A DNA stretch of 64,000 nt from Bdellovibrio bacteriovorus str. Tiberius. Its GTDB lineage: Bacteria; Bdellovibrionota; Bdellovibrionia; Bdellovibrionales; Bdellovibrionaceae. This document shows, piece after piece, positions 1 through 64,000 of this stretch. The position numbers were made by a program, and so were the translations under genes. Location: positions 682,001 to 746,000 of the forward strand of contig NC_019567.1 in NCBI RefSeq assembly GCF_000317895.1. Reading direction: 5' to 3'. The notes below the pieces were generated by a model. The model did not search any database. It had not been told where the DNA came from and was given only the letters and a program-made list of their open reading frames with translations. Numbering within the stretch: position 1 is the first letter of the stretch; each line of letters begins with the position of its first letter.

Positions 1-3000
1 TTCGCTTATTCAGCGGCTCGTCTGGGTGACAAACTTTCCACTGACTTTGTTCTGAAAGACGCCGTCTCGACCTGTCTGAGTGGTCAGTATTTGACCTTTG
101 ATGGCGCAGACTTCGTCTGTCAAAACGATGCCGGTGGAGCCGGCATGGTTTCAGACATCAATGCGACGGGTCCTTACCTGACGAAAGCTGGAACGGCCAG
201 CATTCCGGTGATTTCGGCCAACGTCGGAACCGCGGCGGGAACTATGGCAGCGGGGAATGATTCAAGATTTTTGAATGCTGAAAAGATCCGGGGACAGGAT
301 ATCAGTGCGACACTGGCGACTTCCGGCCAGGTTTTAAAGATGAACGGTTCCAATACTTGGGTTCCTGCGACACTGACATCTGCTGATATTTCGGGATTGT
401 CGACGTCTTTGAACAACAAGATCGACGCTACGATGTTCCCAACCTCTTGCACGGCAGGACAGTCGCTGGTGTTTGTGACTCCGGCCAACAAGTTTGATTG
501 CTACAGCATTTCGATTACGGAATCCCAGATCACTGGCACGATTTCCGGAGCGAAGATTGCCGGAAATATTTCCGGCAAAGCCGCAGGCATCAACGGCGTT
601 TTGCCGGTCAGCGAAGGCGGAACGGGCAGTGGTGTGACCTTGAACAACAACCGCCTGATGGTTTCATCAGCGGGGAAAATTGTTGAGTCCGTCGCATTGA
701 CGGATGGACAGATTCTGATTGGTAAAACCGGGGATGCCCCGCAAGCCGCCAATATTCAGGCGGGTTCAGGTGTCAGTATCAGCAATGGAGCTGGCGGGAT
801 CACAATCAGCGCAACGGGTACGGGTGGCACTATCACGGGTGTGACTGCGGGCACAGGTCTTGGTGGCGGCGGCAGTACAGGCAATGTGACTTTGAATCTG
901 GCAAACACAACGGTGACTGCAGGCACCTACGGGACAGCCACCAAGGTTCCTCAAGTTGTTGTTGATGCTCAAGGCCGACTGACTTCTGTGACTGAAGTGA
1001 CTGTGTCTGGTGTGGCACCAGCCGGTACAGCAGGTGGCGATCTGGGCGGCACCTATCCAAATCCGGATGTTGTCAGACTTCGTGGTAAAGCTATTTCTGC
1101 GACGGCCCCCACAGCGGCGGGACAGTTGCTTCGTTATGATGGTACAAGTTACGTTCCGAACTTCCTGAGTCTTGCTGATATTCGTTCGACAGTGACTCCG
1201 GCAAATACCATTTTCCCGGGAACGGCTTGTTCCAGCGCGCAGACATTGACGTGGTCGTCCCTGACGGATTCTTTCAGCTGTCAGGCGATTTCGATTTCAG
1301 AGTCCAATATATCAGGAACTATTGCCTCGTCTAAAGTGAGCTTTGGATCACAGTCGGCCAGGACTTTCTTTGCGGCGCCGACAGGGGCTGCAGGTGCGCC
1401 GTCGTTCAGGACAATTGCGGCGGCTGATTTGCCAACCAGTGGAGTGGGTGCCGGTACCTATTCGTCAGTCACCGTGGATACCTATGGCCGAGTGACAGCA
1501 GCGACCAGTCCCACGACAGTGAGCGGGTATGGCATCACAGATGCATTCTCTCAGAATGGAAATTCCTTTGGTGCAGCGGCGGTACTTGGAACCAACGATG
1601 CCCAAAGCCTGCAGCTTGAAACCAGTGGCACTGCAAAAATGACGATTCTTTCCTCGGGGAACGTGGGTGTGGGAACTGAAACGCCTTCCACGCTGTTGCA
1701 CCTCAGTCGTAGCCTTCCCAACGGGACAAACCCTTTAGCGGTGTTCGAAAATACAAATTCGACGATCTCGGGATTGACCACTTTTGCTGCGCTGGCTCCG
1801 AATATCGGGGACACGTACAGCAAGACCAATATCATTATTGGTAAAGCTCACAGCAACTATCAGGCTGGTAGCATTGAATACAATTACAATTCTTCAGATA
1901 CAGCACAAAGACGGTTGAGTCTGGGGCATAAGGGTTATTCCCCGAATTTCCATATTACCGAGCCGGGCAATGTGGGGATCGGTACAACCAGTCCGACAGC
2001 AGATCTGGTGGTTACAGATGGTGGGACCGCTGCGCCTTATGTAAGTGTGGACAAGCTTGCTGTGATCGGGAATTCAAACACAGTGTTGCAGGTGACGTCA
2101 CCAAACACCGCGGCCTCGGCCTTGTATTTCTCTGATCCCGACAGCCGGGATCCTGGTGGAATTTCTTATTCGCATACCAACGATCAGATGTCATTCCGCG
2201 CAGGCGGGGCTTTCCATATGTTCCTTGGAACAAACGGAAATGTCGGGATCGGGACGTCAGCTCCGGATGCGGATCTGCACGTTTACAGTCAGCGGGACAC
2301 GGCCTCGCTTCACCCTCATCGCGCAGGCGTGATTGCCGAGTCAGAGGGGGCCTATGTGGGAGCAAGGTTTGCGGCCCGTCACTATGGTCCGACGGAAGTT
2401 CCCATGTTTATTGCTTACAAAGCTAAAGGCAGTAAGGCCTCTCCAACCGCGGTGACCAGCGGTACGGGACTGATGTCTTTGGTGGCTGCGGGATACGACG
2501 GCACAAATTGGGTGAGTTCATCCGGCACAACGGATTCGATGACAGTCTCGGCTTCCGAAAACTGGTCGGCGACTGCACGTGGAAGCAAAATCTATTTTGC
2601 CACAGTTGCCAACGGAACGACCCAGGGACTTAACCGCATGACTGTGGATCACAATGGTTTTGTGGGGCTGGGAACAACGGTCCCGGCGACACATCTTCAT
2701 GTGACTTCCGGGGATGGGTACACGACCATCACCAATCAGAACGTGGGTACAGGCGGAAATTCCTGGAGATGGTATTCCTCGTCAACGGGGGCTCCATTAG
2801 GTGCCAACGCCATGTGTTTTGGCGCCGGGACTTGCTTGTTCACTCTTAGAACAGATGGAAGCGCCACCCTAACGGGAGCTTTGACTCAAGGTTCAGACAG
2901 AAGACTGAAACGCGATATTGCCAGCATTGACCATGCCCTGGCTTCGATCCTTCAAATCAACGGCGTGACCTACAACTGGATTGATCCATCCAAGGGTGAC

Positions 3001-3312
3001 AAACGGGATATGGGTGTGATCGCTCAGGAAGTGGAAAAGGTCTTCCCTGAGGTTGTCAAAACTGATTCTCAAGGACTCAAATCCGTCGCCTATCAAAATC
3101 TGGTTTCACCGATCATTCAGGCAATCAAAGAGTTCTATTCAATCTGGTACAAGGATTCTCAGAACCTGAATGCAAAAGTGAATGCGCAGGAAAAAGAGAT
3201 TAGTGCTCTTAAGGAAGAAAATAGAGCACTCAAGTCCCGCGTGGATGAAATCAGTTTGATGAAGAAATCCCTGTGCGCCAAAGACCCGTCTTTGGAGTTT
3301 TGCTCTCAATAA
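1..3312 (+). CDS. Giant fibre/adhesin-like protein with C-terminal S74 chaperone, 5' end missing
   Basis: The reading frame is open from base 1, so the gene begins outside the window; 1103 residues are visible. The body is a low-complexity chain of Gly/Thr/Ser/Ala-rich beta repeats with recurring GNVGIGT-type motifs (for example around 1960-1985 and 2240-2260), typical of trimeric phage-tail-like fibres. Near the C-terminus a peptidase S74 (intramolecular chaperone) domain starts with Ser-Asp-Arg-Arg-Leu-Lys; the Ser codon is at 2893-2895 and matches the self-cleavage Ser/Lys dyad of endosialidase-type chaperones. A short coiled coil follows (about 3150-3260). By family knowledge the chaperone trimerises the fibre and is then cut off. 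Bdellovibrio has a described family of such mosaic adhesive trimeric (MAT) fibres used in prey recognition; membership here is inference. Confidence 0.85.
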   Translation, partial: FAYSAARLGDKLSTDFVLKDAVSTCLSGQYLTFDGADFVCQNDAGGAGMVSDINATGPYLTKAGTASIPVISANVGTAAGTMAAGNDSRFLNAEKIRGQDISATLATSGQVLKMNGSNTWVPATLTSADISGLSTSLNNKIDATMFPTSCTAGQSLVFVTPANKFDCYSISITESQITGTISGAKIAGNISGKAAGINGVLPVSEGGTGSGVTLNNNRLMVSSAGKIVESVALTDGQILIGKTGDAPQAANIQAGSGVSISNGAGGITISATGTGGTITGVTAGTGLGGGGSTGNVTLNLANTTVTAGTYGTATKVPQVVVDAQGRLTSVTEVTVSGVAPAGTAGGDLGGTYPNPDVVRLRGKAISATAPTAAGQLLRYDGTSYVPNFLSLADIRSTVTPANTIFPGTACSSAQTLTWSSLTDSFSCQAISISESNISGTIASSKVSFGSQSARTFFAAPTGAAGAPSFRTIAAADLPTSGVGAGTYSSVTVDTYGRVTAATSPTTVSGYGITDAFSQNGNSFGAAAVLGTNDAQSLQLETSGTAKMTILSSGNVGVGTETPSTLLHLSRSLPNGTNPLAVFENTNSTISGLTTFAALAPNIGDTYSKTNIIIGKAHSNYQAGSIEYNYNSSDTAQRRLSLGHKGYSPNFHITEPGNVGIGTTSPTADLVVTDGGTAAPYVSVDKLAVIGNSNTVLQVTSPNTAASALYFSDPDSRDPGGISYSHTNDQMSFRAGGAFHMFLGTNGNVGIGTSAPDADLHVYSQRDTASLHPHRAGVIAESEGAYVGARFAARHYGPTEVPMFIAYKAKGSKASPTAVTSGTGLMSLVAAGYDGTNWVSSSGTTDSMTVSASENWSATARGSKIYFATVANGTTQGLNRMTVDHNGFVGLGTTVPATHLHVTSGDGYTTITNQNVGTGGNSWRWYSSSTGAPLGANAMCFGAGTCLFTLRTDGSATLTGALTQGSDRRLKRDIASIDHALASILQINGVTYNWIDPSKGDKRDMGVIAQEVEKVFPEVVKTDSQGLKSVAYQNLVSPIIQAIKEFYSIWYKDSQNLNAKVNAQEKEISALKEENRALKSRVDEISLMKKSLCAKDPSLEFCSQ

Positions 3313-3335
3313 CATATCGAAACGAGATCACTTCG

Positions 3336-3366
3336 GACCCTGAACCTAAGTCTGAAATTCAGGGTC
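3336..3366. terminator. Inverted repeat after the fibre gene
   Basis: GACCCTGAA (3336-3344) pairs perfectly with TTCAGGGTC (3358-3366), leaving a 13-nt loop. It lies 24 bases after the fibre stop codon. There is no T-tract, so intrinsic termination is only possible, not clear. It separates the fibre gene from the exporter operon. Confidence 0.4.
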
Positions 3367-3459
3367 TGGCATTCCACAATCTCACATCAGTCTTTCCTTA
3401 TCCTTAGGTTGTTGACTCAATCGTGAGTGAGCGTTGCAATAAAGCTGGTGAGATTTAGA

Positions 3460-4707
3460 ATGAAAAAACAAAACGCTTTAATTTTACTTCTGACACTGTC
3501 GTCCGCCCAGGCTTTGGCGGCCAATGTCTATACGTTCGCTGACTGCCTGGAGCTGGTGAAGAAAAATAATGCAGAGCTGGTCGCGGCCGAGCAGAGTATG
3601 GATTCTGCCAAATACAATCTGAATGCCTCTTACAGCAACTATCTGCCGCAGATCACAGCCAATGCCGGTTATCAGAAAAGTGAAACCAATCAGGTGGAAA
3701 GTGAAGGCTATACGGCCACACTCAATGCCACCCAGAATGTCTTTAACGGCTTTGGGGATATGGCCAAAGTTTCCGAAAACGAAGGCAAAGTGAAAGTGGC
3801 GGAAGCCAGCCTGCGCACGGTGAAAGCCAAAATCAGCTATGATCTGAAGTCCGCATTTGCCAATGTGATCTATGCGCAGGAATCCTTGAAGCTGACCAGA
3901 AGCATTCAAAAGCGCCGTGCTGACAATCTGAATATGGTGGAACTGCGCTTTCAAAGTGGCCGTGAAAACAAGGGCTCGGTGCTGCTTTCCAAAGCCTATC
4001 TGAAGCAGGCCCAACTGGATGTGTTGAAGGCGGAAAATTTCTTTAATACCTCCCGCAGTTCGCTGATTCGTGTAACGGGCCTTGCGCCTGATGCCGAATT
4101 TGAGGTTCAGGGGAAGGCGCCTGAAAGCACTCCGTCGTCCGTGACTCCGGCTTTTACAAAACTGGCTGAACAGACACCGGAACGCCTGCAGGCACAAGGG
4201 CAGATTCAAAGTGCCGAAGCCGGGTTGAGCAGTGCACGTTCTGAGTTCCTGCCTTCCCTGGATTTAAGCGGCTCTGTGGGTAATACAGGGGATAGCTGGT
4301 ATCCGGAACAGGATCGCTGGAGTGTCGGCGCGACCCTGTCCTGGTCTCTGTTTTCGGGCGGAAAAGATTATTTCACCAATAAAAGCGCCTTTGCGCAAAA
4401 GCTGGTGGCTGAAAACACCTGGAAGAATTCGCAATTGGAAATCATCGTGAAGCTTCGCCAGACGTTTGCTGAATTCACCGAAGCGGTGGAACAGGTGAAA
4501 GTCAGTGATGCCTTCGTCGAAGCGGGCAGTGTGCGCGCTGAAATCGGGCGCAGCAAATACAACAACGGTCTAACGACCTTTGATGACTGGGACAAAATTG
4601 AAAATGATCTGATTTCTTATCAAAAGGATCAGACATTGAAACGCCGTGACCGTGTCGTTGCGGAAGCCAACTGGGAAAAAACACAAGGTGTGGGAGTTCT
4701 GCCATGA
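3460..4707 (+). CDS. TolC-family outer-membrane efflux protein
   Basis: A protein of 415 residues forming the outer-membrane channel of a tripartite exporter. The ATG at 3460 is preferred over the in-frame GTG at 3427 because it gives a clean Sec signal peptide (MKKQNALILLLTLSSAQALA) with GGTGAG just upstream. After cleavage come two copies of the OEP alpha-helical/beta-barrel repeat; the first ends near residue 200 and the second contains a WSVGATLSWSLFSGG-type strand near residue 290. The stop overlaps the adaptor start (ATGA, 4704-4707), so the two are translationally coupled. The substrate cannot be told from sequence; MacAB-type partners usually export antibiotics, peptides or lipoproteins. 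Confidence 0.88.
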   Translation: MKKQNALILLLTLSSAQALAANVYTFADCLELVKKNNAELVAAEQSMDSAKYNLNASYSNYLPQITANAGYQKSETNQVESEGYTATLNATQNVFNGFGDMAKVSENEGKVKVAEASLRTVKAKISYDLKSAFANVIYAQESLKLTRSIQKRRADNLNMVELRFQSGRENKGSVLLSKAYLKQAQLDVLKAENFFNTSRSSLIRVTGLAPDAEFEVQGKAPESTPSSVTPAFTKLAEQTPERLQAQGQIQSAEAGLSSARSEFLPSLDLSGSVGNTGDSWYPEQDRWSVGATLSWSLFSGGKDYFTNKSAFAQKLVAENTWKNSQLEIIVKLRQTFAEFTEAVEQVKVSDAFVEAGSVRAEIGRSKYNNGLTTFDDWDKIENDLISYQKDQTLKRRDRVVAEANWEKTQGVGVLP

Positions 4708-5669
4708 AATCATCAACCAAAAAAATGAGCTGGGTGCTGGCAGGTCTTGTCGTTGTCGGTGCGGCAGGGTTTTACTTCTGGAAAAAAGACAATGGCAATG
4801 CACCCACCTTCCGCGAGATTTCCGTTGCAGCAGGTGATCTGGATGTGACGATTCTTTCCACAGGCACGGTGCAACCGAAAAACCGCTTGGAAATCAAAGC
4901 CCCGGTGGCTGGCCGTATTGAACAGATTCTGGCTAAAGAAGGCCAGCAGATCCGCAAAGGTCAGATTCTGGCCTGGATGAGTTCCACCGAACGAGCCGCC
5001 ATGCTGGATGCCGCGCGCGCACAAGGGGCAGAGGAATACAAGAAATGGTCCGAGCTTTATCTGGCGACCCCGGTGATTGCGCCGATTGCCGGTACTTTGA
5101 TTCTGAAAAATGTTGAACCGGGACAGACCTTCACGAACACCGACGCCATTTTTGTGATGTCCGACCGTCTGACCGTGAAAGCGCAGGTGGATGAAACCGA
5201 CATTGCGCAAATCAAACTGAAAGAAAAGGCCACTATCGTATTGGATGCCTATCCGCAAAGCCCATTGCCAGCGACGGTGGATCAGATTGCTTTTGATGCG
5301 ACTACGGTGAATAACGTCACCACCTATTTGGTGGATGTGATACCTGATAGTACTCCGGACTTCATGCGAAGTGGGATGACGGCGAACGTAACCTTCACGA
5401 TCGCATCCAAGAAAGGCATTTTGCTGGTGCCAAGCGAAGCTTTGCGTGTCAGTCAGGGGCGCACGGAAGTTCTGGTGAAAGTGCCAGGCTCTAAGCCGGC
5501 CCTGCGCGAAGTGCGCACCGGCATCACCGACGGCCGCAACACCGAAGTGGTGGAAGGCTTGGTTGAAGGCGAAGTGGTTCTGGTGACGCAGTTCAAGCTG
5601 GGTGAAAAATCTTCGTCAGGTTCCAATCCATTTGGTCCTCCGTCAGGTCCGCGCCGGGGTCGTCAATGA
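4704..5669 (+). CDS. Periplasmic adaptor (HlyD/MacA family) with a very short hairpin
   Basis: A protein of 321 residues. The N-terminal membrane anchor is residues 9-22 (WVLAGLVVVGAAGFYFW). A lipoyl half-motif follows (APVAGRIEQILAKEGQQIRKGQ), and the second half-motif is TPVIAPIAGTLILKNVEPGQ. Beta-barrel and membrane-proximal domains follow, then a Ser/Gly/Pro/Arg-rich tail. Only about 28 residues separate the two lipoyl halves, whereas MacA or AcrA carry a long alpha-helical hairpin there that docks on TolC. The gene is coupled to its neighbours by 4-base overlaps on both sides, so it very likely bridges the TolC-like and MacB-like proteins. The shortened hairpin is seen directly; its mechanical consequence is inferred. 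Confidence 0.85.
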   Translation: MKSSTKKMSWVLAGLVVVGAAGFYFWKKDNGNAPTFREISVAAGDLDVTILSTGTVQPKNRLEIKAPVAGRIEQILAKEGQQIRKGQILAWMSSTERAAMLDAARAQGAEEYKKWSELYLATPVIAPIAGTLILKNVEPGQTFTNTDAIFVMSDRLTVKAQVDETDIAQIKLKEKATIVLDAYPQSPLPATVDQIAFDATTVNNVTTYLVDVIPDSTPDFMRSGMTANVTFTIASKKGILLVPSEALRVSQGRTEVLVKVPGSKPALREVRTGITDGRNTEVVEGLVEGEVVLVTQFKLGEKSSSGSNPFGPPSGPRRGRQ

Positions 5670-7618
5670 TTGATATCAAAGGCATACGCAAATCCTATCA
5701 GATGGGCGACACGAAAGTGGACGTTCTTAAGGGCATCAGTCTGAAAATTGAGCGCGGGGATTTCGTGGCTATCATGGGACCTTCTGGATCAGGGAAATCT
5801 ACCTTGATGCACATTCTGGGGTTGTTGGATGTTCCCAGTGAAGGCAGTTACAACCTGAACGGCCGTGAAGTCGCAGACCTCAGCGAAGATGAACTGGCCA
5901 TTGTTCGGCGAGAGGAAATCGGTTTTATCTTTCAGCAGTTCAATCTGCTTCCGCGCATGGAAGCCTGGCAAAACGTGTCCCTGCCGCTGATTTACAGCGA
6001 GGATGGGTTTAGCTATGACAAGGCTCACACGCTTTTGGACAAGGTTGGTTTGGCCGAAAGAATTCATCACAAATCCAACGAATTGTCCGGGGGACAGCAG
6101 CAGCGTATCGCGATTGCCCGGTCCCTGATTAACAATCCCCGTATTATCTTCGCCGATGAACCAACGGGAAATCTGGATTCAAAAAGCGAAAAAGAAATCA
6201 TGCAGATTCTGCACAAGCTGAATGAACAGGGGATCACAGTTATTGTTGTGACCCACGAAGAAGAAATCGGTCAGCAGGCCAAGCGTTTGATCCGACTGCG
6301 TGATGGTGTGATTCAGTCCGACGAGCGCCTTCAGGCATTGCCAGCAGCGCCAACCACCGCGCTGGAAAAACGTCAGGAACAACCGGCAAAATGGCCGGTG
6401 CGGGAAATGATTGAGCATCTTCATCAGGGCTTCCAGACGCTGGCGGCAAATAAAGTTCGTTCTGGGCTTTCCATGCTGGGGATCTTGATTGGTGTCGCGG
6501 CGGTTGTGGGAATGCTGGCGCTGGGAACGGGGGCCCGTCAAAGCATTGAAAAACAACTGTCGTCTTTGGGTTCGAATCTTCTGGTTCTGCGCGCAGGCAA
6601 TGTGCGTGTGGGCGGGGTGATGCAGGAATCCGGTGTGCGCATTCGGATTTCTTTGGATGATGTCAGCACTATTAAGAATCAAATCAGCGGAATTAAAGAT
6701 GTGTCGCCGTCGTCTTCGGGACGCGGGCAGATCACTTATCTGAATAAAAACTGGAACACGCAAGTCATGGGTGTGGCTCCGGCGTATGAACAAATGCGCG
6801 CGAGCACTCCGATCTTTGGCCGCTTTTTTTCCGAGGAAGAAAATCAGCGCCGCACACTGGTGGCAGTCATCGGAACCACGGTGGCGCGCGAGCTTTTCGG
6901 AGATAAATCCCCGATTGGCGAGATGATTAAAATCAACAAAGTGAACTTCCGCGTGATCGGTGTTCTGCCTGAAAAGGGTGCTGCGGGTCCGCAGGATCAG
7001 GATGACCGGATTCTGGTTCCGGTGGTGACGGCGATGTATCGTCTGTTCGGGAAAAACTATGTGGATTCAGTGGATATCGAAGTTCGCGACGCTGCGGATA
7101 TTCCTGATGTGCAGGATTCACTGCAGGAGCTGATGAACAAACGTCATCGCGTGCCAGTGTCGTCACAAGGTGATGCATTTAATGTTTTCAATATGGCCGA
7201 CATTCAGCAGGCGCTGAATTCAACCAATCAGACTATGTCGATGCTGCTGGCTTCGATCGCGGCAATTTCATTGGTGGTGGGTGGTATCGGGATCATGAAC
7301 ATTATGCTGGTGTCGGTGACCGAACGAACCAAAGAAATCGGTTTGCGCAAAGCCATCGGTGCGCGCCGCCGGGATATTCTTTTGCAGTTCCTGGCCGAAT
7401 CCATCGTGGTCAGTGTGTGCGGGGGACTTTTGGGTATTGCTCTGGGGGTTGGGTTCTCGCTGTTGATTTCCAAGGTTTTGGGTTGGTCGACGGTGGTTTC
7501 TGCGGGCTCCGTGATACTTTCTTTTGGATTTTCTGCCCTGATTGGGATCGTTTTCGGCAGTTATCCGGCCAGCAAGGCGTCAAAACTGCATCCCATTGAA
7601 GCGCTTCGCTACGAATAA
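5666..7618 (+). CDS. MacB-like ABC transporter, ATPase fused to permease
   Basis: A protein of 650 residues with the ATPase at the N-terminus: Walker A GPSGSGKST at 38-46, signature LSGGQQQR near 140, and Walker B IIFADEP near 161. A linker leads to the first membrane helix near 265-285, then a large periplasmic MacB core domain, then three C-terminal helices from about residue 522 with an FtsX-type region (VTERTKEIGLRKAIGARRRD). The length and order match MacB. It is a mechanotransmission-type ABC exporter acting with the adaptor and TolC-like protein encoded just upstream. The 4-base overlap (ATGA, 5666-5669) shows a single operon of three genes. Confidence 0.9.
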   Translation: MIDIKGIRKSYQMGDTKVDVLKGISLKIERGDFVAIMGPSGSGKSTLMHILGLLDVPSEGSYNLNGREVADLSEDELAIVRREEIGFIFQQFNLLPRMEAWQNVSLPLIYSEDGFSYDKAHTLLDKVGLAERIHHKSNELSGGQQQRIAIARSLINNPRIIFADEPTGNLDSKSEKEIMQILHKLNEQGITVIVVTHEEEIGQQAKRLIRLRDGVIQSDERLQALPAAPTTALEKRQEQPAKWPVREMIEHLHQGFQTLAANKVRSGLSMLGILIGVAAVVGMLALGTGARQSIEKQLSSLGSNLLVLRAGNVRVGGVMQESGVRIRISLDDVSTIKNQISGIKDVSPSSSGRGQITYLNKNWNTQVMGVAPAYEQMRASTPIFGRFFSEEENQRRTLVAVIGTTVARELFGDKSPIGEMIKINKVNFRVIGVLPEKGAAGPQDQDDRILVPVVTAMYRLFGKNYVDSVDIEVRDAADIPDVQDSLQELMNKRHRVPVSSQGDAFNVFNMADIQQALNSTNQTMSMLLASIAAISLVVGGIGIMNIMLVSVTERTKEIGLRKAIGARRRDILLQFLAESIVVSVCGGLLGIALGVGFSLLISKVLGWSTVVSAGSVILSFGFSALIGIVFGSYPASKASKLHPIEALRYE

Positions 7619-7710
7619 CCGGAAAAAATGACAGAAAAGGCAATCTTGACTGTCTTTAAAGGCCTTCATCCGCTAGAACTTCCGCAATAAATAAACCACC
7701 GGAGGTTCCT

Positions 7711-7995
7711 ATGAAGGCTTTATTGATCGCCGCTTTGATGTTTGTTTCCGCACCTGCATTTGCTGGAAAAATGAAAGAAATCTATATCATGACGACGGAT
7801 AGCATTCTTGAAAACTTCGGTTTCGATGATTCTCAAGTTCAGATTGATGACTACAAATTCGTGACTGTTGAAGGTGAAGATCTGGCAGTTCAAACAACTG
7901 TTCGCGTTTACTACACTCGCGCGGTTTATACTTGCGTGACCACTTTCAAAAAGACTGAACACTTCTACGACGTAAAAAATCTGCGTTGCAAATAG
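7711..7995 (+). CDS. Small secreted protein of unknown function
   Basis: A protein of 94 residues. It has a clear Sec signal peptide (MKALLIAALMFVSAPAFA) and a strong ribosome site (GGAGG) just before the ATG at 7711. The mature part is about 76 residues with two cysteines near the end (YTCVTTF and LRCK), which could form one disulfide in the periplasm. I recognise no family. Its codons are of the common, highly expressed type (many GTT, GAA, AAA). It is monocistronic: it follows the macB-like gene after 92 bases and ends in a strong terminator. Confidence 0.75.
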   Translation: MKALLIAALMFVSAPAFAGKMKEIYIMTTDSILENFGFDDSQVQIDDYKFVTVEGEDLAVQTTVRVYYTRAVYTCVTTFKKTEHFYDVKNLRCK

Positions 7996-8020
7996 TAGTT
8001 CCGTTGCACATTTTGAAAAT

Positions 8021-8048
8021 AAAAAAGGGGCTGAAAAGCCCCTTTTTT
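8021..8048 (+). terminator. Rho-independent terminator of the small secreted gene
   Basis: Stem GGGGCT / AGCCCC (8027-8032 with 8037-8042) around a GAAA tetraloop, flanked by an A-run upstream and TTTTTT downstream. The A/T flanks make it usable in both directions. Confidence 0.9.
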
Positions 8049-8055
8049 CATTCTT

Positions 8056-8077
8056 AAAGACCCCGAAAGGTCTTTTC
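8056..8077 (-). terminator. Terminator-like hairpin downstream of the HU-like gene
   Basis: AAAGACC pairs with GGTCTTT around CCGAAA. It lies just past the stop codon of the leftward HU-like gene at 8081. The leftward transcript would then meet the second terminator at 8021-8048. Confidence 0.6.
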
Positions 8078-8080
8078 GAT

Positions 8081-8374
8081 TTAGCCCTTTTCTTCCGGGC
8101 CGCCGTTGATGTCTTCTTTCAGTTCTTTACCAACTTTGAAGAACGGAAGTTTCTTTTCATCGACGTTGATGATTTCACCAGTGCGTGGATTACGACCTTT
8201 GTAGGCACCGTACTGACGGTTCACAAATGAACCGAAACCACGGATTTCAATACGGTCATCGCGCATCAAAGCTTCCACCATAGAATCGAAAATAGTGTTT
8301 ACTACAGTTTCTGCTTTTACACGGGTGATGCCCGCTTTTTCAGAAATCAAATTTATCAAATCTGCTTTTGTCAT
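8081..8374 (-). CDS. HU/IHF-family DNA-binding protein
   Basis: A protein of 97 residues, the normal length of the HU/IHF family. It opens with MTKADLINLISEKAG, carries the dimer core (VVNTIFDSMVEAL), then IEIRGFGSF and the DNA-binding beta arm with GRNPRTGE, whose Pro is the intercalating residue. It bends and compacts DNA in the nucleoid. IRGFGSF resembles IHF-beta as much as HU, so I give no symbol. It is transcribed alone from a promoter with a consensus -10 box at 8408-8413. Confidence 0.93.
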   Translation of the reverse strand: MTKADLINLISEKAGITRVKAETVVNTIFDSMVEALMRDDRIEIRGFGSFVNRQYGAYKGRNPRTGEIINVDEKKLPFFKVGKELKEDINGGPEEKG

Positions 8375-8407
8375 TCTGACCTACTTAAAGTATTGATAAC
8401 ACTCTCG

Positions 8408-8413
8408 ATTATA
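8408..8413 (-). promoter_or_regulatory. -10 box of the HU-like gene
   Basis: Read on the minus strand this is a perfect TATAAT, 34 bases before the HU-like start codon. No good -35 hexamer is visible at 16-18 bases spacing, so only the -10 is claimed. Confidence 0.5.
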
Positions 8414-8455
8414 CAGAAGAGAAGGGGGCTGACTACCACTTTTCAATGATTTAAC

Positions 8456-9715
8456 TCAATGCTTCTTATACAGACCCGTGTTGAGCAGGATTTTACGGTA
8501 AGCATCAAGCACTGACTGGACCATTTTGGCCGTATCGAACAGGTCAACGACCTTCTGACGGGCCCGATCGCCGATTTCATCGGCCGGCATGGTGCCCGAG
8601 AAGATCTCGACCAATAGGTTCGACATGGAGTCCACATCCGCCGGGCGAAGCAGGAATCCGTCCCGTCCATCCTCGATAATATTGGCGATTGGGGACACTT
8701 CTGAACCCAAAACCACCTTTTTTTGAGCCATTGCTTCCAGGGTGGAGGGTTCAAAACCCGTGGTTCTGGAGCCCATATTCACAAAGGCATCGCCCAAAAC
8801 GATATAATCTTCCAGTTCTCCGGCCGGAATCGCTCCGGTCAGAATCACCCGGTTGCCCAAAGCCAGGTTCAAAACCTGGAATTCAATGTCTTTGTATTTC
8901 GGACCATTGCCGACCAACAACAGATAACTGCCTGGTTTTTTGATGGCGACTTTTTCAAAGGCCCGCAACAAAGGAATCACTTCCTGCACGTCGGTCATGT
9001 CGGTGATCGAAACGGCGACGTGGGCATTTTCAGGAATTCCCAGTTTCTTACGCAATTCCAGGGACTTTTCCTTTGGTGTCAGATCTCCAAGTTCAATCCC
9101 ATAAGGCACCGTGTAGGTGTGGAAATCCGGATACAGATAATATCTTTCCAGAATAATGCGCTGTTGGGGATTGGTGACAAAGATGCCATCGGCAGTGGAA
9201 AGCAACTGACGGTCACCACCATAATAAGTGGTCAGAAATTTATAAGCTGTTGCGACCGCCGTGGTCAGCATGCTTCCCAAAGTGTCTTGTTTCATCGCCA
9301 AAATGGCAAAAAGCTGGGACATCTGAGTCGCTTCAACATCGTAAGCCACCGCCACTTTGAAGTCATCTTTGCGGGTGGCAATGCGATAGCCGGATTTATC
9401 AATGCTGTGAACGATATGAAACGGATCTTCCTTGTGCAGTTGCGCAAACTTCTGACGAACTGCCATTTGAAAACTTAAATGAGAAAGATTTTTTGCGCCC
9501 TCGTGAAGATAAAACACTTTCACGCCATCACGGGTGACTTCCGGTTTTTTCAGTGCGGAACTGGCGGCAAGAACTGTGACTTTGTGTCCCTCGCGGGCCA
9601 GACCACGAGCGATAGGCCATAAGAAACCATGATCGGTGGCACGACTGAGAATCGGAAAACGTTGGGACGTCAGACAGATATTGAGTGTTTCCGGCAGTCG
9701 GGACTTTTTGGCCAT
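8456..9715 (-). CDS. GT-B glycosyltransferase, family 4 like
   Basis: A protein of 419 residues. The N-terminal half has the GT4 acceptor-domain start (SQRFPILSRATDHGFLWPIARGLAREGHKV). The C-terminal half has the nucleotide-sugar-binding region: LLLVGNGPKYKD, then a segment with GFEPSTLEAMAQKKVVLGS, whose E...E pair follows the GT4 EX7E pattern, and later EDGRDGFLLRP. It transfers a sugar from an activated donor in the cytoplasm, probably for envelope polysaccharide or glycolipid; the acceptor is unknown. It is the last gene of a leftward cluster, starting 4 bases after the neighbouring GT-like gene ends. Confidence 0.85.
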   Translation of the reverse strand: MAKKSRLPETLNICLTSQRFPILSRATDHGFLWPIARGLAREGHKVTVLAASSALKKPEVTRDGVKVFYLHEGAKNLSHLSFQMAVRQKFAQLHKEDPFHIVHSIDKSGYRIATRKDDFKVAVAYDVEATQMSQLFAILAMKQDTLGSMLTTAVATAYKFLTTYYGGDRQLLSTADGIFVTNPQQRIILERYYLYPDFHTYTVPYGIELGDLTPKEKSLELRKKLGIPENAHVAVSITDMTDVQEVIPLLRAFEKVAIKKPGSYLLLVGNGPKYKDIEFQVLNLALGNRVILTGAIPAGELEDYIVLGDAFVNMGSRTTGFEPSTLEAMAQKKVVLGSEVSPIANIIEDGRDGFLLRPADVDSMSNLLVEIFSGTMPADEIGDRARQKVVDLFDTAKMVQSVLDAYRKILLNTGLYKKH

Positions 9716-9719
9716 GAAA

Positions 9720-10829
9720 CTATCTTAGATGATTCAAGGCCTTGTTGTACAGACGATTGAGTTCATTCATCGAGGAGTCGATCAGATGGCGGTCTTCGGC
9801 CAGTTTTTCAGACAGGGATTCCGGCAGACGCAGATGGCTTTTGGCCAGCAGTTTGATCAGATCCTTTTGCAGTTGAGAATGATTCAGCACCCAGCAGTTG
9901 ACGGTGTTTTTCCAAAGATCGGAATGAACACTGGTCTGGCGCGTGTCCAGAATCAGCACCGCGTGGGATTGAATCGCACGCAGATAATATTCAGTCATTT
10001 CAACCGGTGTGAAATTCTGTCCCGCCAGCATCAAAGCCGTGCTGCCACTAAGAAGTTGCTGAGTCACCGGGGCAGACAGAGGTCCAGTCAGAACCCAGCG
10101 GTCCGCACACTGGAATTCAGTCATCCAGGCGGCGAATTTTTTACGATCACGCAGAGTCCAGTGGGCGTAGGTTCCCCACAAGGCCACTTTGTATTTTTGT
10201 GCCACTGCTCGCAGGCGGATGAAGTAATCAGAGTCCGGATTGAATCTGGTTTCATTGAAAGGCAGAACCACGTAAGAGGACTTTTTCAAGTTCGCGATCA
10301 GCGGCAGTTCGCTGCTGTCGATGGCTTCTTCATTTTGTTCTGTTTTCAAATCCAGAACCGGCGGCAAGATACCACGGCCCTGGCGGTTGGATCGAACATC
10401 CAAACCACGAAGCTGTCCCAGTGTTTCGACTGTCGGGCAGGTGATGATGTCACTTTCCTCAACCAGATAGCGAACCGGATTTCGGCGGGACAGGCCATTT
10501 TTGATATTCAGTAAAGAGGTCGTCAGAACACAAGTCGGGTGGGATTTTGCAAAGGTGGAAAGCACCATTTGCGCGGCATTCATTTTATCATCATCCAAAA
10601 GCACATGCAGAATCTGGGGTTGCAGGCCGAATAAACCTGGGATGATGCGAACGCCTTCCAGAAAACTCCATTTTTTGAAATAGCCCATGAACTCGATGCC
10701 GCTGGTGTCGCGGGGAGTTTCGCCATAACTGGTCAGCAGAACCACCTCGTGCTGCTGGGCTTTTAAAGCCTGCGCCAGCTGCCACGAAGTCGCGTTCACA
10801 TGTTTGCTAACCAGGATTATTTTCGCCAT
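9720..10829 (-). CDS. Probable GT-B glycosyltransferase-like protein
   Basis: A protein of 369 residues. The start MAKIILVSKHVNATSWQLAQALKAQQHEVVLLTSYGE is the usual Rossmann opening of GT-B enzymes. Later segments (YVVLPFNETRFNPDSDYFIRL, ALWGTYAHWTLRDR, RWVLTGPLSAP) follow the GT-B C-domain pattern, but the family catalytic motifs are weak. Its position between a nudix gene (13-base overlap) and a clear glycosyltransferase (4-base gap) suggests that the two transferases work together on one glycan. The function is inferred from fold-like features and context. Confidence 0.65.
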   Translation of the reverse strand: MAKIILVSKHVNATSWQLAQALKAQQHEVVLLTSYGETPRDTSGIEFMGYFKKWSFLEGVRIIPGLFGLQPQILHVLLDDDKMNAAQMVLSTFAKSHPTCVLTTSLLNIKNGLSRRNPVRYLVEESDIITCPTVETLGQLRGLDVRSNRQGRGILPPVLDLKTEQNEEAIDSSELPLIANLKKSSYVVLPFNETRFNPDSDYFIRLRAVAQKYKVALWGTYAHWTLRDRKKFAAWMTEFQCADRWVLTGPLSAPVTQQLLSGSTALMLAGQNFTPVEMTEYYLRAIQSHAVLILDTRQTSVHSDLWKNTVNCWVLNHSQLQKDLIKLLAKSHLRLPESLSEKLAEDRHLIDSSMNELNRLYNKALNHLR

Positions 10830-11278
10830 TCCAGTCCCAACGCTTTATAGATCTTGTGAAGGATTTTGCGGTTGGCTTCGGGGATATTGCGGTGTTTTAG
10901 CTCTTCCGGATGGATCCATTCCAGCATCATGTGATGCTTGGCCCGAGGCTCGCCCTTCCAATACAGGATTTCATAAAACAATATGAGAATCCCTACATCT
11001 CCGTAGGAATGGGTGCAGGCCAGCTTCAATTCACCGACTTCAGCCTCAATACCGAGCTCTTCATTCAGTTCGCGGGCCAAAGCTTCTTCAGGGGTTTCGC
11101 CATTTTCAATCTTGCCGCCCGGGAATTCCCATTGGCCGGCCAAAGAGTTGTTTTCGGGACGCTGGCCCACCAGGATCTTGCCGTCTTTACGCAGAAATCC
11201 AGCCACCACCGGGATCCAATGGCCCTTGCGGATTTTAGATTTTTTTTGCTTTGATTCAACTGCGCTATCGTCCGTCAT
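10817..11278 (-). CDS. Nudix hydrolase, MutT-like
   Basis: A protein of 153 residues from the ATG at 11278. A complete Nudix box is visible (GKIENGETPEEALARELNEE, then LGI), with the RELNEE glutamates as metal ligands. IPVVAGFLRKDGKILVGQR and AGQWEFPGGK are typical of MutT/8-oxo-dGTP diphosphatase proteins, so removal of oxidised nucleotides is likely but not proven. An in-frame upstream ATG at 11299 (MTLLEGI) is a possible alternative start. It overlaps the end of pyrD by 14 bases and the next gene by 13 bases, so it is in the same transcript. Confidence 0.85.
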   Translation of the reverse strand: MTDDSAVESKQKKSKIRKGHWIPVVAGFLRKDGKILVGQRPENNSLAGQWEFPGGKIENGETPEEALARELNEELGIEAEVGELKLACTHSYGDVGILILFYEILYWKGEPRAKHHMMLEWIHPEELKHRNIPEANRKILHKIYKALGLEWRK

Positions 11279-12248
11279 TATACCTTCTAGCAACGTCATG
11301 GAAGAAACCTGGTCCATGAAACACAAGTGCAGAATAAATTTGAACAAGATCGGCGCCCATTTGCAATCTTTCAAAGACATCTTCTGGGCTCATAATGCCC
11401 CCAACACTGACTAAAAGCAGGCCTTCGCGTTTTTTGCCCAAAGTTTGAACAGCAACCTGAAGGGCGCGCTGCGAAAGTTGTTTTAAAGGAGCCCCCGAAA
11501 GGCCTCCTTCAGCTGGGAAATGGCATCCGGTGGGACGGGACAATGTGGTGTTCGTCAAAACAAAACCGTCCACGCCCAATTCCTGGCAGTTGGACACGGC
11601 TTCAGCCAGGCCTTCTTCCCCCATGTCTGGGGAAAGTTTCACCAGGACCGGTGTGGGCTCGAAGTGAGAAACGCGGTCCACGATAGGACCAATCAGGGCG
11701 CGCAGATTCTCTTTTTTCTGAAGATCTCGCAGACCCGCTGTATTGGGGCTTGAGATATTCACAACAAAGGCATCTGCAAACGGGCGGAACTGGTCCACCA
11801 AAGTCAGATAGTCCGCCACGGCATCAATATTCGGAGTGTGACGGTTCTTTCCGATGTTTACAAAAATCGGGGTGCGGTAGTTCGGCGCATAGGACGTCAG
11901 GTTGTGAAAGACTTCATCGCCGCCATCAGAAGGAAAACCCATCTTGTTCCACATGGCCTGAAGTTCCAGGTCACGGTCCATGATTTTTCCAGGATTCGGA
12001 GTTTGTGCGCGGGGAGTGATGGTGCCAACTTCAACAAAGCCGCAGCCCAACGCCCACCATTCTTTCAGATGTTCCGCATTTTTATCAACACCGCCGGCAA
12101 TACCCATGGGATTGGCGAAGTGCAGATCACGCCAGGTAAAGCTGTTCCAGTGCGGAGTTTTTCGTCCGTGAATCAGAGAGTAGAATGGAAGCCCCAGAGA
12201 GCTCAGATCGTGAGCCCACTGGGGTGGTAAAAGCAACCAAGGACGCAT
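11265..12248 (-). CDS. pyrD: Dihydroorotate dehydrogenase, class 2 (quinone)
   Basis: A protein of 327 residues, close to the usual size of about 336. It oxidises dihydroorotate to orotate in pyrimidine synthesis and passes electrons to membrane quinone through FMN. Visible motifs are NPMGIAGGVDKNAE, GFVEVGTITP, VVNISSPNT (the class 2 catalytic Ser region), VKLSPDM, and the C-terminal FMN-phosphate segment LVSVGGI. The amphipathic N-terminus fits peripheral membrane binding. The start overlaps the gdhA stop by one base (TAATG at 12248), so it is translated after gdhA. Confidence 0.95.
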   Translation of the reverse strand: MRPWLLLPPQWAHDLSSLGLPFYSLIHGRKTPHWNSFTWRDLHFANPMGIAGGVDKNAEHLKEWWALGCGFVEVGTITPRAQTPNPGKIMDRDLELQAMWNKMGFPSDGGDEVFHNLTSYAPNYRTPIFVNIGKNRHTPNIDAVADYLTLVDQFRPFADAFVVNISSPNTAGLRDLQKKENLRALIGPIVDRVSHFEPTPVLVKLSPDMGEEGLAEAVSNCQELGVDGFVLTNTTLSRPTGCHFPAEGGLSGAPLKQLSQRALQVAVQTLGKKREGLLLVSVGGIMSPEDVFERLQMGADLVQIYSALVFHGPGFFHDVARRYNDGR

Positions 12249-13522
12249 TAGCGAGGGTACAAGCCTCTGAGCAGCATCGCGCGCTCAAGACGTTGAACAG
12301 AAACCGCCATCGCAGCAGATCTCATATCAATGTTCTTTTCTTTCGCCAAAGAATAACCTTTGTCGAAGGCTTTGGTGATGATGCCTTTCAGGCGACCATT
12401 CACTTCTTCTTCGTCCCAGAAGTAAGACATGGTGTCTTGAACCCACTCAAAGTAGGAAACGATCACACCACCGCCGTTGGCGATAACGTCCGGAGCGATG
12501 AAGACACCGCGCTTGTGAAGGATCTTGGTCCCGGCATTGGTGATAGGACCGTTGGCGCCTTCCACGATGATTTTTGCCTGGATTTTTTCAGCATTGTGCG
12601 TGTCGATCTGGTTTTCCAGAGCGCACGGGAACAAAGCATCACATTTCACTTCAAGCAGTTCTTCATTGCTGATCGGCTGAGCTTTTGGATAGCCCTTCAG
12701 GAACTTGTGCGCTTTCACGTATTCGTTCACTTCGTTGATATCCAGACCGTCGCCGTTGAAGATACCACCGGAAACGTCGCTGACAGCCACGATGCGAGCA
12801 CCGCGCTCATGCGCAAATTTCGCCGCGAAGGAGCCTACGTTACCGAAGCCCTGGATCGCGATAGAAGCGCCTTTCATGCTCATGTTGCAAACTTCGAAAG
12901 CTTTTTCTGCAACATAAACAACACCCAAACCGGTCGCATGGTTACGGCCCAAAGAACCACCGATTTCCACCGGCTTGCCAGTCACCACGCCCGGTTGAGC
13001 GAAGCCACCTTGTTCCTGAGAGTAAGTGTCCATGAACCAAGCCATCGTCTGTGGATCTGTGCCCACATCCGGAGCTGGAATGTCTTTTGTCGGGCCAACG
13101 AATGGACCGATTTCAGAAGCATAACGACGAGTCAGGTTTTGTTTTTCAGTGCGGGAAAGTTTGGTCGGATCAACAGTGATACCGCCTTTTGCGCCGCCCA
13201 AAGGAAGACCCAAAACAGAGTTTTTGAAGGTCATCAAAGCCGCAAGGCCGACAACTTCGGAAAGGTCCACGTTTTGGTGATAACGGATGCCGCCTTTGTA
13301 AGGGCCCAAAGTTGGAGAGTACTGAACACGGTAGCCCGTGAATACTTTCACACTGTGGTCGTCCATACGAACCGGAACAGAAACTGTGATGCAACGACGA
13401 GGTCTTTTTAGACGCTCAAGGATGTTGGGATCGCAGTTGATAATTTTGGCAGCTTCATCAAGAGTTTGAATGGCGTTTCTGAAAAGAGGCCCGTCATAGA
13501 GAGGCTCTATCTTGTGTTCCAT
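12248..13522 (-). CDS. gdhA: Glutamate dehydrogenase (Glu/Leu/Phe/Val dehydrogenase family)
   Basis: A protein of 424 residues, matching hexameric GDH of the roughly 420-residue type. It interconverts glutamate and 2-oxoglutarate plus ammonia with NAD(P). Visible motifs are GYRVQYSPTLGPYKGGIRYH, the catalytic-Lys segment LPLGGAKGGI, PAPDVGTD, the Rossmann loop IQGFGNVGSF, and NGPITNAG. A strong ribosome site (AAGGAG) precedes the ATG. It is the first gene of the leftward cluster gdhA-pyrD-nudix-GT-GT. For a predator living on prey protein, a catabolic GDH is plausible, but cofactor preference cannot be read with certainty. Confidence 0.95.
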   Translation of the reverse strand: MEHKIEPLYDGPLFRNAIQTLDEAAKIINCDPNILERLKRPRRCITVSVPVRMDDHSVKVFTGYRVQYSPTLGPYKGGIRYHQNVDLSEVVGLAALMTFKNSVLGLPLGGAKGGITVDPTKLSRTEKQNLTRRYASEIGPFVGPTKDIPAPDVGTDPQTMAWFMDTYSQEQGGFAQPGVVTGKPVEIGGSLGRNHATGLGVVYVAEKAFEVCNMSMKGASIAIQGFGNVGSFAAKFAHERGARIVAVSDVSGGIFNGDGLDINEVNEYVKAHKFLKGYPKAQPISNEELLEVKCDALFPCALENQIDTHNAEKIQAKIIVEGANGPITNAGTKILHKRGVFIAPDVIANGGGVIVSYFEWVQDTMSYFWDEEEVNGRLKGIITKAFDKGYSLAKEKNIDMRSAAMAVSVQRLERAMLLRGLYPR

Positions 13523-13629
13523 GATATGTGTCTCCTTAAGTACACGGTGAAATGTTAGTGAAGTAAATACTCAAAGTCACTCCGGAAAAAGGTGATGACT
13601 CAGTGGTTCTTTTTGACCACAATGAGCCT

Positions 13630-15339
13630 ATGCTTCAGTCGTGGTTTAGCCTATTTAGCGTCCTATTTTTCAGTCCCCAACTTTATGCCCAAAGCCCGCA
13701 AAGAGCTTTCATGGAGCAGTTCCAAAGCTCCCGTATCAGCTTCCCGGCAGAGGATTCTCCGCTACTGGGTGACAGCCCGGGGCGTTATCCGGAACCTCTG
13801 AATTTTATCATGACGAATGTCATCAGTTGGATTCCCACCGGTGAACCCAAGCTGATGTCGTCAAGCTGTGCGCCTGAAGTTTGGGCCGCACGCATGCAGG
13901 ATTCGCGGGTTCAAAAGTCAGCCCAGTTGCAAGGGGGCCTGGTACAGAAGTATTTTCAAGACTGCCGCTCTGAACTTGAAACCGGAGACAACAGTTCGCT
14001 GATCAATCTGCGCCGGATGATGACGATGAAGTATGATCCGCAAGGACATCCTTTTCTGCGCCGGGTGGTGGTGAATCTGCCGGGCAACGTAAAGCTAAAA
14101 GGTCTGCTGGGGCTGAAAGGCGATATGAAACGCCGCCCGCTTGTGATCGTGCGCCTGGGGATTTTTTCGAATGTCGAAGACTTCAAGCCAGAGCGTGCCT
14201 GGTTGATGATGCTGTTTGAACAATCACCCTTCAATGTATTGATGCTTGAAAACATGTCGAGCCCGGACTTTGTTGCCAATAACAGCCGATTCTCATTCGG
14301 GGGTTACGATGAAGGCATTCAGAATATCCTGATTGCGCGCTTGCTGCAGGATCCAATCGAACCCCTGTCGCAGATGGTGGACAGCGTGCACGTGTTCGGC
14401 GTCAGCCTGGGCGGTCACGGTGTGCTTTATTCCTCGCTGCTTAACAAATACAATTCACCGAAGCGTGGCCCGCTGATTAACAGTTTCACAGCCCTGTGCC
14501 CGGTGGTGAATCTGCGCTCGACGATGGAATCCCTGACCCACAGTGGAGTGAAGTCCGCCTTTGTGGATTTGTGGAGCCGTCAGCGCCTGAAGGGCCTTGA
14601 ACAGAAAATCCCGTCACTGGTCACCTACGACAATTTTTCTTTCCTGAGCAAAGCCATTTCCGAGATCGCGCGCACTTATCACGGCGGGCTTTCTTATGTG
14701 AATGCGGTTAAACTGCCACCGGGTCAGGAAGACAGCATTCATTTCTGGGAGCTGAATGATTTCTGGCGCTACTACAAACAAGTGGAAGAGCCGGTGATGA
14801 TTTACGCCACCGAGCAGGATCCGGCCGTTCCTTATGATGTGAATGCCCAGATGCTTTTGAACAAGGAATTGAAAGTTGACAGTAAAAACATCCGCGTGGT
14901 GGAGCTGCCTCAAGGAGTGCACTGCACGCTGCCTGTTCCTTATGACTGGAGTGCTTTGACGTCGCTGTTCCAATCGTATGTTTTGTCGCATTCCCCGAAC
15001 TTCAAAATGACAGAACAGAAACTGGAAATGGATCTTTCTGACGAGGAATGGACGGGGTTCTTTGATTCCGGCTCCAGCGTGAAGTTTGAAGTGGAAGAGC
15101 CGGGTAAAAAACAGGGCTTTGTGACTGTCAGTTTGGAAGTGGAAAATGCCAAGGGCAAAACCAAATCCATGAACTTGAGTCTGCCGTTGTCGCAGTTTGA
15201 TTTCCGTTTCTTCAACAAGGACATGACCGGATCTGAACAAGAGATGATCGTGCGCTGGTTGAATCAGAACCTGAGAGTGCGCATCGATCAAAGCAAGGGC
15301 AAGCCCCTGCTTGTGGCCTCGTGGCCGGTGGCCCTTTAA
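13630..15339 (+). CDS. Secreted alpha/beta hydrolase
   Basis: A protein of 569 residues if it starts at ATG 13630, which gives a signal peptide ending FSPQLYAQ. An upstream GTG at 13603 is also in frame but would bury the signal. The nucleophile elbow is GVSLGGHG (Ser near residue 259). LVIVRLGIFSN and the acidic region MIYATEQDPAVPYDVNAQ fit the later strands, with the catalytic Asp likely in EQDPAVP and a His in LPQGVHCTLP. The last 120 residues form an extra C-terminal domain. The protein probably acts in the periplasm or outside as an esterase, lipase or peptidase; the substrate is unknown. It ends one base before the convergent AlkB-like gene. Confidence 0.75.
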   Translation: MLQSWFSLFSVLFFSPQLYAQSPQRAFMEQFQSSRISFPAEDSPLLGDSPGRYPEPLNFIMTNVISWIPTGEPKLMSSSCAPEVWAARMQDSRVQKSAQLQGGLVQKYFQDCRSELETGDNSSLINLRRMMTMKYDPQGHPFLRRVVVNLPGNVKLKGLLGLKGDMKRRPLVIVRLGIFSNVEDFKPERAWLMMLFEQSPFNVLMLENMSSPDFVANNSRFSFGGYDEGIQNILIARLLQDPIEPLSQMVDSVHVFGVSLGGHGVLYSSLLNKYNSPKRGPLINSFTALCPVVNLRSTMESLTHSGVKSAFVDLWSRQRLKGLEQKIPSLVTYDNFSFLSKAISEIARTYHGGLSYVNAVKLPPGQEDSIHFWELNDFWRYYKQVEEPVMIYATEQDPAVPYDVNAQMLLNKELKVDSKNIRVVELPQGVHCTLPVPYDWSALTSLFQSYVLSHSPNFKMTEQKLEMDLSDEEWTGFFDSGSSVKFEVEEPGKKQGFVTVSLEVENAKGKTKSMNLSLPLSQFDFRFFNKDMTGSEQEMIVRWLNQNLRVRIDQSKGKPLLVASWPVAL

Positions 15340-16251
15340 TTATTTCGACAGCTCTTCTTTGAAGTAATCCGAATGCTCGGCGAGCTTTTCCATATAGCCC
15401 TGCACATCCTCTTTTGCCTCAGCCGACAGGCGGTGGAACGGAGTGATGTGCTCGTCCGGCACATAGCGGAAGGTGAAGTTGATCCGGCGGGTTTCAAAAT
15501 TTGAAATCTCGTTCAACGGGAATGAATCCCCGGACTTGCGGTCCACGCGCTGAACACGGTGGAAAAGATGTTTCTTGAATTTATCCCCGCCAAAAATCTG
15601 CAGCGAACAGTCTTCCAGCCATTGTTGAAAGACGGCATTGGATTTGGATTCCGTGCCCTGGCTTGAAACAAACTGGAAGAAAGCACGTTCCCCGAAAGAA
15701 ATCGACGCCACCGGGCCCGGCTCAAAATCCTTGTGCTCGCCCACGCGGGCGCAGTCATTTTTTTTACCGTCTTCACCAATCTGATCGCCGTAATAGTTGA
15801 TCAGGCAGGTGTTCAAATGCCAGCCGCGTGGAATATCCCGGGGTGCATAGGTGTCATGGACCAGGGCTTCGATCTTTTGGATCAGATATTCCAAAATCGG
15901 TGGATATCCTTCAGCAGTGACACAGCGGTTGTAGATGCCTTTTGGAGGATGATAATAGTTCAGGCAGGCAAACTGCCAGTTTCCCAGCCAGTATACAGGG
16001 CGCAGAAGAGGGCGTTGCTTTTGGTTTTCCGGCGGTGGGTTGTTTTTGGAATAACGCATTTCCCAGATCGGATAAAGCGTTTTCAGATAGGCCATAATCT
16101 CGGCCTTTTCCCTCGCCGAGATATAGTTCTGCTTATAGATCAATCCATAGGGCAGGGACTTTTCGCCGCCGTCATTGCCGCCTTTTTTCGGGCCTGTGCT
16201 CGCGGAACGCGGGGCGGGTTTGGATGGGAATCTGCCTTTGGGTTTAAACAT
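15340..16251 (-). CDS. AlkB-like 2-oxoglutarate/Fe(II) dioxygenase
   Basis: A protein of 303 residues. An AlkB fold is indicated by the iron ligands His173-x-Asp175 (GEHKDFEPG) and a distal His in HLFHRVQRVD near residue 232, plus the RxxxxxR motif for 2-oxoglutarate in TRRINFTFR. LNTCLINYYGD is the typical strand before the HxD. The family removes alkyl groups from DNA, RNA or protein. The N-terminal 25 residues are basic and low-complexity (KPKGRFPSKPAPRSAS). It is longer than E. coli AlkB (about 216), so a nucleic-acid or protein demethylase with a different target is possible. The 3' end abuts the hydrolase gene tail to tail. Confidence 0.82.
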   Translation of the reverse strand: MFKPKGRFPSKPAPRSASTGPKKGGNDGGEKSLPYGLIYKQNYISAREKAEIMAYLKTLYPIWEMRYSKNNPPPENQKQRPLLRPVYWLGNWQFACLNYYHPPKGIYNRCVTAEGYPPILEYLIQKIEALVHDTYAPRDIPRGWHLNTCLINYYGDQIGEDGKKNDCARVGEHKDFEPGPVASISFGERAFFQFVSSQGTESKSNAVFQQWLEDCSLQIFGGDKFKKHLFHRVQRVDRKSGDSFPLNEISNFETRRINFTFRYVPDEHITPFHRLSAEAKEDVQGYMEKLAEHSDYFKEELSK

Positions 16252-16367
16252 AGGTCATGGGTTCTATCACGAGGCCCCCGGGGCCGCCAAGTGCGGGGTT
16301 TTGGGGGTGACAGGCCGGGCCTTTTTGGGCTACAAGGGAAGCTCAATTGCTCCGGGAGAATGAAAAA

Positions 16368-17396
16368 ATGACAACACCCGTAAAGGCCTCCGTGGGTCCT
16401 CAGGAAAAAGAACTTCTTCTAAATCAGATTCCTTTCCTAAAAGGCAAAAAAATCCTCATCATCGGCGATGTGGGTCTGGACGAATATGTCATGGGCCAAG
16501 TCCGCCGTATCAGCCCCGAAGCACCGGTCCCGGTTCTGGAAGTGGAAGAAGAAGACATGCGCCTGGGGCTTGCTGCCAACGTGGCTCAAAACGTGGCAAG
16601 CCTTGGCGGGGAAGCCATGCTGGTTTCTGTTGTGGGTGATGACACTGGTGCGAACCTTCTGCGTGAGCTGTTCACGAAAAGTGGTGTCAGCTGGGACTAC
16701 ATGATCGTCGACAAGGCTCGTCCCACCACACGTAAAACCCGGGTGATGGCCAAACACCATCACTTGGTGCGTGTGGACTATGAACTGCGCAAATATCTTT
16801 CTGCTGAAGCCGAAGCCCGCCTGATTGAGACTGTTGAAAAGAATGTGGCTAAAGCAGACTGCGTGGTGATTGAGGATTACGCCAAGGGTGTGATTTCCCG
16901 CAACGTGGTTGAAAAGGTTTCTGCGATCTGTAAAAAGCACGGCAAAAAACTGATGGTTGATCCACATCGCAACAACCACGGTTCCTTCTATCAGGGTGTG
17001 GACCTGATCAAGCCCAATTACGATGAAGCGGTTGTATTGACGGGCATGGATTTCGATGATCTGCGTGACAACCCGAACAAGGTAGTGGATGTCGCACGCG
17101 CCTTGCAAAAACTGACCGGTGCCAAAGATGTCGTTCTGACTCGTGGTAAAGACGGCATGACCATCGTTTCTGGTGATGAGATCACCGAAGTTCCAACCTA
17201 TGCCCGCAAGGTCTTTGACGTGACGGGTGCGGGTGATACGGTCATTGCGGCTCTTTCCTTGGGGCTGGTTTCGGGCTTGTCTTTGGTTCATTCCTGCATG
17301 CTGGCGAACTATGCCGCCGGTGTGGTGGTGGGTAAAGTGGGCTGCGTGCCTTGCGAAATCCCGGAACTGAAGGAATACATCCAAACTGCGCACTAA
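16368..17396 (+). CDS. D-glycero-beta-D-manno-heptose-7-phosphate kinase (PfkB family)
   Basis: A protein of 342 residues from ATG 16368, with GGGAGA 8 bases upstream. It matches domain I of HldE/RfaE: IIGDVGLDEYVMGQVRRISP followed by EAPVPVLEVEEE, then GLAANVAQNVASLGG, and the PfkB signature VFDVTGAGDTV with the catalytic Asp. It phosphorylates heptose 7-phosphate at C1 in ADP-heptose synthesis for lipopolysaccharide core. The adenylyltransferase domain of bifunctional HldE is absent, so that step must be encoded elsewhere. The next gene starts 11 bases downstream. Confidence 0.88.
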   Translation: MTTPVKASVGPQEKELLLNQIPFLKGKKILIIGDVGLDEYVMGQVRRISPEAPVPVLEVEEEDMRLGLAANVAQNVASLGGEAMLVSVVGDDTGANLLRELFTKSGVSWDYMIVDKARPTTRKTRVMAKHHHLVRVDYELRKYLSAEAEARLIETVEKNVAKADCVVIEDYAKGVISRNVVEKVSAICKKHGKKLMVDPHRNNHGSFYQGVDLIKPNYDEAVVLTGMDFDDLRDNPNKVVDVARALQKLTGAKDVVLTRGKDGMTIVSGDEITEVPTYARKVFDVTGAGDTVIAALSLGLVSGLSLVHSCMLANYAAGVVVGKVGCVPCEIPELKEYIQTAH

Positions 17397-17407
17397 CGGA
17401 GCCTGCC

Positions 17408-17785
17408 ATGCAAAAGACTTATACTGTGAACAGCAAGCTTTTGCCGGTGGGTTTTCCTCGCGAGTTTGATGCCCATATTTACTTTGAAAGTGCCAGCCTC
17501 ACCAAAGCGGAGCATCTTCGCGACGAGGCCATTCGCATGTTTGAAGGCAAAAAAGTCTTCGTCGGCGAAATGATTCCGGAAGCCATCGGGCCGCATCCGG
17601 TCCCTATGTTTGAAATCAATTTTCCCAAAGAGCATTTTACGGAAGTGGTCCTGTGGCTTATGCATGAGCGCGGGGATCTTTCGGTCCTGGTCCATGAATT
17701 GACCGGGGATGACTTGTATGACCATACCCAGGCTGCCATGTGGCTGGGTCCGGCTGTTGAGCTCAAATACGACAGATTTAAGTGA
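17408..17785 (+). CDS. DOPA 4,5-dioxygenase-like protein
   Basis: A protein of 125 residues from ATG 17408, preceded by CGGAG. The pattern FDAHIYFESASL ... IGPHPVPMFEINFP ... LSVLVHELTGDDLYDHTQ fits the small DOPA-dioxygenase family (PF08883), in which His residues of HIYF, HPVPMFEI and VHELTGDDLYDH bind metal. In bacteria the family is generally uncharacterised, although the plant-pigment relatives cleave DOPA; the substrate here is unknown. It sits 11 bases after the heptose kinase and is probably cotranscribed, with no obvious pathway link. Confidence 0.8.
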   Translation: MQKTYTVNSKLLPVGFPREFDAHIYFESASLTKAEHLRDEAIRMFEGKKVFVGEMIPEAIGPHPVPMFEINFPKEHFTEVVLWLMHERGDLSVLVHELTGDDLYDHTQAAMWLGPAVELKYDRFK

Positions 17786-17883
17786 TCTTCTGGTTTTTTT
17801 TGATTTTCGGACTGGTACTGGGGCCTCATGATGTTATACTGGGGCTCAGGCAGCACGGAAGTCTTTGGCTGCTCGTCTTAAAA

Positions 17884-17914
17884 TGATACTCGATTCTGTA
17901 CGCTGATACTCGAT
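17884..17914 (+). promoter_or_regulatory. Direct repeat TGATACTCGAT x2 upstream of the FKBP gene
   Basis: TGATACTCGAT occurs at 17884-17894 and again at 17904-17914, with start points exactly 20 bases apart, close to two helical turns. A partial copy (CGATACTG) follows at 17935. The repeats lie about 80-110 bases before the FKBP start codon, where an activator site would be expected. Confidence 0.4.
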
Positions 17915-17992
17915 ATTCGTTTCCTGGTAACTACCGATACTGAACCACAGGTGATTTCGTCCCAACAATGTTTCGCCAACAAAGGACATGCT

Positions 17993-18472
17993 ATGAACGT
18001 TCAGATTGTATCGTTTCACTGTGTTCTTAAAAACAAGCTGGGTAAGGTCATCAGTTCGACCTACAATCGTGATGTGCTGACTTCTTTGAATGGAGCTGAA
18101 GATCAGCTTCAGGCTCTTTCGAAGGGTTTGACGAACATCCGCAAGGGTGAAAAACGACAGATCGCTGTCAGGGCCGAAGAGGCCTACGGTTACTATGACA
18201 CTTCCAAGGTTTTAGAGATCTCCCGTGATTCCCTGGTGGGCGGCCGCAAGCTGCGTCTGGGGGAAAGTGTGATCTTCGCCAGAGAAGGTCATAAGGCTGA
18301 AAAATTCCGAGTCACAAAGCTGTCGCCGGATCAAATCACCCTGGATGGCAATCATCCCTTGGCCGGGCAGGATCTGATTTTCGAAATTGAAGCTTTGGAA
18401 GTTCGGGAAGCGACTCCGGAGGAAATTCGCGAATCGCTGCCGGACGAGGATGATGGCATGACTCTTCACTGA
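17993..18472 (+). CDS. FKBP-type peptidyl-prolyl isomerase, SlyD-like
   Basis: A protein of 159 residues from ATG 17993 with AAAGGA upstream. ALSKGLTNIRKGEKRQIAV and RAEEAYGYYD are the hallmark FKBP segments, followed by an inserted flap-like domain (VIFAREG to GNHPLAGQDLIFEIEALEVREAT). NHPLAGQDLIFE is the SlyD-type motif. The His-rich metal-binding tail of SlyD is absent. It acts as a cytoplasmic folding catalyst and chaperone; no signal peptide is seen. It has its own upstream region and a strong terminator, so it is likely monocistronic. Confidence 0.9.
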   Translation: MNVQIVSFHCVLKNKLGKVISSTYNRDVLTSLNGAEDQLQALSKGLTNIRKGEKRQIAVRAEEAYGYYDTSKVLEISRDSLVGGRKLRLGESVIFAREGHKAEKFRVTKLSPDQITLDGNHPLAGQDLIFEIEALEVREATPEEIRESLPDEDDGMTLH

Positions 18473-18476
18473 TACG

Positions 18477-18502
18477 AAAGGGCGCTGTGCGCCCTTTCTT
18501 TA
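18477..18502 (+). terminator. Rho-independent terminator of the FKBP gene
   Basis: A perfect 9-bp stem AAAGGGCGC / GCGCCCTTT around a TGT loop, followed by CTTTATT. It overlaps the last bases of the convergent gene that ends at 18500. Confidence 0.85.
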
Positions 18503-19345
18503 TTCGCAGCCCATGGCTGGGCCCAATTCGGTCTGGTAGGGAGGGCCCATTTTCCTGACCTGCTCGCAGCTGTTGTTGACCTTGTGAGCGCAGACTTTGA
18601 AGGTGGGCACACCTTGAGAACGCAGCGTTTTCAGGATTTCAACAGCGGCAGGGACACTTCGAATGTGACTTCTTAAGAACCAGTTGGTCAGACTGAGCGA
18701 ACCAATGCACAGATCCATGCTGATCTTCCAGTCGTTCATCTTTTCAATGAAGGCCGGACACTCATGATCCAAAGACTTTAGGATCAGGGCGTCGATTTCA
18801 GGTCTGGCGATCATTCTGTTGAAGCGTGATTCTGAAACTGACCCGATCATCTCGCGATCACAGCGGACAATAGCTGTCTCCATGGCTGAAACCGTAATGG
18901 GATTTTCTGGCTGAAGCAGCTGCCAAAGGGCGGTGGAGTTTCTATAGTCTTCGTCAAAGATTCCCACGATTGGCAGCAGTTCGTGCAGGACCAGCAAAGT
19001 CCTTTGTTTTTCGTTCAACTTTTTCCAGGCCGTTCGCGACATGACGATCTTTGGAGGAATGGCCAGAGGCTGGTTGACGGCGGCGACTTCGCGCCCATCC
19101 AGTGTCAGGGACTCGACGGAAGAAAACACCACTGACAGTCTTGCCTGATCCAGAACTTCACGTTTGATCGCAGCACCGTTTTCCAACGGCAGATTCAAAG
19201 GCAGCCGTTCCAGAGCCGAATCCAGGGCAATCAAAAACTCTGCAACAAAAGGGTCACCGCCGTTGGTTTCCTGACCGTCGTTCAGCGGCGAGGCCCACAC
19301 CGGGGAAAGCATTCCGATCAGCAGGAAAGACAAAATCAGTTTCAT
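18500..19345 (-). CDS. Secreted protein of unknown function with a HELLP motif
   Basis: A protein of 281 residues with a signal peptide (MKLILSFLLIGMLSPVWA). The central LVLHELLPIVGIFDEDYR resembles a metallopeptidase helix but lacks the full HExxH. C-terminal helices (EIDALILKSLDHECPAF, AVEILKTLRSQGVP) look ankyrin-like. Five cysteines lie in the second half. The gene overlaps the start of its upstream regulator gene by 4 bases (ATGA), so the pair is cotranscribed; pairing of TIGR02147 regulators with a secreted protein is something I believe is common in Bdellovibrio. The function is unknown. Confidence 0.75.
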   Translation of the reverse strand: MKLILSFLLIGMLSPVWASPLNDGQETNGGDPFVAEFLIALDSALERLPLNLPLENGAAIKREVLDQARLSVVFSSVESLTLDGREVAAVNQPLAIPPKIVMSRTAWKKLNEKQRTLLVLHELLPIVGIFDEDYRNSTALWQLLQPENPITVSAMETAIVRCDREMIGSVSESRFNRMIARPEIDALILKSLDHECPAFIEKMNDWKISMDLCIGSLSLTNWFLRSHIRSVPAAVEILKTLRSQGVPTFKVCAHKVNNSCEQVRKMGPPYQTELGPAMGCE

Positions 19346-20076
19346 AGAATCTCCTCTTTAACAGGATACAGGGCGCTGCTGAAGTTATAGACGGCATTCA
19401 GTTGATGTCTTCTTTTTTCAGCCAGGCGGTGAATGCGGTGGCGGGCTTCGCGGATGATGTCTTTAATGGCGGGAATATCGTCGGTATGAATGGCGACGGT
19501 CAGAGTGCTGTTGTCGCGTTTTTCCATGGGCACTTCTTCCAGGGCTTTTTGTGCCATCTCCAGATATTTTTTCTGCAGGCCCCGGCGCAGTTCGGTGGTG
19601 TAGGGAATGGTGACAGTGGTCAGATTTGAAGGCAGGTAGTTTCCGTTATCAGTGCTTCTGTGCAGAATTTTATGACTTTCCAGATACTCGATGGTCTTTT
19701 GGATCTGTTCTTCTGTCATGCCGAAAAGATCCGCCAGCGCCGACATGTTGCGGGTGGCATTAGGCAACTTCAGCGTTTCCAGCAGAATCGGGTGAACCCA
19801 GCTGTAGGTGGATTCAAAGAACTCTGAATTCAGCGGGTTGAACGAATTGGCGCCATTCACGACGCCCTTAAGCTGTTCAGTTTCTTCCGGCGTGAGCTTC
19901 ATGCAGTCCACCCACTTTTCGACGGTTTCATCTGAAGGGATGCGCAGACCGTTTAACACTTTGGATAAAGAGCTGGGGTCCGTCTTTAGCAAGCGGGCAA
20001 AGGATCTCAGAGAGAATTTGGGATTCTTCTCCTGACGTTTTTTTAACTGTAACTGCATAAACTGTTGGACTGTCAT
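19342..20076 (-). CDS. TIGR02147-family protein, putative transcriptional regulator
   Basis: A protein of 244 residues. The N-terminal part has a helix-turn-helix of the Xre/Cro kind (FSLRSFARLLKTDPSSLSKVLNG), then the TIGR02147/DUF4423 body with EFFESTYSWVHPILLETLKLP, MTEEQIQKTIEYLESHKIL and TLTVAIHTDDIPAIKDIIREARHRI. This family is expanded in predatory Bdellovibrio and in Fibrobacter and is generally thought to regulate transcription. It is divergent from the lipoprotein/fibre operon, whose shared 268-bp upstream region contains an inverted repeat, so it may control that operon and itself. Confidence 0.85.
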   Translation of the reverse strand: MTVQQFMQLQLKKRQEKNPKFSLRSFARLLKTDPSSLSKVLNGLRIPSDETVEKWVDCMKLTPEETEQLKGVVNGANSFNPLNSEFFESTYSWVHPILLETLKLPNATRNMSALADLFGMTEEQIQKTIEYLESHKILHRSTDNGNYLPSNLTTVTIPYTTELRRGLQKKYLEMAQKALEEVPMEKRDNSTLTVAIHTDDIPAIKDIIREARHRIHRLAEKRRHQLNAVYNFSSALYPVKEEIL

Positions 20077-20138
20077 GGAGCAATTAATTCATGACTATGA
20101 TTCGCTTTAAAACAAAAAAGTGAAATGAAGCGTGGAAT

Positions 20139-20160
20139 TGTGGCTTTAACGCGAGCCACA
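20139..20160. promoter_or_regulatory. Inverted repeat TGTGGCT-N8-AGCCACA in the divergent region
   Basis: TGTGGCT (20139-20145) and AGCCACA (20154-20160) form a perfect 7-bp dyad in the space between the TIGR02147 regulator and the lipoprotein/fibre operon. Dyads with this spacing often bind dimeric repressors or activators. It has no T-tract, so it is not a terminator. The rest of 20077-20344 shows only AT-rich sequence and a possible -10 (TATAGA, 20305-20310). Confidence 0.4.
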
Positions 20161-20344
20161 TTGTGCGTTGCGATGCGCTTGGGGAGCGGATTTGAGGGCT
20201 GGACGAAAGGCTTCTCAGTTCGTTCTCAGCTCCGTTTTAAATGCATTTCTACAACATAATGTGGCGACGAAATAGAGCAACACTGAGAAAAACCCGAACC
20301 TTTCTATAGATTTGAATGCAGTACGTTTTACGACGGAGTCAGGG

Positions 20345-20596
20345 ATGTTTTGGGTTGTGACTTTAACAATGTCAGTTCTGATGTTTTCTGCCAGTGGATG
20401 TTCGCTGGAGGCCAACATCAGTGACTTGAACCAGCAGGTGCTGCCGGCGCCCGCAGCTGTCCGTCACGACAAAGACTATCAAAATACAGAATTGGCCGTA
20501 TCAGGCCATTATCAAGTTCAAGGTCAAATTGCAGAAACAACGGAAAGACGGAATAGCGGGAACTACGTTGTAGAAGGAGTTATCGCTTATGAATAG
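20345..20596 (+). CDS. Small lipoprotein encoded ahead of the giant fibre
   Basis: A protein of 83 residues from ATG 20345 (GGAGTCAGGG just upstream). A lipoprotein signal peptide ends at the lipobox-like FSASGC. The mature part has two similar segments, ELAVSGHYQVQGQIAE and RNSGNYVVEGVIAYE, suggesting short beta repeats. An upstream in-frame ATG at 20312 is less likely because it would add a polar stretch before the signal. Its last 8 bases overlap the fibre start, so the two are translationally coupled; it may anchor or help export the fibre. Confidence 0.7.
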   Translation: MFWVVTLTMSVLMFSASGCSLEANISDLNQQVLPAPAAVRHDKDYQNTELAVSGHYQVQGQIAETTERRNSGNYVVEGVIAYE

Positions 20597-23500
20597 ATCC
20601 AAAATTCTGATTTTGAATCTGTTGTTGTTTTCGTCCGTGGCTTTGGCACAAACCAATGGCAACAAAGGGATCACCTTTCAGGGGGTGATCAAGGACAACT
20701 CCAATCCCTCCAGTCCCGCGTTTCCCACTGTGACCTCCAATGTGGTGGTGCAGATCCTGGGTGTTCGCAGCGATGGCAATTCCTGCATTCTGTGGGAAGA
20801 AATGCACTCGGGTGTGCAAATTGAAAAGGGTTATCTTTATCTTGTCGTCGGGCGCGGGAGTAAAACCGCTCAGCCGACTTTAAGCTTTAAAGACGTCTTT
20901 AACGACAAGCCTAAAACCAGTCTGACGTGTTCAAATGGATTTACCGATTACACGCCGCTGGCGACTGACAGTCGCAAACTGCGCGTCGTGGTCAGCAGCC
21001 TGGGTATCACTGCTGACTTTAATATGCGGTCGGCTCCGTTGGCTGTGCATTCTGAAACTGCAGGAAGTGCGGAAGCTCTGAATGGCAAAGCCAGTGCCGA
21101 CTTTATTAACGTGAATACGCCAAGCGGGTTGACTCAAGCAGCAGCAGAGTCCTGGTTTGGCAGCACCATGATGGCCGATATTCTGGCGGGGACTTACGTG
21201 GCCCCCACGGCAACCACCGCCGGCAATGTGACCGGGGTTGTGGCTGTGGGTAACGGTGGAACCGGGGCCAGCACCGCCGCGGGTGCTCGGACAAACCTGG
21301 GCCTGGGACCTTTGGCAGTGATGAATCCCACAGGGACGGCGGATGCCACCACGTATCTTCGTGGAGACGGCACTTGGGCCGGGTTGCCATCAGCGCCGAC
21401 TCTGGCGGGTGACGTCAGTGGGTCCGTGGGCGCAAACACCGTTGATAAGATCAAAGGCACGGCGGTGAATACAACGGCTTTGGCTGACGGCCACTTCCTG
21501 CGCTTTGAGAGCGGAGCCTGGATCAACGGCGCCTTGGTGGCGGCGGATGTCCCGGCTTTGGATTGGGCCAAGATCACCACGGGGAAACCTACGAACTTGG
21601 CAGGGTACGGGATCACTGATGCCGTCAGTAAAAACGGCGACACCATGGCCGGCGCCTTGAACATGGGTTCTAACGACGTGACTGCAACAGGCTATGTTTT
21701 GATGAGCCCGCAGCGCGCGTTGGGTTTGGGAACATACACGAATGCGCAAGAAGCCACTTTGACAGGCGGACTTTCAGCCGCTCACAAAGGTTACACTTGG
21801 TACAACAGTGAAGCTCATCAGGTGAAATTCTGGAATGGAACGACTGTGCAGGCTTTGGGTGTTGCAGGTTCCGGGATCACCAGCATTGGTGGTCAGACGG
21901 GTGGTGCGCAAGCGTTTGCGACCGGCACCGTGGGCACGGCTCCTGCCTGGTCTTCGGGTTCTGACACTCACACTTTGAATATTCCTATGGCCGCGACGGG
22001 TTCGGTGACGGCGGGTTTACTGAGCAACGCCGACTATGCGGCTTTCGCGGCGAAGCTGGGAACAGCGACCAACTTTGGCGGCGATGTCACCGGGACTTAT
22101 AACGCCATCACTCTGAATACGGTGCCGATTGCCAAAGGTGGTACGGGACAAACCACAGCGACAGCGGCCTTCGGTGCGTTGTCTCCGTTAACCACCAAAG
22201 GGGATGTGCTTGTGCATGATGGAACGGCCAACCTGCGTATGGCGGTGGGTTCCGACGGCAAGGCGTTGATCGCCGACAGCGCCGAAGCTGCCGGAGTTAA
22301 ATGGGGCGACATTTTCGCCACCGATTTGCTTTCTATGGTGACCACGGGAATCGTTCAGCGTAATGGGGCGGGATCTTATTCTGCGGTGACGGTGAATGGG
22401 CCGTTGACTTATTCCTCCGGAGCTTTGGGTGTGAACGTCGGCACGGGCGCTGGCAGCGTGGCTGCGGGGGATGATGCCCGCATCACAGGTGCTTTGCAGC
22501 GCAGTGGTGGCACCATGACTGGCGTCCTGGGTTTGGGAACTTACTCCAATGCGCAGGAAGCCACTTTGGTGGGGACTTTGAATGCGACCCACAAAGGTTA
22601 TGCCTGGTTTAACAGTGACGCCAATCAAGTGAAAATCTGGAATGGGTCAGCGGCCCAAGCGCTGGGCATTGCCGGTTCCGGTATCACTTCCTTTGGCGGG
22701 CAATCGGGGAATTCGCAGTCCTTGGCCATTGGTGCGACCGGCACCTCGCCAGCGTGGAGTTCGGCTTCAGACACGCACACCTTGAATATCCCGATGGCTT
22801 CTGCCGCGAGTGTGACCGCGGGTCTTTTAAGCAAAACAGACTACGATGCCTTTGCAGCAAAGCAGGCCGCAGGAAATTACGTGACCGCGTTGACCGGGGA
22901 TGTGACGGCGGCGGGACCTGGTTCTGCGGCGGCAACAATCGCCGCAGACGCGGTGACTTCGGCGAAGATCGCCAATGGCACTATAGTTGGTGCGGATATG
23001 GACTTTACCGGAGTCAACACGGCGACGACTTCGTTTGCAATGAAAGACGGCACCGGCAAGTTCTTTAATTTCGCGTGCGCGACGACTGGCCACGTTCCAA
23101 CGTGGACCGTGGCGGGCTTTGTCTGTCAGGCGGCGGCTTCGGGGGACTTTAAAGCAGATGGCACGGTGAACATGACGGGGCCGTTAAAGGCCGTGGTCGG
23201 CTCGGCGGCAGCTCCAGGCTACACTTTTGTTGGAGACACCAACACGGGCATGTTCGGTGCGGCGGCGGATGCTCTAGGATTTTCCACTGCCGGTGTTGAG
23301 AGGATGAGGCTTGATGGCTCCGGGATGACGGTGCAGGGGCCCAGTTCGTTTCTTGTTGTTAAAGATACAGTTTCGGGTGGGGACACTGAAAGCGGTCTTT
23401 TCATTGAGGGTGATGGGGCCACTGGAGGACTGACAGCTTTGTCTGATGGGTATAGCAATCATCCGGCATGGGCCGATTCATTGATGCTGTATTCTGATAC

Positions 23501-26468
23501 AGTCAATTCTGGTGGTTTAAGACTTCATGCTAACGCCGGAAATATCACCTTAAGTAATGGCTGGTCGCCCAATGTAGACCGGATGGTGCTTTTGCCTTCT
23601 GGAAATGTCGGTATCGGCACCTTAACTCCGGGTTCTGCCTTGGAAGTGAAAGGTGAGATCAGAACATCAGGAACAACCTCCGGCTATACGGGCTTTAGAG
23701 CTCCCGCATCCGGAAATAATATCACTTATACTCTTCCCAGCGCTGACGGCACCAATAACCAGGTTTTGACCACCAATGGTTCCGGCACGCTGTCGTGGAC
23801 CAGCCCCGCAGCTGGCGGAATCACGTCCCTGGGCGGATTGACAGCAGGGACACAGACTTTTGCGATCGGCACCAGTGGAAATGCGCCGGCATTTAGTTCA
23901 GCGACCAGCACACACACATTGAATATTCCAATGGCTTCTACGGCATCGGTGACCGCGGGGCTTATTTCCAAAACAGATTATGACTCTTTCGCTGCAAAGC
24001 AGGCTGCAGGAAATTATGTGACAGCCCTGACCGGTGACGTCACGGCCACAGGTCCCGGGTCAGTAGCAGCGACAATTGCGGCAAATGCGGTGACGTCGGC
24101 CAAGATTGCCAATGGCACGATTGTCGGCGCGGATCTGGATTTCACGGGAGTGAACACCGCAACGACTTCGTTTGCCATGAAAGACAGCACTGGCAAGTTC
24201 TACAACTTCGCCTGTGCGACCACGAGCCATGTTCCGACTTGGACAGCAACTGGCTTTGTCTGCCAGGCGCCTGGGGCGAATATCACTTCAGGAAATGTGA
24301 CGACGGCCTTGGGGTACACTCCGGTGAATGACGCTGGAGACACTATGACCGGGGATTTGACCTTTGATGCGACCAAAGGGATTTACTTCAAAGACTCATC
24401 GGGGCCAGAGAAAGTATATTTAAAAGCACCGACGGCTTTGGCCGCCAGTTACAATCTGACCTGGCCAGCGGCGGTGCCGACAGCGGGGCAATCCCTGCAG
24501 TCCGATGCTTCGGGGAATTTAAGCTGGTACACGCCCAGTGCTGGTGCGGGCGATTTCAAAGCTGACGGTACAGTGAATATGACCGGCACCTTGAAAGCGG
24601 TTGCGGGAACCGCCGCGGCTCCGGGTTACGCTCTGGTTGGTGACACCAACACCGGTATGTTCGGTGCGGCGGCCGACACGCTTGGTTTAGCTACGGCGGG
24701 TGTTGAAAGAATGAGGCTCGGTGCTACTGGGATGACCGTTTCGGGGACTTCCGATGACAACGTAAGCCTGAGTGTTGAAAGCCCGGATAACTTTTCCGGA
24801 TATTCCACCAAGATGCAGATCACAGACTATGGTGGCGCGGGGGCCGTGGGGCTGTGGATTCAAAATGCGGGTGGCACCAAAGCTTCTCCGACAGCAACAA
24901 CGGCAGGAACGATCATCGGAAGACTTTGGTATTCGGGATATGCTACTGGCTTCCGGCCGGCGGCGGGTATCAACGTCACTGCCCATCAGAATTTCACAGC
25001 AACCAATACGCCGACGAACATGCTTTTCTATACGGGCCCGGTGGGAAGTTCCACGGCCTTGGAGCGCATGAGAATTGACTACGCTGGTAACGTCGGTATC
25101 GGCACGGTAGCTCCGGGCTCCGCGTTGGATGTGAAAGGCGAAATCAGAACATCAGGAGCAACTTCTGGTTATTCAGGATTCAGGGCACCGGCTTCCGGGA
25201 ACAACATCACTTACACTTTGCCCGGAGCAGATGGCAGTGCCAATCAGGTTCTGACGACGAATGGATCAGGCACACTTTCGTGGACGACTCCCGCGGCAGG
25301 AGGCATCACTTCACTGGGTGGTTTGACTGCGGCAACGCAGACATTTGCAATTGGTACTGCGGGAACAGCCCCGGCCTTCAGTTCGGCCACCAGCACGCAT
25401 ACTTTGAATATTCCGATGGCGTCGACAGCCACCGTGACAGCGGGTCTGATCAGTAAAACGGACTATGACAACTTCAATGGCAAGTTTGCTGCCACTGTAA
25501 CCTCGCCCTTGGCAGGTCAACATATTCGTTACAATGGCTCAACCTGGGTGAACGCACTGGTGGCTTTGTCGTCAGATGTGACGGGGACTTTGTCCATTGC
25601 CAACGGCGGTACCGGCGCTACCAGCGCGGGATCGGCCCGGACAAGTTTGGGCATCGGATCTGCCGGTACAAGAGACACGGGGGCAGTTTCTGGAAATGTG
25701 CCGCTGGTGGGGGTCTCAGGGATCACGGCGAACAAGATGTGTACTTCGGATGGGACCAGTTCGATCATTTGTAACACGAACATTCCCACCAGCCAGTGGG
25801 GAGTCTCGGGTTCCGACATCTACTATAACGCGGGCAAGGTGGCCATCGGCACCACAGTTGCGGATCGCAATTTGACCGTAACGAACAACTCTTCGGGGCA
25901 GGGGCCGATCAGCGTTCAGAACAATAGCGGCAGCGGAGTAAGCTCAGTCGAGTTCTTTAATAGCAGTGGTGGGCCGGAAGGTTTCGTGGGCTGGGGGAAC
26001 AGCAGTGCCAGCGGTGTTTCCAATACTGTTGTTCTTGGATCTAATGGAGTAAGACAAGTGGCTTTGTTTACCAATAACACCAAAGTTCTTACGGCTTATT
26101 CTTCGGGGAATGTCGGAATTGGCGTGGCTGGTGATCCGGACGTAAAACTGAAGGTCAATGGAACGATCGCTTCGGCTCAGGTGAATGACTTAAGCCCGAT
26201 GAGCTTCGATCTTTCACTCGGAAATTTCCAGCACACTTCGACGGGCTGTTCTGGAACTTCGTGGGATCTGGTGAACATGGCGGAAGGTGCGACGTACACC
26301 ATCGCCGTACAAAATAACACACACACGGGTGCCTGCAGTTTCACGAATTCAGGTTCGACGTTCCGTTACCAGCCCGCCAATGCCACACCGGGTGTGGGGC
26401 ATGTGATCTATTCCTTTATGAAGGTGGGAACAGTTGTCTATGTTTCGTGGGTTGAAGGCTTTAACTAA
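20589..26468 (+). CDS. Giant repetitive fibre/adhesin-like protein (1959 aa)
   Basis: It has a Sec signal peptide (MNRSKILILNLLLFSSVALA) and then a globular N-domain (GITFQGVIKDNSNPSSPAFP, with cysteines), common to Bdellovibrio fibre-like proteins. About 1700 residues of collagen- and phage-fibre-like repeats follow, with GNVGIGT motifs and paired blocks such as THTLNIPMA and DFKADGTVNMTG. The C-terminus is not an S74 chaperone but a small domain with two cysteines (STGCSGTSWDLVNMAEG ... ACSFTNSGSTF). The architecture matches mosaic adhesive trimeric (MAT) fibres proposed to recognise prey. It is coupled to a lipoprotein upstream and an NHL-propeller gene downstream. The assignment is by architecture; ligand and location are unknown. 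Confidence 0.85.
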   Translation: MNRSKILILNLLLFSSVALAQTNGNKGITFQGVIKDNSNPSSPAFPTVTSNVVVQILGVRSDGNSCILWEEMHSGVQIEKGYLYLVVGRGSKTAQPTLSFKDVFNDKPKTSLTCSNGFTDYTPLATDSRKLRVVVSSLGITADFNMRSAPLAVHSETAGSAEALNGKASADFINVNTPSGLTQAAAESWFGSTMMADILAGTYVAPTATTAGNVTGVVAVGNGGTGASTAAGARTNLGLGPLAVMNPTGTADATTYLRGDGTWAGLPSAPTLAGDVSGSVGANTVDKIKGTAVNTTALADGHFLRFESGAWINGALVAADVPALDWAKITTGKPTNLAGYGITDAVSKNGDTMAGALNMGSNDVTATGYVLMSPQRALGLGTYTNAQEATLTGGLSAAHKGYTWYNSEAHQVKFWNGTTVQALGVAGSGITSIGGQTGGAQAFATGTVGTAPAWSSGSDTHTLNIPMAATGSVTAGLLSNADYAAFAAKLGTATNFGGDVTGTYNAITLNTVPIAKGGTGQTTATAAFGALSPLTTKGDVLVHDGTANLRMAVGSDGKALIADSAEAAGVKWGDIFATDLLSMVTTGIVQRNGAGSYSAVTVNGPLTYSSGALGVNVGTGAGSVAAGDDARITGALQRSGGTMTGVLGLGTYSNAQEATLVGTLNATHKGYAWFNSDANQVKIWNGSAAQALGIAGSGITSFGGQSGNSQSLAIGATGTSPAWSSASDTHTLNIPMASAASVTAGLLSKTDYDAFAAKQAAGNYVTALTGDVTAAGPGSAAATIAADAVTSAKIANGTIVGADMDFTGVNTATTSFAMKDGTGKFFNFACATTGHVPTWTVAGFVCQAAASGDFKADGTVNMTGPLKAVVGSAAAPGYTFVGDTNTGMFGAAADALGFSTAGVERMRLDGSGMTVQGPSSFLVVKDTVSGGDTESGLFIEGDGATGGLTALSDGYSNHPAWADSLMLYSDTVNSGGLRLHANAGNITLSNGWSPNVDRMVLLPSGNVGIGTLTPGSALEVKGEIRTSGTTSGYTGFRAPASGNNITYTLPSADGTNNQVLTTNGSGTLSWTSPAAGGITSLGGLTAGTQTFAIGTSGNAPAFSSATSTHTLNIPMASTASVTAGLISKTDYDSFAAKQAAGNYVTALTGDVTATGPGSVAATIAANAVTSAKIANGTIVGADLDFTGVNTATTSFAMKDSTGKFYNFACATTSHVPTWTATGFVCQAPGANITSGNVTTALGYTPVNDAGDTMTGDLTFDATKGIYFKDSSGPEKVYLKAPTALAASYNLTWPAAVPTAGQSLQSDASGNLSWYTPSAGAGDFKADGTVNMTGTLKAVAGTAAAPGYALVGDTNTGMFGAAADTLGLATAGVERMRLGATGMTVSGTSDDNVSLSVESPDNFSGYSTKMQITDYGGAGAVGLWIQNAGGTKASPTATTAGTIIGRLWYSGYATGFRPAAGINVTAHQNFTATNTPTNMLFYTGPVGSSTALERMRIDYAGNVGIGTVAPGSALDVKGEIRTSGATSGYSGFRAPASGNNITYTLPGADGSANQVLTTNGSGTLSWTTPAAGGITSLGGLTAATQTFAIGTAGTAPAFSSATSTHTLNIPMASTATVTAGLISKTDYDNFNGKFAATVTSPLAGQHIRYNGSTWVNALVALSSDVTGTLSIANGGTGATSAGSARTSLGIGSAGTRDTGAVSGNVPLVGVSGITANKMCTSDGTSSIICNTNIPTSQWGVSGSDIYYNAGKVAIGTTVADRNLTVTNNSSGQGPISVQNNSGSGVSSVEFFNSSGGPEGFVGWGNSSASGVSNTVVLGSNGVRQVALFTNNTKVLTAYSSGNVGIGVAGDPDVKLKVNGTIASAQVNDLSPMSFDLSLGNFQHTSTGCSGTSWDLVNMAEGATYTIAVQNNTHTGACSFTNSGSTFRYQPANATPGVGHVIYSFMKVGTVVYVSWVEGFN
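21864..25485 (+). repeat. Internal duplications within the giant fibre gene
   Basis: A module of about 190 bp encoding GSGITSxGG ... THTLNIPMA ... SVTAGL occurs four times: 21864-22055, 22671-22862, 23811-23999 and 25296-25485. Copies two and three continue in parallel for about 460 bp in all (22671-23131 and 23811-24268), sharing YVTALTGDVTA and NTATTSFAMKD. A DFKADGTVNM block repeats near 23140 and 24550, and a GSALxVKGEIRTSG block near 23630 and 25120. The pattern suggests growth of the fibre by tandem duplication. Confidence 0.8.
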
Positions 26469-26489
26469 GTGGCAGGATCCGGGGGGAGA

Positions 26490-28568
26490 ATGCTAAAAAA
26501 AGTTACGACATTCGCAGCTCTTGTTTCTTCGTTGCTGCTGTCAATGAACGCTCTCGGATTCGGTGGTGGTTTCTGGCAGAAAAGACATGTGGGGTTGCAG
26601 CTCCTGGCTGGTCAGTTCGATGCCTCGGCGATGATCAATGGACCGCTGAGTATCGCTCGATTCAGGGAGCCTCGTGATGCGGTTGTCAATGCGGCTGGAG
26701 ATATCTTTATCGTGGACAGCAACGCCTCTGTCATTCGCAAGATTTCCAATGGCGTTGTTTCAACCTTTGCCGGGAAATTTGGTGTTTTCGACCATGCGGA
26801 TGGAACGGGTGACAGTGCCCGGTTTGACTACCCGACAGGGATCACCATCGATGGCAGTGGAAATCTTTTTGTTACGGAAGGAAACAACCACACCATTCGC
26901 AAAATCACTCCGGCAGCTGTCGTGACGACGGTGGCGGGGTCACCCGGGAACGCCGGCACGGCTGATGGAACCGGATCTGCGGCAAGATTCAACAATCCCG
27001 AAGACATCACCTTGGCTGCAGATGGCAACTTTTATATCACTGATAAAAATAACAACATGATCCGCAAAATGACGCCAGCCGGGGTTGTGACGACTTTTGC
27101 CGGTGACGGCACCTATGGTTGTACTGACGGAACGGGTGCTGCCGCACATTTTAATTACCCCACCGGTATTGTGGGAGACTCGGCGGGGAATCTTTTTGTA
27201 GTGTGTTCAAGCTGCAGTACGATTCGTAAAATCACACCGGCCGGGGTCGTGACGACCTTTGCGGGACTGGCCAATGCCACAGGTGCTCTTGACGGGACTG
27301 GCACCGCCGCTCGATTTAGTTGGCCCATCGGAATCACCATCGACAGCTCTGACAATCTGTATGTGGCAGACTACGGTAATTCTGCTATTAGAAAAGTGAC
27401 CTCCTCGGCCGTGGTCAGCAACTTTGCAGGATCCTATGGTGATTATGGTGCGGTGGATGGCACAGGGACCGCGGCGCGATTTGCCGGGCCGGCGGGCATA
27501 GGTATTGATGCCTCCGGGGATTTGTTTGTCACCGATTCTGACAATGCGTCGATTCGCAAGATCACACCTGCGCGAGTTGTAACCCTGGTGGCAGGATCGT
27601 TGGCTGGGGACAGTGATGGGTCGGCGGATGGGACGGGGACTGCGGCTTCCTTCTTTAGCCCCGAAGGAGTTGCGGCCGATCCAGCCGGTAATCTCTATGT
27701 TGCTGATACAATGAATAGAACGATTCGAAAAATCACACCCTCTGGGAATGTAACTACGATAGCCGGAAGTCCTGGTCAGATTGGGTCTGCGGATGGAACC
27801 GGGGCGGCGGCCCGCTTCTCGTACCCCACGAAGCTGACGGTGGCGGAGGACGGCAATATCTACATAGCCGATGAGTATCGAATCAGAAAGCTCACCCCGG
27901 GTGGCGTGGTGACATCGTTGGCGGGGGACTACGACAACTCCGGTTCCGCCGATGGGACGGGGACATCGGCTCGTTTTGGCGGAGTCGCCGGCATCGCCAG
28001 CGATGGGGCTGGAAGTCTTTATGTTTCTGATTCCGGAAATTACACAGTCAGAAAAGTGACCTTGGCTGGTGTCGTGACAACTTTGGCAGGGCAAGTGGGC
28101 ATTCAGGGAAGTGATGATGGAACCGGAACTGGCGCGACCTTTTCCCGCGTGGCGGGCATCACCGTCACTCCGTCGGGGAATATTTTTGTGGCGGACACTG
28201 ACAATAACGTCATTCGTAAAATCACCGTCGCCGGAGTCGTGACCACTTTCGCCGGGGCTGCCGGTCAGGGCGGAAATGATGACGGCATGGGAAGCAATGC
28301 CCGCTTTTCTCAACCGCATTTTGTCGCGACGGATTCTTCAGGGAATCTCTATGTTGCCGAGTGGGGAGAAGCCACAATTCGCAAGATCACCCCAAGTGCC
28401 GTCGTCACCACGATTGCCGGGGTGCTTAGTACAAGTCCCGGTTATACGGGGTCCCTTTCAAATGGAGTTAAGCAGTCTGAGATTGGCAGCGCTTTCAGTA
28501 TTTGTGTGTCGGGGCGAAAAATTATTTTTGTTGGCGAGAATATCGTGAAATGGGTCCCGCGTCCTTAG
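26490..28568 (+). CDS. Secreted NHL-repeat beta-propeller protein
   Basis: A protein of 692 residues from ATG 26490, preceded by GGGGGGAGA. A signal peptide (MLKKVTTFAALVSSLLLSMNALG) is followed by about eleven NHL-type repeats of roughly 55-60 residues, each ending near IRKITPxGVVTTFAG and containing GNLYVAD and DGTGTAARF. Eleven repeats imply two propellers or an extended array. Such proteins bind other proteins or glycans. It starts 21 bases after the fibre gene stop and is very likely in the same transcript, so it may decorate or process the fibre or act on the prey surface; that is inference. The third repeat pair carries CSSCST, an unusual Cys pair. Confidence 0.85.
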   Translation: MLKKVTTFAALVSSLLLSMNALGFGGGFWQKRHVGLQLLAGQFDASAMINGPLSIARFREPRDAVVNAAGDIFIVDSNASVIRKISNGVVSTFAGKFGVFDHADGTGDSARFDYPTGITIDGSGNLFVTEGNNHTIRKITPAAVVTTVAGSPGNAGTADGTGSAARFNNPEDITLAADGNFYITDKNNNMIRKMTPAGVVTTFAGDGTYGCTDGTGAAAHFNYPTGIVGDSAGNLFVVCSSCSTIRKITPAGVVTTFAGLANATGALDGTGTAARFSWPIGITIDSSDNLYVADYGNSAIRKVTSSAVVSNFAGSYGDYGAVDGTGTAARFAGPAGIGIDASGDLFVTDSDNASIRKITPARVVTLVAGSLAGDSDGSADGTGTAASFFSPEGVAADPAGNLYVADTMNRTIRKITPSGNVTTIAGSPGQIGSADGTGAAARFSYPTKLTVAEDGNIYIADEYRIRKLTPGGVVTSLAGDYDNSGSADGTGTSARFGGVAGIASDGAGSLYVSDSGNYTVRKVTLAGVVTTLAGQVGIQGSDDGTGTGATFSRVAGITVTPSGNIFVADTDNNVIRKITVAGVVTTFAGAAGQGGNDDGMGSNARFSQPHFVATDSSGNLYVAEWGEATIRKITPSAVVTTIAGVLSTSPGYTGSLSNGVKQSEIGSAFSICVSGRKIIFVGENIVKWVPRP

Positions 28569-28572
28569 TGGA

Positions 28573-29304
28573 CTATCTGTATTTTTTAAAAATCTTCTCC
28601 ATCGTGCCGTTAGCCTTCATCTGGGCAATGGCACGATTCAGTTCAGAAATCTTCAGAGGAGAATCGCGGCGCAGCCAGCAGCGCACAGGGATTTCCTCGA
28701 TGACAAGTCCACGTCTTTGGATCTTTGAACTTTTGTGGCGCTTAAGATAATAAGCCAAATGTATTTCTTCAACCACCGCATAGTTAAAGCGCGAAGCATC
28801 CAGCTTTTGCAGATTGGCATCTTCATTAGGGGAATCATCCCGTAAGAGTGTCCCTGCACTGAAACTGTCTTGCAGGGCTGGATATCGGTACTTCAGGACA
28901 GTGCCGATCCGCTGTTTTTTCAGTTGATCCAAAGATTTTACGCCAGCGGTGTTAGAAACAATCAAATTCTTTGAAGTGAAAAGAGGCTCAGACCAAAAAA
29001 CGTCAGCCTCGCGGACCTGGGCCCATTCGCGGGATGTATAGCAGTTCAGATCAATCTTGTTCTTTTGCGAATTTTCCCTGATGCGAAACTTTGGCAGCAC
29101 AAGAATATCAATTTTGCGGCCCAGTTCGTTCGCGAGGGCGCGCACATAATCAGCGGTGATCCCCTTTGGAGATGCCCCGGAATCCGCAAAATACCACGGG
29201 GCCGACATGTTTTCGCCTATCACAGTTGTTAAAGGCGACGAGGCCAGTGTCGGCAGACCAAAGAGAGAGACTGAAATAAGAAGAAGTGTGTTCCGGAATT
29301 GCAC
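28573..29304 (-). CDS. Periplasmic solute-binding-like protein (SBP family 3)
   Basis: A protein of 243 residues with a signal peptide (MQFRNTLLLISVSLFGLPTLAS). APWYFADSGASPKGITADYVRALANELG and FWSEPLFTSKNLIV are typical of family 3 binding proteins, and the end ELNRAIAQMKANGTMEKIFKKY is the classic C-terminal helix. No permease or ATPase gene is adjacent, so it may serve as an orphan binding protein or sensor component. It is 8 bases downstream of the KH-domain gene and probably cotranscribed. The ligand is not predictable. It is tail-to-tail with the NHL gene. Confidence 0.8.
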   Translation of the reverse strand: MQFRNTLLLISVSLFGLPTLASSPLTTVIGENMSAPWYFADSGASPKGITADYVRALANELGRKIDILVLPKFRIRENSQKNKIDLNCYTSREWAQVREADVFWSEPLFTSKNLIVSNTAGVKSLDQLKKQRIGTVLKYRYPALQDSFSAGTLLRDDSPNEDANLQKLDASRFNYAVVEEIHLAYYLKRHKSSKIQRRGLVIEEIPVRCWLRRDSPLKISELNRAIAQMKANGTMEKIFKKYR

Positions 29305-29312
29305 TCCCTATC

Positions 29313-29651
29313 TTAGTCACTAAAATAAGGAACTTCAACTATTGCGCGGAATCCTTTCCGAGCTGAAATGGAAGAGATAAGGGTTCGGATCGCGCCGATA
29401 TTCCGTCCTTTGGATCCCAGAATTTGTCCAATGCATTCTTTTTTGCAGCCCACATGATAAACGGTGGTGCGTTCACCGATTTCGACATTGATGGACAGGC
29501 TTGAACTGTCACTGACCAGCTCTGTCAGCAACCCCAAAATCAGTTTGCGCCCGTTTTCCCGTTCCTCGTTCAGCTTGATTGGGCAGAGGGGCGTGTCCGC
29601 TGTGGATTCAGACGACGAGGCAGATCTTGTAATTACCTTAGGCAAACTCAT
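29313..29651 (-). CDS. KH-domain RNA-binding protein
   Basis: A protein of 112 residues. The C-terminal 60 residues are a KH domain with the GxxG loop in GQILGSKGRNIGAIRTLI, as in KhpA/YlqC-type proteins. The N-terminal 35 residues are Ser/Thr-rich and polar, which is not usual for KhpA (about 80 residues). It likely binds RNA in the cytoplasm. The preceding cysteine pair in VGCKKECIG is unusual for this position. It is divergent from nothing close; 130 bases separate it from the C39-like gene. Confidence 0.8.
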   Translation of the reverse strand: MSLPKVITRSASSSESTADTPLCPIKLNEERENGRKLILGLLTELVSDSSSLSINVEIGERTTVYHVGCKKECIGQILGSKGRNIGAIRTLISSISARKGFRAIVEVPYFSD

Positions 29652-29781
29652 AGGACTCCCGCAATAACAGTTGCTTCATTCAGATTATGCGGGTTTGCGG
29701 AAGCAGTGATAATTGAAACTGCCAAAACGGGACCATCGCAGGCCACAAACTGAGGCTTTTGAATTAGCCCCGACGTGATTG

Positions 29782-30582
29782 CTAAGGATTTTTCTCAATT
29801 GCTGAAAGCGCCGTCCAGATCAGCATCCCACCGCCAGAGAAGCTGACCAGATCCTTCGCTGAGTGCGGCAGCACGCGCACTTCCGGTTTTTGATTGCGGG
29901 GATTGTTGCGAATTTCAAGACGGGCGCGGGAATAACGTCCTGGATTTTCGGGATCGATGAACAATATTTCCTGAGACGCCGAGTCTGCGGCGACTTTCAG
30001 GACAAAGTGGAATCCGCGGATTTCGTTTTCATCCAAGATAGGAATTCCCATATCACGACCGCCATCTCGATCACCGCCAATGCGCGGGCTGCGGCCGCGT
30101 CCTATCGGTGGTTGCGCCGGGCGTGGACGGGAGTCATAGCGCAGCAGCAGAATCTGTGGTTCAGAAGACAGCAGATCAGAAACTGTCAGTTCAGTTGCGC
30201 CAAAGTGACGGCCTTTTCCACCGTAGTGGTTATTTCGTCCCGTCAGTTGATCCAGATTCTTCAAGTACTGCACCAGCTGTGGTTCGATCAGTCCCTGATT
30301 CACATCTGTGCCCTGGGCAAGACTCACACTTGCGGCCTGGGCCAGCAGGTCAACCTGCTGGGATTTGGACAGGGACTTGTTTTCAAGCTGCAACCAGTTG
30401 ATCGCACTTGCGGGACCACACAAGGAACTGGGGCGGGAGTGAGGAATCACCCCGCGCAAGTAAAGTTCATCGTCGTTTTGATTCAGCATCAAAGAGGCCA
30501 GCTGGCTTTCATGCGGAAGCTCAAGCCCTGCAAAGGCCGGATTGAAGCTGAGAAGTAAAACGAAAAGAATACTTATACGCAT
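29782..30582 (-). CDS. Secreted C39-like cysteine peptidase-like protein
   Basis: A protein of 266 residues with a signal peptide (MRISILFVLLLSFNPAFA). HSRPSSLCGPASAINWLQ is a papain-like nucleophile helix with Cys in CGPAS; later GFHFVLKVAADS supplies the His and FIDPENPG the Asp, the order seen in C39-like peptidases. A basic Arg/Pro/Gly-rich insert (PRPAQPPIGRGRSPR) lies before the His. The protease activity is inferred from these residues, with moderate certainty. It overlaps the MFS gene by 10 bases, so the two share a transcript. Confidence 0.68.
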   Translation of the reverse strand: MRISILFVLLLSFNPAFAGLELPHESQLASLMLNQNDDELYLRGVIPHSRPSSLCGPASAINWLQLENKSLSKSQQVDLLAQAASVSLAQGTDVNQGLIEPQLVQYLKNLDQLTGRNNHYGGKGRHFGATELTVSDLLSSEPQILLLRYDSRPRPAQPPIGRGRSPRIGGDRDGGRDMGIPILDENEIRGFHFVLKVAADSASQEILFIDPENPGRYSRARLEIRNNPRNQKPEVRVLPHSAKDLVSFSGGGMLIWTALSAIEKNP

Positions 30583-31724
30583 TTGGACCTCTTAAACAGC
30601 CACGCATAACTGTTTACCATCATAAAGGAACCCACCAGGAACAACGAGCCCGCCAGAATCGCATTTTGAATCCCGATCAAGTCTGTCAGTTTGCCAATCG
30701 CAACGTGCATTACAATCAGCATCAGAGAGTCTGTCGTCATCATATAAGTGACGGCCGTATCCAGGTCTTCGGGGAACTCAGAGGAAATCCACGAAATAGC
30801 CAAAGGGTAAAACGGGGCTATTGCCAAACCGGTACCCGCCAGGAACAGAGGGTGCACGTAAATGCCTGCCAGCAAGACAATCAAACTTGCCACCAAAGAA
30901 GCCGACAGAAGAAACTTTGCACTTTGTTTGAAATGAATGACAGCAAACGCCAATCGACCCAGCATCATGCAAACAAAGAAGTAGGTCACATAAATGCTGG
31001 AGGACTCCATTGAAAAGTTCCAGGTTCTTTGCATGTAAAGCGCTAGGCGGGAAGACACCATGATTTCGGCGGCGACAGCAAAGCTCAGCATGATCGCCAG
31101 GAACAACTGTGGCTTCAGGTTCTTCTTTTTATTGGCGCGGTGTTGATCATCCGTAACGGTCGAACGGGTGTGCAGCGACTTGTGGCTGGGATGAAGAGTG
31201 TAAATGAAAAGACTCAACGGCCCCACGGTGGCAATGGCGAACGTCCAGCGCCAGCTGCCAGTCAGATACTCGACGGAGGCGGCAAGAAGTGGCGCCAGCA
31301 AACTGGCCAGGCCATACATGGTGTGCAGTCCGGCCAGCATTTGTTGTTTGCGCTCGGGGCTTGAACCCATGGGGACCAGCACGTTGGGTACCAAGCCCAG
31401 AATACCCATGCTGAAGCCAAAGCCAAAACTGAAGATCAAGAACATCGGGAAGACCGGGGACACCGCAAGCCCCAGCAAAGAGACAATCAGTCCCACCGTC
31501 CCGGCCTGCAAAACAGTCAGGCGGTCATAGCGGCGCAAAAGATAGCGGCAGGCATAACTGGAAATCAGACCTGAGATATTGGAAAAGGCAAACATCAGCG
31601 AACCCGTGCCGTCGCTGACTCCAAATTGGCGCAGAATTTCGGGAAAGAGCGGCCCACGAATGTTGTCGGTCAGGCCGAAAACAAACAAACTTGCATAAGA
31701 CAGGAAAATAAAGGGCCAAATCAT
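30573..31724 (-). CDS. Major facilitator superfamily transporter
   Basis: A protein of 383 residues starting at ATG 31724 (MIWPFIFLSYASLFVFG); an in-frame start at 31790 would prepend a charged, non-membrane stretch. It has about twelve hydrophobic helices and the MFS loop 2-3 motif is degenerate (CRYLLRRYDRLTVLQAG). It resembles sugar/proton symporters or FucP-like proteins in layout (LTDNIRGPLFPEILRQFGVS). The substrate is unknown. It is the first gene of a leftward pair with the C39-like protein. Confidence 0.82.
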   Translation of the reverse strand: MIWPFIFLSYASLFVFGLTDNIRGPLFPEILRQFGVSDGTGSLMFAFSNISGLISSYACRYLLRRYDRLTVLQAGTVGLIVSLLGLAVSPVFPMFLIFSFGFGFSMGILGLVPNVLVPMGSSPERKQQMLAGLHTMYGLASLLAPLLAASVEYLTGSWRWTFAIATVGPLSLFIYTLHPSHKSLHTRSTVTDDQHRANKKKNLKPQLFLAIMLSFAVAAEIMVSSRLALYMQRTWNFSMESSSIYVTYFFVCMMLGRLAFAVIHFKQSAKFLLSASLVASLIVLLAGIYVHPLFLAGTGLAIAPFYPLAISWISSEFPEDLDTAVTYMMTTDSLMLIVMHVAIGKLTDLIGIQNAILAGSLFLVGSFMMVNSYAWLFKRSKCV

Positions 31725-32043
31725 GCGCCCACTATAAGGGCGCCGTAGGAAAAAAAGAAGGAGGGACTGGGGAGGCTGGATTCTTTCCAAGGCCCTGTGT
31801 CTGGAAAACCCGGTTTAAACACAGACGAGGGTGGTCACTGACTGGGCAGAGAGTGTAAGAATTCCTGAAAAAGACTCTGAAGCCCCCTTAATGGGCCCCC
31901 AATTATATGAAATCCCTAGGAAAAGGGGGGTGCTTGTGCTACAAACGCCGCACACATAATCCTTTAACCAACGGGATCAGCCTTAGTGAAGGTAAGGTCC
32001 CAGCTGTAACAAGCACGGCTGTAAAAAGCCAAGGAGCCCGAAG
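31725..32043. other. Divergent intergenic region, MFS gene / rlmN
   Basis: 319 bases without a convincing gene. It must hold promoters for the leftward MFS gene and the rightward rlmN gene, but I find no clear -35/-10 pair. The rlmN side ends with a good ribosome site (AAGGAG at 32029-32034). A short rightward frame at 31907-32143 overlaps rlmN and is not coding-like. Confidence 0.4.
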
Positions 32044-33243
32044 ATGGAAGCAAACGCCGGCAGCACTCTTGCGCCCGTTAATTATTCTGACGACAACGTC
32101 GCCAAACCCCTTGAAAATCAACCTGTCAATTTTTACTCCCTGACACTGGAAGATCTGAAAGCCTATATCAAAAGCAAAGGCAAAGAGCAGTTCCGTGCTC
32201 AGCAGATTTTCAAATGGGTTTACGAACAGCGTGTGACTGATCCGGAGCAGATGACCAATCTGTCCAAGGAATTCCGCCAGGATCTTCCATCCATGCTTTC
32301 TTTCGAGCTGCCTCCGGTTCTTCAGCACTTGAAGTCGGTTGACGGCACCCAGAAATTCCTGTTCGACATGAAAGACGGCATGTCCGTTGAAGCGGTTGTG
32401 ATTCCGTCTGAAGACCGTCTGACTTTGTGTATTTCCTCTGAAGTGGGCTGTAACATGGCCTGCAAATTCTGCTTCACGGGCAAACAGAAATTGAAACGCC
32501 GTTTGCGCACAGAAGACATCGTGGGTCAGTTCATGCAGGTTCACGACCGTCTGGCTGAAGGCCAGCGCATCACCAATATCGTATTCATGGGCATGGGCGA
32601 GCCGCTGGACAATCCGGAAGCAGTTTTCAAAACGATCGACGTGATTCATTCCCCATGGGGTATCAATCTGTCCCGTAAAAAGATCACGGTATCCACTTCC
32701 GGTATCGTGCCGGAAATGTGGCGTGTGGCTGATGCGAAGGTCCGCCTGGCAGTCAGCTTGAACGGTCCTAACGATGAGATCCGCACTCAGGTGATGCCAA
32801 TCAATAAACGCTGGGACACCAAGACATTGTTGGAAGCTTGTAAAGAGCACTACCGTGTTTCCAAAGACAAGATCACTTTCGAATACGTACTGCTGAAAGG
32901 TATCACTGATCAGTTGGAGCACGCTCGTCAGCTGGTGAAACTGGTGAAAGACGTTCCGTGCAAAATCAACATCATTCCGTTCAATGAACACCCGGGTTCT
33001 GGTTACGAGCGTCCTGATGACGACACGATCCAGGCGTTCCACACTGAATTGATGAATCTGGGCGCGCATGTTCTTCTTCGTCGCTCCATGGGTCGTGACA
33101 TCTTCGCGGCTTGCGGTCAGTTGACGACGGTGAAAGAGCGTCCTCAGACGATGGATATTTCCAACTCTCGTCTCGCGGGTCTTCCTAAATACAAACGTGA
33201 ACTTTTGGCTGCGCAAGAAGCAGAACAAAACAATCAACAATAG
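32044..33243 (+). CDS. rlmN: 23S rRNA (adenine-2503-C2)-methyltransferase, radical SAM
   Basis: A protein of 399 residues. The radical SAM cluster motif is CNMACKFCFTG, then GMGEPLDN, and the methyl-accepting Cys lies in IFAACGQL near the C-terminus, as in E. coli RlmN. It methylates A2503 of 23S rRNA and A37 of some tRNAs using two SAM molecules. The N-terminal 40 residues are a longer, acidic extension than in E. coli (384 aa). The start at 32044 follows AAGGAG. The PfkB-type gene begins 11 bases after the stop, so the two may be cotranscribed. Confidence 0.95.
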   Translation: MEANAGSTLAPVNYSDDNVAKPLENQPVNFYSLTLEDLKAYIKSKGKEQFRAQQIFKWVYEQRVTDPEQMTNLSKEFRQDLPSMLSFELPPVLQHLKSVDGTQKFLFDMKDGMSVEAVVIPSEDRLTLCISSEVGCNMACKFCFTGKQKLKRRLRTEDIVGQFMQVHDRLAEGQRITNIVFMGMGEPLDNPEAVFKTIDVIHSPWGINLSRKKITVSTSGIVPEMWRVADAKVRLAVSLNGPNDEIRTQVMPINKRWDTKTLLEACKEHYRVSKDKITFEYVLLKGITDQLEHARQLVKLVKDVPCKINIIPFNEHPGSGYERPDDDTIQAFHTELMNLGAHVLLRRSMGRDIFAACGQLTTVKERPQTMDISNSRLAGLPKYKRELLAAQEAEQNNQQ

Positions 33244-33253
33244 AGGTAACATT

Positions 33254-34162
33254 ATGTCTGAAATTCTTGTTGTCGGCAGTCTGGCTTACGATTCCATTGA
33301 AACTCCATCCGGTAAAGTGGACCGTGCTTTGGGCGGTTCTGCGAACTATTTCTCTTTGGCAGCATCACTGTTTTCCAAAGTCCGTGTTGTTGGTGTGGTT
33401 GGTGAAGACTATGACCAGAAGGACTATGATCTTTTGAACAACCGTGGTGTGGACCTGGCGGGTCTTTCCAAGGTTCCGGGCAAAACCTTCCATTGGGCGG
33501 GTTCCTATGAAGGTGACCTGAACGAAGCAAAAACTTTGAAAACCGATCTGAATGTATTTGCGGACTTCAATCCGCAACTGCCAGAGCATTTCAAAGATTC
33601 TTCTTTCGTGTTTCTGGCAAACATCGCCCCTGAACTGCAATTGCAGGTTCTGGAGCAGGTGAAATCCCCTAAGTTTGTTGGCATGGACACCATGAACTTC
33701 TGGATCTCCATCAAAAAGGACAAGCTGATTGATGTTCTTAAAAAGGTGGATCTGGTTTTGATCAATGAAGGTGAAGCCAAGATGCTGACAGGCGCTGCCA
33801 ATGCGATCTCTGCAGCTCCGATGATCACTGCTATGGGCCCTAAGGCTGTTGTTATCAAACGCGGTGAGTACGGTTTTGCGATGTACACGAAGGACGAAGG
33901 CTACTTCATCCTTCCAGCAATGCCGATCCCGACAGTTGTTGATCCAACGGGCGCGGGTGACACCTTTGCTGGTGGTTTCTTCGGTTATCTGGCAGCTCAG
34001 AAGGAAGTTCCAACTATCGCGAATTTGAAACAAGCCTGCATCATGGGTTCCATGATGGCTTCCCATACGATCCAGGATTTCTCTGTAAAAGCCTTGGCGA
34101 ATGTGACTTTGGGCGATCTTGAAAAACGCCTGACTGAATACAAAAAAGTCATCACTGTTTAA
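33254..34162 (+). CDS. PfkB-family carbohydrate/nucleoside kinase
   Basis: A protein of 302 residues from ATG 33254, with AGAGG upstream. The N-terminus VGSLAYDSIETPSGKVDRALGGSANYFSLA and the C-terminal signature VVDPTGAGDTFAGGF (catalytic Asp) place it in the PfkB (ribokinase/adenosine kinase) family. The sugar or nucleoside is not predictable; the layout GxGGSAxYF resembles adenosine/inosine kinases. It acts in the cytoplasm with ATP. It ends in a strong terminator. Confidence 0.87.
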   Translation: MSEILVVGSLAYDSIETPSGKVDRALGGSANYFSLAASLFSKVRVVGVVGEDYDQKDYDLLNNRGVDLAGLSKVPGKTFHWAGSYEGDLNEAKTLKTDLNVFADFNPQLPEHFKDSSFVFLANIAPELQLQVLEQVKSPKFVGMDTMNFWISIKKDKLIDVLKKVDLVLINEGEAKMLTGAANAISAAPMITAMGPKAVVIKRGEYGFAMYTKDEGYFILPAMPIPTVVDPTGAGDTFAGGFFGYLAAQKEVPTIANLKQACIMGSMMASHTIQDFSVKALANVTLGDLEKRLTEYKKVITV

Positions 34163-34171
34163 GATCCTGTC

Positions 34172-34201
34172 AAAGGCCTCCACCCTGGAGGCCTTTTTTC
34201 T
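34172..34201 (+). terminator. Rho-independent terminator of the PfkB gene
   Basis: Stem AAAGGCCTCC / GGAGGCCTTT with loop ACCCT, followed by TTTCTTT. Confidence 0.9.
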
Positions 34202-34333
34202 TTGTTAAGATGTTTTGTGAATTGAAGATAAATTGAACATTGTTTGTTACTGAAAGTCTGGTTTTTAGGCAAGAAGCAAACAATTCTTGTTTATGCCTCT
34301 GTTGCCCGTTGCTGCGCTTCCGATGTTTAAGGC

Positions 34334-35227
34334 ATGAAAACAGCAGTATATTTACTATTGGCATTCTTGTTTTTGGCAGTATCTGTGATTTCTTGTTCAG
34401 AAGAGCCGAAGGCTCTTATACCGACGGATTTACCAAGCACGGAAACACCGACGACACCCACCACGCCGACAACGCCTCTGCCAGATGGCGTGCCAGCTGG
34501 GAGTTATGTTTACCTGCAGGTGGGCACTCGCTGGGAGTCAGCGGCTGAAACCGCTGAGTTTCAGAACTGGAAAACCTGCTCGATAAATCCAAATTCCCCC
34601 AGCACAGACCTTCTTTGTGAAGTCTCGATTCCAGAGGCGCAGCTTTACTATAGTGAGGTGCAGTTTAAAATGGGTTCTCTTCAGCCTGCCTATTGTCCGA
34701 TTCTTAGCTTTACGCCGTACTATTATCTTCGCTCGGATGATGCGCCCCAGGACAGCCCTGGTCCGCCCGATGCTCAAGGCAACCCAACGACAGTGACAAC
34801 TGGAGGCTATGTGCCTCCTGGTGCCGAGCCCACCTCATCTCCACTAAACTGTGAATCTGGCACATTGCCCTCCCTTTGTTTTGGCGGGGCAGCTCCGATC
34901 ATGGTTGAGGATTTTCCGAAAAATAATGGCAATTACTTTTTGACCAGCGTTCAGGAAAGCCATGGTTATGTTCTGGAATCGTCCAATTCGCTGCGATATT
35001 ACGGTTCTGCCAAAGTGAATTACACGACGACGAATAATCTGAGCGAGGTCAACCGCGCAATTCCTGTGGTGGGTGGATTGAAAGAGCGTGCGGCAAATTC
35101 ATTCCAGGATTATGAAATTACCTGCAAAAGCTATTGGGGTGAAAAACTGTTTGGAATCAAGTTGATTCTTTCGGATGAAAACTGGGATGACAGCGGTGGT
35201 CTGGATCACTACACCGACTGGAACTGA
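34334..35227 (+). CDS. Secreted lipoprotein with Thr/Pro linker
   Basis: A protein of 297 residues. The signal ends at a lipobox (VISC), and the mature N-terminus has a Thr-Pro repeat linker (ETPTTPTTPTTPLPDG), a typical spacer holding a domain away from the membrane. The remaining 220 residues contain seven or more cysteines and no family I recognise. An in-frame GTG upstream is not needed. The region 34203-34333 has a small dyad (AAACAA-TTC-TTGTTT, 34278-34292). The gene ends beside a hairpin. Confidence 0.75.
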   Translation: MKTAVYLLLAFLFLAVSVISCSEEPKALIPTDLPSTETPTTPTTPTTPLPDGVPAGSYVYLQVGTRWESAAETAEFQNWKTCSINPNSPSTDLLCEVSIPEAQLYYSEVQFKMGSLQPAYCPILSFTPYYYLRSDDAPQDSPGPPDAQGNPTTVTTGGYVPPGAEPTSSPLNCESGTLPSLCFGGAAPIMVEDFPKNNGNYFLTSVQESHGYVLESSNSLRYYGSAKVNYTTTNNLSEVNRAIPVVGGLKERAANSFQDYEITCKSYWGEKLFGIKLILSDENWDDSGGLDHYTDWN

Positions 35228-35252
35228 TTCGACAAAACGATTTTGAAACAAC

Positions 35253-35281
35253 AAAGAGACCTAGGCTTCCTGGGTCTCTTT
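35253..35281 (+). terminator. Terminator shared by the lipoprotein gene and the GMC gene end
   Basis: AAAGAGACC pairs with GGTCTCTTT (35253-35261 with 35273-35281), followed by GCTTTTTG. The right arm lies within the last codons of the convergent GMC oxidoreductase gene. Confidence 0.7.
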
Positions 35282-36949
35282 GCTTTTTGTGGTTACTTTG
35301 TTTGGAATCTGCTCAGCGATGTATTCGGCGACCGCGGCAATGGTCAGTGAAGGGTTGGGGCCAGTGGAAGAGGGCAGGATGCTGCCGTCTACGACGAACA
35401 AACCTTTATATCCGTACACTTCGCCCAGTGGATTTACGAAGCCCGTGTCAGAGGTTTCCCCCATCGGGCAACCGCCCAGAGGGTGAACGGCCACGACTTT
35501 ATTCAAGTGAGTCAGCGGGTTGTCGACAAAAACTCCACCAATACGCTCGGCGATTTTCTTCATTTGCGTGCGCAGGCGATCAAAGTGCAATTTGCTGCCG
35601 TCCATTTTCCATTTGATGATGGCCTGATTGTCCGAGCGCAGACGGATTTCTCCGTCGGGTTTGTCACGACCCATGCCCAAAAGCACAAAGCAGCGCTTGG
35701 TGAAGTCCGCGCGATCAATGGCCTGGGCGAACTCTTCACCGACGTTGACCTGGTCGCGGCTTTCGAGATTCAGAATCTTAAAGACGTATTTCTTGATACT
35801 GCGGGCAAACAGCGTCCCTAGTCCGCGAATGCCCGGCAGCTGAGGGATTTTTCCGGAAAGATACCAGGCAAAGCCCACCGGGAATCCGGCCTCCTGCAGG
35901 TACATTCCATGGTGATAACCATCGTCATAGTCCTTGAAGTTATATTCAATTGCACCGGTAATAACCGGACCATTGGTGGCGTCGATATTTTCGCGGGATC
36001 CAAAAATCAATCCCAGCAAATCACCATTGCCGCTCCACTTTTTTCCCAGCCAGATGTTCAATTTTGGCAGGTGCCCCTGTTTTTTCATTTTCAACAGCAG
36101 GGAAGTCGATCCGATAGACCCGGCTGACAGCACCACATTTTTCGCAGTAAAAGTGGTTTCTTGTTGTGGGAATTCCGGAATGACATAAGTCACTTTATAA
36201 TAGTCACCAAAGTGCTCGATACGCACCACATCCGCGTGAGTGCGAATGTCGGCAGGATGTTCAGATGTCTTCAAATTCCGGGCGCGGAAAATATAATTCA
36301 AATCCAAAGAGTTCTTGGCATTGATGTTACAACCGATGTCGCAATCACCGCATTTGTTGCACTTGGATTGCAAGGCCCCATGCATGTTGTGGGTTTGATG
36401 TCCGGGAAAGCTGCCTTCAAAACGTACCCCCAAGGGCGGCAGATTAAAGCTGGGTTTTCCGACCGAATCCGGCGGTGGCGGCATTTCTTCCGCCAACCTT
36501 TTTAAAAGCGCGGTTTTTGGAGTGGCCTTGTAGTAGTTTTGCGTTTCATAAGGGTAGGGCTTGGCCTCCATCATATGTAGAACCCGGTCGTAAAATGGAT
36601 CAAGACTTTTACGGTTGTAGATCTGCGGCCAGCCCTGGAAGAATCTGTCGGGCATTCGGTAAAGAACATTGGCATAAATCAGACTGCCACCACCCAGTCC
36701 GCTGGCTGTCAGCGACAGGACATCACTTTCCGGCGTATCCCGCATTTCCATCAGACCGTATTTCTGGTCTTCGGGATCCCAGAACATACGCTGTTGCACA
36801 TCGTGGGGGCGACGTGGAAATTGACCTATCTTCCACTGACGGCCACGTTCCATCAGGCAGACTTTATAGCCTTTTTCAACCAAGCGGCAGGTCATGACCG
36901 ATCCGCCAAAACCAGAACCGATCACGATATAGTCATAGTCCAATTTCAT
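35261..36949 (-). CDS. GMC-family oxidoreductase with an added Cys cluster
   Basis: A protein of 562 residues. The FAD-binding start YIVIGSGFGGSV, the ASGLGGGSLIYANV segment and the C-terminal NPLGEVYGYKG ... GSILPSSTGPNPSLTI define the glucose-methanol-choline/cholesterol-oxidase family. A CNKCGDCDIGCN motif (four Cys) near residue 195-206 is shared by a subset of GMC-like enzymes and may hold a metal cluster. HPLGGCPMGE is the probable active-site region. It would oxidise an alcohol, perhaps a sterol or lipid from prey membranes. It is encoded 6 bases after a hydrolase gene, suggesting a linked pathway. Confidence 0.85.
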   Translation of the reverse strand: MKLDYDYIVIGSGFGGSVMTCRLVEKGYKVCLMERGRQWKIGQFPRRPHDVQQRMFWDPEDQKYGLMEMRDTPESDVLSLTASGLGGGSLIYANVLYRMPDRFFQGWPQIYNRKSLDPFYDRVLHMMEAKPYPYETQNYYKATPKTALLKRLAEEMPPPPDSVGKPSFNLPPLGVRFEGSFPGHQTHNMHGALQSKCNKCGDCDIGCNINAKNSLDLNYIFRARNLKTSEHPADIRTHADVVRIEHFGDYYKVTYVIPEFPQQETTFTAKNVVLSAGSIGSTSLLLKMKKQGHLPKLNIWLGKKWSGNGDLLGLIFGSRENIDATNGPVITGAIEYNFKDYDDGYHHGMYLQEAGFPVGFAWYLSGKIPQLPGIRGLGTLFARSIKKYVFKILNLESRDQVNVGEEFAQAIDRADFTKRCFVLLGMGRDKPDGEIRLRSDNQAIIKWKMDGSKLHFDRLRTQMKKIAERIGGVFVDNPLTHLNKVVAVHPLGGCPMGETSDTGFVNPLGEVYGYKGLFVVDGSILPSSTGPNPSLTIAAVAEYIAEQIPNKVTTKSKETQEA

Positions 36950-36955
36950 AGTGCC

Positions 36956-38758
36956 TCAGGCAATGCGAAGTTTCGGCTTTTCGGCAGCCGGTGTTTGTTG
37001 CAAAGAGTTTTGCTTCAGGAACTCCACCAGTTGGGGGAAGACCTCTGTGTGGCAGTATTGTCCCATGAAAACATCCTGATGTCCGTACTGGGCAAATTCC
37101 TTGTACTGGATCCGGCCCGCGTTCTTGGTGGTTTTCAGTTCGTCATAGGTTTTTTTGTTTGAGCCCGGGAAAATATGATTGTCGCTGCCGGAAATCAGCA
37201 GTGTCGGCGGCATGTCCAGCAGCTTCATTTTCTCCAGATAGTTGATCTGGCCATCAAAGGAAAGCGAGTGCTGAGCCATCAGCATTTTGCGGATGTGTTT
37301 GTGATAGTGAAAACTGGTTCCCCCAAACAGATCCATCAGGCGACGGTGAGTCGCTGGATGCAGGTTGCGATGATTGTAAACTGCCGGGAAGCCCCAGCCC
37401 CACATGAAGCTGACCATGTGGCAGGCTGGTTCGCGGCATTCACTGCGCAGAGACCGCTCCATCCAGTACAGCCATTTACCAAAGGCGCGCCCGGGCATAT
37501 AGGGGATTCGCGGGCTGACATAGGCATAACCAAAAACTTTTTCAAAGATTTCCGGACCCACCATCATTTTCAGCTTCGACTGCCAGCGCACTTGCGGAGT
37601 TAAAGACACACTGTTTGAAATGACACTGGCGATATCAGTGATATAGCCGGCAGCCAGCGATGCCATGAATGCCAGTGAACCCACACAGTGGGCTACCACA
37701 TGAATGCGCACGTCATTGCCGCATTGCTCGCGAATGAATTCCACGGCGCGGGGGATATCGTATTTGGCGATATCATCAATGGTGTAGCCATGCGGGGAAA
37801 GATTGTAATTAAAACGTCCGCTGCCCCGCCAGTCCAGCGACCACACATCGGTGTACCCGGCGCCGTGCAGATGATTCACCAGATTTTCGTGCTCAGGCAT
37901 GATGAACATGTCAGTTGAAGTGGTCAGCCCGTGCAATAGCAGTACGACATCTTTTTGAGGGGCGCAGTGGAATCTTTGAATGGATATACTTAAGCCGTCG
38001 CGCGTATCAAGCGGGTGCAGTGTCTTTTCCCCCAAAGCCACCCCTTGTGTGGTGTGTGGTGGATAAATATGTTCATTCCAGCGCGCGGAGGAGGTGGTGA
38101 AGATAAATGGGGCATAGACCTCCCAAAGATTTCCCAGGAAGGCTTTGAAATATTTCAAGATGGCTTCCTTGTCCTCCATCGAATTGGCGGCATTGGTCTT
38201 GAAAGTGCCCATCTGCTTGATAAAGTCCTTCAAAGAAATTCGCAGAACCCCGACACCCTGGACCTTTTTTTCACCAAAGTTTTCATAGGTGGAATGCCCT
38301 TCCCACAGATAGAAATACAACGTCGTGGTCTGTTGCCAGATCTCAGAGGTGTCTTCTTTGATCACGTCCTTAAAGCCAAACAGGGTCCATTTTTTTTCTT
38401 CGCGGTCCTGAAAGAAAAGCGTGTAGTGCATTTCTTTGGCGGTGTCCATGTTGGGGCTGGCGGCAGGTCGGGTGAATAAATGAAAGTGGCCTTCAAGAAT
38501 GGGCAGTTCATCGCCAAAACGGATGTCGGTCACGGTGCCTGAAACTTTGGAAGGGGTGCTGTTGTCAGCATGAAACTTTGCCAGATCCGGGACATGAATC
38601 TGCAAATTGAATTCAAACGGCAGTTTGTCAAAACGTTCGGACTCTTTTTGAAATTCCGATTGTGGCAGCGGTGCGGAAGGGCGCAGTGTGAATTTTTTTG
38701 CGACAAAAAAGCCAGCCATTCTTTCGCTGAACTCTAGTGAAGTCACTGTTGCTGTCAT
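36956..38758 (-). CDS. Alpha/beta hydrolase with Cys nucleophile, GMC partner
   Basis: A protein of 600 residues. The N-terminal 200 residues form an uncharacterised domain; an alpha/beta hydrolase follows (LLLHGLTTSTDMF, DVWSLDWRGSGRF). The nucleophile elbow reads VVAHCVGS, so Cys replaces the usual Ser, as in PHA synthases and dienelactone hydrolase. Acid and His candidates are LISGSDNHIFPG and EFAQYGHQDVF. In other bacteria, GMC oxidoreductases and hydrolases of this type occur as fused or neighbouring proteins, so joint lipid or sterol breakdown is plausible. No signal peptide is seen. It lies 6 bases upstream of the GMC gene. Confidence 0.8.
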   Translation of the reverse strand: MTATVTSLEFSERMAGFFVAKKFTLRPSAPLPQSEFQKESERFDKLPFEFNLQIHVPDLAKFHADNSTPSKVSGTVTDIRFGDELPILEGHFHLFTRPAASPNMDTAKEMHYTLFFQDREEKKWTLFGFKDVIKEDTSEIWQQTTTLYFYLWEGHSTYENFGEKKVQGVGVLRISLKDFIKQMGTFKTNAANSMEDKEAILKYFKAFLGNLWEVYAPFIFTTSSARWNEHIYPPHTTQGVALGEKTLHPLDTRDGLSISIQRFHCAPQKDVVLLLHGLTTSTDMFIMPEHENLVNHLHGAGYTDVWSLDWRGSGRFNYNLSPHGYTIDDIAKYDIPRAVEFIREQCGNDVRIHVVAHCVGSLAFMASLAAGYITDIASVISNSVSLTPQVRWQSKLKMMVGPEIFEKVFGYAYVSPRIPYMPGRAFGKWLYWMERSLRSECREPACHMVSFMWGWGFPAVYNHRNLHPATHRRLMDLFGGTSFHYHKHIRKMLMAQHSLSFDGQINYLEKMKLLDMPPTLLISGSDNHIFPGSNKKTYDELKTTKNAGRIQYKEFAQYGHQDVFMGQYCHTEVFPQLVEFLKQNSLQQTPAAEKPKLRIA

Positions 38759-38979
38759 TTAACTATCCTTTGTTTATATCTACATTACGGAGTTTTGTGA
38801 AAAACATGAATATGTCTCAGGCCCAGAAAAATTGGACGCAACTGTAATTTGTCGGACGCATGGATTGCTTGAATGCCATTAACAAGAGTTGATCAAATAT
38901 CGGACTGCATACAACCGGCTTTGGTGGACAAAATTTATGGGTTCGTTTACGATGAAAACAACTGAATAGTTTCATCGGG

Positions 38980-38998
38980 TTCCGCGATTTTTGCGGAA
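38980..38998. other. Small hairpin upstream of the 48-residue membrane gene
   Basis: TTCCGC (38980-38985) pairs with GCGGAA (38993-38998) with loop GATTTTT. The 279-base gap 38759-39037 otherwise shows no gene; it divides the leftward hydrolase from rightward genes and should carry both promoters, but I see no clear hexamers. Confidence 0.4.
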
Positions 38999-39037
38999 GT
39001 TTATCGAGGGTAGGGTCGCCCTCACTAAGGAGACCCT

Positions 39038-39184
39038 ATGGAACTTCCACAGAAGTTTTTGAATCTTTTGGTTATCATCATCCCCCTTATATTTTTTGTT
39101 TCCGTCTTTTTCTTTATGGAATGGCGCCAGAGAAAAGCCCGTCAGCGCACGGAGCCGTCGCAGAATGAGACACCCCGGACCTAG
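39038..39184 (+). CDS. Small single-pass membrane protein (48 aa)
   Basis: A short frame starting MELPQKFLNLL with a strong AAGGAG ribosome site 7 bases before the ATG. Residues 8-27 form one hydrophobic helix (FLNLLVIIIPLIFFVSVFFF) followed by a basic cytoplasmic stretch (EWRQRKARQR) and a polar tail. The layout is typical of small membrane proteins. It is upstream of the coiled-coil gene at 39256. Function unknown; it is real by start signal, frame closure and composition. Confidence 0.6.
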   Translation: MELPQKFLNLLVIIIPLIFFVSVFFFMEWRQRKARQRTEPSQNETPRT

Positions 39185-39255
39185 ATCCTGATATTGATCC
39201 GGCTTTGTTTTATACTTAAAGGGAAGTCCGGAAAATTCCGATATTTCCCTTAGAC

Positions 39256-40602
39256 ATGAGCAAAAAGAAAAAGAAATCTTCAGCCGCAGAGAATCTGATT
39301 GAGTCATTGATGGATGATCTCAAGGAGATTCAATCCGAGTCCTCGTATCGTGCAAGCGATGCGAGCGAGGAGTATGACGGTCTGCCTGCTCTTGCCACAG
39401 ACGAAAACCGTCTGGATGCGACTGCCGTGGGCGGGAACATCTGGGACAGTCTGGAACAGGGACTTGGGAAAGATGCTGCCAAAGACATCGACTCTTCAGA
39501 GTTTGTCGGTGGCGCAGAATATTCTGCAGAGTCCAATGAAAGTTCTTACGATGGTTCTTACAATCCACCTGCAATTCCAGAGGTGGAGGCTTCTGAATCT
39601 GAAGACTTTGAAATGCCCGAGGGCTTTGGCGATTTGCCGCCTTCCGAGCGCTTCATGATGGGTCCGTCCGTGGGTGAAGAGGAACGTTACGACGGTCCTT
39701 CCGCGGATGCAGGCTATCAGTCGGCGGATGACCTGGATTCGATGCCAGTGTCGGCGATGGATGACGATTCCACTCGTCCGGTTTTCAGCTCCCAGCCAGT
39801 TGCTGAAGACAAAACCGTTTCCATTCAACAGGATTTCAACGCCACCAGTTCAGCTGTGGGCGGCACTGATGCGGATAAAACTGTCGCAGTGGAAGGCTTT
39901 GCCAATGCCCGTGTGGGTTCGCGCAAATCCCAGCCTGAAGTGGATGTCAAAGTCAGCGTCGGAAACTTCCGTGGCAGCCGTGGGGCCGCCAATGTGATGA
40001 CTTCTGTGGATGCCAGTCTGGCTCAGGCCGAAAACCTGAAGCTGGCGCAACAGCGCATCCTGGAGCTTGAGCGGGAAGTGGAGCATCTGCGTGGTGAAAA
40101 TGAAGAACTGGCTTCTGCCGGTGAAATCATCCGTTCCCGCACCGATGACCTGACCGTTCGCATTTCTGAAATCGAAAAAGAGAAAACCGAGATGCAGGAA
40201 TCCGCACAAAGCGAGATCCTGATCCTGAAAGGGAACCTTCAGTACAAAGAGAACGAGGTTGCCAAGGCGCGCATCAAGGTTGAAGAACTTGAAACTAGAC
40301 TAAAATCCGACTTCAAAAAGATCCGTGTCCGCGAACGCGAGCTGGAAAACCGCCTGGAATTGCTCCGTGCAGAAAAATCCGCTCTTGTTCGGTCCAAAGA
40401 TGAGTATATTTTAGAACAAAAAAGAAAGATTGATCAGCTCTCTCAGGAACTCGATAATTACCGTAAGAAATGTCTTGAGCTTAACAAGACGATCGAGGCC
40501 AATCAGGATCAAGTCAAACGAACCGAGCGCGCACTGCGTTTGGCTTTGACGAACCTGGAGGCGAAAGAAGAGAATCTCGTTCCGTTGAAGAAAGCTGAGT
40601 AG
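39256..40602 (+). CDS. Coiled-coil protein of unknown function
   Basis: A protein of 448 residues. It starts with a lysine run (MSKKKKKSS), then about 220 acidic, low-complexity residues rich in Ser, Glu, Asp and Tyr (SSYDGSYNPPAIPEVEASES), likely disordered. From about residue 250 to the end it is a long coiled coil (LAQQRILELEREVEHLRGEN ... RTERALRLALTNLEAKEENL). No enzymatic motifs. A scaffold or cytoskeleton-like role is inferred. The stop at 40600-40602 lies one base before the next ATG, so both genes are in one transcript. Confidence 0.75.
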   Translation: MSKKKKKSSAAENLIESLMDDLKEIQSESSYRASDASEEYDGLPALATDENRLDATAVGGNIWDSLEQGLGKDAAKDIDSSEFVGGAEYSAESNESSYDGSYNPPAIPEVEASESEDFEMPEGFGDLPPSERFMMGPSVGEEERYDGPSADAGYQSADDLDSMPVSAMDDDSTRPVFSSQPVAEDKTVSIQQDFNATSSAVGGTDADKTVAVEGFANARVGSRKSQPEVDVKVSVGNFRGSRGAANVMTSVDASLAQAENLKLAQQRILELEREVEHLRGENEELASAGEIIRSRTDDLTVRISEIEKEKTEMQESAQSEILILKGNLQYKENEVAKARIKVEELETRLKSDFKKIRVRERELENRLELLRAEKSALVRSKDEYILEQKRKIDQLSQELDNYRKKCLELNKTIEANQDQVKRTERALRLALTNLEAKEENLVPLKKAE

Positions 40603-40603
40603 T

Positions 40604-41743
40604 ATGGAGTCCGCTTCCCAGGTAGAAAGTAGCGAAGGCGCCGCCCTTGCGAAACCTGCTCCCGTGAAAAAAATCAAGATCATCGTCAGTGATCTCCATT
40701 TGGGGAAGGGCCGCCTGTTGGAAAAAGGCGGAATCAATTCACTCGAAGAATTCTATTACGGGGAAAAGCTGGTGGAATTCATCCACTTCTATTCCACCGG
40801 TGTCTATCGCGACTATGAAGTCGAACTGATCATCAACGGCGATTTCCTGAACTTCCTGCAGTGTGATTACAAAGGCCACTTCCTGTCAGTGATCACTGAA
40901 TCCGTGACTTTGGAGATTCTGAAAGACTGCGTGAACGGGCATAAAGCCGTCTTTACCGCGCTGTCTGAATTCGCCGCAAAACCCGGTAACACCATCACCT
41001 ACATCGTCGGCAACCACGATCAGGGGATGCTGTGGCCTGCCTGCCGCGCCTACCTGAATCAGGTCATCGGCACGCCGATTCGCTTTAAAAACATCGTTTA
41101 TTTCTTTGATGGAGTTCATATCGAGCACGGCCATATGCATGAAGCCGCCAATCGTATGGATCCCAAAAAGTTCTTCCTGAAAAAGGATCTGGTGGAACCG
41201 ATCCTGAATCTGCCGTTTGGATCCCATTTCTTCCTGGAAGTGGTGTTGAAAATCAAACAACATTATCCCCATGTCGATAAGATCCGTCCTTTTGGCAAAA
41301 TGGTCCGCTGGGCTTTCCTGAACGAAACCGGAACAATGATTCGCGCGTTCTTTATGGCCATGGGATACTTCCTGAAAAGCATCCTGGTGAAGGATCCGCG
41401 CCGTCACTGGCCTTTGAAGCGAATCATCCAGGTGATCGCGGAAAGCGCCATCTTTCCGGATTTAAGTGAATCAGCGCGTAAAATTCTGGGGGATGACCGC
41501 GTGCACACCGTGATCTTTGGTCACACGCACGTTTATCAGTATCGCCAGTGGTCAGAGAATAAAGAATATTTCAATACGGGAACATGGACTGAGATCACTT
41601 CTTTGGATATTGTGTCCTTGGGAAAGATCACGAAACTAACCTATGTTCTTATCGAATACCCTGAAGACGGAGGTCGGCCGCGAGGCAGACTGAAGGAGTG
41701 GAAGGGTTATCACAAAATCGAAGAAGACGTAGCCATCTCGTGA
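40604..41743 (+). CDS. Calcineurin-like metallophosphoesterase, UDP-diacylglucosamine hydrolase-like
   Basis: A protein of 379 residues. Metal-binding motifs in order: SDLHLGKG, INGDFLNFL, VGNHDQG, HIEHGHMHE and FGHTHVYQYRQW. This is the calcineurin fold, and the SDLHLG ... GDFLNF pair resembles LpxH/YbbF enzymes of lipid A synthesis, though it is longer than LpxH (about 240) with an inserted helical region (KHFFLKKDLVEPILNL). The substrate is not certain. It follows the coiled-coil gene by one base; a structured repeat begins 11 bases after its stop. Confidence 0.82.
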   Translation: MESASQVESSEGAALAKPAPVKKIKIIVSDLHLGKGRLLEKGGINSLEEFYYGEKLVEFIHFYSTGVYRDYEVELIINGDFLNFLQCDYKGHFLSVITESVTLEILKDCVNGHKAVFTALSEFAAKPGNTITYIVGNHDQGMLWPACRAYLNQVIGTPIRFKNIVYFFDGVHIEHGHMHEAANRMDPKKFFLKKDLVEPILNLPFGSHFFLEVVLKIKQHYPHVDKIRPFGKMVRWAFLNETGTMIRAFFMAMGYFLKSILVKDPRRHWPLKRIIQVIAESAIFPDLSESARKILGDDRVHTVIFGHTHVYQYRQWSENKEYFNTGTWTEITSLDIVSLGKITKLTYVLIEYPEDGGRPRGRLKEWKGYHKIEEDVAIS

Positions 41744-41753
41744 GCGGGCGATG

Positions 41754-41859
41754 AAAACGGCCCATCCGACTGCGTTGTCGGACAGCCTTCTCGCTTCGAC
41801 GTGCTTGGAGCACGCCTGCACTGCGAGGGCTGTCCTCCGCCTTGCGGCTGGACCGTTTT
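41754..41859. repeat. 106-bp cloverleaf-like structured intergenic element
   Basis: The ends are an imperfect terminal inverted repeat: AAAACGGCCCATCCG at the left pairs 13 of 15 with the right end (read as AAAACGGTCCAGCCG on the other strand). Inside are three hairpins: CCGAC/GTCGG (41766-41781); a long arm GACAGCC..CTCGC (41781-41794) pairing with GCGAG..GGCTGTC (41823-41834) and tipped by CGTGC/GCACG; and CCGC/GCGG (41837-41847). The layout recalls REP/BIME or MITE-type repeats. Whether other copies exist in the genome cannot be seen here. Confidence 0.6.
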
Positions 41860-41888
41860 GATCACCCTTTAAATCCCAGTAGTTTTCT

Positions 41889-41940
41889 GGCTGGCCCTTC
41901 GGGCGCCGCGTGGGGGCTGGCTCCCTTTGGGAGCGCCGCG
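41889..41940. repeat. Tandem hairpin repeat before pgi
   Basis: Two units of the form GGCTGGC-hairpin-GCCGCG: 41889-41910 with GCCC-TTC-GGGC, and 41915-41940 with GCTCCC-TTT-GGGAGC. The stems differ in length and bases but pairing is kept. It ends 37 bases before the pgi start codon. Confidence 0.5.
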
Positions 41941-41977
41941 GGTGGGATCGGTTTTTAACTTAGAAAGAGATGCACGT

Positions 41978-43195
41978 ATGTTGGAGATTTCGCATTCGTT
42001 TCATAGGATTGATGAATCTGTTTTGGTGAAGTGTCAGGAGTCTTTGAAGTTGTTTTTGCAACGTAAAGAGATTGGCTTTCCTCAGGTGATGGAGCGTGTT
42101 TCTTTGTGGCAGCAGTCTTATAAAGTGGGGACTGAACTGGCGGAGAAGTTTAAGAAGATTGTTATCGTTGGGCTTGGTGGGTCTTCTTTGGGGACTCGTG
42201 TGATTGCCGAGGTTTTCTGTGCTCGCAACATGTACTTTGTCGACAATGTGGATGCTCTGGAATTTGAAACTTTGATTGAAGAGCTGGGGGATCTGAAAGA
42301 GGTTGCCTGGGTTTTCATTTCCAAGAGTGGAACTACGATTGAGTCTTTGTGTGCGCTTGAGCTTGTGGATCAGATTTACACTGAAGAAAAGTTGGATCTT
42401 CCCAAGCACAGTGTGGTTATTTCTGAAACCAAAGACAGCAGTTTGATGGCTTGGGCTCGCAAGCATTCTATTCCTACTTGTGAAATTCCTTTGGATGTTG
42501 GGGGGCGCTTCTCGGTGCTTTCTCCGGTGGGGATGATGCCGGCGGCGTTTTTGGGTCTGGATCTTGAAAAATTCCGTGTGGGGGCGATGCGTGCTTTGAA
42601 TGACACGGCGGTTGTGACTCAGACGATGGCTCAGGTGGCGCAAAGCTATAAGCGTGAAGAATGGATCACTCTGCTTTGGATTTATAATTCTCGTATGAAG
42701 TCTTTCGGGGCTTGGTATCAGCAGCTTTGGGCCGAGTCTTTGGGGAAACCTGAAACTCGTGCGGGGAAACCGGCTCCGCGTGTGAGTACGCCAATGTCTG
42801 CGGTGGGGGCTTCGGATCAGCATTCGATTTTGCAGCAGGTGATGGAAGGAACCAAAGACAAGTTCGTTGTGTTCCAGCGTGTGGAAGAATCCGAGGCGGG
42901 TTCTTTGCGTATCAATAAAGCTCAGTTCAAAGAAACCCAGGACCTTGAAGGTCGCACGATGGGTGAACTGCTGCGGGCAGAAGGTTTGGCCACGCAGGAG
43001 GCATTGAATCAGAGTGGTGTGTCCACGATGACTCTTAAGACTAAAGTCCTAGACGAACACAGCCTGGGTTACATGTTCATGTTCTGGCAGCTTGTGGTTG
43101 CGGGCTTGGGCGATTACCTGGAAATCGACGCCTTCAATCAACCGGGTGTCGAGCTGGGCAAGAGACTAGCGAAAGAGAAATTGAAGAAAGCATGA
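41978..43195 (+). CDS. pgi: Glucose-6-phosphate isomerase
   Basis: A protein of 405 residues from ATG 41978, shorter than E. coli Pgi (549) but in the range of compact bacterial forms. It interconverts glucose 6-phosphate and fructose 6-phosphate. Motifs: IVGLGGSSLGTRV (phosphate/substrate loop), VFISKSGTTIESL (PGI signature 1), and DQHSILQQVMEGTKD with the active-site His. A longer in-frame start at 41927 would run through the hairpin repeat and is unlikely. Third-position use is richer in GGG and TCT than in the neighbours. The FHA-GGDEF gene follows 37 bases later and may be cotranscribed. Confidence 0.9.
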   Translation: MLEISHSFHRIDESVLVKCQESLKLFLQRKEIGFPQVMERVSLWQQSYKVGTELAEKFKKIVIVGLGGSSLGTRVIAEVFCARNMYFVDNVDALEFETLIEELGDLKEVAWVFISKSGTTIESLCALELVDQIYTEEKLDLPKHSVVISETKDSSLMAWARKHSIPTCEIPLDVGGRFSVLSPVGMMPAAFLGLDLEKFRVGAMRALNDTAVVTQTMAQVAQSYKREEWITLLWIYNSRMKSFGAWYQQLWAESLGKPETRAGKPAPRVSTPMSAVGASDQHSILQQVMEGTKDKFVVFQRVEESEAGSLRINKAQFKETQDLEGRTMGELLRAEGLATQEALNQSGVSTMTLKTKVLDEHSLGYMFMFWQLVVAGLGDYLEIDAFNQPGVELGKRLAKEKLKKA

Positions 43196-43232
43196 TTGTC
43201 AGGTGACGGGGGGAAGTTTTATACTTTTCCCT

Positions 43233-44165
43233 ATGGCTCACAACGATGACAACTCAGACAACTTAGAAAAAACCAGTATTGTTGCCAGCGACACTTTCAA
43301 GGGTCGTCTTAAAGAGGCGGATGATGTTCCGCCGGCAATTGTTGTTTTGATCGGCCCTCCGGGCTACGTCGGCAAACAATATCCTATCACGGCCAGTGAC
43401 ATCGTCATCGGCCGCTCTGTGGAAAGCCAAGTTTACATTGATGATAAAAGTTTGAGCCGTTCGCACGCGAAGTTTGCTGTCAATGGCAGTGAAGTATCCG
43501 TGATCGACCTGGGATCCACGAATAAAACCATCGTGAATGGTCAGGTGATCCCACCACTGGCTTCGTGCCTTTTGAAGAATAATGATCAGATTAAAACCGG
43601 CAACGTGATCTTCAAGTTCCTTGAAAAAGGCAGCATTGAAGCCATGACCAATGCGGCGATGTACGATCGTGCGCAGAAGGATGCGTTGACGGGCGCTCAT
43701 TCCAAAGGGGCGCTTTTGGACAAGGGCCCTGAGGCGATGAAACGCGCCGAAGTGCTGAACGAGCCATTCAGTCTTGTGACTTTCGATATCGATCATTTTA
43801 AAAAGATCAACGACAGCTACGGGCATCCGGGCGGTGACTATGTTCTGAAAGAGCTGTGCCGTATCGTGATCACCAAGCTGATCCGCTCCAACGACTTCTT
43901 TGCCCGTTATGGTGGTGAAGAGTTCGTGCTGCTGCTTTCCGGTTCTCCATCCAAAACGGCCGGCGAAGTGGGTGAGCGTATCCGTCAGACGATTGAAGCT
44001 CATGATTTTACATTTGAAGGCAAGAAGATCCAGGTGACCATTTCTGTGGGCGTGGCGACCAAGCTTCCAAATGAAACCGAATGGACTCAAGTGTATGACC
44101 GTGCCGATAAGGCGCTGTACCAGTCCAAACAGGGTGGCCGTAACCGCACGACCATCGTAGCTTAA
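43233..44165 (+). CDS. dgcB: FHA-GGDEF diguanylate cyclase, DgcB
   Basis: A protein of 310 residues from ATG 43233. An acidic N-tail with Thr at residue 14 (NLEKTSIV) precedes an FHA domain (residues about 45-120: IVIGRSVESQVYIDDKSLSRSHAKF) and a GGDEF domain with active motif RYGGEEF. The RSND just before it fits the RxxD inhibitory I-site. The enzyme makes cyclic-di-GMP from two GTP. In B. bacteriovorus the FHA-GGDEF protein DgcB is needed for prey entry, and its FHA domain reads its own phosphorylated N-terminal Thr14; the start chosen here preserves that residue. An in-frame GTG at 43203 would shift that numbering. Confidence 0.93.
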   Translation: MAHNDDNSDNLEKTSIVASDTFKGRLKEADDVPPAIVVLIGPPGYVGKQYPITASDIVIGRSVESQVYIDDKSLSRSHAKFAVNGSEVSVIDLGSTNKTIVNGQVIPPLASCLLKNNDQIKTGNVIFKFLEKGSIEAMTNAAMYDRAQKDALTGAHSKGALLDKGPEAMKRAEVLNEPFSLVTFDIDHFKKINDSYGHPGGDYVLKELCRIVITKLIRSNDFFARYGGEEFVLLLSGSPSKTAGEVGERIRQTIEAHDFTFEGKKIQVTISVGVATKLPNETEWTQVYDRADKALYQSKQGGRNRTTIVA

Positions 44166-44235
44166 TATTAGTTTTTATCCCGGGGTTGGCTTCTTACAAG
44201 ACTTTACTGAAGAACCTCCAAACCTGGGAATCTTG

Positions 44236-44275
44236 AAAAGCCGCATCTATATTATAGGTGCGGCTTTTGTTTTTC
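44236..44275 (+). terminator. Rho-independent terminator after dgcB
   Basis: Stem AAAAGCCGCA / TGCGGCTTTT (44236-44245 with 44259-44268), then GTTTTTC. The loop is 13 bases. Confidence 0.88.
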
Positions 44276-44407
44276 TGCGTCGCTGACGTAATAGATGTCC
44301 CTACCCTTATGGTCTAGGGCCGCTTTGGCCATTTTTACAGTCCTCTATATATGGATGTGATTTTCATGTTAGCCGTCAGTTCTGCTTAAAATTTAGTAGG
44401 GGTTTTG

Positions 44408-44430
44408 ACCCATAAGAAATGATTATGGGT
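44408..44430. promoter_or_regulatory. Inverted repeat ACCCATAA-N7-TTATGGGT
   Basis: A perfect 8-bp dyad (44408-44415 and 44423-44430) about 150 bases before the leader ORF and 210 before the sigma start. It could be an operator or an RNA hairpin in a long 5' leader; no T-tract follows. Confidence 0.35.
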
Positions 44431-44577
44431 GTCATAACGAAATGCGTAATTCCTAAGTTGTTTCATATATTTAGGGCCACTTCGACTCTTCAAAATCAGG
44501 CATCATCGTTGCATTAGTGAAAGAGAGTAAGCATCGCGGGTTTGGGGGCGAATTTACCGGGTGCTGGGGGGAGCAGA

Positions 44578-44655
44578 ATGGCTCTTCTGGGAAAAAAATT
44601 CAGAACGTTAACCGAATTTAGACAGAAACGAGTCAAAGTATGGAGAGAGATCTAA
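44578..44655 (+). CDS. Short leader ORF overlapping the sigma-factor start (25 aa)
   Basis: An ATG at 44578 has a strong GGGGGAG ribosome site 4 bases upstream (44567-44573). The frame runs 25 codons, is basic (MALLGKKF ... KVWREI), and ends at 44655, 16 bases inside the sigma-factor gene. The sigma gene ATG at 44640 itself has no good ribosome site, so ribosomes finishing the leader could reinitiate there (translational coupling). The peptide may have no function of its own. Confidence 0.45.
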   Translation: MALLGKKFRTLTEFRQKRVKVWREI

Positions 44656-45260
44656 ACGTAACGGATCTTGAACTGGTAGAAAAAGTAAAGTCTGGCGACA
44701 GACGCTCTTTTTCCGAACTCGTGAAACGACATCAGAGAAGTGTGCTGCGTATGAGTTTGCGGTTCGTAAAGGACATGGACACAGCTGAGGACGTGACGCA
44801 AGAAGCGTTCATCAAGGCTTACGAAAAGCTGAACACCTTCGAAGGTCGTTCTTCTTTCAAAAGCTGGTTGTTCCAGATCGCAGTGAACACCGCACGCAAC
44901 AAACTTCGTGAGTGGAAACGTGACACCGTGGATATCGACGATGTGCAATTGGCTGTAGATGCGGAGGCCGAAACTACACTCGTCCATACGGCGGTTTCTG
45001 ACATACTTAAAAATGAAGTAGAGAAGCTGCCGTTCAAGCAGAAAACAGCCCTGGTTCTTCGTGTGTACGAGGATCTGAGCTTTAACGAAATCGCTGATAT
45101 CATGGAATGCCCATACGATACGGCGAAGGCGAACTACAGACATGCTCTGATGAAACTTCGTCAGACATTCGAACAGCAGGCTGAATTGAAAAACTGGACG
45201 GAAGAAGTAGGTGGCTTCTTCCTCGAGGTTAACCAAAGATTTGCGGAAGCAGAAGGATAA
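44640..45260 (+). CDS. ECF (RpoE-like) sigma factor
   Basis: A protein of 206 residues. Sigma region 2 contains FSELVKRHQRSVLRMSLRFVKDMDTAEDV and the -10 recognition helix TQEAFIKAYEKLNTF ... FKSWLFQIAVNTARN; region 4 ends LSFNEIADIMECPYDTAKANYRHALMKLR, a helix-turn-helix for the -35 box. The long tail past region 4 (about 30 residues, ELKNWTEEVGGFFLEVNQRF) is extra. An in-frame stop lies 18 bases upstream of the ATG at 44640. HD100 encodes RpoE-like sigma factors, one of which I recall is adjacent to dgcB, consistent with this gene. It is followed after 6 bases by a one-TM protein. Confidence 0.92.
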   Translation: MERDLNVTDLELVEKVKSGDRRSFSELVKRHQRSVLRMSLRFVKDMDTAEDVTQEAFIKAYEKLNTFEGRSSFKSWLFQIAVNTARNKLREWKRDTVDIDDVQLAVDAEAETTLVHTAVSDILKNEVEKLPFKQKTALVLRVYEDLSFNEIADIMECPYDTAKANYRHALMKLRQTFEQQAELKNWTEEVGGFFLEVNQRFAEAEG

Positions 45261-45266
45261 GAATCG

Positions 45267-45746
45267 ATGGACAACGTGGACCGTATGGATCGCATGGATA
45301 AAGTGCGCAAAGGCCTAAAAGCCGCCGACGATATGGAACTGCCCATGAACGATGATTTCTTCGATCGCCTGCATGATAAAATCATGGCAGAGGTGGAAAT
45401 GGTCGAAATCAAACCGGCTCCGGTATTGATGACGCCGCGAAATCTGCTTCGCTCTCACTGGCGAGGATGGCTTTATCCCGTCAGCGGCGTAGCTTCGCTG
45501 ATGGCCTTCGCTGTTCTTTTGATGCCGCAGGTGTCAAAAGTAAACCAGTCGATGACCAGAGCCGGGCTTCTGAGCGACGGGCATGAACGTATTGTCTCTG
45601 AGGCACTTTTGTCCCCAGAGGAGATTTCCCAGACCTTGATCATCACGCAGAGCGAATCTGACTTTTTTATGGACGTAGCTCGCGAATCATTCGAAAATTT
45701 ATCTGTAGATAAATTCAATAAAATCATGGGTGAAAGCGGACGCTGA
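45267..45746 (+). CDS. One-TM protein, candidate anti-sigma factor
   Basis: A protein of 159 residues. The N-terminal 65 residues are cytoplasmic and charged (MDNVDRMDRMDKVRKGLKAA, FFDRLHDKIMAEV), then one hydrophobic helix (about 70-85, YPVSGVASLMAFAVLL), then a 70-residue C-terminal part predicted in the periplasm. Anti-sigma factors of ECF sigmas have this topology, although no zinc (HxxxCxxC) motif is present. It starts 6 bases after the sigma gene stop. Its role is inferred from position and topology only. Confidence 0.72.
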   Translation: MDNVDRMDRMDKVRKGLKAADDMELPMNDDFFDRLHDKIMAEVEMVEIKPAPVLMTPRNLLRSHWRGWLYPVSGVASLMAFAVLLMPQVSKVNQSMTRAGLLSDGHERIVSEALLSPEEISQTLIITQSESDFFMDVARESFENLSVDKFNKIMGESGR

Positions 45747-45770
45747 TCACCCTGACTCGGGTGAGACAAC

Positions 45771-46256
45771 GTGTTGCTGAAGACTCTGTTCCCAATATTC
45801 CTAATATGTCTAAATTCGGCTTTCTCCGTGGCTGTGGCTGCGGAGAAACGCAATCAGCTTGAAGAGCTTCTGATCTGGAAGATGAGTGATGAGCTAAAGC
45901 TGAATACCACTGACGAAAAGAAATTCACTGAAATCGTCCGGGACATCAATAAACGCAAAGCCCAGTTCAACCTGGAGCTGCAGGCTTCCGTCGATAAAAT
46001 GAACAAAGCCACCACGGCAAAATCCAAGGATGAAGAGCTGACCCGCTATCGCAAGTCTTTGCAAAGCTATGGTCGAATGAATGAAGAGGAGTTCGACAAG
46101 CTAAAGCCTCTTTTGGGGCCTGAGCGCATGGTGCAGTACCTGATGATCAAGCAGGATCTGACCAACAGGATTAAAACGATGCTGGCTAATCCCGAAGTGG
46201 CCCCGGGTAAAACGGCCAAGCCTTTGCCTTCTCCGAAACTGATCGAAGAAAAATAA
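45771..46256 (+). CDS. Periplasmic Spy/CpxP-like helical protein
   Basis: A protein of 161 residues, start GTG 45771. A signal peptide (MLLKTLFPIFLICLNSAFSVAVAA) is followed by a helical body: LLIWKMSDELKLNTTDEKKFTEIVRDINKRKAQF resembles the LTxxQ-type helices of Spy, CpxP and ZraP. These sense or buffer envelope stress. Downstream of a sigma factor and one-TM protein, the order recalls CnrYXH-type systems, in which a periplasmic sensor controls the anti-sigma factor. The C-terminal tail is Lys/Pro-rich and likely disordered. The homology is only by pattern; I am moderately sure. Confidence 0.65.
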   Translation: MLLKTLFPIFLICLNSAFSVAVAAEKRNQLEELLIWKMSDELKLNTTDEKKFTEIVRDINKRKAQFNLELQASVDKMNKATTAKSKDEELTRYRKSLQSYGRMNEEEFDKLKPLLGPERMVQYLMIKQDLTNRIKTMLANPEVAPGKTAKPLPSPKLIEEK

Positions 46257-46286
46257 AAAAAAGCCGTCATGAAGACGGCTTTTTTC
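46256..46286. terminator. Bidirectional terminator between the sigma module and the secreted-protein operon
   Basis: AAGCCGTC / GACGGCTT around ATGAA, with A-run on the left and T-run on the right. It serves the rightward Spy-like gene and the leftward gene ending at 46289. Confidence 0.9.
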
Positions 46287-46288
46287 GT

Positions 46289-46690
46289 TTAGAAGATCTC
46301 CCAGCCGGAGATGACGTCAACTCCAGAATCACAGGGCTGAAACTGATAAGGACAATGAATCAGCGCCTTGAAGCGCTCGTCATTGCCGTCGTCAAAGACA
46401 AACACCCCTTGAGATGTGCCATCGTTGGCCCGGTACATACCCTTGACGGCAGCATAGCGGCCTTTGGAATCACGGGCGATGATAGAGTTCGGGCACTGAT
46501 CCAGATTGTACTGTTCAATTTTGAAGTCATAGCTTTCAAACTGAGAAACCTGGTTGCGGGCCAGAGTGGTGATACGACCATCCTGGATCTGCAGCGGCTG
46601 CAGGATCTTGTAGTTGTTCACATTGTCACGGGATTGGGCCGGTCCATAAACCACACAAGCCATAACCAAAGCACTTGTCACTAGCGACAT
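46289..46690 (-). CDS. Secreted protein of unknown function (133 aa), operon end
   Basis: A protein of 133 residues with a signal peptide (MSLVTSALVMACVVYGPAQS). The mature part is mostly beta-like, with cysteines at DQCPNS, IHCPYQFQPCDSG. I recognise no domain. Its start overlaps the upstream gene's stop by 10 bases, the tightest coupling in this run, so it is surely cotranslated. It is the last gene of the eight-gene leftward cluster. Confidence 0.7.
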   Translation of the reverse strand: MSLVTSALVMACVVYGPAQSRDNVNNYKILQPLQIQDGRITTLARNQVSQFESYDFKIEQYNLDQCPNSIIARDSKGRYAAVKGMYRANDGTSQGVFVFDDGNDERFKALIHCPYQFQPCDSGVDVISGWEIF

Positions 46691-47877
46691 TGTTGACCTC
46701 CATAGCGGGATGATTCGCCCCAGCGAACAGCCGGGCTCCAGCGGGCATCAGCGACCAGATGGCCGTCGATCATCTTTAAAAACAAATCCCAGGCGTTGTT
46801 GGCGGCAAAGCCTGTCATCACATGACAGCTCATCAGAACCTCTTTGGCGTCCTTGATGTCGCCAATGGCGTCCGGCACGTCATAGTTGTTCTTGCGCCAG
46901 TACATCAGATCGTTCAATTGCCCATAAGCTTCGCGCAGGCGGGCATCGCGGCGGTTGGTGGAATGTTCATCCAGAAGCCCCGCTGATGGGCAGCGTCCAC
47001 CGGCATCACGCACGGCCTTCCATGCGGCATTCACCGCGTCCACGCGGCCCTGCCACAGGTTGCAGATGCTTTCCACGACCACGTCAATACGCTCGTCAAT
47101 TGTCGGAGGTCTAAGGCGCAGTTCTTTTCTGATGCCTTCATGCCATTGATAGATTTGCTTGCGGGTGGGACGACCATAAGATGTCCATCCCGCCATTTCA
47201 AACTGCTGGTTGTTCGCAGCCGGTGACACCGCGGTTTTCCAGATACGGAATCCCCCCAGACGGCTGATGGGCCAGGTGTAAGGATTACGGGTGGTGATCA
47301 GTTCGCGCACTTTGGAAGGTGTCGTGGAATACAGCGAGCGAATGAAACCATTTTCGTTCACATCGATGATCATTTCGGTATGTCCACCACGGGTGCCGAC
47401 GATGTTTTCTTCTTCAGGTGTCAGGGTCGGATTCAGAAAGATTGTGCCAGGACGAACGAATTCACGTTGGATCGCTACCGGAATTGTATCATGTCCCAGC
47501 GTTTGAGTGCTGGTCAGGTCCGACACAAGCTGGATGAATTTGCGAACGCGGTCTTTTTCCGCCAGGCGATCCCAGTTGGTCATGGATTGGGTCAGGCTGC
47601 GCTTCATGTTTTCGATGTTTGTGAAGGCCACCGGTAAAGAGTTTTCGTAAGCAAAGATGATCCTTGCCGCATAGACCGCGTCAGCGCAGTCGGTGGAAAT
47701 ACCGTACCAGGGATTCTGGGGATTCGAAAAAATATCCGCCTTGAAGCTTTCAACCACCCACTGGGAATAGCGGTCTTCCTGAGCCTGAGACCACACGTTC
47801 TGGGCATTCCAGACCGCAGCTTCGGCCATCAGTCCGGTTGACATGATCAAAGTAAAAATCAGAGTCTTCACGCTCAC
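46681..47877 (-). CDS. Secreted papain-like (NlpC/P60-like) cysteine peptidase-like protein
   Basis: A protein of 398 residues with a signal peptide (MSVKTLIFTLIMSTGLMAEA). GISTDCADAVYAARIIFAYE has the Cys on a helix like the DCSGF nucleophile of NlpC/P60, and GTRGGHTEMIIDVNENG places a His on the next expected strand, about 110 residues later. ELITTRNPYTWPISRLGGFRIW continues the beta core. A C-terminal half of about 170 residues is helical with a few cysteines. If active it would cut peptidoglycan peptides. The assignment is inferred from motif order and is not certain. Confidence 0.62.
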   Translation of the reverse strand: MSVKTLIFTLIMSTGLMAEAAVWNAQNVWSQAQEDRYSQWVVESFKADIFSNPQNPWYGISTDCADAVYAARIIFAYENSLPVAFTNIENMKRSLTQSMTNWDRLAEKDRVRKFIQLVSDLTSTQTLGHDTIPVAIQREFVRPGTIFLNPTLTPEEENIVGTRGGHTEMIIDVNENGFIRSLYSTTPSKVRELITTRNPYTWPISRLGGFRIWKTAVSPAANNQQFEMAGWTSYGRPTRKQIYQWHEGIRKELRLRPPTIDERIDVVVESICNLWQGRVDAVNAAWKAVRDAGGRCPSAGLLDEHSTNRRDARLREAYGQLNDLMYWRKNNYDVPDAIGDIKDAKEVLMSCHVMTGFAANNAWDLFLKMIDGHLVADARWSPAVRWGESSRYGGQQCR

Positions 47878-47879
47878 AC

Positions 47880-48713
47880 CTAGAATATATCGACGGACAG
47901 TTCGATTTCATTATCCGTCAAAACATTGGAACGCGCAGCTGCAGAGGCCTCTTTGAATTCAAAAACAATTTCGCAGAACTTCGGAACACGCTGGGGCCAG
48001 TTGGCGTTAAGCACCATCACATTGTCCCGGAAAGTGCCGTCAAACGCCGCCCAGTTCGTGGTGTAAGAATAGTCCACCTGCATGCTGTCGCCGGGGCTGA
48101 TCTGATTTTCCTGGCGGGTGTCCGTGCGGCCCGAGCGTAAATCACAGGACGTCGTCACGCGATAGTACAGGCTGGCTGCCGTGGTATAGGTGTTGGCAGA
48201 GTTTCGCACGTTGGCCGCCAAAGAATAAATTCTTTCGCTGAAGTCTTCTTCCACGGTATTCCCGTTACCAACACCGTTGCCGTTGTTGCCATTGTTTTTG
48301 CAGTTGCCATAGCCATGACCACCGCCATTGCCGTTGTTGCCTTTGCACTGAGCCAGCGGTCCCAGGTAACAGACGTGAACTTTGTAACCCACACCCATGG
48401 TTTCATAGGAAAAAGACATATTCAGCCGGGTGATACGGGACAACCACTGATTGCCAAAAGAAAACAGCTTGTCAGAGTCCTCATTCAACGCCAGTCCCAC
48501 ACTGCGGTTGCGCCACGGTGAAGTCACCGGAGAGCTCAGGTCCTCATAGTTCACGCTGCCCGAGAACGACCCCGGAGAGGGGGCCAATGGTGAAGCTGTG
48601 CGGGTCAGGTTGCAGACGAAAATATCCTCCGAGCTGGATGAAACTGTGACATCCACCTGGGCAAAAGCGGGGCCGGAAAAAACAGCAAGCAGGGTGATAA
48701 GAAGTGCTTTCAT
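47880..48713 (-). CDS. Secreted protein with Gly/Asn-rich loop, paralogue of 50321-51352
   Basis: A protein of 277 residues with a signal peptide (MKALLITLLAVFSGPAFA). Mature parts: ITRLNMSFSYETMGVGYKVHVCYLGPL, then a low-complexity Gly/Asn insert (GNNGNGGGHGYGNCKNNGNN), then RIYSLAANVRNSANTY ... RVTTSCDL ... VPKFCEIVFEFKEAS. The same order (VDICYRGPQ, FSLLAQVS, VCDLQG, PRFCRVRYVFKE) occurs in the gene two positions upstream, so the two are distant paralogues. It starts 2 bases after the upstream gene's stop. Function unknown. Confidence 0.72.
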   Translation of the reverse strand: MKALLITLLAVFSGPAFAQVDVTVSSSSEDIFVCNLTRTASPLAPSPGSFSGSVNYEDLSSPVTSPWRNRSVGLALNEDSDKLFSFGNQWLSRITRLNMSFSYETMGVGYKVHVCYLGPLAQCKGNNGNGGGHGYGNCKNNGNNGNGVGNGNTVEEDFSERIYSLAANVRNSANTYTTAASLYYRVTTSCDLRSGRTDTRQENQISPGDSMQVDYSYTTNWAAFDGTFRDNVMVLNANWPQRVPKFCEIVFEFKEASAAARSNVLTDNEIELSVDIF

Positions 48714-48715
48714 TC

Positions 48716-50287
48716 TTACGGCTCACATCTGTAGCGAGGCAGGGTTTTCACCTGCTTGTTCATTACCACGCCTGCCGGGGATTCTTTGATCACGCGGATA
48801 TCATTCAGGTCGAAGTTGCCGCCATTACCCACGTCACCCACGGTGAATTCAGCAGAGAAGCGGTTCCAGAATTTTTGTTTTCCGGAAAGATAGCACTGAC
48901 CATGGCTTGGGTCGCAAAGGCGCTCATAGTAAGTCGGCCACAGGCGGGTGGAGCCCAGTTTCTTGAAATAGCTTAGTGACATGTCCAGATCTGAATTCAG
49001 GTCGCCGGAAGAAATATGCGGCAAGCCCGTCAAACGTGGCAGGCCCAGCAGGTCAGACAATGGCTGAATGGACTGGATTTGATCCAAGCCTGCAACGCCA
49101 TTGGCTGCTTTCAGATCGATCAGGAACTGTTCGGCTCTGTTCAGATAGATATAGAAATCTTCAAACGGGTCGATCATGGTGACGACGACTTTGTAGCGTT
49201 CGCCTTTCACAAAGTTCAAGCCATCGATGCTTTGTTGCGGGAAGCGCATCAGACCCTGCCAGTTCCCCTGAATGGTGCCACCGCTGGTCCAGCCGTCGAT
49301 GAATACTGATTTTTGCGAGCCGACTTTAAAGACTTCAACTTCGGCGGCCACCGGGATGTTATAAGCAGACGGTGCCGTGCAAAGTCCCGCCTGGTTGCAG
49401 AACAAGGGCTGTCGGTTGTCCACAGAAAGATACATGTTCAAATCAACGCGTTCCTCGCCGGCTTGGCGGAACTGAAGGTCACCCATGTTGAATTCTGCAT
49501 TGTAAGTGGTCGGGAAGCGGGGTGCTTCCAGGCCGACGTCTTCACTCAACTCCATCATTCCGGCCGGGGCTTGCAGCGTGAAGCGGTAGCGGGAAGAACC
49601 AATGGCCGTCACATCAGGGCTAAGGCCAGAATCATCACCTGCAACATAAGAATTCAAAGCGGCTTCGATGTCACCGAACTCAAGTCCCAGTTCTTTCATT
49701 TTTTCCGGGGTTGCGCACTCAGGCTTCAATCCCATGGTGATAGAAAGATTGTAGCTTGGGTTGATGGTCAGGAAGCAGTATTCGCCTTCCATCTGAACCA
49801 TGCTTGCACCCTGCGGGGTGGTTTTGCAGTATTCCTGGTTGGATTTGTAGCGCAGAGGGCGACCGTTGACTTCAGCCACCGTCACAAACGCGCATTGCTG
49901 CAGGAATTTGTGCTGTCTTTTAACCAGAGATTTCTTTTGATTGTGATCCATCGGCTTGCTGAAAATCGGATTTTCAATTTTGCAGATGTTTTCATCCGGT
50001 AGGTCACCATCAAGGGAAATATCAGCCACGTCAGAAACATCACTCGGCATATAGACGCCCTTGGAAAGCATCAGGAAGCTGCCGGCACTTTCGGTGCACT
50101 TGTCGATCATTTGCGGAAGAATTGTGGACCCTTCACCATCGCCATAGATACGGATCGGTGGAGCGGATTCAAAATTGATCGCGAAGTTGTGTTTCATATC
50201 GCGAGAAGCGCGGCAGGCGAAAGCTTCGCCTGCCAGCATAAATACAACCCCTGAAAGGACCAGAACCGTAAGATTTTTGAATTTCAT
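48716..50287 (-). CDS. Large secreted beta-rich protein (523 aa) of unknown function
   Basis: A protein of 523 residues with a signal peptide (MKFKNLTVLVLSGVVFMLAGEAFA). The mature N-terminus starts with Cys (CRASRDMKHNF), but the residues before it (EAFA) are a poor lipobox, so it is probably soluble. Around twelve cysteines are spread along the chain and there are many predicted beta strands (RYRFTLQAPAG, DLNMYLSVDNRQPLFC). C-terminal CDPSHGQCYLSGKQKFW and the final LPRYRCEP carry Cys pairs. I recognise no family. It starts 33 bases downstream of the 343-residue gene. Confidence 0.7.
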   Translation of the reverse strand: MKFKNLTVLVLSGVVFMLAGEAFACRASRDMKHNFAINFESAPPIRIYGDGEGSTILPQMIDKCTESAGSFLMLSKGVYMPSDVSDVADISLDGDLPDENICKIENPIFSKPMDHNQKKSLVKRQHKFLQQCAFVTVAEVNGRPLRYKSNQEYCKTTPQGASMVQMEGEYCFLTINPSYNLSITMGLKPECATPEKMKELGLEFGDIEAALNSYVAGDDSGLSPDVTAIGSSRYRFTLQAPAGMMELSEDVGLEAPRFPTTYNAEFNMGDLQFRQAGEERVDLNMYLSVDNRQPLFCNQAGLCTAPSAYNIPVAAEVEVFKVGSQKSVFIDGWTSGGTIQGNWQGLMRFPQQSIDGLNFVKGERYKVVVTMIDPFEDFYIYLNRAEQFLIDLKAANGVAGLDQIQSIQPLSDLLGLPRLTGLPHISSGDLNSDLDMSLSYFKKLGSTRLWPTYYERLCDPSHGQCYLSGKQKFWNRFSAEFTVGDVGNGGNFDLNDIRVIKESPAGVVMNKQVKTLPRYRCEP

Positions 50288-50320
50288 AGATCGATCCTTT
50301 CAGAGACCAAAGAGGGGCGA

Positions 50321-51352
50321 TTAGTTCGCAGCGCCTTCTTCAATTTTAGTGTAAGTACACATTTCAGCACCGTGACGTTGCCATTTTCTCAAGTTTTTGA
50401 TGGCAGCAGCATGGTTTGTCTCTTTGAACACATAACGTACACGGCAGAAGCGTGGAGTTTTTGTGTTTTGGTTGATCCATGTGTTGTAAAGGTCTTTAGC
50501 CGCGCCAACAGAAGTAGCTTGGTTAGTACCAGTGAAGAAGTCACCACCACCGTTTTGTGGAGCATTCCAGTCAGAGAATTTCGCTTCGTTATCCAGCATG
50601 TTGTACTGGTTAGCGTTGTTGCGAGCGTATTTGAATGTGTTCATACCTTGAAGGTCGCACACAGTGTAAGACTCAACAGTCAAGCCAGACAAAGTCGTGT
50701 ACTTGATGTTTGGAGTCATGTTCAAACCATCACGACCGTGGTTGAAACCTGGACCGTCTGGGTTGTTGTCGCCTGGGTTCACGCCAGTAGCAACGAAGTC
50801 AGTTGCAGAAACTTGAGCCAACAAGCTGAAGTTAGCAACTACGTTGTCTTCCCAGTATTCAATCTGAGGGCCACGGTAGCAGATATCAACGAAGTATTCA
50901 GCGCCGTAAAGCTCGGAACCAAGGTTGAAGCTAAGTTCTTTGATACGGTTAGCGAAAGCGTCTTCGTGGTTAACCAAAGTTGCGAAAGAACCCTGACCAG
51001 CTTGACGAGTCGTCGCTGTCCAGTTTGTGTTCCATTTGGAATCACCAGTGTTCCAAGAGCTGTATTGACCTTTCATGTAGTCCATCAGGTACTCACCACC
51101 GTTGTCGTTAGTACAAACGCAACGAGTGTGGCAGGTAGCATCAGTACAAGTACCAGCAGTACAAGCGATCTGAGTGTCTTCGAAGTAGCACGCTTTGTGA
51201 GCGGATGCATTGTGCTTCAAACCAGCATTACAAGCGTAGATGTCTGGACCAGAGCTGAAGGTTTTGAATTTGAAACGCAAAGAAATTGCGTTCGCGCTTT
51301 GTGCAGAGATCAATAGCATAGCTACTGCTGCAAATTTCATCAAGTTAGTCAT
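50321..51352 (-). CDS. Secreted Cys-rich protein (343 aa), likely highly expressed
   Basis: A protein of 343 residues with a signal peptide (MTNLMKFAAVAMLLISAQSANA). A dense Cys segment lies near residues 38-82 (NACNAG... FEDTQIACTAGTCTDATC then HTRCVCTNDNGGEY), suggesting a disulfide-locked knot. The C-terminal two thirds match its paralogue at 47880-48713. The ribosome site is very strong (AAAAGGAGAAAACA before the ATG), and codons are strongly biased to GTT/GAA/AAC/ACC forms, unlike the other genes in the cluster, indicating high expression. It may be the major subunit of a structure made by this operon; that is inference. Confidence 0.75.
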   Translation of the reverse strand: MTNLMKFAAVAMLLISAQSANAISLRFKFKTFSSGPDIYACNAGLKHNASAHKACYFEDTQIACTAGTCTDATCHTRCVCTNDNGGEYLMDYMKGQYSSWNTGDSKWNTNWTATTRQAGQGSFATLVNHEDAFANRIKELSFNLGSELYGAEYFVDICYRGPQIEYWEDNVVANFSLLAQVSATDFVATGVNPGDNNPDGPGFNHGRDGLNMTPNIKYTTLSGLTVESYTVCDLQGMNTFKYARNNANQYNMLDNEAKFSDWNAPQNGGGDFFTGTNQATSVGAAKDLYNTWINQNTKTPRFCRVRYVFKETNHAAAIKNLRKWQRHGAEMCTYTKIEEGAAN

Positions 51353-51383
51353 TGTTTTCTCCTTTTGATCTAACGTTCTGTTT

Positions 51384-51974
51384 TTAAGGTTTACTGTTCA
51401 CTTTAATTTCGTTGTTCGTTCCGGTTTCCACTTGAGGGTTGTACTCTAAAACGTACATTCCCTGGTTGTATTGGCCGGTCCCTTCGCAAACTATGAATTT
51501 GATCCGGGAAGGTTCCTGAAACTTGTTCTTTTCCAGGACGATCAGTGGTTGGCCGGTTCCTGTCGGGCAAAGCCCCTGGAATCTGGCGATCACTTCCTGA
51601 TTGTCGATGGCGGAATAGAAGTTATAGATGCTTTTGGCTGCCACAAAGATGTGATCCTTTGTGAACACCTTGGCCACTTCCGCAGCAGGCAACACACGCT
51701 GGCTGTTGCGGTACAGACGGTCGATCTCTGTGAATACGGTGCGCAGGATCGGATTGGTCGTGCCCAGGCAGTTGAAGCAAAGCTCCTGCTCTTTCCAGCA
51801 GGAATTCTGGGACTTGCACACTTCCTGGCACAGAGTTTCGTCAGGACGGCAGTAAAGCGTCACAGTGTCCTGGAACTCACCACGCGGGCCGGTGCCCACA
51901 GCGGACTCTACAGACCAGGCCATAGCTGTTTGTACGTTCAGCAAAAGGGTCAGGGACAACAAAATGGATTTCAT
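51384..51974 (-). CDS. Small secreted Cys-rich protein (196 aa)
   Basis: A protein of 196 residues with a signal peptide (MKSILLSLTLLLNVQTAMA). A Cys cluster directly follows it: LYCRPDETLCQEVCKSQNSC and ELCFNCLG, with seven cysteines in about 35 residues. Then a helical stretch (VFTEIDRLYRNSQRV) and a C-terminal beta part (RIKFIVCEGTGQYNQGMYVL). No known family. Its start overlaps the 898-residue gene's stop by one base (TAATG at 51974), so the two are translationally coupled. Confidence 0.7.
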   Translation of the reverse strand: MKSILLSLTLLLNVQTAMAWSVESAVGTGPRGEFQDTVTLYCRPDETLCQEVCKSQNSCWKEQELCFNCLGTTNPILRTVFTEIDRLYRNSQRVLPAAEVAKVFTKDHIFVAAKSIYNFYSAIDNQEVIARFQGLCPTGTGQPLIVLEKNKFQEPSRIKFIVCEGTGQYNQGMYVLEYNPQVETGTNNEIKVNSKP

Positions 51975-54670
51975 TATTTCCCCATCGCTCTTCTGCAGGA
52001 TTTGTGGAATCCGTACATGGAATGTGTTCTGAAGTTTTCAACTCTGCGTTCGTTGCAGGTGAAGCGAATGACCGCTTCACCTTTGCACAGATCAGATTTG
52101 ATCCACGCTTCTTTTGTGTCGGACGGTGGCCATTGGCTGTCGTCGTCTTCGCGGATGTAAACTTCGTGAACCTTGGTGTTGTAGGCCTTTTCGAAGACAT
52201 CAGCAGCTTTCGCGGCACAGCTGTCTCTGAAACATTTCAAACCTTTGCTCAGCTGATCCACACAGTGGGTCGGGATCTGTCCGTACTTTTTGTAAACTTC
52301 AGCCGCGTAAGCTGCGTTCACTTCCCAGGATTTCGGGATATTTACTTTGTCTTTTTTTGCCGAGAAATACTTCTGGAAGGTGCGGAACAGGTACACAACA
52401 AATTTCGCCGGATTCACAACGCCGAACGTGGAAGTGGAGGCGGCAGCCACCGCAGTGAAGTTCAGGGTGCAACCACCGCAGAAAGAACGGGCGGTTTTCG
52501 CACCGGTCGCGAAGTCACTTGGATTGTTGGAAACAACTTCGTTGGACTGTTTGGAATCACAGTAATTCACTGTCAAACCAGAGAAAGAATAGAAGTTGTA
52601 GTTCTTGATACCGTTGCTATTCAGGGAAACCGCGCACGGCGCACCCAGCAAAGGACCGAAATCCGCCACCAGGGATGTTTGCATTTTGGATTTTTCAACA
52701 CGCGGGTCGAACTTGATTTTGCCCTCTTTCACCAGTTGGTTGAAAGAAGCCACTTTCGGAGCGGTGAAGTTCACATCCACATAGATCGGCAGGATATTCC
52801 AGCCGAACAATGCCGTATTCGCCAGGTCCACCATCAGCACTTTGTTCATGCGCTGGGTTTGGAACCAGGGATCGTACATTTTGCAGGTTTTAAGTTCAGA
52901 GTAAGGATTGAACAGGTTTGGATCTGACGTTTTGCCCGCCAGGGGAACCAAAGCGTCCGCATAGGTGGAAACCGCATAAAGGTCCACCATGCTTTTCACC
53001 ATCAGACGGGTGCAATCCACAGAGCTGTAGCAGATCGCCTGTGCGCCGGAAACGGATTGATTGTTCCAGGACAGAAGTGCCTGGTTGTTGAAAGCTGTCG
53101 GGATGAATTTCGCTTCTTCAGGATTGGCCTGAAGCTGCATCATTTCTTTCGCCCATGGTGCGAAGCCGGACTTGTTCACGGTGTAACCGGATTTGTTCCA
53201 GTAATTTTGTTTTTCAAGTTCGTTACAGAATGGCAGCACCTGGGAAGAAACCGCTTTGAAGAAGTTCACGTGCTCTTGCAGTGAGCGACGGTCAGAATAC
53301 TGCATCTGAGTCATATTCTTCAGCTGGGCGATGCGCTCGATGTCCGTTTTCAGGAAGTCCAGAGTTTCGTCACCGGCCAGGCGGATCTCGGTACACATAT
53401 AGTAAAGTTCGTTCATCATGGCTTCGTTGCCACGGTGAGCGCTGATGTCTTTGGAAACCACAGTGCTCAACACCGCTGAACCCAGTTGATCCTGCAGCAG
53501 GTTCAGATTGGTGATCGCGGCCTGATACTTGGTTTTCATCAGGGCGCGGGACTGGATCACGTTTTTGCGGAAATTCGCCAGCCATTCCTGAGCACTGTCG
53601 AAGGACTGAGTCCCCAGGAAGTCATTGTTGACGCCACGAACGCCTTTTTCCAGCATTTCCGCGTCAGTGCCGCCGGGAACGGTGTCGAAGTGTTCTGGTG
53701 TCGGGCCGCTGATTTTAGCCAGCTCTCGGATGCTGTTGGCAGAAAGGTATTCACTGTCACAGGAAGGTTTAGTCATGGACTTGCAACCGTTCGGAGTGAA
53801 CATGATGGATTCTTCAAGAGCGATAGAGCGGAAGATACGGCCGAAGTTAGGGCTTAGCTGTTCAACTTCGTTGGTGTGTCTCCACGCCCAGGACAGATAG
53901 ATTTTCAGACTGTTCCAGAAATCGAAGCCTTGCTGAGCCAAAGAGTTTGCATTGGTTTCCCAGTCAATTTGCAAAGTCACGAAACGGTTGTTCAGGCTGT
54001 CATCGGCATTAAAGCAGCCGGTCAGATAGTCCGCTTCGTTCAGGTAAGCCAGGGCGATGTCCTGCAGGTTGGCTTGGTTGACTTCCGGGTTTTGCAGGTG
54101 TCCCTGCAGAGCCGAGAATTTTTTGATGTAATAGCAGCCCAGGCGGTCTTTGGAAGAATGCAGAGGGAAGTTTGCTTGAGTGAAACGGTCAAAGGCCAGC
54201 AGATCAGCGCGTTTTCCGGCGCGGGCCCAGATTTGGGAAAGATAATCGTTCAGCTCGGAGCAGTTACCACCACTGGCTTCACAGCTGTGGTTGGCCTGCA
54301 GATACTTCGGTAGGTCTGCAGTTTTCAGATTCATAGGCAGCACCGGAAGCTGCCCACGGATCATTTTGTTCATGATGTTCAGGGTCATGTAGGCCACAGA
54401 AAGACGGAATTCCTTCATGGCCTTGTTGCTGTATTCTTCCGTGTTCAGGCCGCGCAGTTTGGCGACGGAGTTCGCGGTTTTACCGGCATTGTAACCATCA
54501 ATCATGATCATGATGGAAGATGTCGGCTTTTCAGAATCCAGCGCGCACTGAGCGCGGTTGGTGAACTTCAGAGGACTCAGGAGACTTGTCTGATGCGCAG
54601 GCACCTCTGCACGGCTTAGCGCTGGCAGGGTGAGGGCAATCAGTAAAGTGACCAAAGTGATTTTATTCAT
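51974..54670 (-). CDS. Large secreted protein (898 aa) of unknown function
   Basis: A protein of 898 residues with a signal peptide (MNKITLVTLLIALTLPALSRA). It is mostly alpha-helical in the first 500 residues (for example LANFRKNVIQSRALMKTKYQAAITN), then mixed. More than 20 cysteines are present, with CVDQLSKGLKCFRDSCAAK and GGCTLNF near the C-terminus. No enzymatic motif or membrane segment is seen. It is the largest member of the run and the second gene from the promoter side, 28 bases after the first. It could be the scaffold of a periplasmic or surface complex. Confidence 0.7.
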   Translation of the reverse strand: MNKITLVTLLIALTLPALSRAEVPAHQTSLLSPLKFTNRAQCALDSEKPTSSIMIMIDGYNAGKTANSVAKLRGLNTEEYSNKAMKEFRLSVAYMTLNIMNKMIRGQLPVLPMNLKTADLPKYLQANHSCEASGGNCSELNDYLSQIWARAGKRADLLAFDRFTQANFPLHSSKDRLGCYYIKKFSALQGHLQNPEVNQANLQDIALAYLNEADYLTGCFNADDSLNNRFVTLQIDWETNANSLAQQGFDFWNSLKIYLSWAWRHTNEVEQLSPNFGRIFRSIALEESIMFTPNGCKSMTKPSCDSEYLSANSIRELAKISGPTPEHFDTVPGGTDAEMLEKGVRGVNNDFLGTQSFDSAQEWLANFRKNVIQSRALMKTKYQAAITNLNLLQDQLGSAVLSTVVSKDISAHRGNEAMMNELYYMCTEIRLAGDETLDFLKTDIERIAQLKNMTQMQYSDRRSLQEHVNFFKAVSSQVLPFCNELEKQNYWNKSGYTVNKSGFAPWAKEMMQLQANPEEAKFIPTAFNNQALLSWNNQSVSGAQAICYSSVDCTRLMVKSMVDLYAVSTYADALVPLAGKTSDPNLFNPYSELKTCKMYDPWFQTQRMNKVLMVDLANTALFGWNILPIYVDVNFTAPKVASFNQLVKEGKIKFDPRVEKSKMQTSLVADFGPLLGAPCAVSLNSNGIKNYNFYSFSGLTVNYCDSKQSNEVVSNNPSDFATGAKTARSFCGGCTLNFTAVAAASTSTFGVVNPAKFVVYLFRTFQKYFSAKKDKVNIPKSWEVNAAYAAEVYKKYGQIPTHCVDQLSKGLKCFRDSCAAKAADVFEKAYNTKVHEVYIREDDDSQWPPSDTKEAWIKSDLCKGEAVIRFTCNERRVENFRTHSMYGFHKSCRRAMGK

Positions 54671-54698
54671 GAGTCCTCTTGAGTTTCGTTGACCGGAT

Positions 54699-55232
54699 TT
54701 AGTTCAGTGCTTTGCAGTTATCGACTTTGTTCAGCATCGTTGTGTAGAACAGAATCACAGTTTGGTCTGCAGGGGAGAAGTTACGCTTCGTGGAACCGTC
54801 CGCGTTCACCATGTTGTACATGTATGTGTTCACGAAACGATAAACAGAAGGAGTCACACGCAGAGTGGAGTTACAAGAGTAGTTTTTGTAAGTCACAGTG
54901 ATGCCTGCGTAGTAGTCGCCACCGTTGTTGTTGCGGGAGCCACTGTCACCGATGTAGAAGTTGTTGCCGCCGCTGTTTGGGTTGTCGCCGTAACCAACCT
55001 GGAAGCTTACTGTCCAGCCTTCGCCGTGACCGTCAGTGCCTACGATAGAGCAAAGGTTGCCTCTGCAAGCCACGGCCATTTCGTTTTCGATCTTTCTTTG
55101 GATCTCTGCCTCTGTGTAGTGTGGATTTGGACGAGGATCATAGTCAGGGCTGCCACCATCGAATTCGTCAGCGTGGACAGTCAGGGACATTGCCAGTGCT
55201 ACAAGGGCAGCACTAAGGAACTTCAATTTCAT
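54699..55232 (-). CDS. First gene of the secreted-protein operon (177 aa)
   Basis: A protein of 177 residues with a signal peptide (MKLKFLSAALVALAMSLTVHA), preceded by a strong GGAGAG site. The mature N-terminus is acidic and Pro/Asp-rich (DEFDGGSPDYDPRPNPHY), then a beta-rich domain with Gly/Asn loops (YGDNPNSGGNNFYIGDSGSR) and four cysteines. The codons are of the highly expressed type. It is upstream of the 898-residue gene. No family recognised. Confidence 0.75.
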   Translation of the reverse strand: MKLKFLSAALVALAMSLTVHADEFDGGSPDYDPRPNPHYTEAEIQRKIENEMAVACRGNLCSIVGTDGHGEGWTVSFQVGYGDNPNSGGNNFYIGDSGSRNNNGGDYYAGITVTYKNYSCNSTLRVTPSVYRFVNTYMYNMVNADGSTKRNFSPADQTVILFYTTMLNKVDNCKALN

Positions 55233-55588
55233 GTTCTCTCCGGTTTTTGTGGCTTGTCAGGGTTCAGTTACGTTCGGTTGTTTCCTGACAGCATTTTTTT
55301 TGAGTGGCCGAGTTTTAATCGTGTTTTTTTGATTTCGCCAGCGCAGACACGCTGCGCATGTAAAGAATTCTTCAATGATTTCAAATAGTAACATCACCCG
55401 AATGGGTTATGCTTTAGTTGAGTGATTTCGCATTGTTAGCTTCTTAACAGCGCTCCACTGCTTCCTAAACTGAATTTTGACCGTGGTTTTACGTGTTTAG
55501 CGGGACATTACAAAATCGGCATGAATTTTCGCTGAATTTTGCGTAAACAGAACAATGTGGAACAGGCCTGTTTTTGGGGGGGTAACCC
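55233..55588. other. Promoter region of the secreted-protein operon
   Basis: 356 bases between the HExxH lipoprotein gene end and the first operon gene, both leftward. It must hold the operon promoter but no consensus hexamers are clear. It contains a dyad GCGCAG-ACACG-CTGCGC (55341-55357) and a 12-bp perfect palindrome AACAGGCCTGTT (55561-55572) just after the lipoprotein stop. No gene is supported. Confidence 0.5.
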
Positions 55589-56638
55589 TTACGGGTGACT
55601 AAGCAGTTTTTTGAGTTCTGCGGACGGATCTTTAGCTTTTTCAAGACCGCGACAGGCTTCAATGAACGAAAAATAGTTGCGGTCCCTTGCTTCGTACAGC
55701 TTTTCGAAGTCACTCAAGTCCTGCATGTACGTGCGATACACCAGCAATCTTGCATTGTTCAGCTTCGCTTCGGCGAATCTTTTGTAGCTGTCCGTCTTCA
55801 GTCGCGGCACGACTTCAGAGGAGAATTTGCTCTGAATCTGCTGAATTCGCTGCGCGCGTTTTTCTTCCGATCTTTCACTGGCAGGAAGCTCTTTGTACCA
55901 TTTTTCAAGTGCATCCAGCTCGGCTGAAATGAATTGCGAAAACACTTTGCTGTCGTCATTTTCCGACTGAATCAGCTTCAGTGTCGGAGATTCCGCACCT
56001 TCTTTTTTGTGATAGAAAAGTTCAGCCCCTTTGTTGCCCAGAAAAGTGGCCAGGCGTTCGTTGAAGTCAGCAGAGTTTTTAATATACAAAGTGGCGTGCA
56101 CGGTTTCGTGAATGATGGTGTTCACAAGGTCATAATCATCATAACGAAGCATGGAGCTTAAAATCGGATCATTGAACCAGCCCAGCGTGCTGTAAGCGGA
56201 AACACCCCGCATGTAGGTGTCAAGGTTGTCCTGTTGCAGGGATTTTTCCTCTGCCTTGGCATCGTCTTCGTTAAAATAACCTTTGTAAGGCATTTTGCCC
56301 ATGAACGGGTAAGACCACTGATGGTGCTTCAGTTCCCACTTCGGTGCCGCGCTGACGACATAGGTGACATAGGGGCGGCCCAGCTCAACGTACGAGGTAT
56401 AGTTTTTGGTGGGTTTCAAATGCAGTTCGGTTTCGGCAAAGGCGCGGGCTTCCTGCGCCAGAAGCAGCTTTTTCTTTTTGCCTTCATCAAGACCCGGATC
56501 TTTCAGCGCTTCGTCGATGGGGACGCGGCTGTTCAGCAGCTTCATCTGTCCATAGCCGGACTTCATCAGATAGCCCATCTGGCATCCGCTGTTCAGGGTG
56601 GCTACGGCAAGAAGTATCAGGCCAGGTTTCAGCCTCAT
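55589..56638 (-). CDS. Putative zinc aminopeptidase-like lipoprotein
   Basis: A protein of 349 residues from ATG 56638. The signal peptide ends at a lipobox (LNSGC). The motif IIHETVHATLYI is an HExxH zinc helix, followed by NERLATFLGNKGAELFY with a third ligand (Glu), matching the predicted aminopeptidase family (PF10023). Upstream LKPTKNYTSYVELG and YVVSAAPKWELKHHQWSYPF are also typical of it. It should act at the outer membrane or periplasm. It overlaps the outer-membrane protein gene by 4 bases (ATGA), so the pair is cotranscribed. Confidence 0.83.
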   Translation of the reverse strand: MRLKPGLILLAVATLNSGCQMGYLMKSGYGQMKLLNSRVPIDEALKDPGLDEGKKKKLLLAQEARAFAETELHLKPTKNYTSYVELGRPYVTYVVSAAPKWELKHHQWSYPFMGKMPYKGYFNEDDAKAEEKSLQQDNLDTYMRGVSAYSTLGWFNDPILSSMLRYDDYDLVNTIIHETVHATLYIKNSADFNERLATFLGNKGAELFYHKKEGAESPTLKLIQSENDDSKVFSQFISAELDALEKWYKELPASERSEEKRAQRIQQIQSKFSSEVVPRLKTDSYKRFAEAKLNNARLLVYRTYMQDLSDFEKLYEARDRNYFSFIEACRGLEKAKDPSAELKKLLSHP

Positions 56639-57207
56639 AGTGCCCAAGTCACGCCGGCACGGATAGAGCTGTCGTCTGTTTGCAGACCATCGCCGATCGG
56701 TGTTTTCCACACGTCATAGCTCAGCTTGATACCCAAAGACTCGGTGACTTTGATTTTTAAGCCTACACCATAGCTGGGAACAGTGACGGATTCAGGTTCG
56801 ATAGTGTAGGTGTCCTGACCTTCGATCTTGATCTGCTGGTAACGGCTGATCTGGGCGCCGCCGCCTTTGATGTATGGCTGGAACAGGGCGGTCTTGTCCG
56901 CGAAAACCAGAATCAAATCCGCGCCCAGAATTTGAGATTTTTGTGTCGTCGTACGGCGCGCATCCGATGGGCTGGCTTTTTCTTCGCGCAGGCCTGTCGC
57001 ATCGGTGTAACTTAGCTCCAAAGCCAGGCGCTCCAGGAAATATAGGGACAGCGACCCTGTGATGGATTCAGAGTCGAAAGAGTTGTCTTTGTCAAAGGTG
57101 GTGGTTTTTCTTCCGTAGGACAGGCCCAGTTCTGTGAACATCGCATAAGCGGGCAAAGAGGTCGAAATCAGAACGGCCAGTAGGGTCAGGGATAAAAACT
57201 TCTTCAT
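56635..57207 (-). CDS. Small outer-membrane beta-barrel protein
   Basis: A protein of 190 residues from ATG 57207 (MKKFLSLTLLAVLISTSLPAYA signal). The mature part alternates polar and hydrophobic residues in strands (SITGSLSLYFLERLALELSYTD, SYGVGLKIKVTESLGIKLSYDV) and ends RAGVTWAL, a final aromatic/hydrophobic strand recognised for barrel insertion (here ending Leu, not Phe). The OmpA/OmpW-like or OMP_b-brl family is likely. It is cotranscribed with the downstream aminopeptidase-like lipoprotein. An in-frame upstream start (57291) would place a polar stretch before the signal. Confidence 0.78.
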   Translation of the reverse strand: MKKFLSLTLLAVLISTSLPAYAMFTELGLSYGRKTTTFDKDNSFDSESITGSLSLYFLERLALELSYTDATGLREEKASPSDARRTTTQKSQILGADLILVFADKTALFQPYIKGGGAQISRYQQIKIEGQDTYTIEPESVTVPSYGVGLKIKVTESLGIKLSYDVWKTPIGDGLQTDDSSIRAGVTWAL

Positions 57208-57294
57208 TCTCACATAGTAGCAAGGTTGAGTGGCGAACAACATGAAATCGGCCACACTCTGGACTAAAGCTCCTGGACCGGGTACAACCAAAGT

Positions 57295-57711
57295 ATGGCT
57301 GACAAAGTTTTAAAATGCGGGCTGCCCTCAGACGAAGGGGAGCTTAAAAAGATTCTGACCCCTGAACAATATCGCATCATGGTCGAAAACGGCACCGAGC
57401 GTCCGTTCCAGAATGCATATTGGAATCATCATGAACACGGCATCTATGTGGATGCTATTTCGGGCGTGCCGCTTTTTTCCAGTGACGACAAGTTTGAATC
57501 CGGCTCGGGCTGGCCCAGTTTCACCCGTCCGATTTCTGCGGACGCGGTGACTGAGATCGCTGATTATTCTCACGGGATGACTCGGGTTGAAGTGCGGGCG
57601 TCTTCGTCGAATTCTCATTTGGGGCATGTGTTTGATGATGGGCCGGCACCCACGGGGCTGCGTTACTGCATCAACTCGGCGTCGCTGAAATTTATTCCGC
57701 GCAAAGGATGA
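57295..57711 (+). CDS. msrB: Peptide-methionine (R)-S-oxide reductase, zinc-free form
   Basis: A protein of 138 residues. ESGSGWPSF, the [20 protein letters not shown] segment and the catalytic Cys in RYCINSASL define MsrB, which repairs oxidised methionine (R-sulfoxide). The four zinc cysteines found in most MsrB proteins are missing: [11 protein letters not shown] replaces CxxC and [11 protein letters not shown] replaces the second pair. A resolving Cys may be Cys8 (LKCGLPS), but this is a guess. No signal peptide, so it acts in the cytoplasm. It is divergent from the outer-membrane protein gene. Confidence 0.93.
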
Positions 57712-57773
57712 GTCCTGAGCAGACCTCAGCATTTAATCCCGCAAAAAAATAAAAATTAGTCCATACTGGTGAA

Positions 57774-58493
57774 ATGAAATTCATCGGATCTTTTATTGCT
57801 TTCATGTTGTTGGGAGTTCAATCACAGGCGCAGGATTGGCGGACGGCCACGCGGGACAGCGCTCATCTGGCGCCGACTCCACAGGAAGAAAAAGGCGCGG
57901 TGGTGCAGGTGTACGCCGCACGCACCGTCAGCTGGCGTGGATACTTCGCAGTTCATTCCTGGATTGCGACCAAGGCCAAAGATGCCGATCACTACATGAC
58001 CTACCACGTGATTGGCTGGCGTGTGAAACGAGGCCTTGAATCCGTGCGTATCGAATCGGACATTCCGGATCGTCATTGGTTTGGTGCGAAGCCCGAGTTG
58101 ATTGAAGATCTGCGTGGTGCCGAAGCTGAAGCCGCAATCCCCCAGATCGACAGGCTGGCAAAAGATTATGCTTACAAGAGCACCTATCGCGCCTATCCGG
58201 GCCCGAACAGCAACACGTTCATTTCCCATATCATCCGCAATGTGCCCGAGCTGAAGGTGGAACTGCCGCCGCACGCCATCGGCAAGGACTGGATCAATCA
58301 GGCCGATATCGTTGGCTGGAGCGAATCCAAAACCGGCGTGCAGTTTTCGTTGTTTGGAATGCTCGGGCTGACCGTGGGACTGGGTGAGGGAGTTGAACTG
58401 AATCTGCTGGGGCTTAACTTCGGAGTTGATTTCATGCGCCCGGCATTGAAGCTGCCGATGGTCGGTCGGGTCGGAATGAGCGACAAGCCCTAG
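57774..58493 (+). CDS. DUF3750 protein
   Basis: A protein of 239 residues with a signal peptide (MKFIGSFIAFMLLGVQSQA). DWRTATRDSAHLAPTPQEEKGAVVQVYAARTVSWRGYFAVHSW is the DUF3750 opening; later YRAYPGPNSNTFISHIIR and ELPPHAIGKDW are also conserved in that family. NSNTFISH may contain a nucleophile-like loop, and the family is uncharacterised. It is likely periplasmic. It is followed tail to tail by the TonB-like gene. Confidence 0.82.
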   Translation: MKFIGSFIAFMLLGVQSQAQDWRTATRDSAHLAPTPQEEKGAVVQVYAARTVSWRGYFAVHSWIATKAKDADHYMTYHVIGWRVKRGLESVRIESDIPDRHWFGAKPELIEDLRGAEAEAAIPQIDRLAKDYAYKSTYRAYPGPNSNTFISHIIRNVPELKVELPPHAIGKDWINQADIVGWSESKTGVQFSLFGMLGLTVGLGEGVELNLLGLNFGVDFMRPALKLPMVGRVGMSDKP

Positions 58494-58502
58494 TCGTGAC
58501 TT

Positions 58503-59390
58503 TTAGTTGCGGTTCACCAGGGCTGGTGGGCTGTAGCGCACGGTGAAAGAAAACACCAGATGGATGTAGCCATCCTCTTTCACCATCTCTTGCGGGGGGT
58601 TCGGGAAGATGCGGGCTTCTTTGAAAGCATTCACCGCTGCCATGTCAAAGTTTTTGATTCCTGAACTTTTCATGATCAAAGCCGAACGCAGATTGCCGTT
58701 GCGATCCAGAATAAACTCAGCCTGAGTCACCCAGTTGCGGTTGCCAGCATTGATGCGGTCAATGCGATCGAACTGATCGATGGCCTGCTGCACGCGGGTT
58801 TCCCAGCGGTAGCGGATCAATTCTTCCACGCGCGCATAGAAAGTATAAAACAAATAGCGATCGGTGTTCAGCGCCGTGAAGGATCCAACCTTCACATCTG
58901 TTGGCAGGGATTCGCCGACGGAAGAAAAGCCGTCGTCGTAGCGTTTCATCTCGGCCAGTTCTTTGGAAATATCCACATTGCGATAGCCGTCTTTGTCGAC
59001 ATCTTCGGTGTTGTGCTGCTGTTTTTTCTGTTCAGCCACTTTTGGCGGGGCCGACTCTGGTTTGTTCACCGCACTTTCGCGGTTGCTGCGATTTTGGGTC
59101 ATGCCTGATTTTGCCGCCTGAGTTTCTTCTTTCACGCGCTGTTTTTGTTCGGACAGGAAGCGCGCCAGAGTTTCATCTTCGGGCAGTTTCATTTTTTCCG
59201 GCACCACGGCCTGGCGCACGACTGAGCGGTCTTTGGGTTTTAAGGCGTTGAAGATCTTTTGTTCTTCGGAAAGCGTGACTTCGATCACTTCGGGTTCGGG
59301 CAGATGCAGTTTGGGCGCAAGCCAGATCAGGCCCACGATGACCAAAAAATGGAACATAAAACTGCAGAGAATCGCCCTAAGGACTGCCAT
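58503..59390 (-). CDS. TonB-family energy-transducer-like protein
   Basis: A protein of 295 residues. One N-terminal membrane helix (residues 5-25, AILCSFMFHFLVIVGLIWLA), a long charged linker (residues 30-170, including EKMKLPEDETLARFLSEQKQ), and a C-terminal TonB-like domain (NWVTQAEFILDRNGNLRSAL ... FDMAAVNAFKEARIFPNPPQ). It would couple the proton motive force to an outer-membrane receptor, or work as a TonB/TolA-like protein. No ExbB/ExbD gene is adjacent. It is divergent from the PilZ gene. Confidence 0.82.
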   Translation of the reverse strand: MAVLRAILCSFMFHFLVIVGLIWLAPKLHLPEPEVIEVTLSEEQKIFNALKPKDRSVVRQAVVPEKMKLPEDETLARFLSEQKQRVKEETQAAKSGMTQNRSNRESAVNKPESAPPKVAEQKKQQHNTEDVDKDGYRNVDISKELAEMKRYDDGFSSVGESLPTDVKVGSFTALNTDRYLFYTFYARVEELIRYRWETRVQQAIDQFDRIDRINAGNRNWVTQAEFILDRNGNLRSALIMKSSGIKNFDMAAVNAFKEARIFPNPPQEMVKEDGYIHLVFSFTVRYSPPALVNRN

Positions 59391-59482
59391 TGTCTCATTT
59401 TAAGCCGAAACTGGACCTTTGGGCAAGACGGCTAAAGTTGAAACACATTCTGCCGATAAGAAATGAGTCAACAGGGGGAAAA

Positions 59483-59992
59483 ATGGGGAAAGTTCTCGAT
59501 ATTACGCCACGCCTAAGAGCTCAGAATTCTTTGGAAATCAAAGAAATTGAGGTCCGCGCAGAGGTTCTCGACATTACAGAGGCCCGCCAGGAAATTTTAA
59601 GCCGTGACCGTCGTGACGTAAAAAGAACAATTTTAACTGAGTTTGTGGGAGCTTTTGTCGTACTTCCTGAGAAGGGTCTTTTGAAGGCCGCACTTTACGA
59701 CATTTCTGAAAACGGTTTGGCTTTCGATCTGGAGCTGGCTGAAGGTGGATTTGTGACCGGCGACGAAGTGGCGATGCGAGTGTATTTGAATCACTCCACG
59801 TACTTCCCATTCACGATCACTGTGTCCAACAGCCGTGCTATCGAAGACGAGGGCGTTGTTCGTCATGGTGCTGGTTTTGTCAAAGGCACGATGAATGATG
59901 TAGCGCTTCATCACTTTGTGAAGTTCATTGAAAACGTCAGTGCCAGTCTGAAAACAGATTCCGGCGACGTTCTTGTTTCTCACATTTCCTAA
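59483..59992 (+). CDS. PilZ-domain protein, putative c-di-GMP receptor
   Basis: A protein of 169 residues from ATG 59483 with a strong AGGGGG site. The RRDVKRT segment (RxxxR type) and DISENGLAFDLEL (D/NxSxxG) are the c-di-GMP-binding motifs of PilZ domains. A preceding N-tail of about 60 residues is of unknown role. It may relay c-di-GMP made by DgcB and other cyclases; the effect is unknown. An upstream in-frame start at 59390 overlaps the divergent TonB gene and is not used. A terminator follows. Confidence 0.85.
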   Translation: MGKVLDITPRLRAQNSLEIKEIEVRAEVLDITEARQEILSRDRRDVKRTILTEFVGAFVVLPEKGLLKAALYDISENGLAFDLELAEGGFVTGDEVAMRVYLNHSTYFPFTITVSNSRAIEDEGVVRHGAGFVKGTMNDVALHHFVKFIENVSASLKTDSGDVLVSHIS

Positions 59993-60018
59993 ATTGTCCT
60001 GACATTTTGAAAGTTGCA

Positions 60019-60054
60019 AAGGCCCGGTGATTTTTTTCGCCGGGTCTTTTTATT
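60019..60054 (+). terminator. Rho-independent terminator after the PilZ gene
   Basis: GGCCCGG pairs with CCGGGTC with one G-T pair around a T-rich loop, followed by TTTTTATTTTTT. It lies about 25 bases after the stop codon. Confidence 0.75.
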
Positions 60055-60171
60055 TTTTGGGACGCCGTTTTGCGTGGACTTTGGTCCTGCGATTTGTTGC
60101 AATTTAGCTGTGGAGTATCTGCAGCTAACAAGCGGGCAGATCGCATGGACTATAACTACGGAGGGTGTCCA

Positions 60172-61488
60172 TTGAGCAAATCTAAGCGCAGAAAAATTGT
60201 TGTCGATACGAACGTGATCCTTTTCGACTCCCAGGCGATCCTGAGATTCGGTGAGGCCGATGTTCATATTCCTATCTCTGTGATCGAGGAAGTCGACAAG
60301 TTCAAACGTGACCAGGGTGAAAACGGTCGAAATGCGCGTCAGTTCAGCCGCTTTATCGATGTGCTGCGCTCCAAGGGCTCTTTGGCCAGTGGTGTTCAGA
60401 TCGACAACTCCGAAACCATGGTTTACATCAACACGGATCTGATGCTGGCAGGTATGCCGTCAGAGCTGGATCATCAGAAAGCGGACAACCGTATTCTGAA
60501 CACTGCTTTGGCTTTGCAAAAGCAGCACCCGCGCTACAAAGTTGAGCTGATCACCAAAGATATCAATCTGCGTATCAAAGCCGACGTTTACGGCGTTGTT
60601 GCCAATGACTATGATGCCAACGACATCAACCGTGACGATCTTTACGAAGGTTATCAGGAGATCATGGTGTCTCCAGAACAGATCGATGCTTTCTATCGCG
60701 AAAAGCGCTTCATCACCGATGTAAAGCTTTACGGTAATCAGTACGTGATCATGAAGGATGCGGCGAACCCGAATCATTCTGCGATCGGTCGTTACAGCCT
60801 GGCGGATAAGGCCATCGTTCCTTTGATGCAGGCCGCTGATTCAATCTGGGGTATTCACGCACGAAATGTCGAGCAAGCCTTCGCATTGGACTGCTTGCTG
60901 AATGACGAAATCATGTTTGTATCCCTGGTGGGTAAAGCCGGTACGGGTAAAACTTTGATGGCGATTGCTGCGGGTCTTCATAAAACTTTGGATCAAGGGC
61001 AGTTCCAGCGTTTGCTGGTTTCCCGTCCGATTTTCCCTATGGGACGCGATATTGGTTATCTTCCTGGTGACATCGAGCAGAAATTGAATCCTTGGATGCA
61101 GCCTATCTTCGATAACGTAGAGTTTTTGATGGGTGCGGACAAAAAAGCTGCCGGTCGTGCGCAAGAATTGATCAATCAGGGGATGTTGAATATTGAACCT
61201 CTGACTTACATTCGCGGTCGCAGCATTCCGAAGCAGTACCTGATCGTCGATGAAGCACAAAACTTGACTCCGCACGAGATCAAGACAATTGTTACGCGTG
61301 CCGGTCGAGGGACGAAGGTTGTCCTTACGGGCGACGTCTATCAGATCGATAATCCATACGTGGATTCCGCGAACAGCGGTTTGACCTATGCGGTAGAGAG
61401 ATTCAAAGGCCATCCAATTGCGGCCCATGTGACTCTGACCAAAGGTGAAAGATCTGAGCTGGCCGAGCTGGCAGCAAATATCTTGTAG
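60172..61488 (+). CDS. PIN domain-PhoH ATPase fusion
   Basis: A protein of 438 residues from TTG 60172, which has an ideal GGAGG site 7 bases upstream; the ATG at 60145 (447 aa) is the alternative but has a weak site. The N-terminal PIN nuclease domain (RRKIVVDTNVILFDS, Asp metal ligand) is followed by a PhoH ATPase: Walker A VGKAGTGKT, Walker B YLIVDEAQNLTP, and TRAGRGTKVVLTGDVYQID. Such PIN-PhoH (PhoH2/YlaK) proteins are RNA helicase-nucleases. A MaoC gene begins 18 bases later. Confidence 0.9.
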   Translation: MSKSKRRKIVVDTNVILFDSQAILRFGEADVHIPISVIEEVDKFKRDQGENGRNARQFSRFIDVLRSKGSLASGVQIDNSETMVYINTDLMLAGMPSELDHQKADNRILNTALALQKQHPRYKVELITKDINLRIKADVYGVVANDYDANDINRDDLYEGYQEIMVSPEQIDAFYREKRFITDVKLYGNQYVIMKDAANPNHSAIGRYSLADKAIVPLMQAADSIWGIHARNVEQAFALDCLLNDEIMFVSLVGKAGTGKTLMAIAAGLHKTLDQGQFQRLLVSRPIFPMGRDIGYLPGDIEQKLNPWMQPIFDNVEFLMGADKKAAGRAQELINQGMLNIEPLTYIRGRSIPKQYLIVDEAQNLTPHEIKTIVTRAGRGTKVVLTGDVYQIDNPYVDSANSGLTYAVERFKGHPIAAHVTLTKGERSELAELAANIL

Positions 61489-61506
61489 GTTTTTAGGAGT
61501 TTTTTC

Positions 61507-61926
61507 ATGGCTGAAGTGATTGATGTAGGATTTGAAGCAAAGGTAACTGTGCAAGTGACGGACAAAATGATCCAGCAATTTGCGGAGCTATCCGGAGATC
61601 ACAATCCAATTCATTTGAATGATGAATACGCATCAAAAACCCGTTTTGGTCGCCGTATTGCCCACGGTATGATCGTTGGCGCTCTGATTTCCAGAGCGCT
61701 TGTTGATGGTATCGGTCAGGGTGGTATTTACCTTGCTCAAAATATGAAATTCGTAAACCCGGTATTCGTTGATGATACAATTGTTATCACCATCAAAATC
61801 ACGGGTTTGAGAAAAGAAAAAGGCATCGCTACAGTTGAAACCAACGTGGCGAAGGTCAATGGTGATGTCGTGGTTAAGGGTGATGCCGTGATCATGATGT
61901 CAACGACTGGCCCTGCCGGCATATGA
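61507..61926 (+). CDS. MaoC-type (R)-enoyl-CoA hydratase
   Basis: A protein of 139 residues with a hot-dog fold. The hydratase motif GDHNPIHLNDEYASKTRFGRR has the catalytic Asp and His, and AHGMIVGALISRAL follows. It would hydrate trans-2-enoyl-CoA to (R)-3-hydroxyacyl-CoA, feeding PHA synthesis or fatty-acid breakdown. It ends with a 4-base overlap (ATGA, 61923-61926) into the BLUF gene, so the two are translated together, an odd pair. Confidence 0.87.
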   Translation: MAEVIDVGFEAKVTVQVTDKMIQQFAELSGDHNPIHLNDEYASKTRFGRRIAHGMIVGALISRALVDGIGQGGIYLAQNMKFVNPVFVDDTIVITIKITGLRKEKGIATVETNVAKVNGDVVVKGDAVIMMSTTGPAGI

Positions 61927-62351
61927 GCGGAGTCTTCCATCTGGTCTACTTCAGCAAGGCGGCCGAGGATCTAAGCTACACGGACATCCGTGAGATCCTC
62001 GAAGTCTCGCGCCGGAACAATGCCCGTCTGGGTATTACGGGCCTGCTGATTTTCCGTGATGGATATTTCGTGCAGCTCCTTGAGGGTGAAGAAGCTCCCG
62101 TGCGCAAAGTGCTGGACGCCATCCGCGAGGATGATCGCAACTATTCCGTCAAAGTTTTGATTGAAACCATCGGGGAAGAACGTCTTTTCCCGGATTGGTC
62201 CATGGCTTTTCACGACGGTGATATCACCACATCCTCAACCAACCATCTGATTGAGCTTTTCGAATCGGTCGTATCCAGCGATCTGAGTCGCCGTGGTCTT
62301 ATCATGCCGATCCTGAAAAAGTTCCGCGCATCCGCCCCCGAATTGAAATAA
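61923..62351 (+). CDS. BLUF blue-light sensor protein
   Basis: A protein of 142 residues, a single BLUF domain (FAD photoreceptor). HLVYFSKA holds the conserved Tyr, NNARLGITGLLIF the FAD-binding Asn and Gly, YFVQLLEG the key Gln, and LFPDWSMAF the conserved Trp/Met of the C-terminal strand. There is no output domain, so it must signal by protein interaction. The 4-base overlap with the MaoC gene suggests linked expression. Light sensing in a predator is noteworthy. Confidence 0.9.
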   Translation: MSGVFHLVYFSKAAEDLSYTDIREILEVSRRNNARLGITGLLIFRDGYFVQLLEGEEAPVRKVLDAIREDDRNYSVKVLIETIGEERLFPDWSMAFHDGDITTSSTNHLIELFESVVSSDLSRRGLIMPILKKFRASAPELK

Positions 62352-62417
62352 AAGGTTCCCGGTTCTTTTTTAGGCCCACATTGCGTTATGGATGAACATC
62401 ATAGAAAGGATTCACTG

Positions 62418-62849
62418 ATGAAAACCCTGCTGAATAAACTGATTGCCCCACGAAATTTCAATACCAAGATGGATGACTTTGCGCTGACGGTCTTGCGCGT
62501 GTTCATCGGCCTGACCATGGCTTTCTCTCATGGGTTGGGAAAAATTCCTCCTCCGGAAATGCTGGTGGAAGGTGTGCGTTCAATGGGCTTCCCAGCGCCG
62601 GAGCTGTTTGCTTGGTGTGCTGGATTGGCTGAATTTGCCGGCGGTATTTTGCTGGCGTTGGGTCTGTTGACCCGTCCCGCAGCTGCGTTCATGGTATTCA
62701 CCATGATGGTGGCGGTGTTCGGTGTTCATGCGGCGGATCCGTTTGGTCAAAAGGAAATGGGCCTGTTGTATCTGTTCACCGGTTTGTTCTTTGTTCTGCA
62801 CGGAGCTGGCCGCTGGTCAGTGGATCACCTGATCACGAAAAAGAAATAG
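62418..62849 (+). CDS. DoxX-family membrane protein
   Basis: A protein of 143 residues from ATG 62418 with AAAGGA upstream. Four predicted helices; the pattern LTVLRVFIGLTMAFSHGLGK, LFAWCAGLAEFAGGILLALGLLTRPAAA and FTMMVAVFGVHA fits DoxX. The family includes the thiosulfate:quinone oxidoreductase subunit and redox-linked membrane proteins. It lies downstream of the BLUF gene by 66 bases and ends at a strong terminator. The specific role is unknown. Confidence 0.85.
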   Translation: MKTLLNKLIAPRNFNTKMDDFALTVLRVFIGLTMAFSHGLGKIPPPEMLVEGVRSMGFPAPELFAWCAGLAEFAGGILLALGLLTRPAAAFMVFTMMVAVFGVHAADPFGQKEMGLLYLFTGLFFVLHGAGRWSVDHLITKKK

Positions 62850-62870
62850 TTCCTTGCACACGTTAAAATG

Positions 62871-62898
62871 AAAAAGGAGCCGGAAGGCTCCTTTTTTT
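62871..62898 (+). terminator. Rho-independent terminator of the DoxX gene
   Basis: AAAGGAGCC / GGCTCCTTT around GGAA, preceded by AAAAA and followed by TTTTT. It also lies just past the end of the leftward lipB gene and can serve both. Confidence 0.9.
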
Positions 62899-62927
62899 AT
62901 TTGGATCTGCAGAAATTTCAATTGGCT

Positions 62928-63587
62928 CTATAGAACGTCCAGCAGACGGCGTTTCAGCTTTTCTTTGAATTCACTGACATTCACTTTCGCCCCCGTCAGT
63001 TGTTCAAGGCTGATCATCACTTCCGGTGGGAAACCGCAGGGACGAAGTCCTTGGAAAGCTTTTTCATCATGGGTCAGATTGATGGCGGCCCCATGGAAGG
63101 CCACCCATTTGCGCACACCCACGCCGACAGAGGCAATCTTGTGATCCTTGACCCACACACCAGTGTCATCGGCATCCGTGCGGTTGAAGCTGCTTTTGGA
63201 TGAAGAGCGTGCCTCGATACCCGACAGGCCATAGGTTTTCAGTACGTCGACAATGGCGTCTTCAAACACTTTCAAGTAAGGATTGATCTCGCGGTCTTTG
63301 CGGCCCTTGCGGGTGTGGGCCAGATTCAAAATTGGATAGATCACAAGCTGGCTGGGACCGTGATAAGTGGCGCGGCCCCCGCGAGTGACCTCCACCAGCG
63401 GGCCCTGCCAGGCAAAGACATCTTCGGCCTGAGTGGCGCGACCCACAGTCACCACCGGAGGATGTGTGCAGAACACCAGAACGCCCGGAAGGTCTTCGGT
63501 GTGCACCTTTTCCACCAGGTCATTTTGTTTTTTCAGAGCCTCATCATAGTTGATAAGTCCCCAATCCTGAAAAATCAGATCAGCCAT
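62928..63587 (-). CDS. lipB: Octanoyltransferase LipB
   Basis: A protein of 219 residues from ATG 63587; an in-frame start at 63635 adds 16 residues. RGGRATYHGPSQLVIYPIL, the Lys segment KIASVGVGVRKWVAFHGAAIN and the Cys in LRPCGFPPE match LipB, which uses the Cys and Lys to move octanoyl from acyl carrier protein to lipoyl domains. This is the first step of lipoate synthesis. No lipA gene is adjacent in this window. Confidence 0.92.
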   Translation of the reverse strand: MADLIFQDWGLINYDEALKKQNDLVEKVHTEDLPGVLVFCTHPPVVTVGRATQAEDVFAWQGPLVEVTRGGRATYHGPSQLVIYPILNLAHTRKGRKDREINPYLKVFEDAIVDVLKTYGLSGIEARSSSKSSFNRTDADDTGVWVKDHKIASVGVGVRKWVAFHGAAINLTHDEKAFQGLRPCGFPPEVMISLEQLTGAKVNVSEFKEKLKRRLLDVL

Positions 63588-63792
63588 GATTTGTTTGTGC
63601 CACCGATTTAAGTCCAAGTCATTCTTTCTCTTCAAAGGTCCAATTCAGAGGGCAGTGTGCAATCTTTGGACAGCAATTTCATTCGAGGTGTAAACGCACT
63701 AGTCACAAAAATTTCAAAATGAGATTCGTTTGAAAAGCCACGGAACATGCCCCCAAAATGGTTTCAGGAACACAAAGAAGCAGGGAGAGGGT

Positions 63793-64000
63793 ATGAAGAA
63801 TCTAGGACTGATGAGCACATTGATCGCCGCGATCGCTCTGACAGGATGTCTGGACAACGGCGGTGGCACTGAGGTGAAGCAAGACCTCAATAACGGTGAC
63901 TTCAGCGTTATCACTGAGCCGGAAACAGGCTCTGGTGGCGGATCCAGCGGTGGCAGCACCGAAGAAGGCAGCACCGGTTCAGGTGGTGACAACGGTGGCA
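63793..64000 (+). CDS. Lipoprotein, 3' end outside the window
   Basis: Starts at ATG 63793 with GAGAGG upstream. The signal peptide ends at a lipobox (IALTGC), and the visible mature part is a Gly/Ser/Glu/Thr-rich linker (PETGSGGGSSGGSTEEGS) like those of surface lipoproteins. The gene is open to base 64000 (69 residues visible), so the functional domain is not seen. Confidence 0.72.
   Translation, partial: MKNLGLMSTLIAAIALTGCLDNGGGTEVKQDLNNGDFSVITEPETGSGGGSSGGSTEEGSTGSGGDNGG

Follow-up and report, generated by a model that had tools for sequence, protein, structure and literature searches.

Type V pili are matured by proteases, and F-type conjugation secretion includes a run of Sec-exported, cysteine-rich proteins (TraN, TraU, TraW, and TraH). 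A large part of the Bdellovibrio gene set for predation consists of hypothetical proteins to which no hypotheses are attached. DUF4846 (PF16138) is classed as papain-like and has been proposed to modify the cell wall (PMC10318531). We analyzed a run of eight leftward genes within a 64,000-nucleotide stretch of the Bdellovibrio bacteriovorus str. Tiberius genome (the window), which an initial annotation had proposed to encode one undescribed, disulfide-stabilized secreted system of eight genes. The idea of a single system was supported by phylum-wide co-occurrence, retained clustering, gain and loss as a block at one site, and cysteine parity. Its true unit is smaller, however: a five-family core of genes 1, 2, 3, 4 (with its paralog gene 6), and 5, to which genes 6, 7, and 8 are optional additions.

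Layout and export signals of the locus

All eight open reading frames were confirmed in the window sequence (Table 1), and the recomputed intergenic gaps (28, −1, 31, 33, 2, 2, and −10) matched those given before. Each gene has a dN/dS of 0.02–0.11 against the two nearest genomes, and all eight are thus real, maintained genes under purifying selection. No FliA-type (attack-phase) promoter, with the consensus taken from PMC3627812, was found upstream of the operon, and an Rfam search gave no match. The sigma-factor gene at 44640–45260 is most likely bd0743 (PMC3464611), which would place the operon at roughly bd0747–bd0756; the tags Bd0746–Bd0757, inferred from Bd0743, are not mentioned in the main texts of the literature searched. 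Elsewhere in the window (20589–26468) lies the gene for an exported protein of 1959 aa that may be a fibre or an adhesin.

Table 1. Features of the operon and its borders, in window coordinates
Feature	Coordinates	Strand	Description
Upstream region	55233..55588	−	Expected location of the operon promoter; blocks conserved among relatives
Gene 1 (core)	54699..55232	−	177 aa, signal peptide, 4 Cys
Gene 2 (core, signature protein)	51974..54670	−	898 aa, signal peptide, 22 Cys
Gene 3 (core)	51384..51974	−	196 aa, signal peptide, 8 invariant Cys
Gene 4 (core)	50321..51352	−	343 aa, signal peptide, 11 Cys (odd)
Codon of gene 4 Cys332 (motif GAEMCTYT)	50357..50359	−	Predicted unpaired; predicted inter-subunit disulfide
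Gene 5 (core)	48716..50287	−	523 aa, signal peptide, 12 Cys
Gene 6	47880..48713	−	277 aa, divergent gene 4 paralog without the C-terminal Cys; Gly/Asn-rich insert
Gene 7 (accessory)	46681..47877	−	398 aa, predicted papain-like hydrolase; Cys64 and His166 invariant
Codon of gene 7 predicted catalytic Cys64 (DCAD motif)	47686..47688	−	
Gene 8 (accessory)	46289..46690	−	133 aa, weak signal peptide; found in close relatives only
Intrinsic terminator	46256..46286	−	Strong; 13-pair stem and T-run (46286–46256) immediately past the gene 8 stop; closes the operon

Sec signal peptides had been assigned to all eight proteins. They are clear in genes 1–7, where basic and hydrophobic N-terminal segments end in A-x-A-like sites, and the orthologs have N-termini of the same type. 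The signal of gene 8 is weak: its N-terminus is hydrophobic, the basic n-region is absent, and it fails a crude signal-peptide rule. A sequence scan found no lipobox in genes 1–8, and genes 1–7 contain no second hydrophobic stretch that scores as a membrane helix, both in agreement with the initial annotation. Because a loose signal-peptide rule was also positive for 23 of the 54 window genes, uniform export alone is suggestive and not decisive; conservation is.

Conservation of a five-family core

We searched other Bdellovibrionota for the same gene order by running profiles of genes 1–7 against loci that surround gene 2 relatives throughout the phylum. The core was clustered in 38 of 39 untruncated loci (drawn from families f1, f4, f7, f12, f22, f26, and f29), where gene families 1, 2, 3, and 5 share a single cluster with one or more members of the gene 4/6 family; the one exception (L040, genome G010) is a lone extra gene 2 (L040:9150–11918). 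Most Bdellovibrionales loci follow the order 1-2-3-4-5-6(-7), and those of family f12 are typically arranged 4-5-(6)-1-2-3. Some clusters are divergently split, the flanking genes vary, and no conserved neighbours outside the core were found across the loci examined. Relatives of gene 8 were found only in close kin. In a cluster lineage represented by L055, L063, L065, and L077, the module includes a gene for a trypsin-like protease, gene 3 is enlarged, and the copies of the gene 4/6 type have diverged or are split; the L063 and L065 clusters adjoin cytochrome-like CxxCH genes.

Of 369 genomes of the phylum, 75 have gene 2, 74 have gene 5, and 71 have gene 4. Genes 2 and 5 occurred together in 72 genomes and apart in 5 (Fisher p 3e-70, ignoring relatedness). 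In both genomes with gene 5 and without gene 2, gene 5 lies on a short contig (L092 and L093), and one of the three genomes positive for gene 2 and negative for gene 5 carries a divergent gene 5 (L051). The major clades are common to the gene 2 and gene 5 trees (r 0.78). Within the genus Bdellovibrio, the set is patchy (17 of 24 genomes), and genes 2, 4, and 5 agree there.

The genes flanking the module, a 161-aa gene and an aminopeptidase gene, occur in every one of the 24 genus members. The distance between them is about 9.3 kb in G000, G004, G007, and G010, with the module at the site, and 0.01–2.0 kb in most other members, with short unrelated genes between them. Beyond these four, the members checked do not have the block at this site, and several of them carry the module elsewhere. 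Since the block is missing at an otherwise matching site in some Bdellovibrio, its presence or absence is directly testable. Putative short lipoprotein genes were seen at the module-less site in Bdellovibrio genomes (L104:1432–2178 and L105:1246–2034). In strain kdesi (G010), gene 2 belongs to the window lineage (support 100/100), and for gene 7 the window lineage was rejected (AU p 0.001); replacement of gene 5 by recombination in this strain was not significant (AU p 0.36).

At 3.02 Mb, the window genome contains another, divergent cluster, which holds families 1–6 and lacks family 7. Directly upstream of this copy (L037:11519–14440, in G000 near 3.03 Mb) is the gene for a 973-aa exported collagen-like protein with Gly-X-Y repeats. 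Within the order, 31 of 141 genomes have its C-terminal domain, mostly at places away from the module, and we rejected the protein as a member of the system, as it adjoins the module in only four genomes.

Sequence novelty, cysteines, and the gene 7 product

The initial annotation had recognized none of the families, and Pfam, NCBIfam, PHROGs, and PADLOC indeed gave no match above cut-off for the eight window proteins; no PADLOC model for anti-phage defence matched. When family members of genes 1–5 were scanned singly, only isolated, chance-like matches appeared. PDB profile searches yielded no convincing match, those of gene 3 to a PAS domain covering 26 residues and being judged chance, and the viral, plasmid, and phage collections held no relatives of the proteins tried. 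In short, well-characterized homologues for most members, which would have spoken against an undescribed system, were not found in Pfam, NCBIfam, PHROGs, PADLOC, or PDB profiles. By HHalign, genes 4 and 6 are paralogs (100%, E 3e-45), and no further pair of the proteins is convincingly related. Beyond the phylum, the search consisted of one collection-wide scan that reaches close relatives only, and the novelty of the module is established at the sequence level only. The invariant residues of genes 1–5 are chiefly Cys, Gly, Pro, and Trp and include no recognizable catalytic set.

AlphaFold inputs were shallow (7 alignment rows for gene 4 and 3 for gene 7), and the resulting models (pLDDT 45–47) were too poor for use, probably because the alignments held too few sequences. 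Foldseek with these low-confidence models returned no match at E ≤ 0.001. The gene 4 model, at this low confidence, is all-beta. This would fit a surface fibre or pilus built from beta-rich gene 4 and gene 6 subunits, with gene 5 as adaptor and gene 2 as base or tip, the subunits being matured by gene 7 or, in other lineages, by a trypsin-like protease. Gene 4 is duplicated in many clusters, a trypsin-like protease gene (Trypsin_2) lies inside four variant clusters, and the collagen-like protein precedes the second cluster of the window genome, all of which favor a fibre. However, the cluster has no usher, lipoprotein anchor, or chaperone, the model confidence is too low for a fold call, and the collagen-like gene is a neighbor in too few genomes (four), so that we regard a fibre or pilus as unlikely.

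The mature proteins of window genes 1–8 contain 4, 22, 8, 11, 12, 6, 5, and 3 cysteines. Even counts prevail among relatives of gene 1 (40/43), gene 2 (44/44), gene 3 (42/43), gene 5 (37/40), and gene 6 (19/22), as expected for closed disulfides, although parity itself is no proof of them. The gene 4 count is odd in 35 of 44 relatives, including nearly all complete orthologs, which have 11, 13, 15, or 19 cysteines. This odd parity is explained by a single C-terminal residue, Cys332. Of 33 strong gene 4 relatives, 32 have it; the only one without it (L076) has 10 cysteines, an even number, and gene 6 mostly lacks it as well. With the other core proteins even, the simplest reading is that Cys332 links gene 4 to gene 4, and this we infer from parity and conservation. 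The high disulfide content indicated by the cysteine counts, together with strong purifying selection, would also suit a periplasmic or outer-surface coat or matrix that shields the predator, for instance from its own hydrolases or those of prey, and has no direct part in prey attack. The patchy distribution in the genus fits such a condition-specific trait; even so, we consider a purely protective coat quite improbable.

Gene 7 is predicted to be an optional, accessory papain-like hydrolase. Cys64 (DCAD) and His166 (GGHxE) are invariant in 14 gene 7 relatives and are present in paralogs too, and the gene 7 cysteine count is odd in 15 of 16 because of the invariant, catalytic-type Cys64. In the low-confidence model (pLDDT 45–47), Cys64 lies at the start of a helix and His166 at the start of a strand; with placement taken from that model, gene 7 resembles DUF4846 and NlpC/P60-type proteins in having a Cys at a helix head and a His before a strand. 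Matches to DUF4846 were found in 3 of the 14 relatives in the same register, all below threshold (best 20.1 bits, in a relative, against a Pfam gathering cut-off of 37), and window gene 7 itself is unmatched. The GD motif of strand 1 (PMC10318531) is not present in gene 7, which has PGT (residues 143–145) at the corresponding place. The family is multi-copy, with seven matches in G000, and many module-less genomes also carry members, which makes gene 7 accessory to the core. Its expansion is seen across Bdellovibrionales, with several copies per genome (L078, L079, and L080 in G000; L081–L084), and versions of about 1000 aa occur in other genera.

The predicted hydrolase residues of gene 7 could also belong to a cocktail of separate secreted effectors that are freed individually into the periplasm of prey and share no more than a transcript. 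All core proteins carry Sec signals and no anchors, as such effectors would, and Bdellovibrio releases many hydrolases into prey (PMC11003981). However, the five families are almost always found together and are gained or lost as one block, the core proteins show no catalytic-looking invariant residues, and gene 4 retains a predicted unpaired cysteine. We think independent effectors improbable.

Interpretation and comparison with described systems

We favor, with a probability of about 0.5, a secreted, disulfide-locked structural assembly specific to Bdellovibrionota, in which gene 4 is the cross-linking subunit and gene 7 an accessory hydrolase. Gene content, co-inheritance, block behaviour, cysteine parity, and sequence novelty are the observations on which this reading is built. 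According to it, Sec would export the five disulfide-rich structural families (genes 1–5), which would most likely build one oxidized, protease-resistant complex outside the cytoplasm. Gene 4 would make inter-subunit disulfides through its unpaired C-terminal Cys332, most simply with another gene 4, and gene 6 would serve as a non-crosslinking gene 4 paralog or as a cap. The papain-like gene 7 product may trim peptidoglycan or subunits. From the observed basis, we infer that the proteins assemble physically and are crosslinked, that gene 7 is active, and that the module has a role at the predator–prey or predator-surface interface. A search for an anchor or outer-membrane export protein among the module-encoded genes found none that would take the assembly out of the periplasm, which counts against it.

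More tentatively, the module may be a new extracellular machine of predatory Bdellovibrionota, made of five families without known relatives, linked covalently via the C-terminal Cys of gene 4 and employed at the envelope of the prey while the predator attacks it or grows in it; we see this as possible, though doubtful. If the module does act on prey, it would represent a new kind of bacterial contact machinery. In either case, it offers a genetic unit with clear limits and a single residue as the foremost target.

The structural assembly we favor shares features with several described systems. Like chaperone-usher and type V pili, the module has secreted subunits with paralogs, beta-rich according to the low-confidence model, and a protease in some clusters. 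However, the cluster has no Pfam match to an usher or a PapD-like chaperone, and module proteins have no sequence match to pilus families. Type V pilus subunits are lipoproteins, whereas genes 1–8 have no lipobox. The likeness to DUF4846 is limited to the accessory gene 7, with scores below cut-off and PGT instead of GD. The run of Sec-exported, cysteine-rich proteins is shared with F-type secretion, from which the module differs in lacking any Tra-family match (Pfam, NCBIfam) as well as a coupling ATPase and a membrane channel. MAT fibres and MIDAS adhesins, to whose fibre or VWA domains the module has no Pfam match and whose descriptions make no mention of tags Bd074x or Bd075x, are likewise secreted or surface proteins of Bdellovibrio (PMC10769870, PMC11003981).
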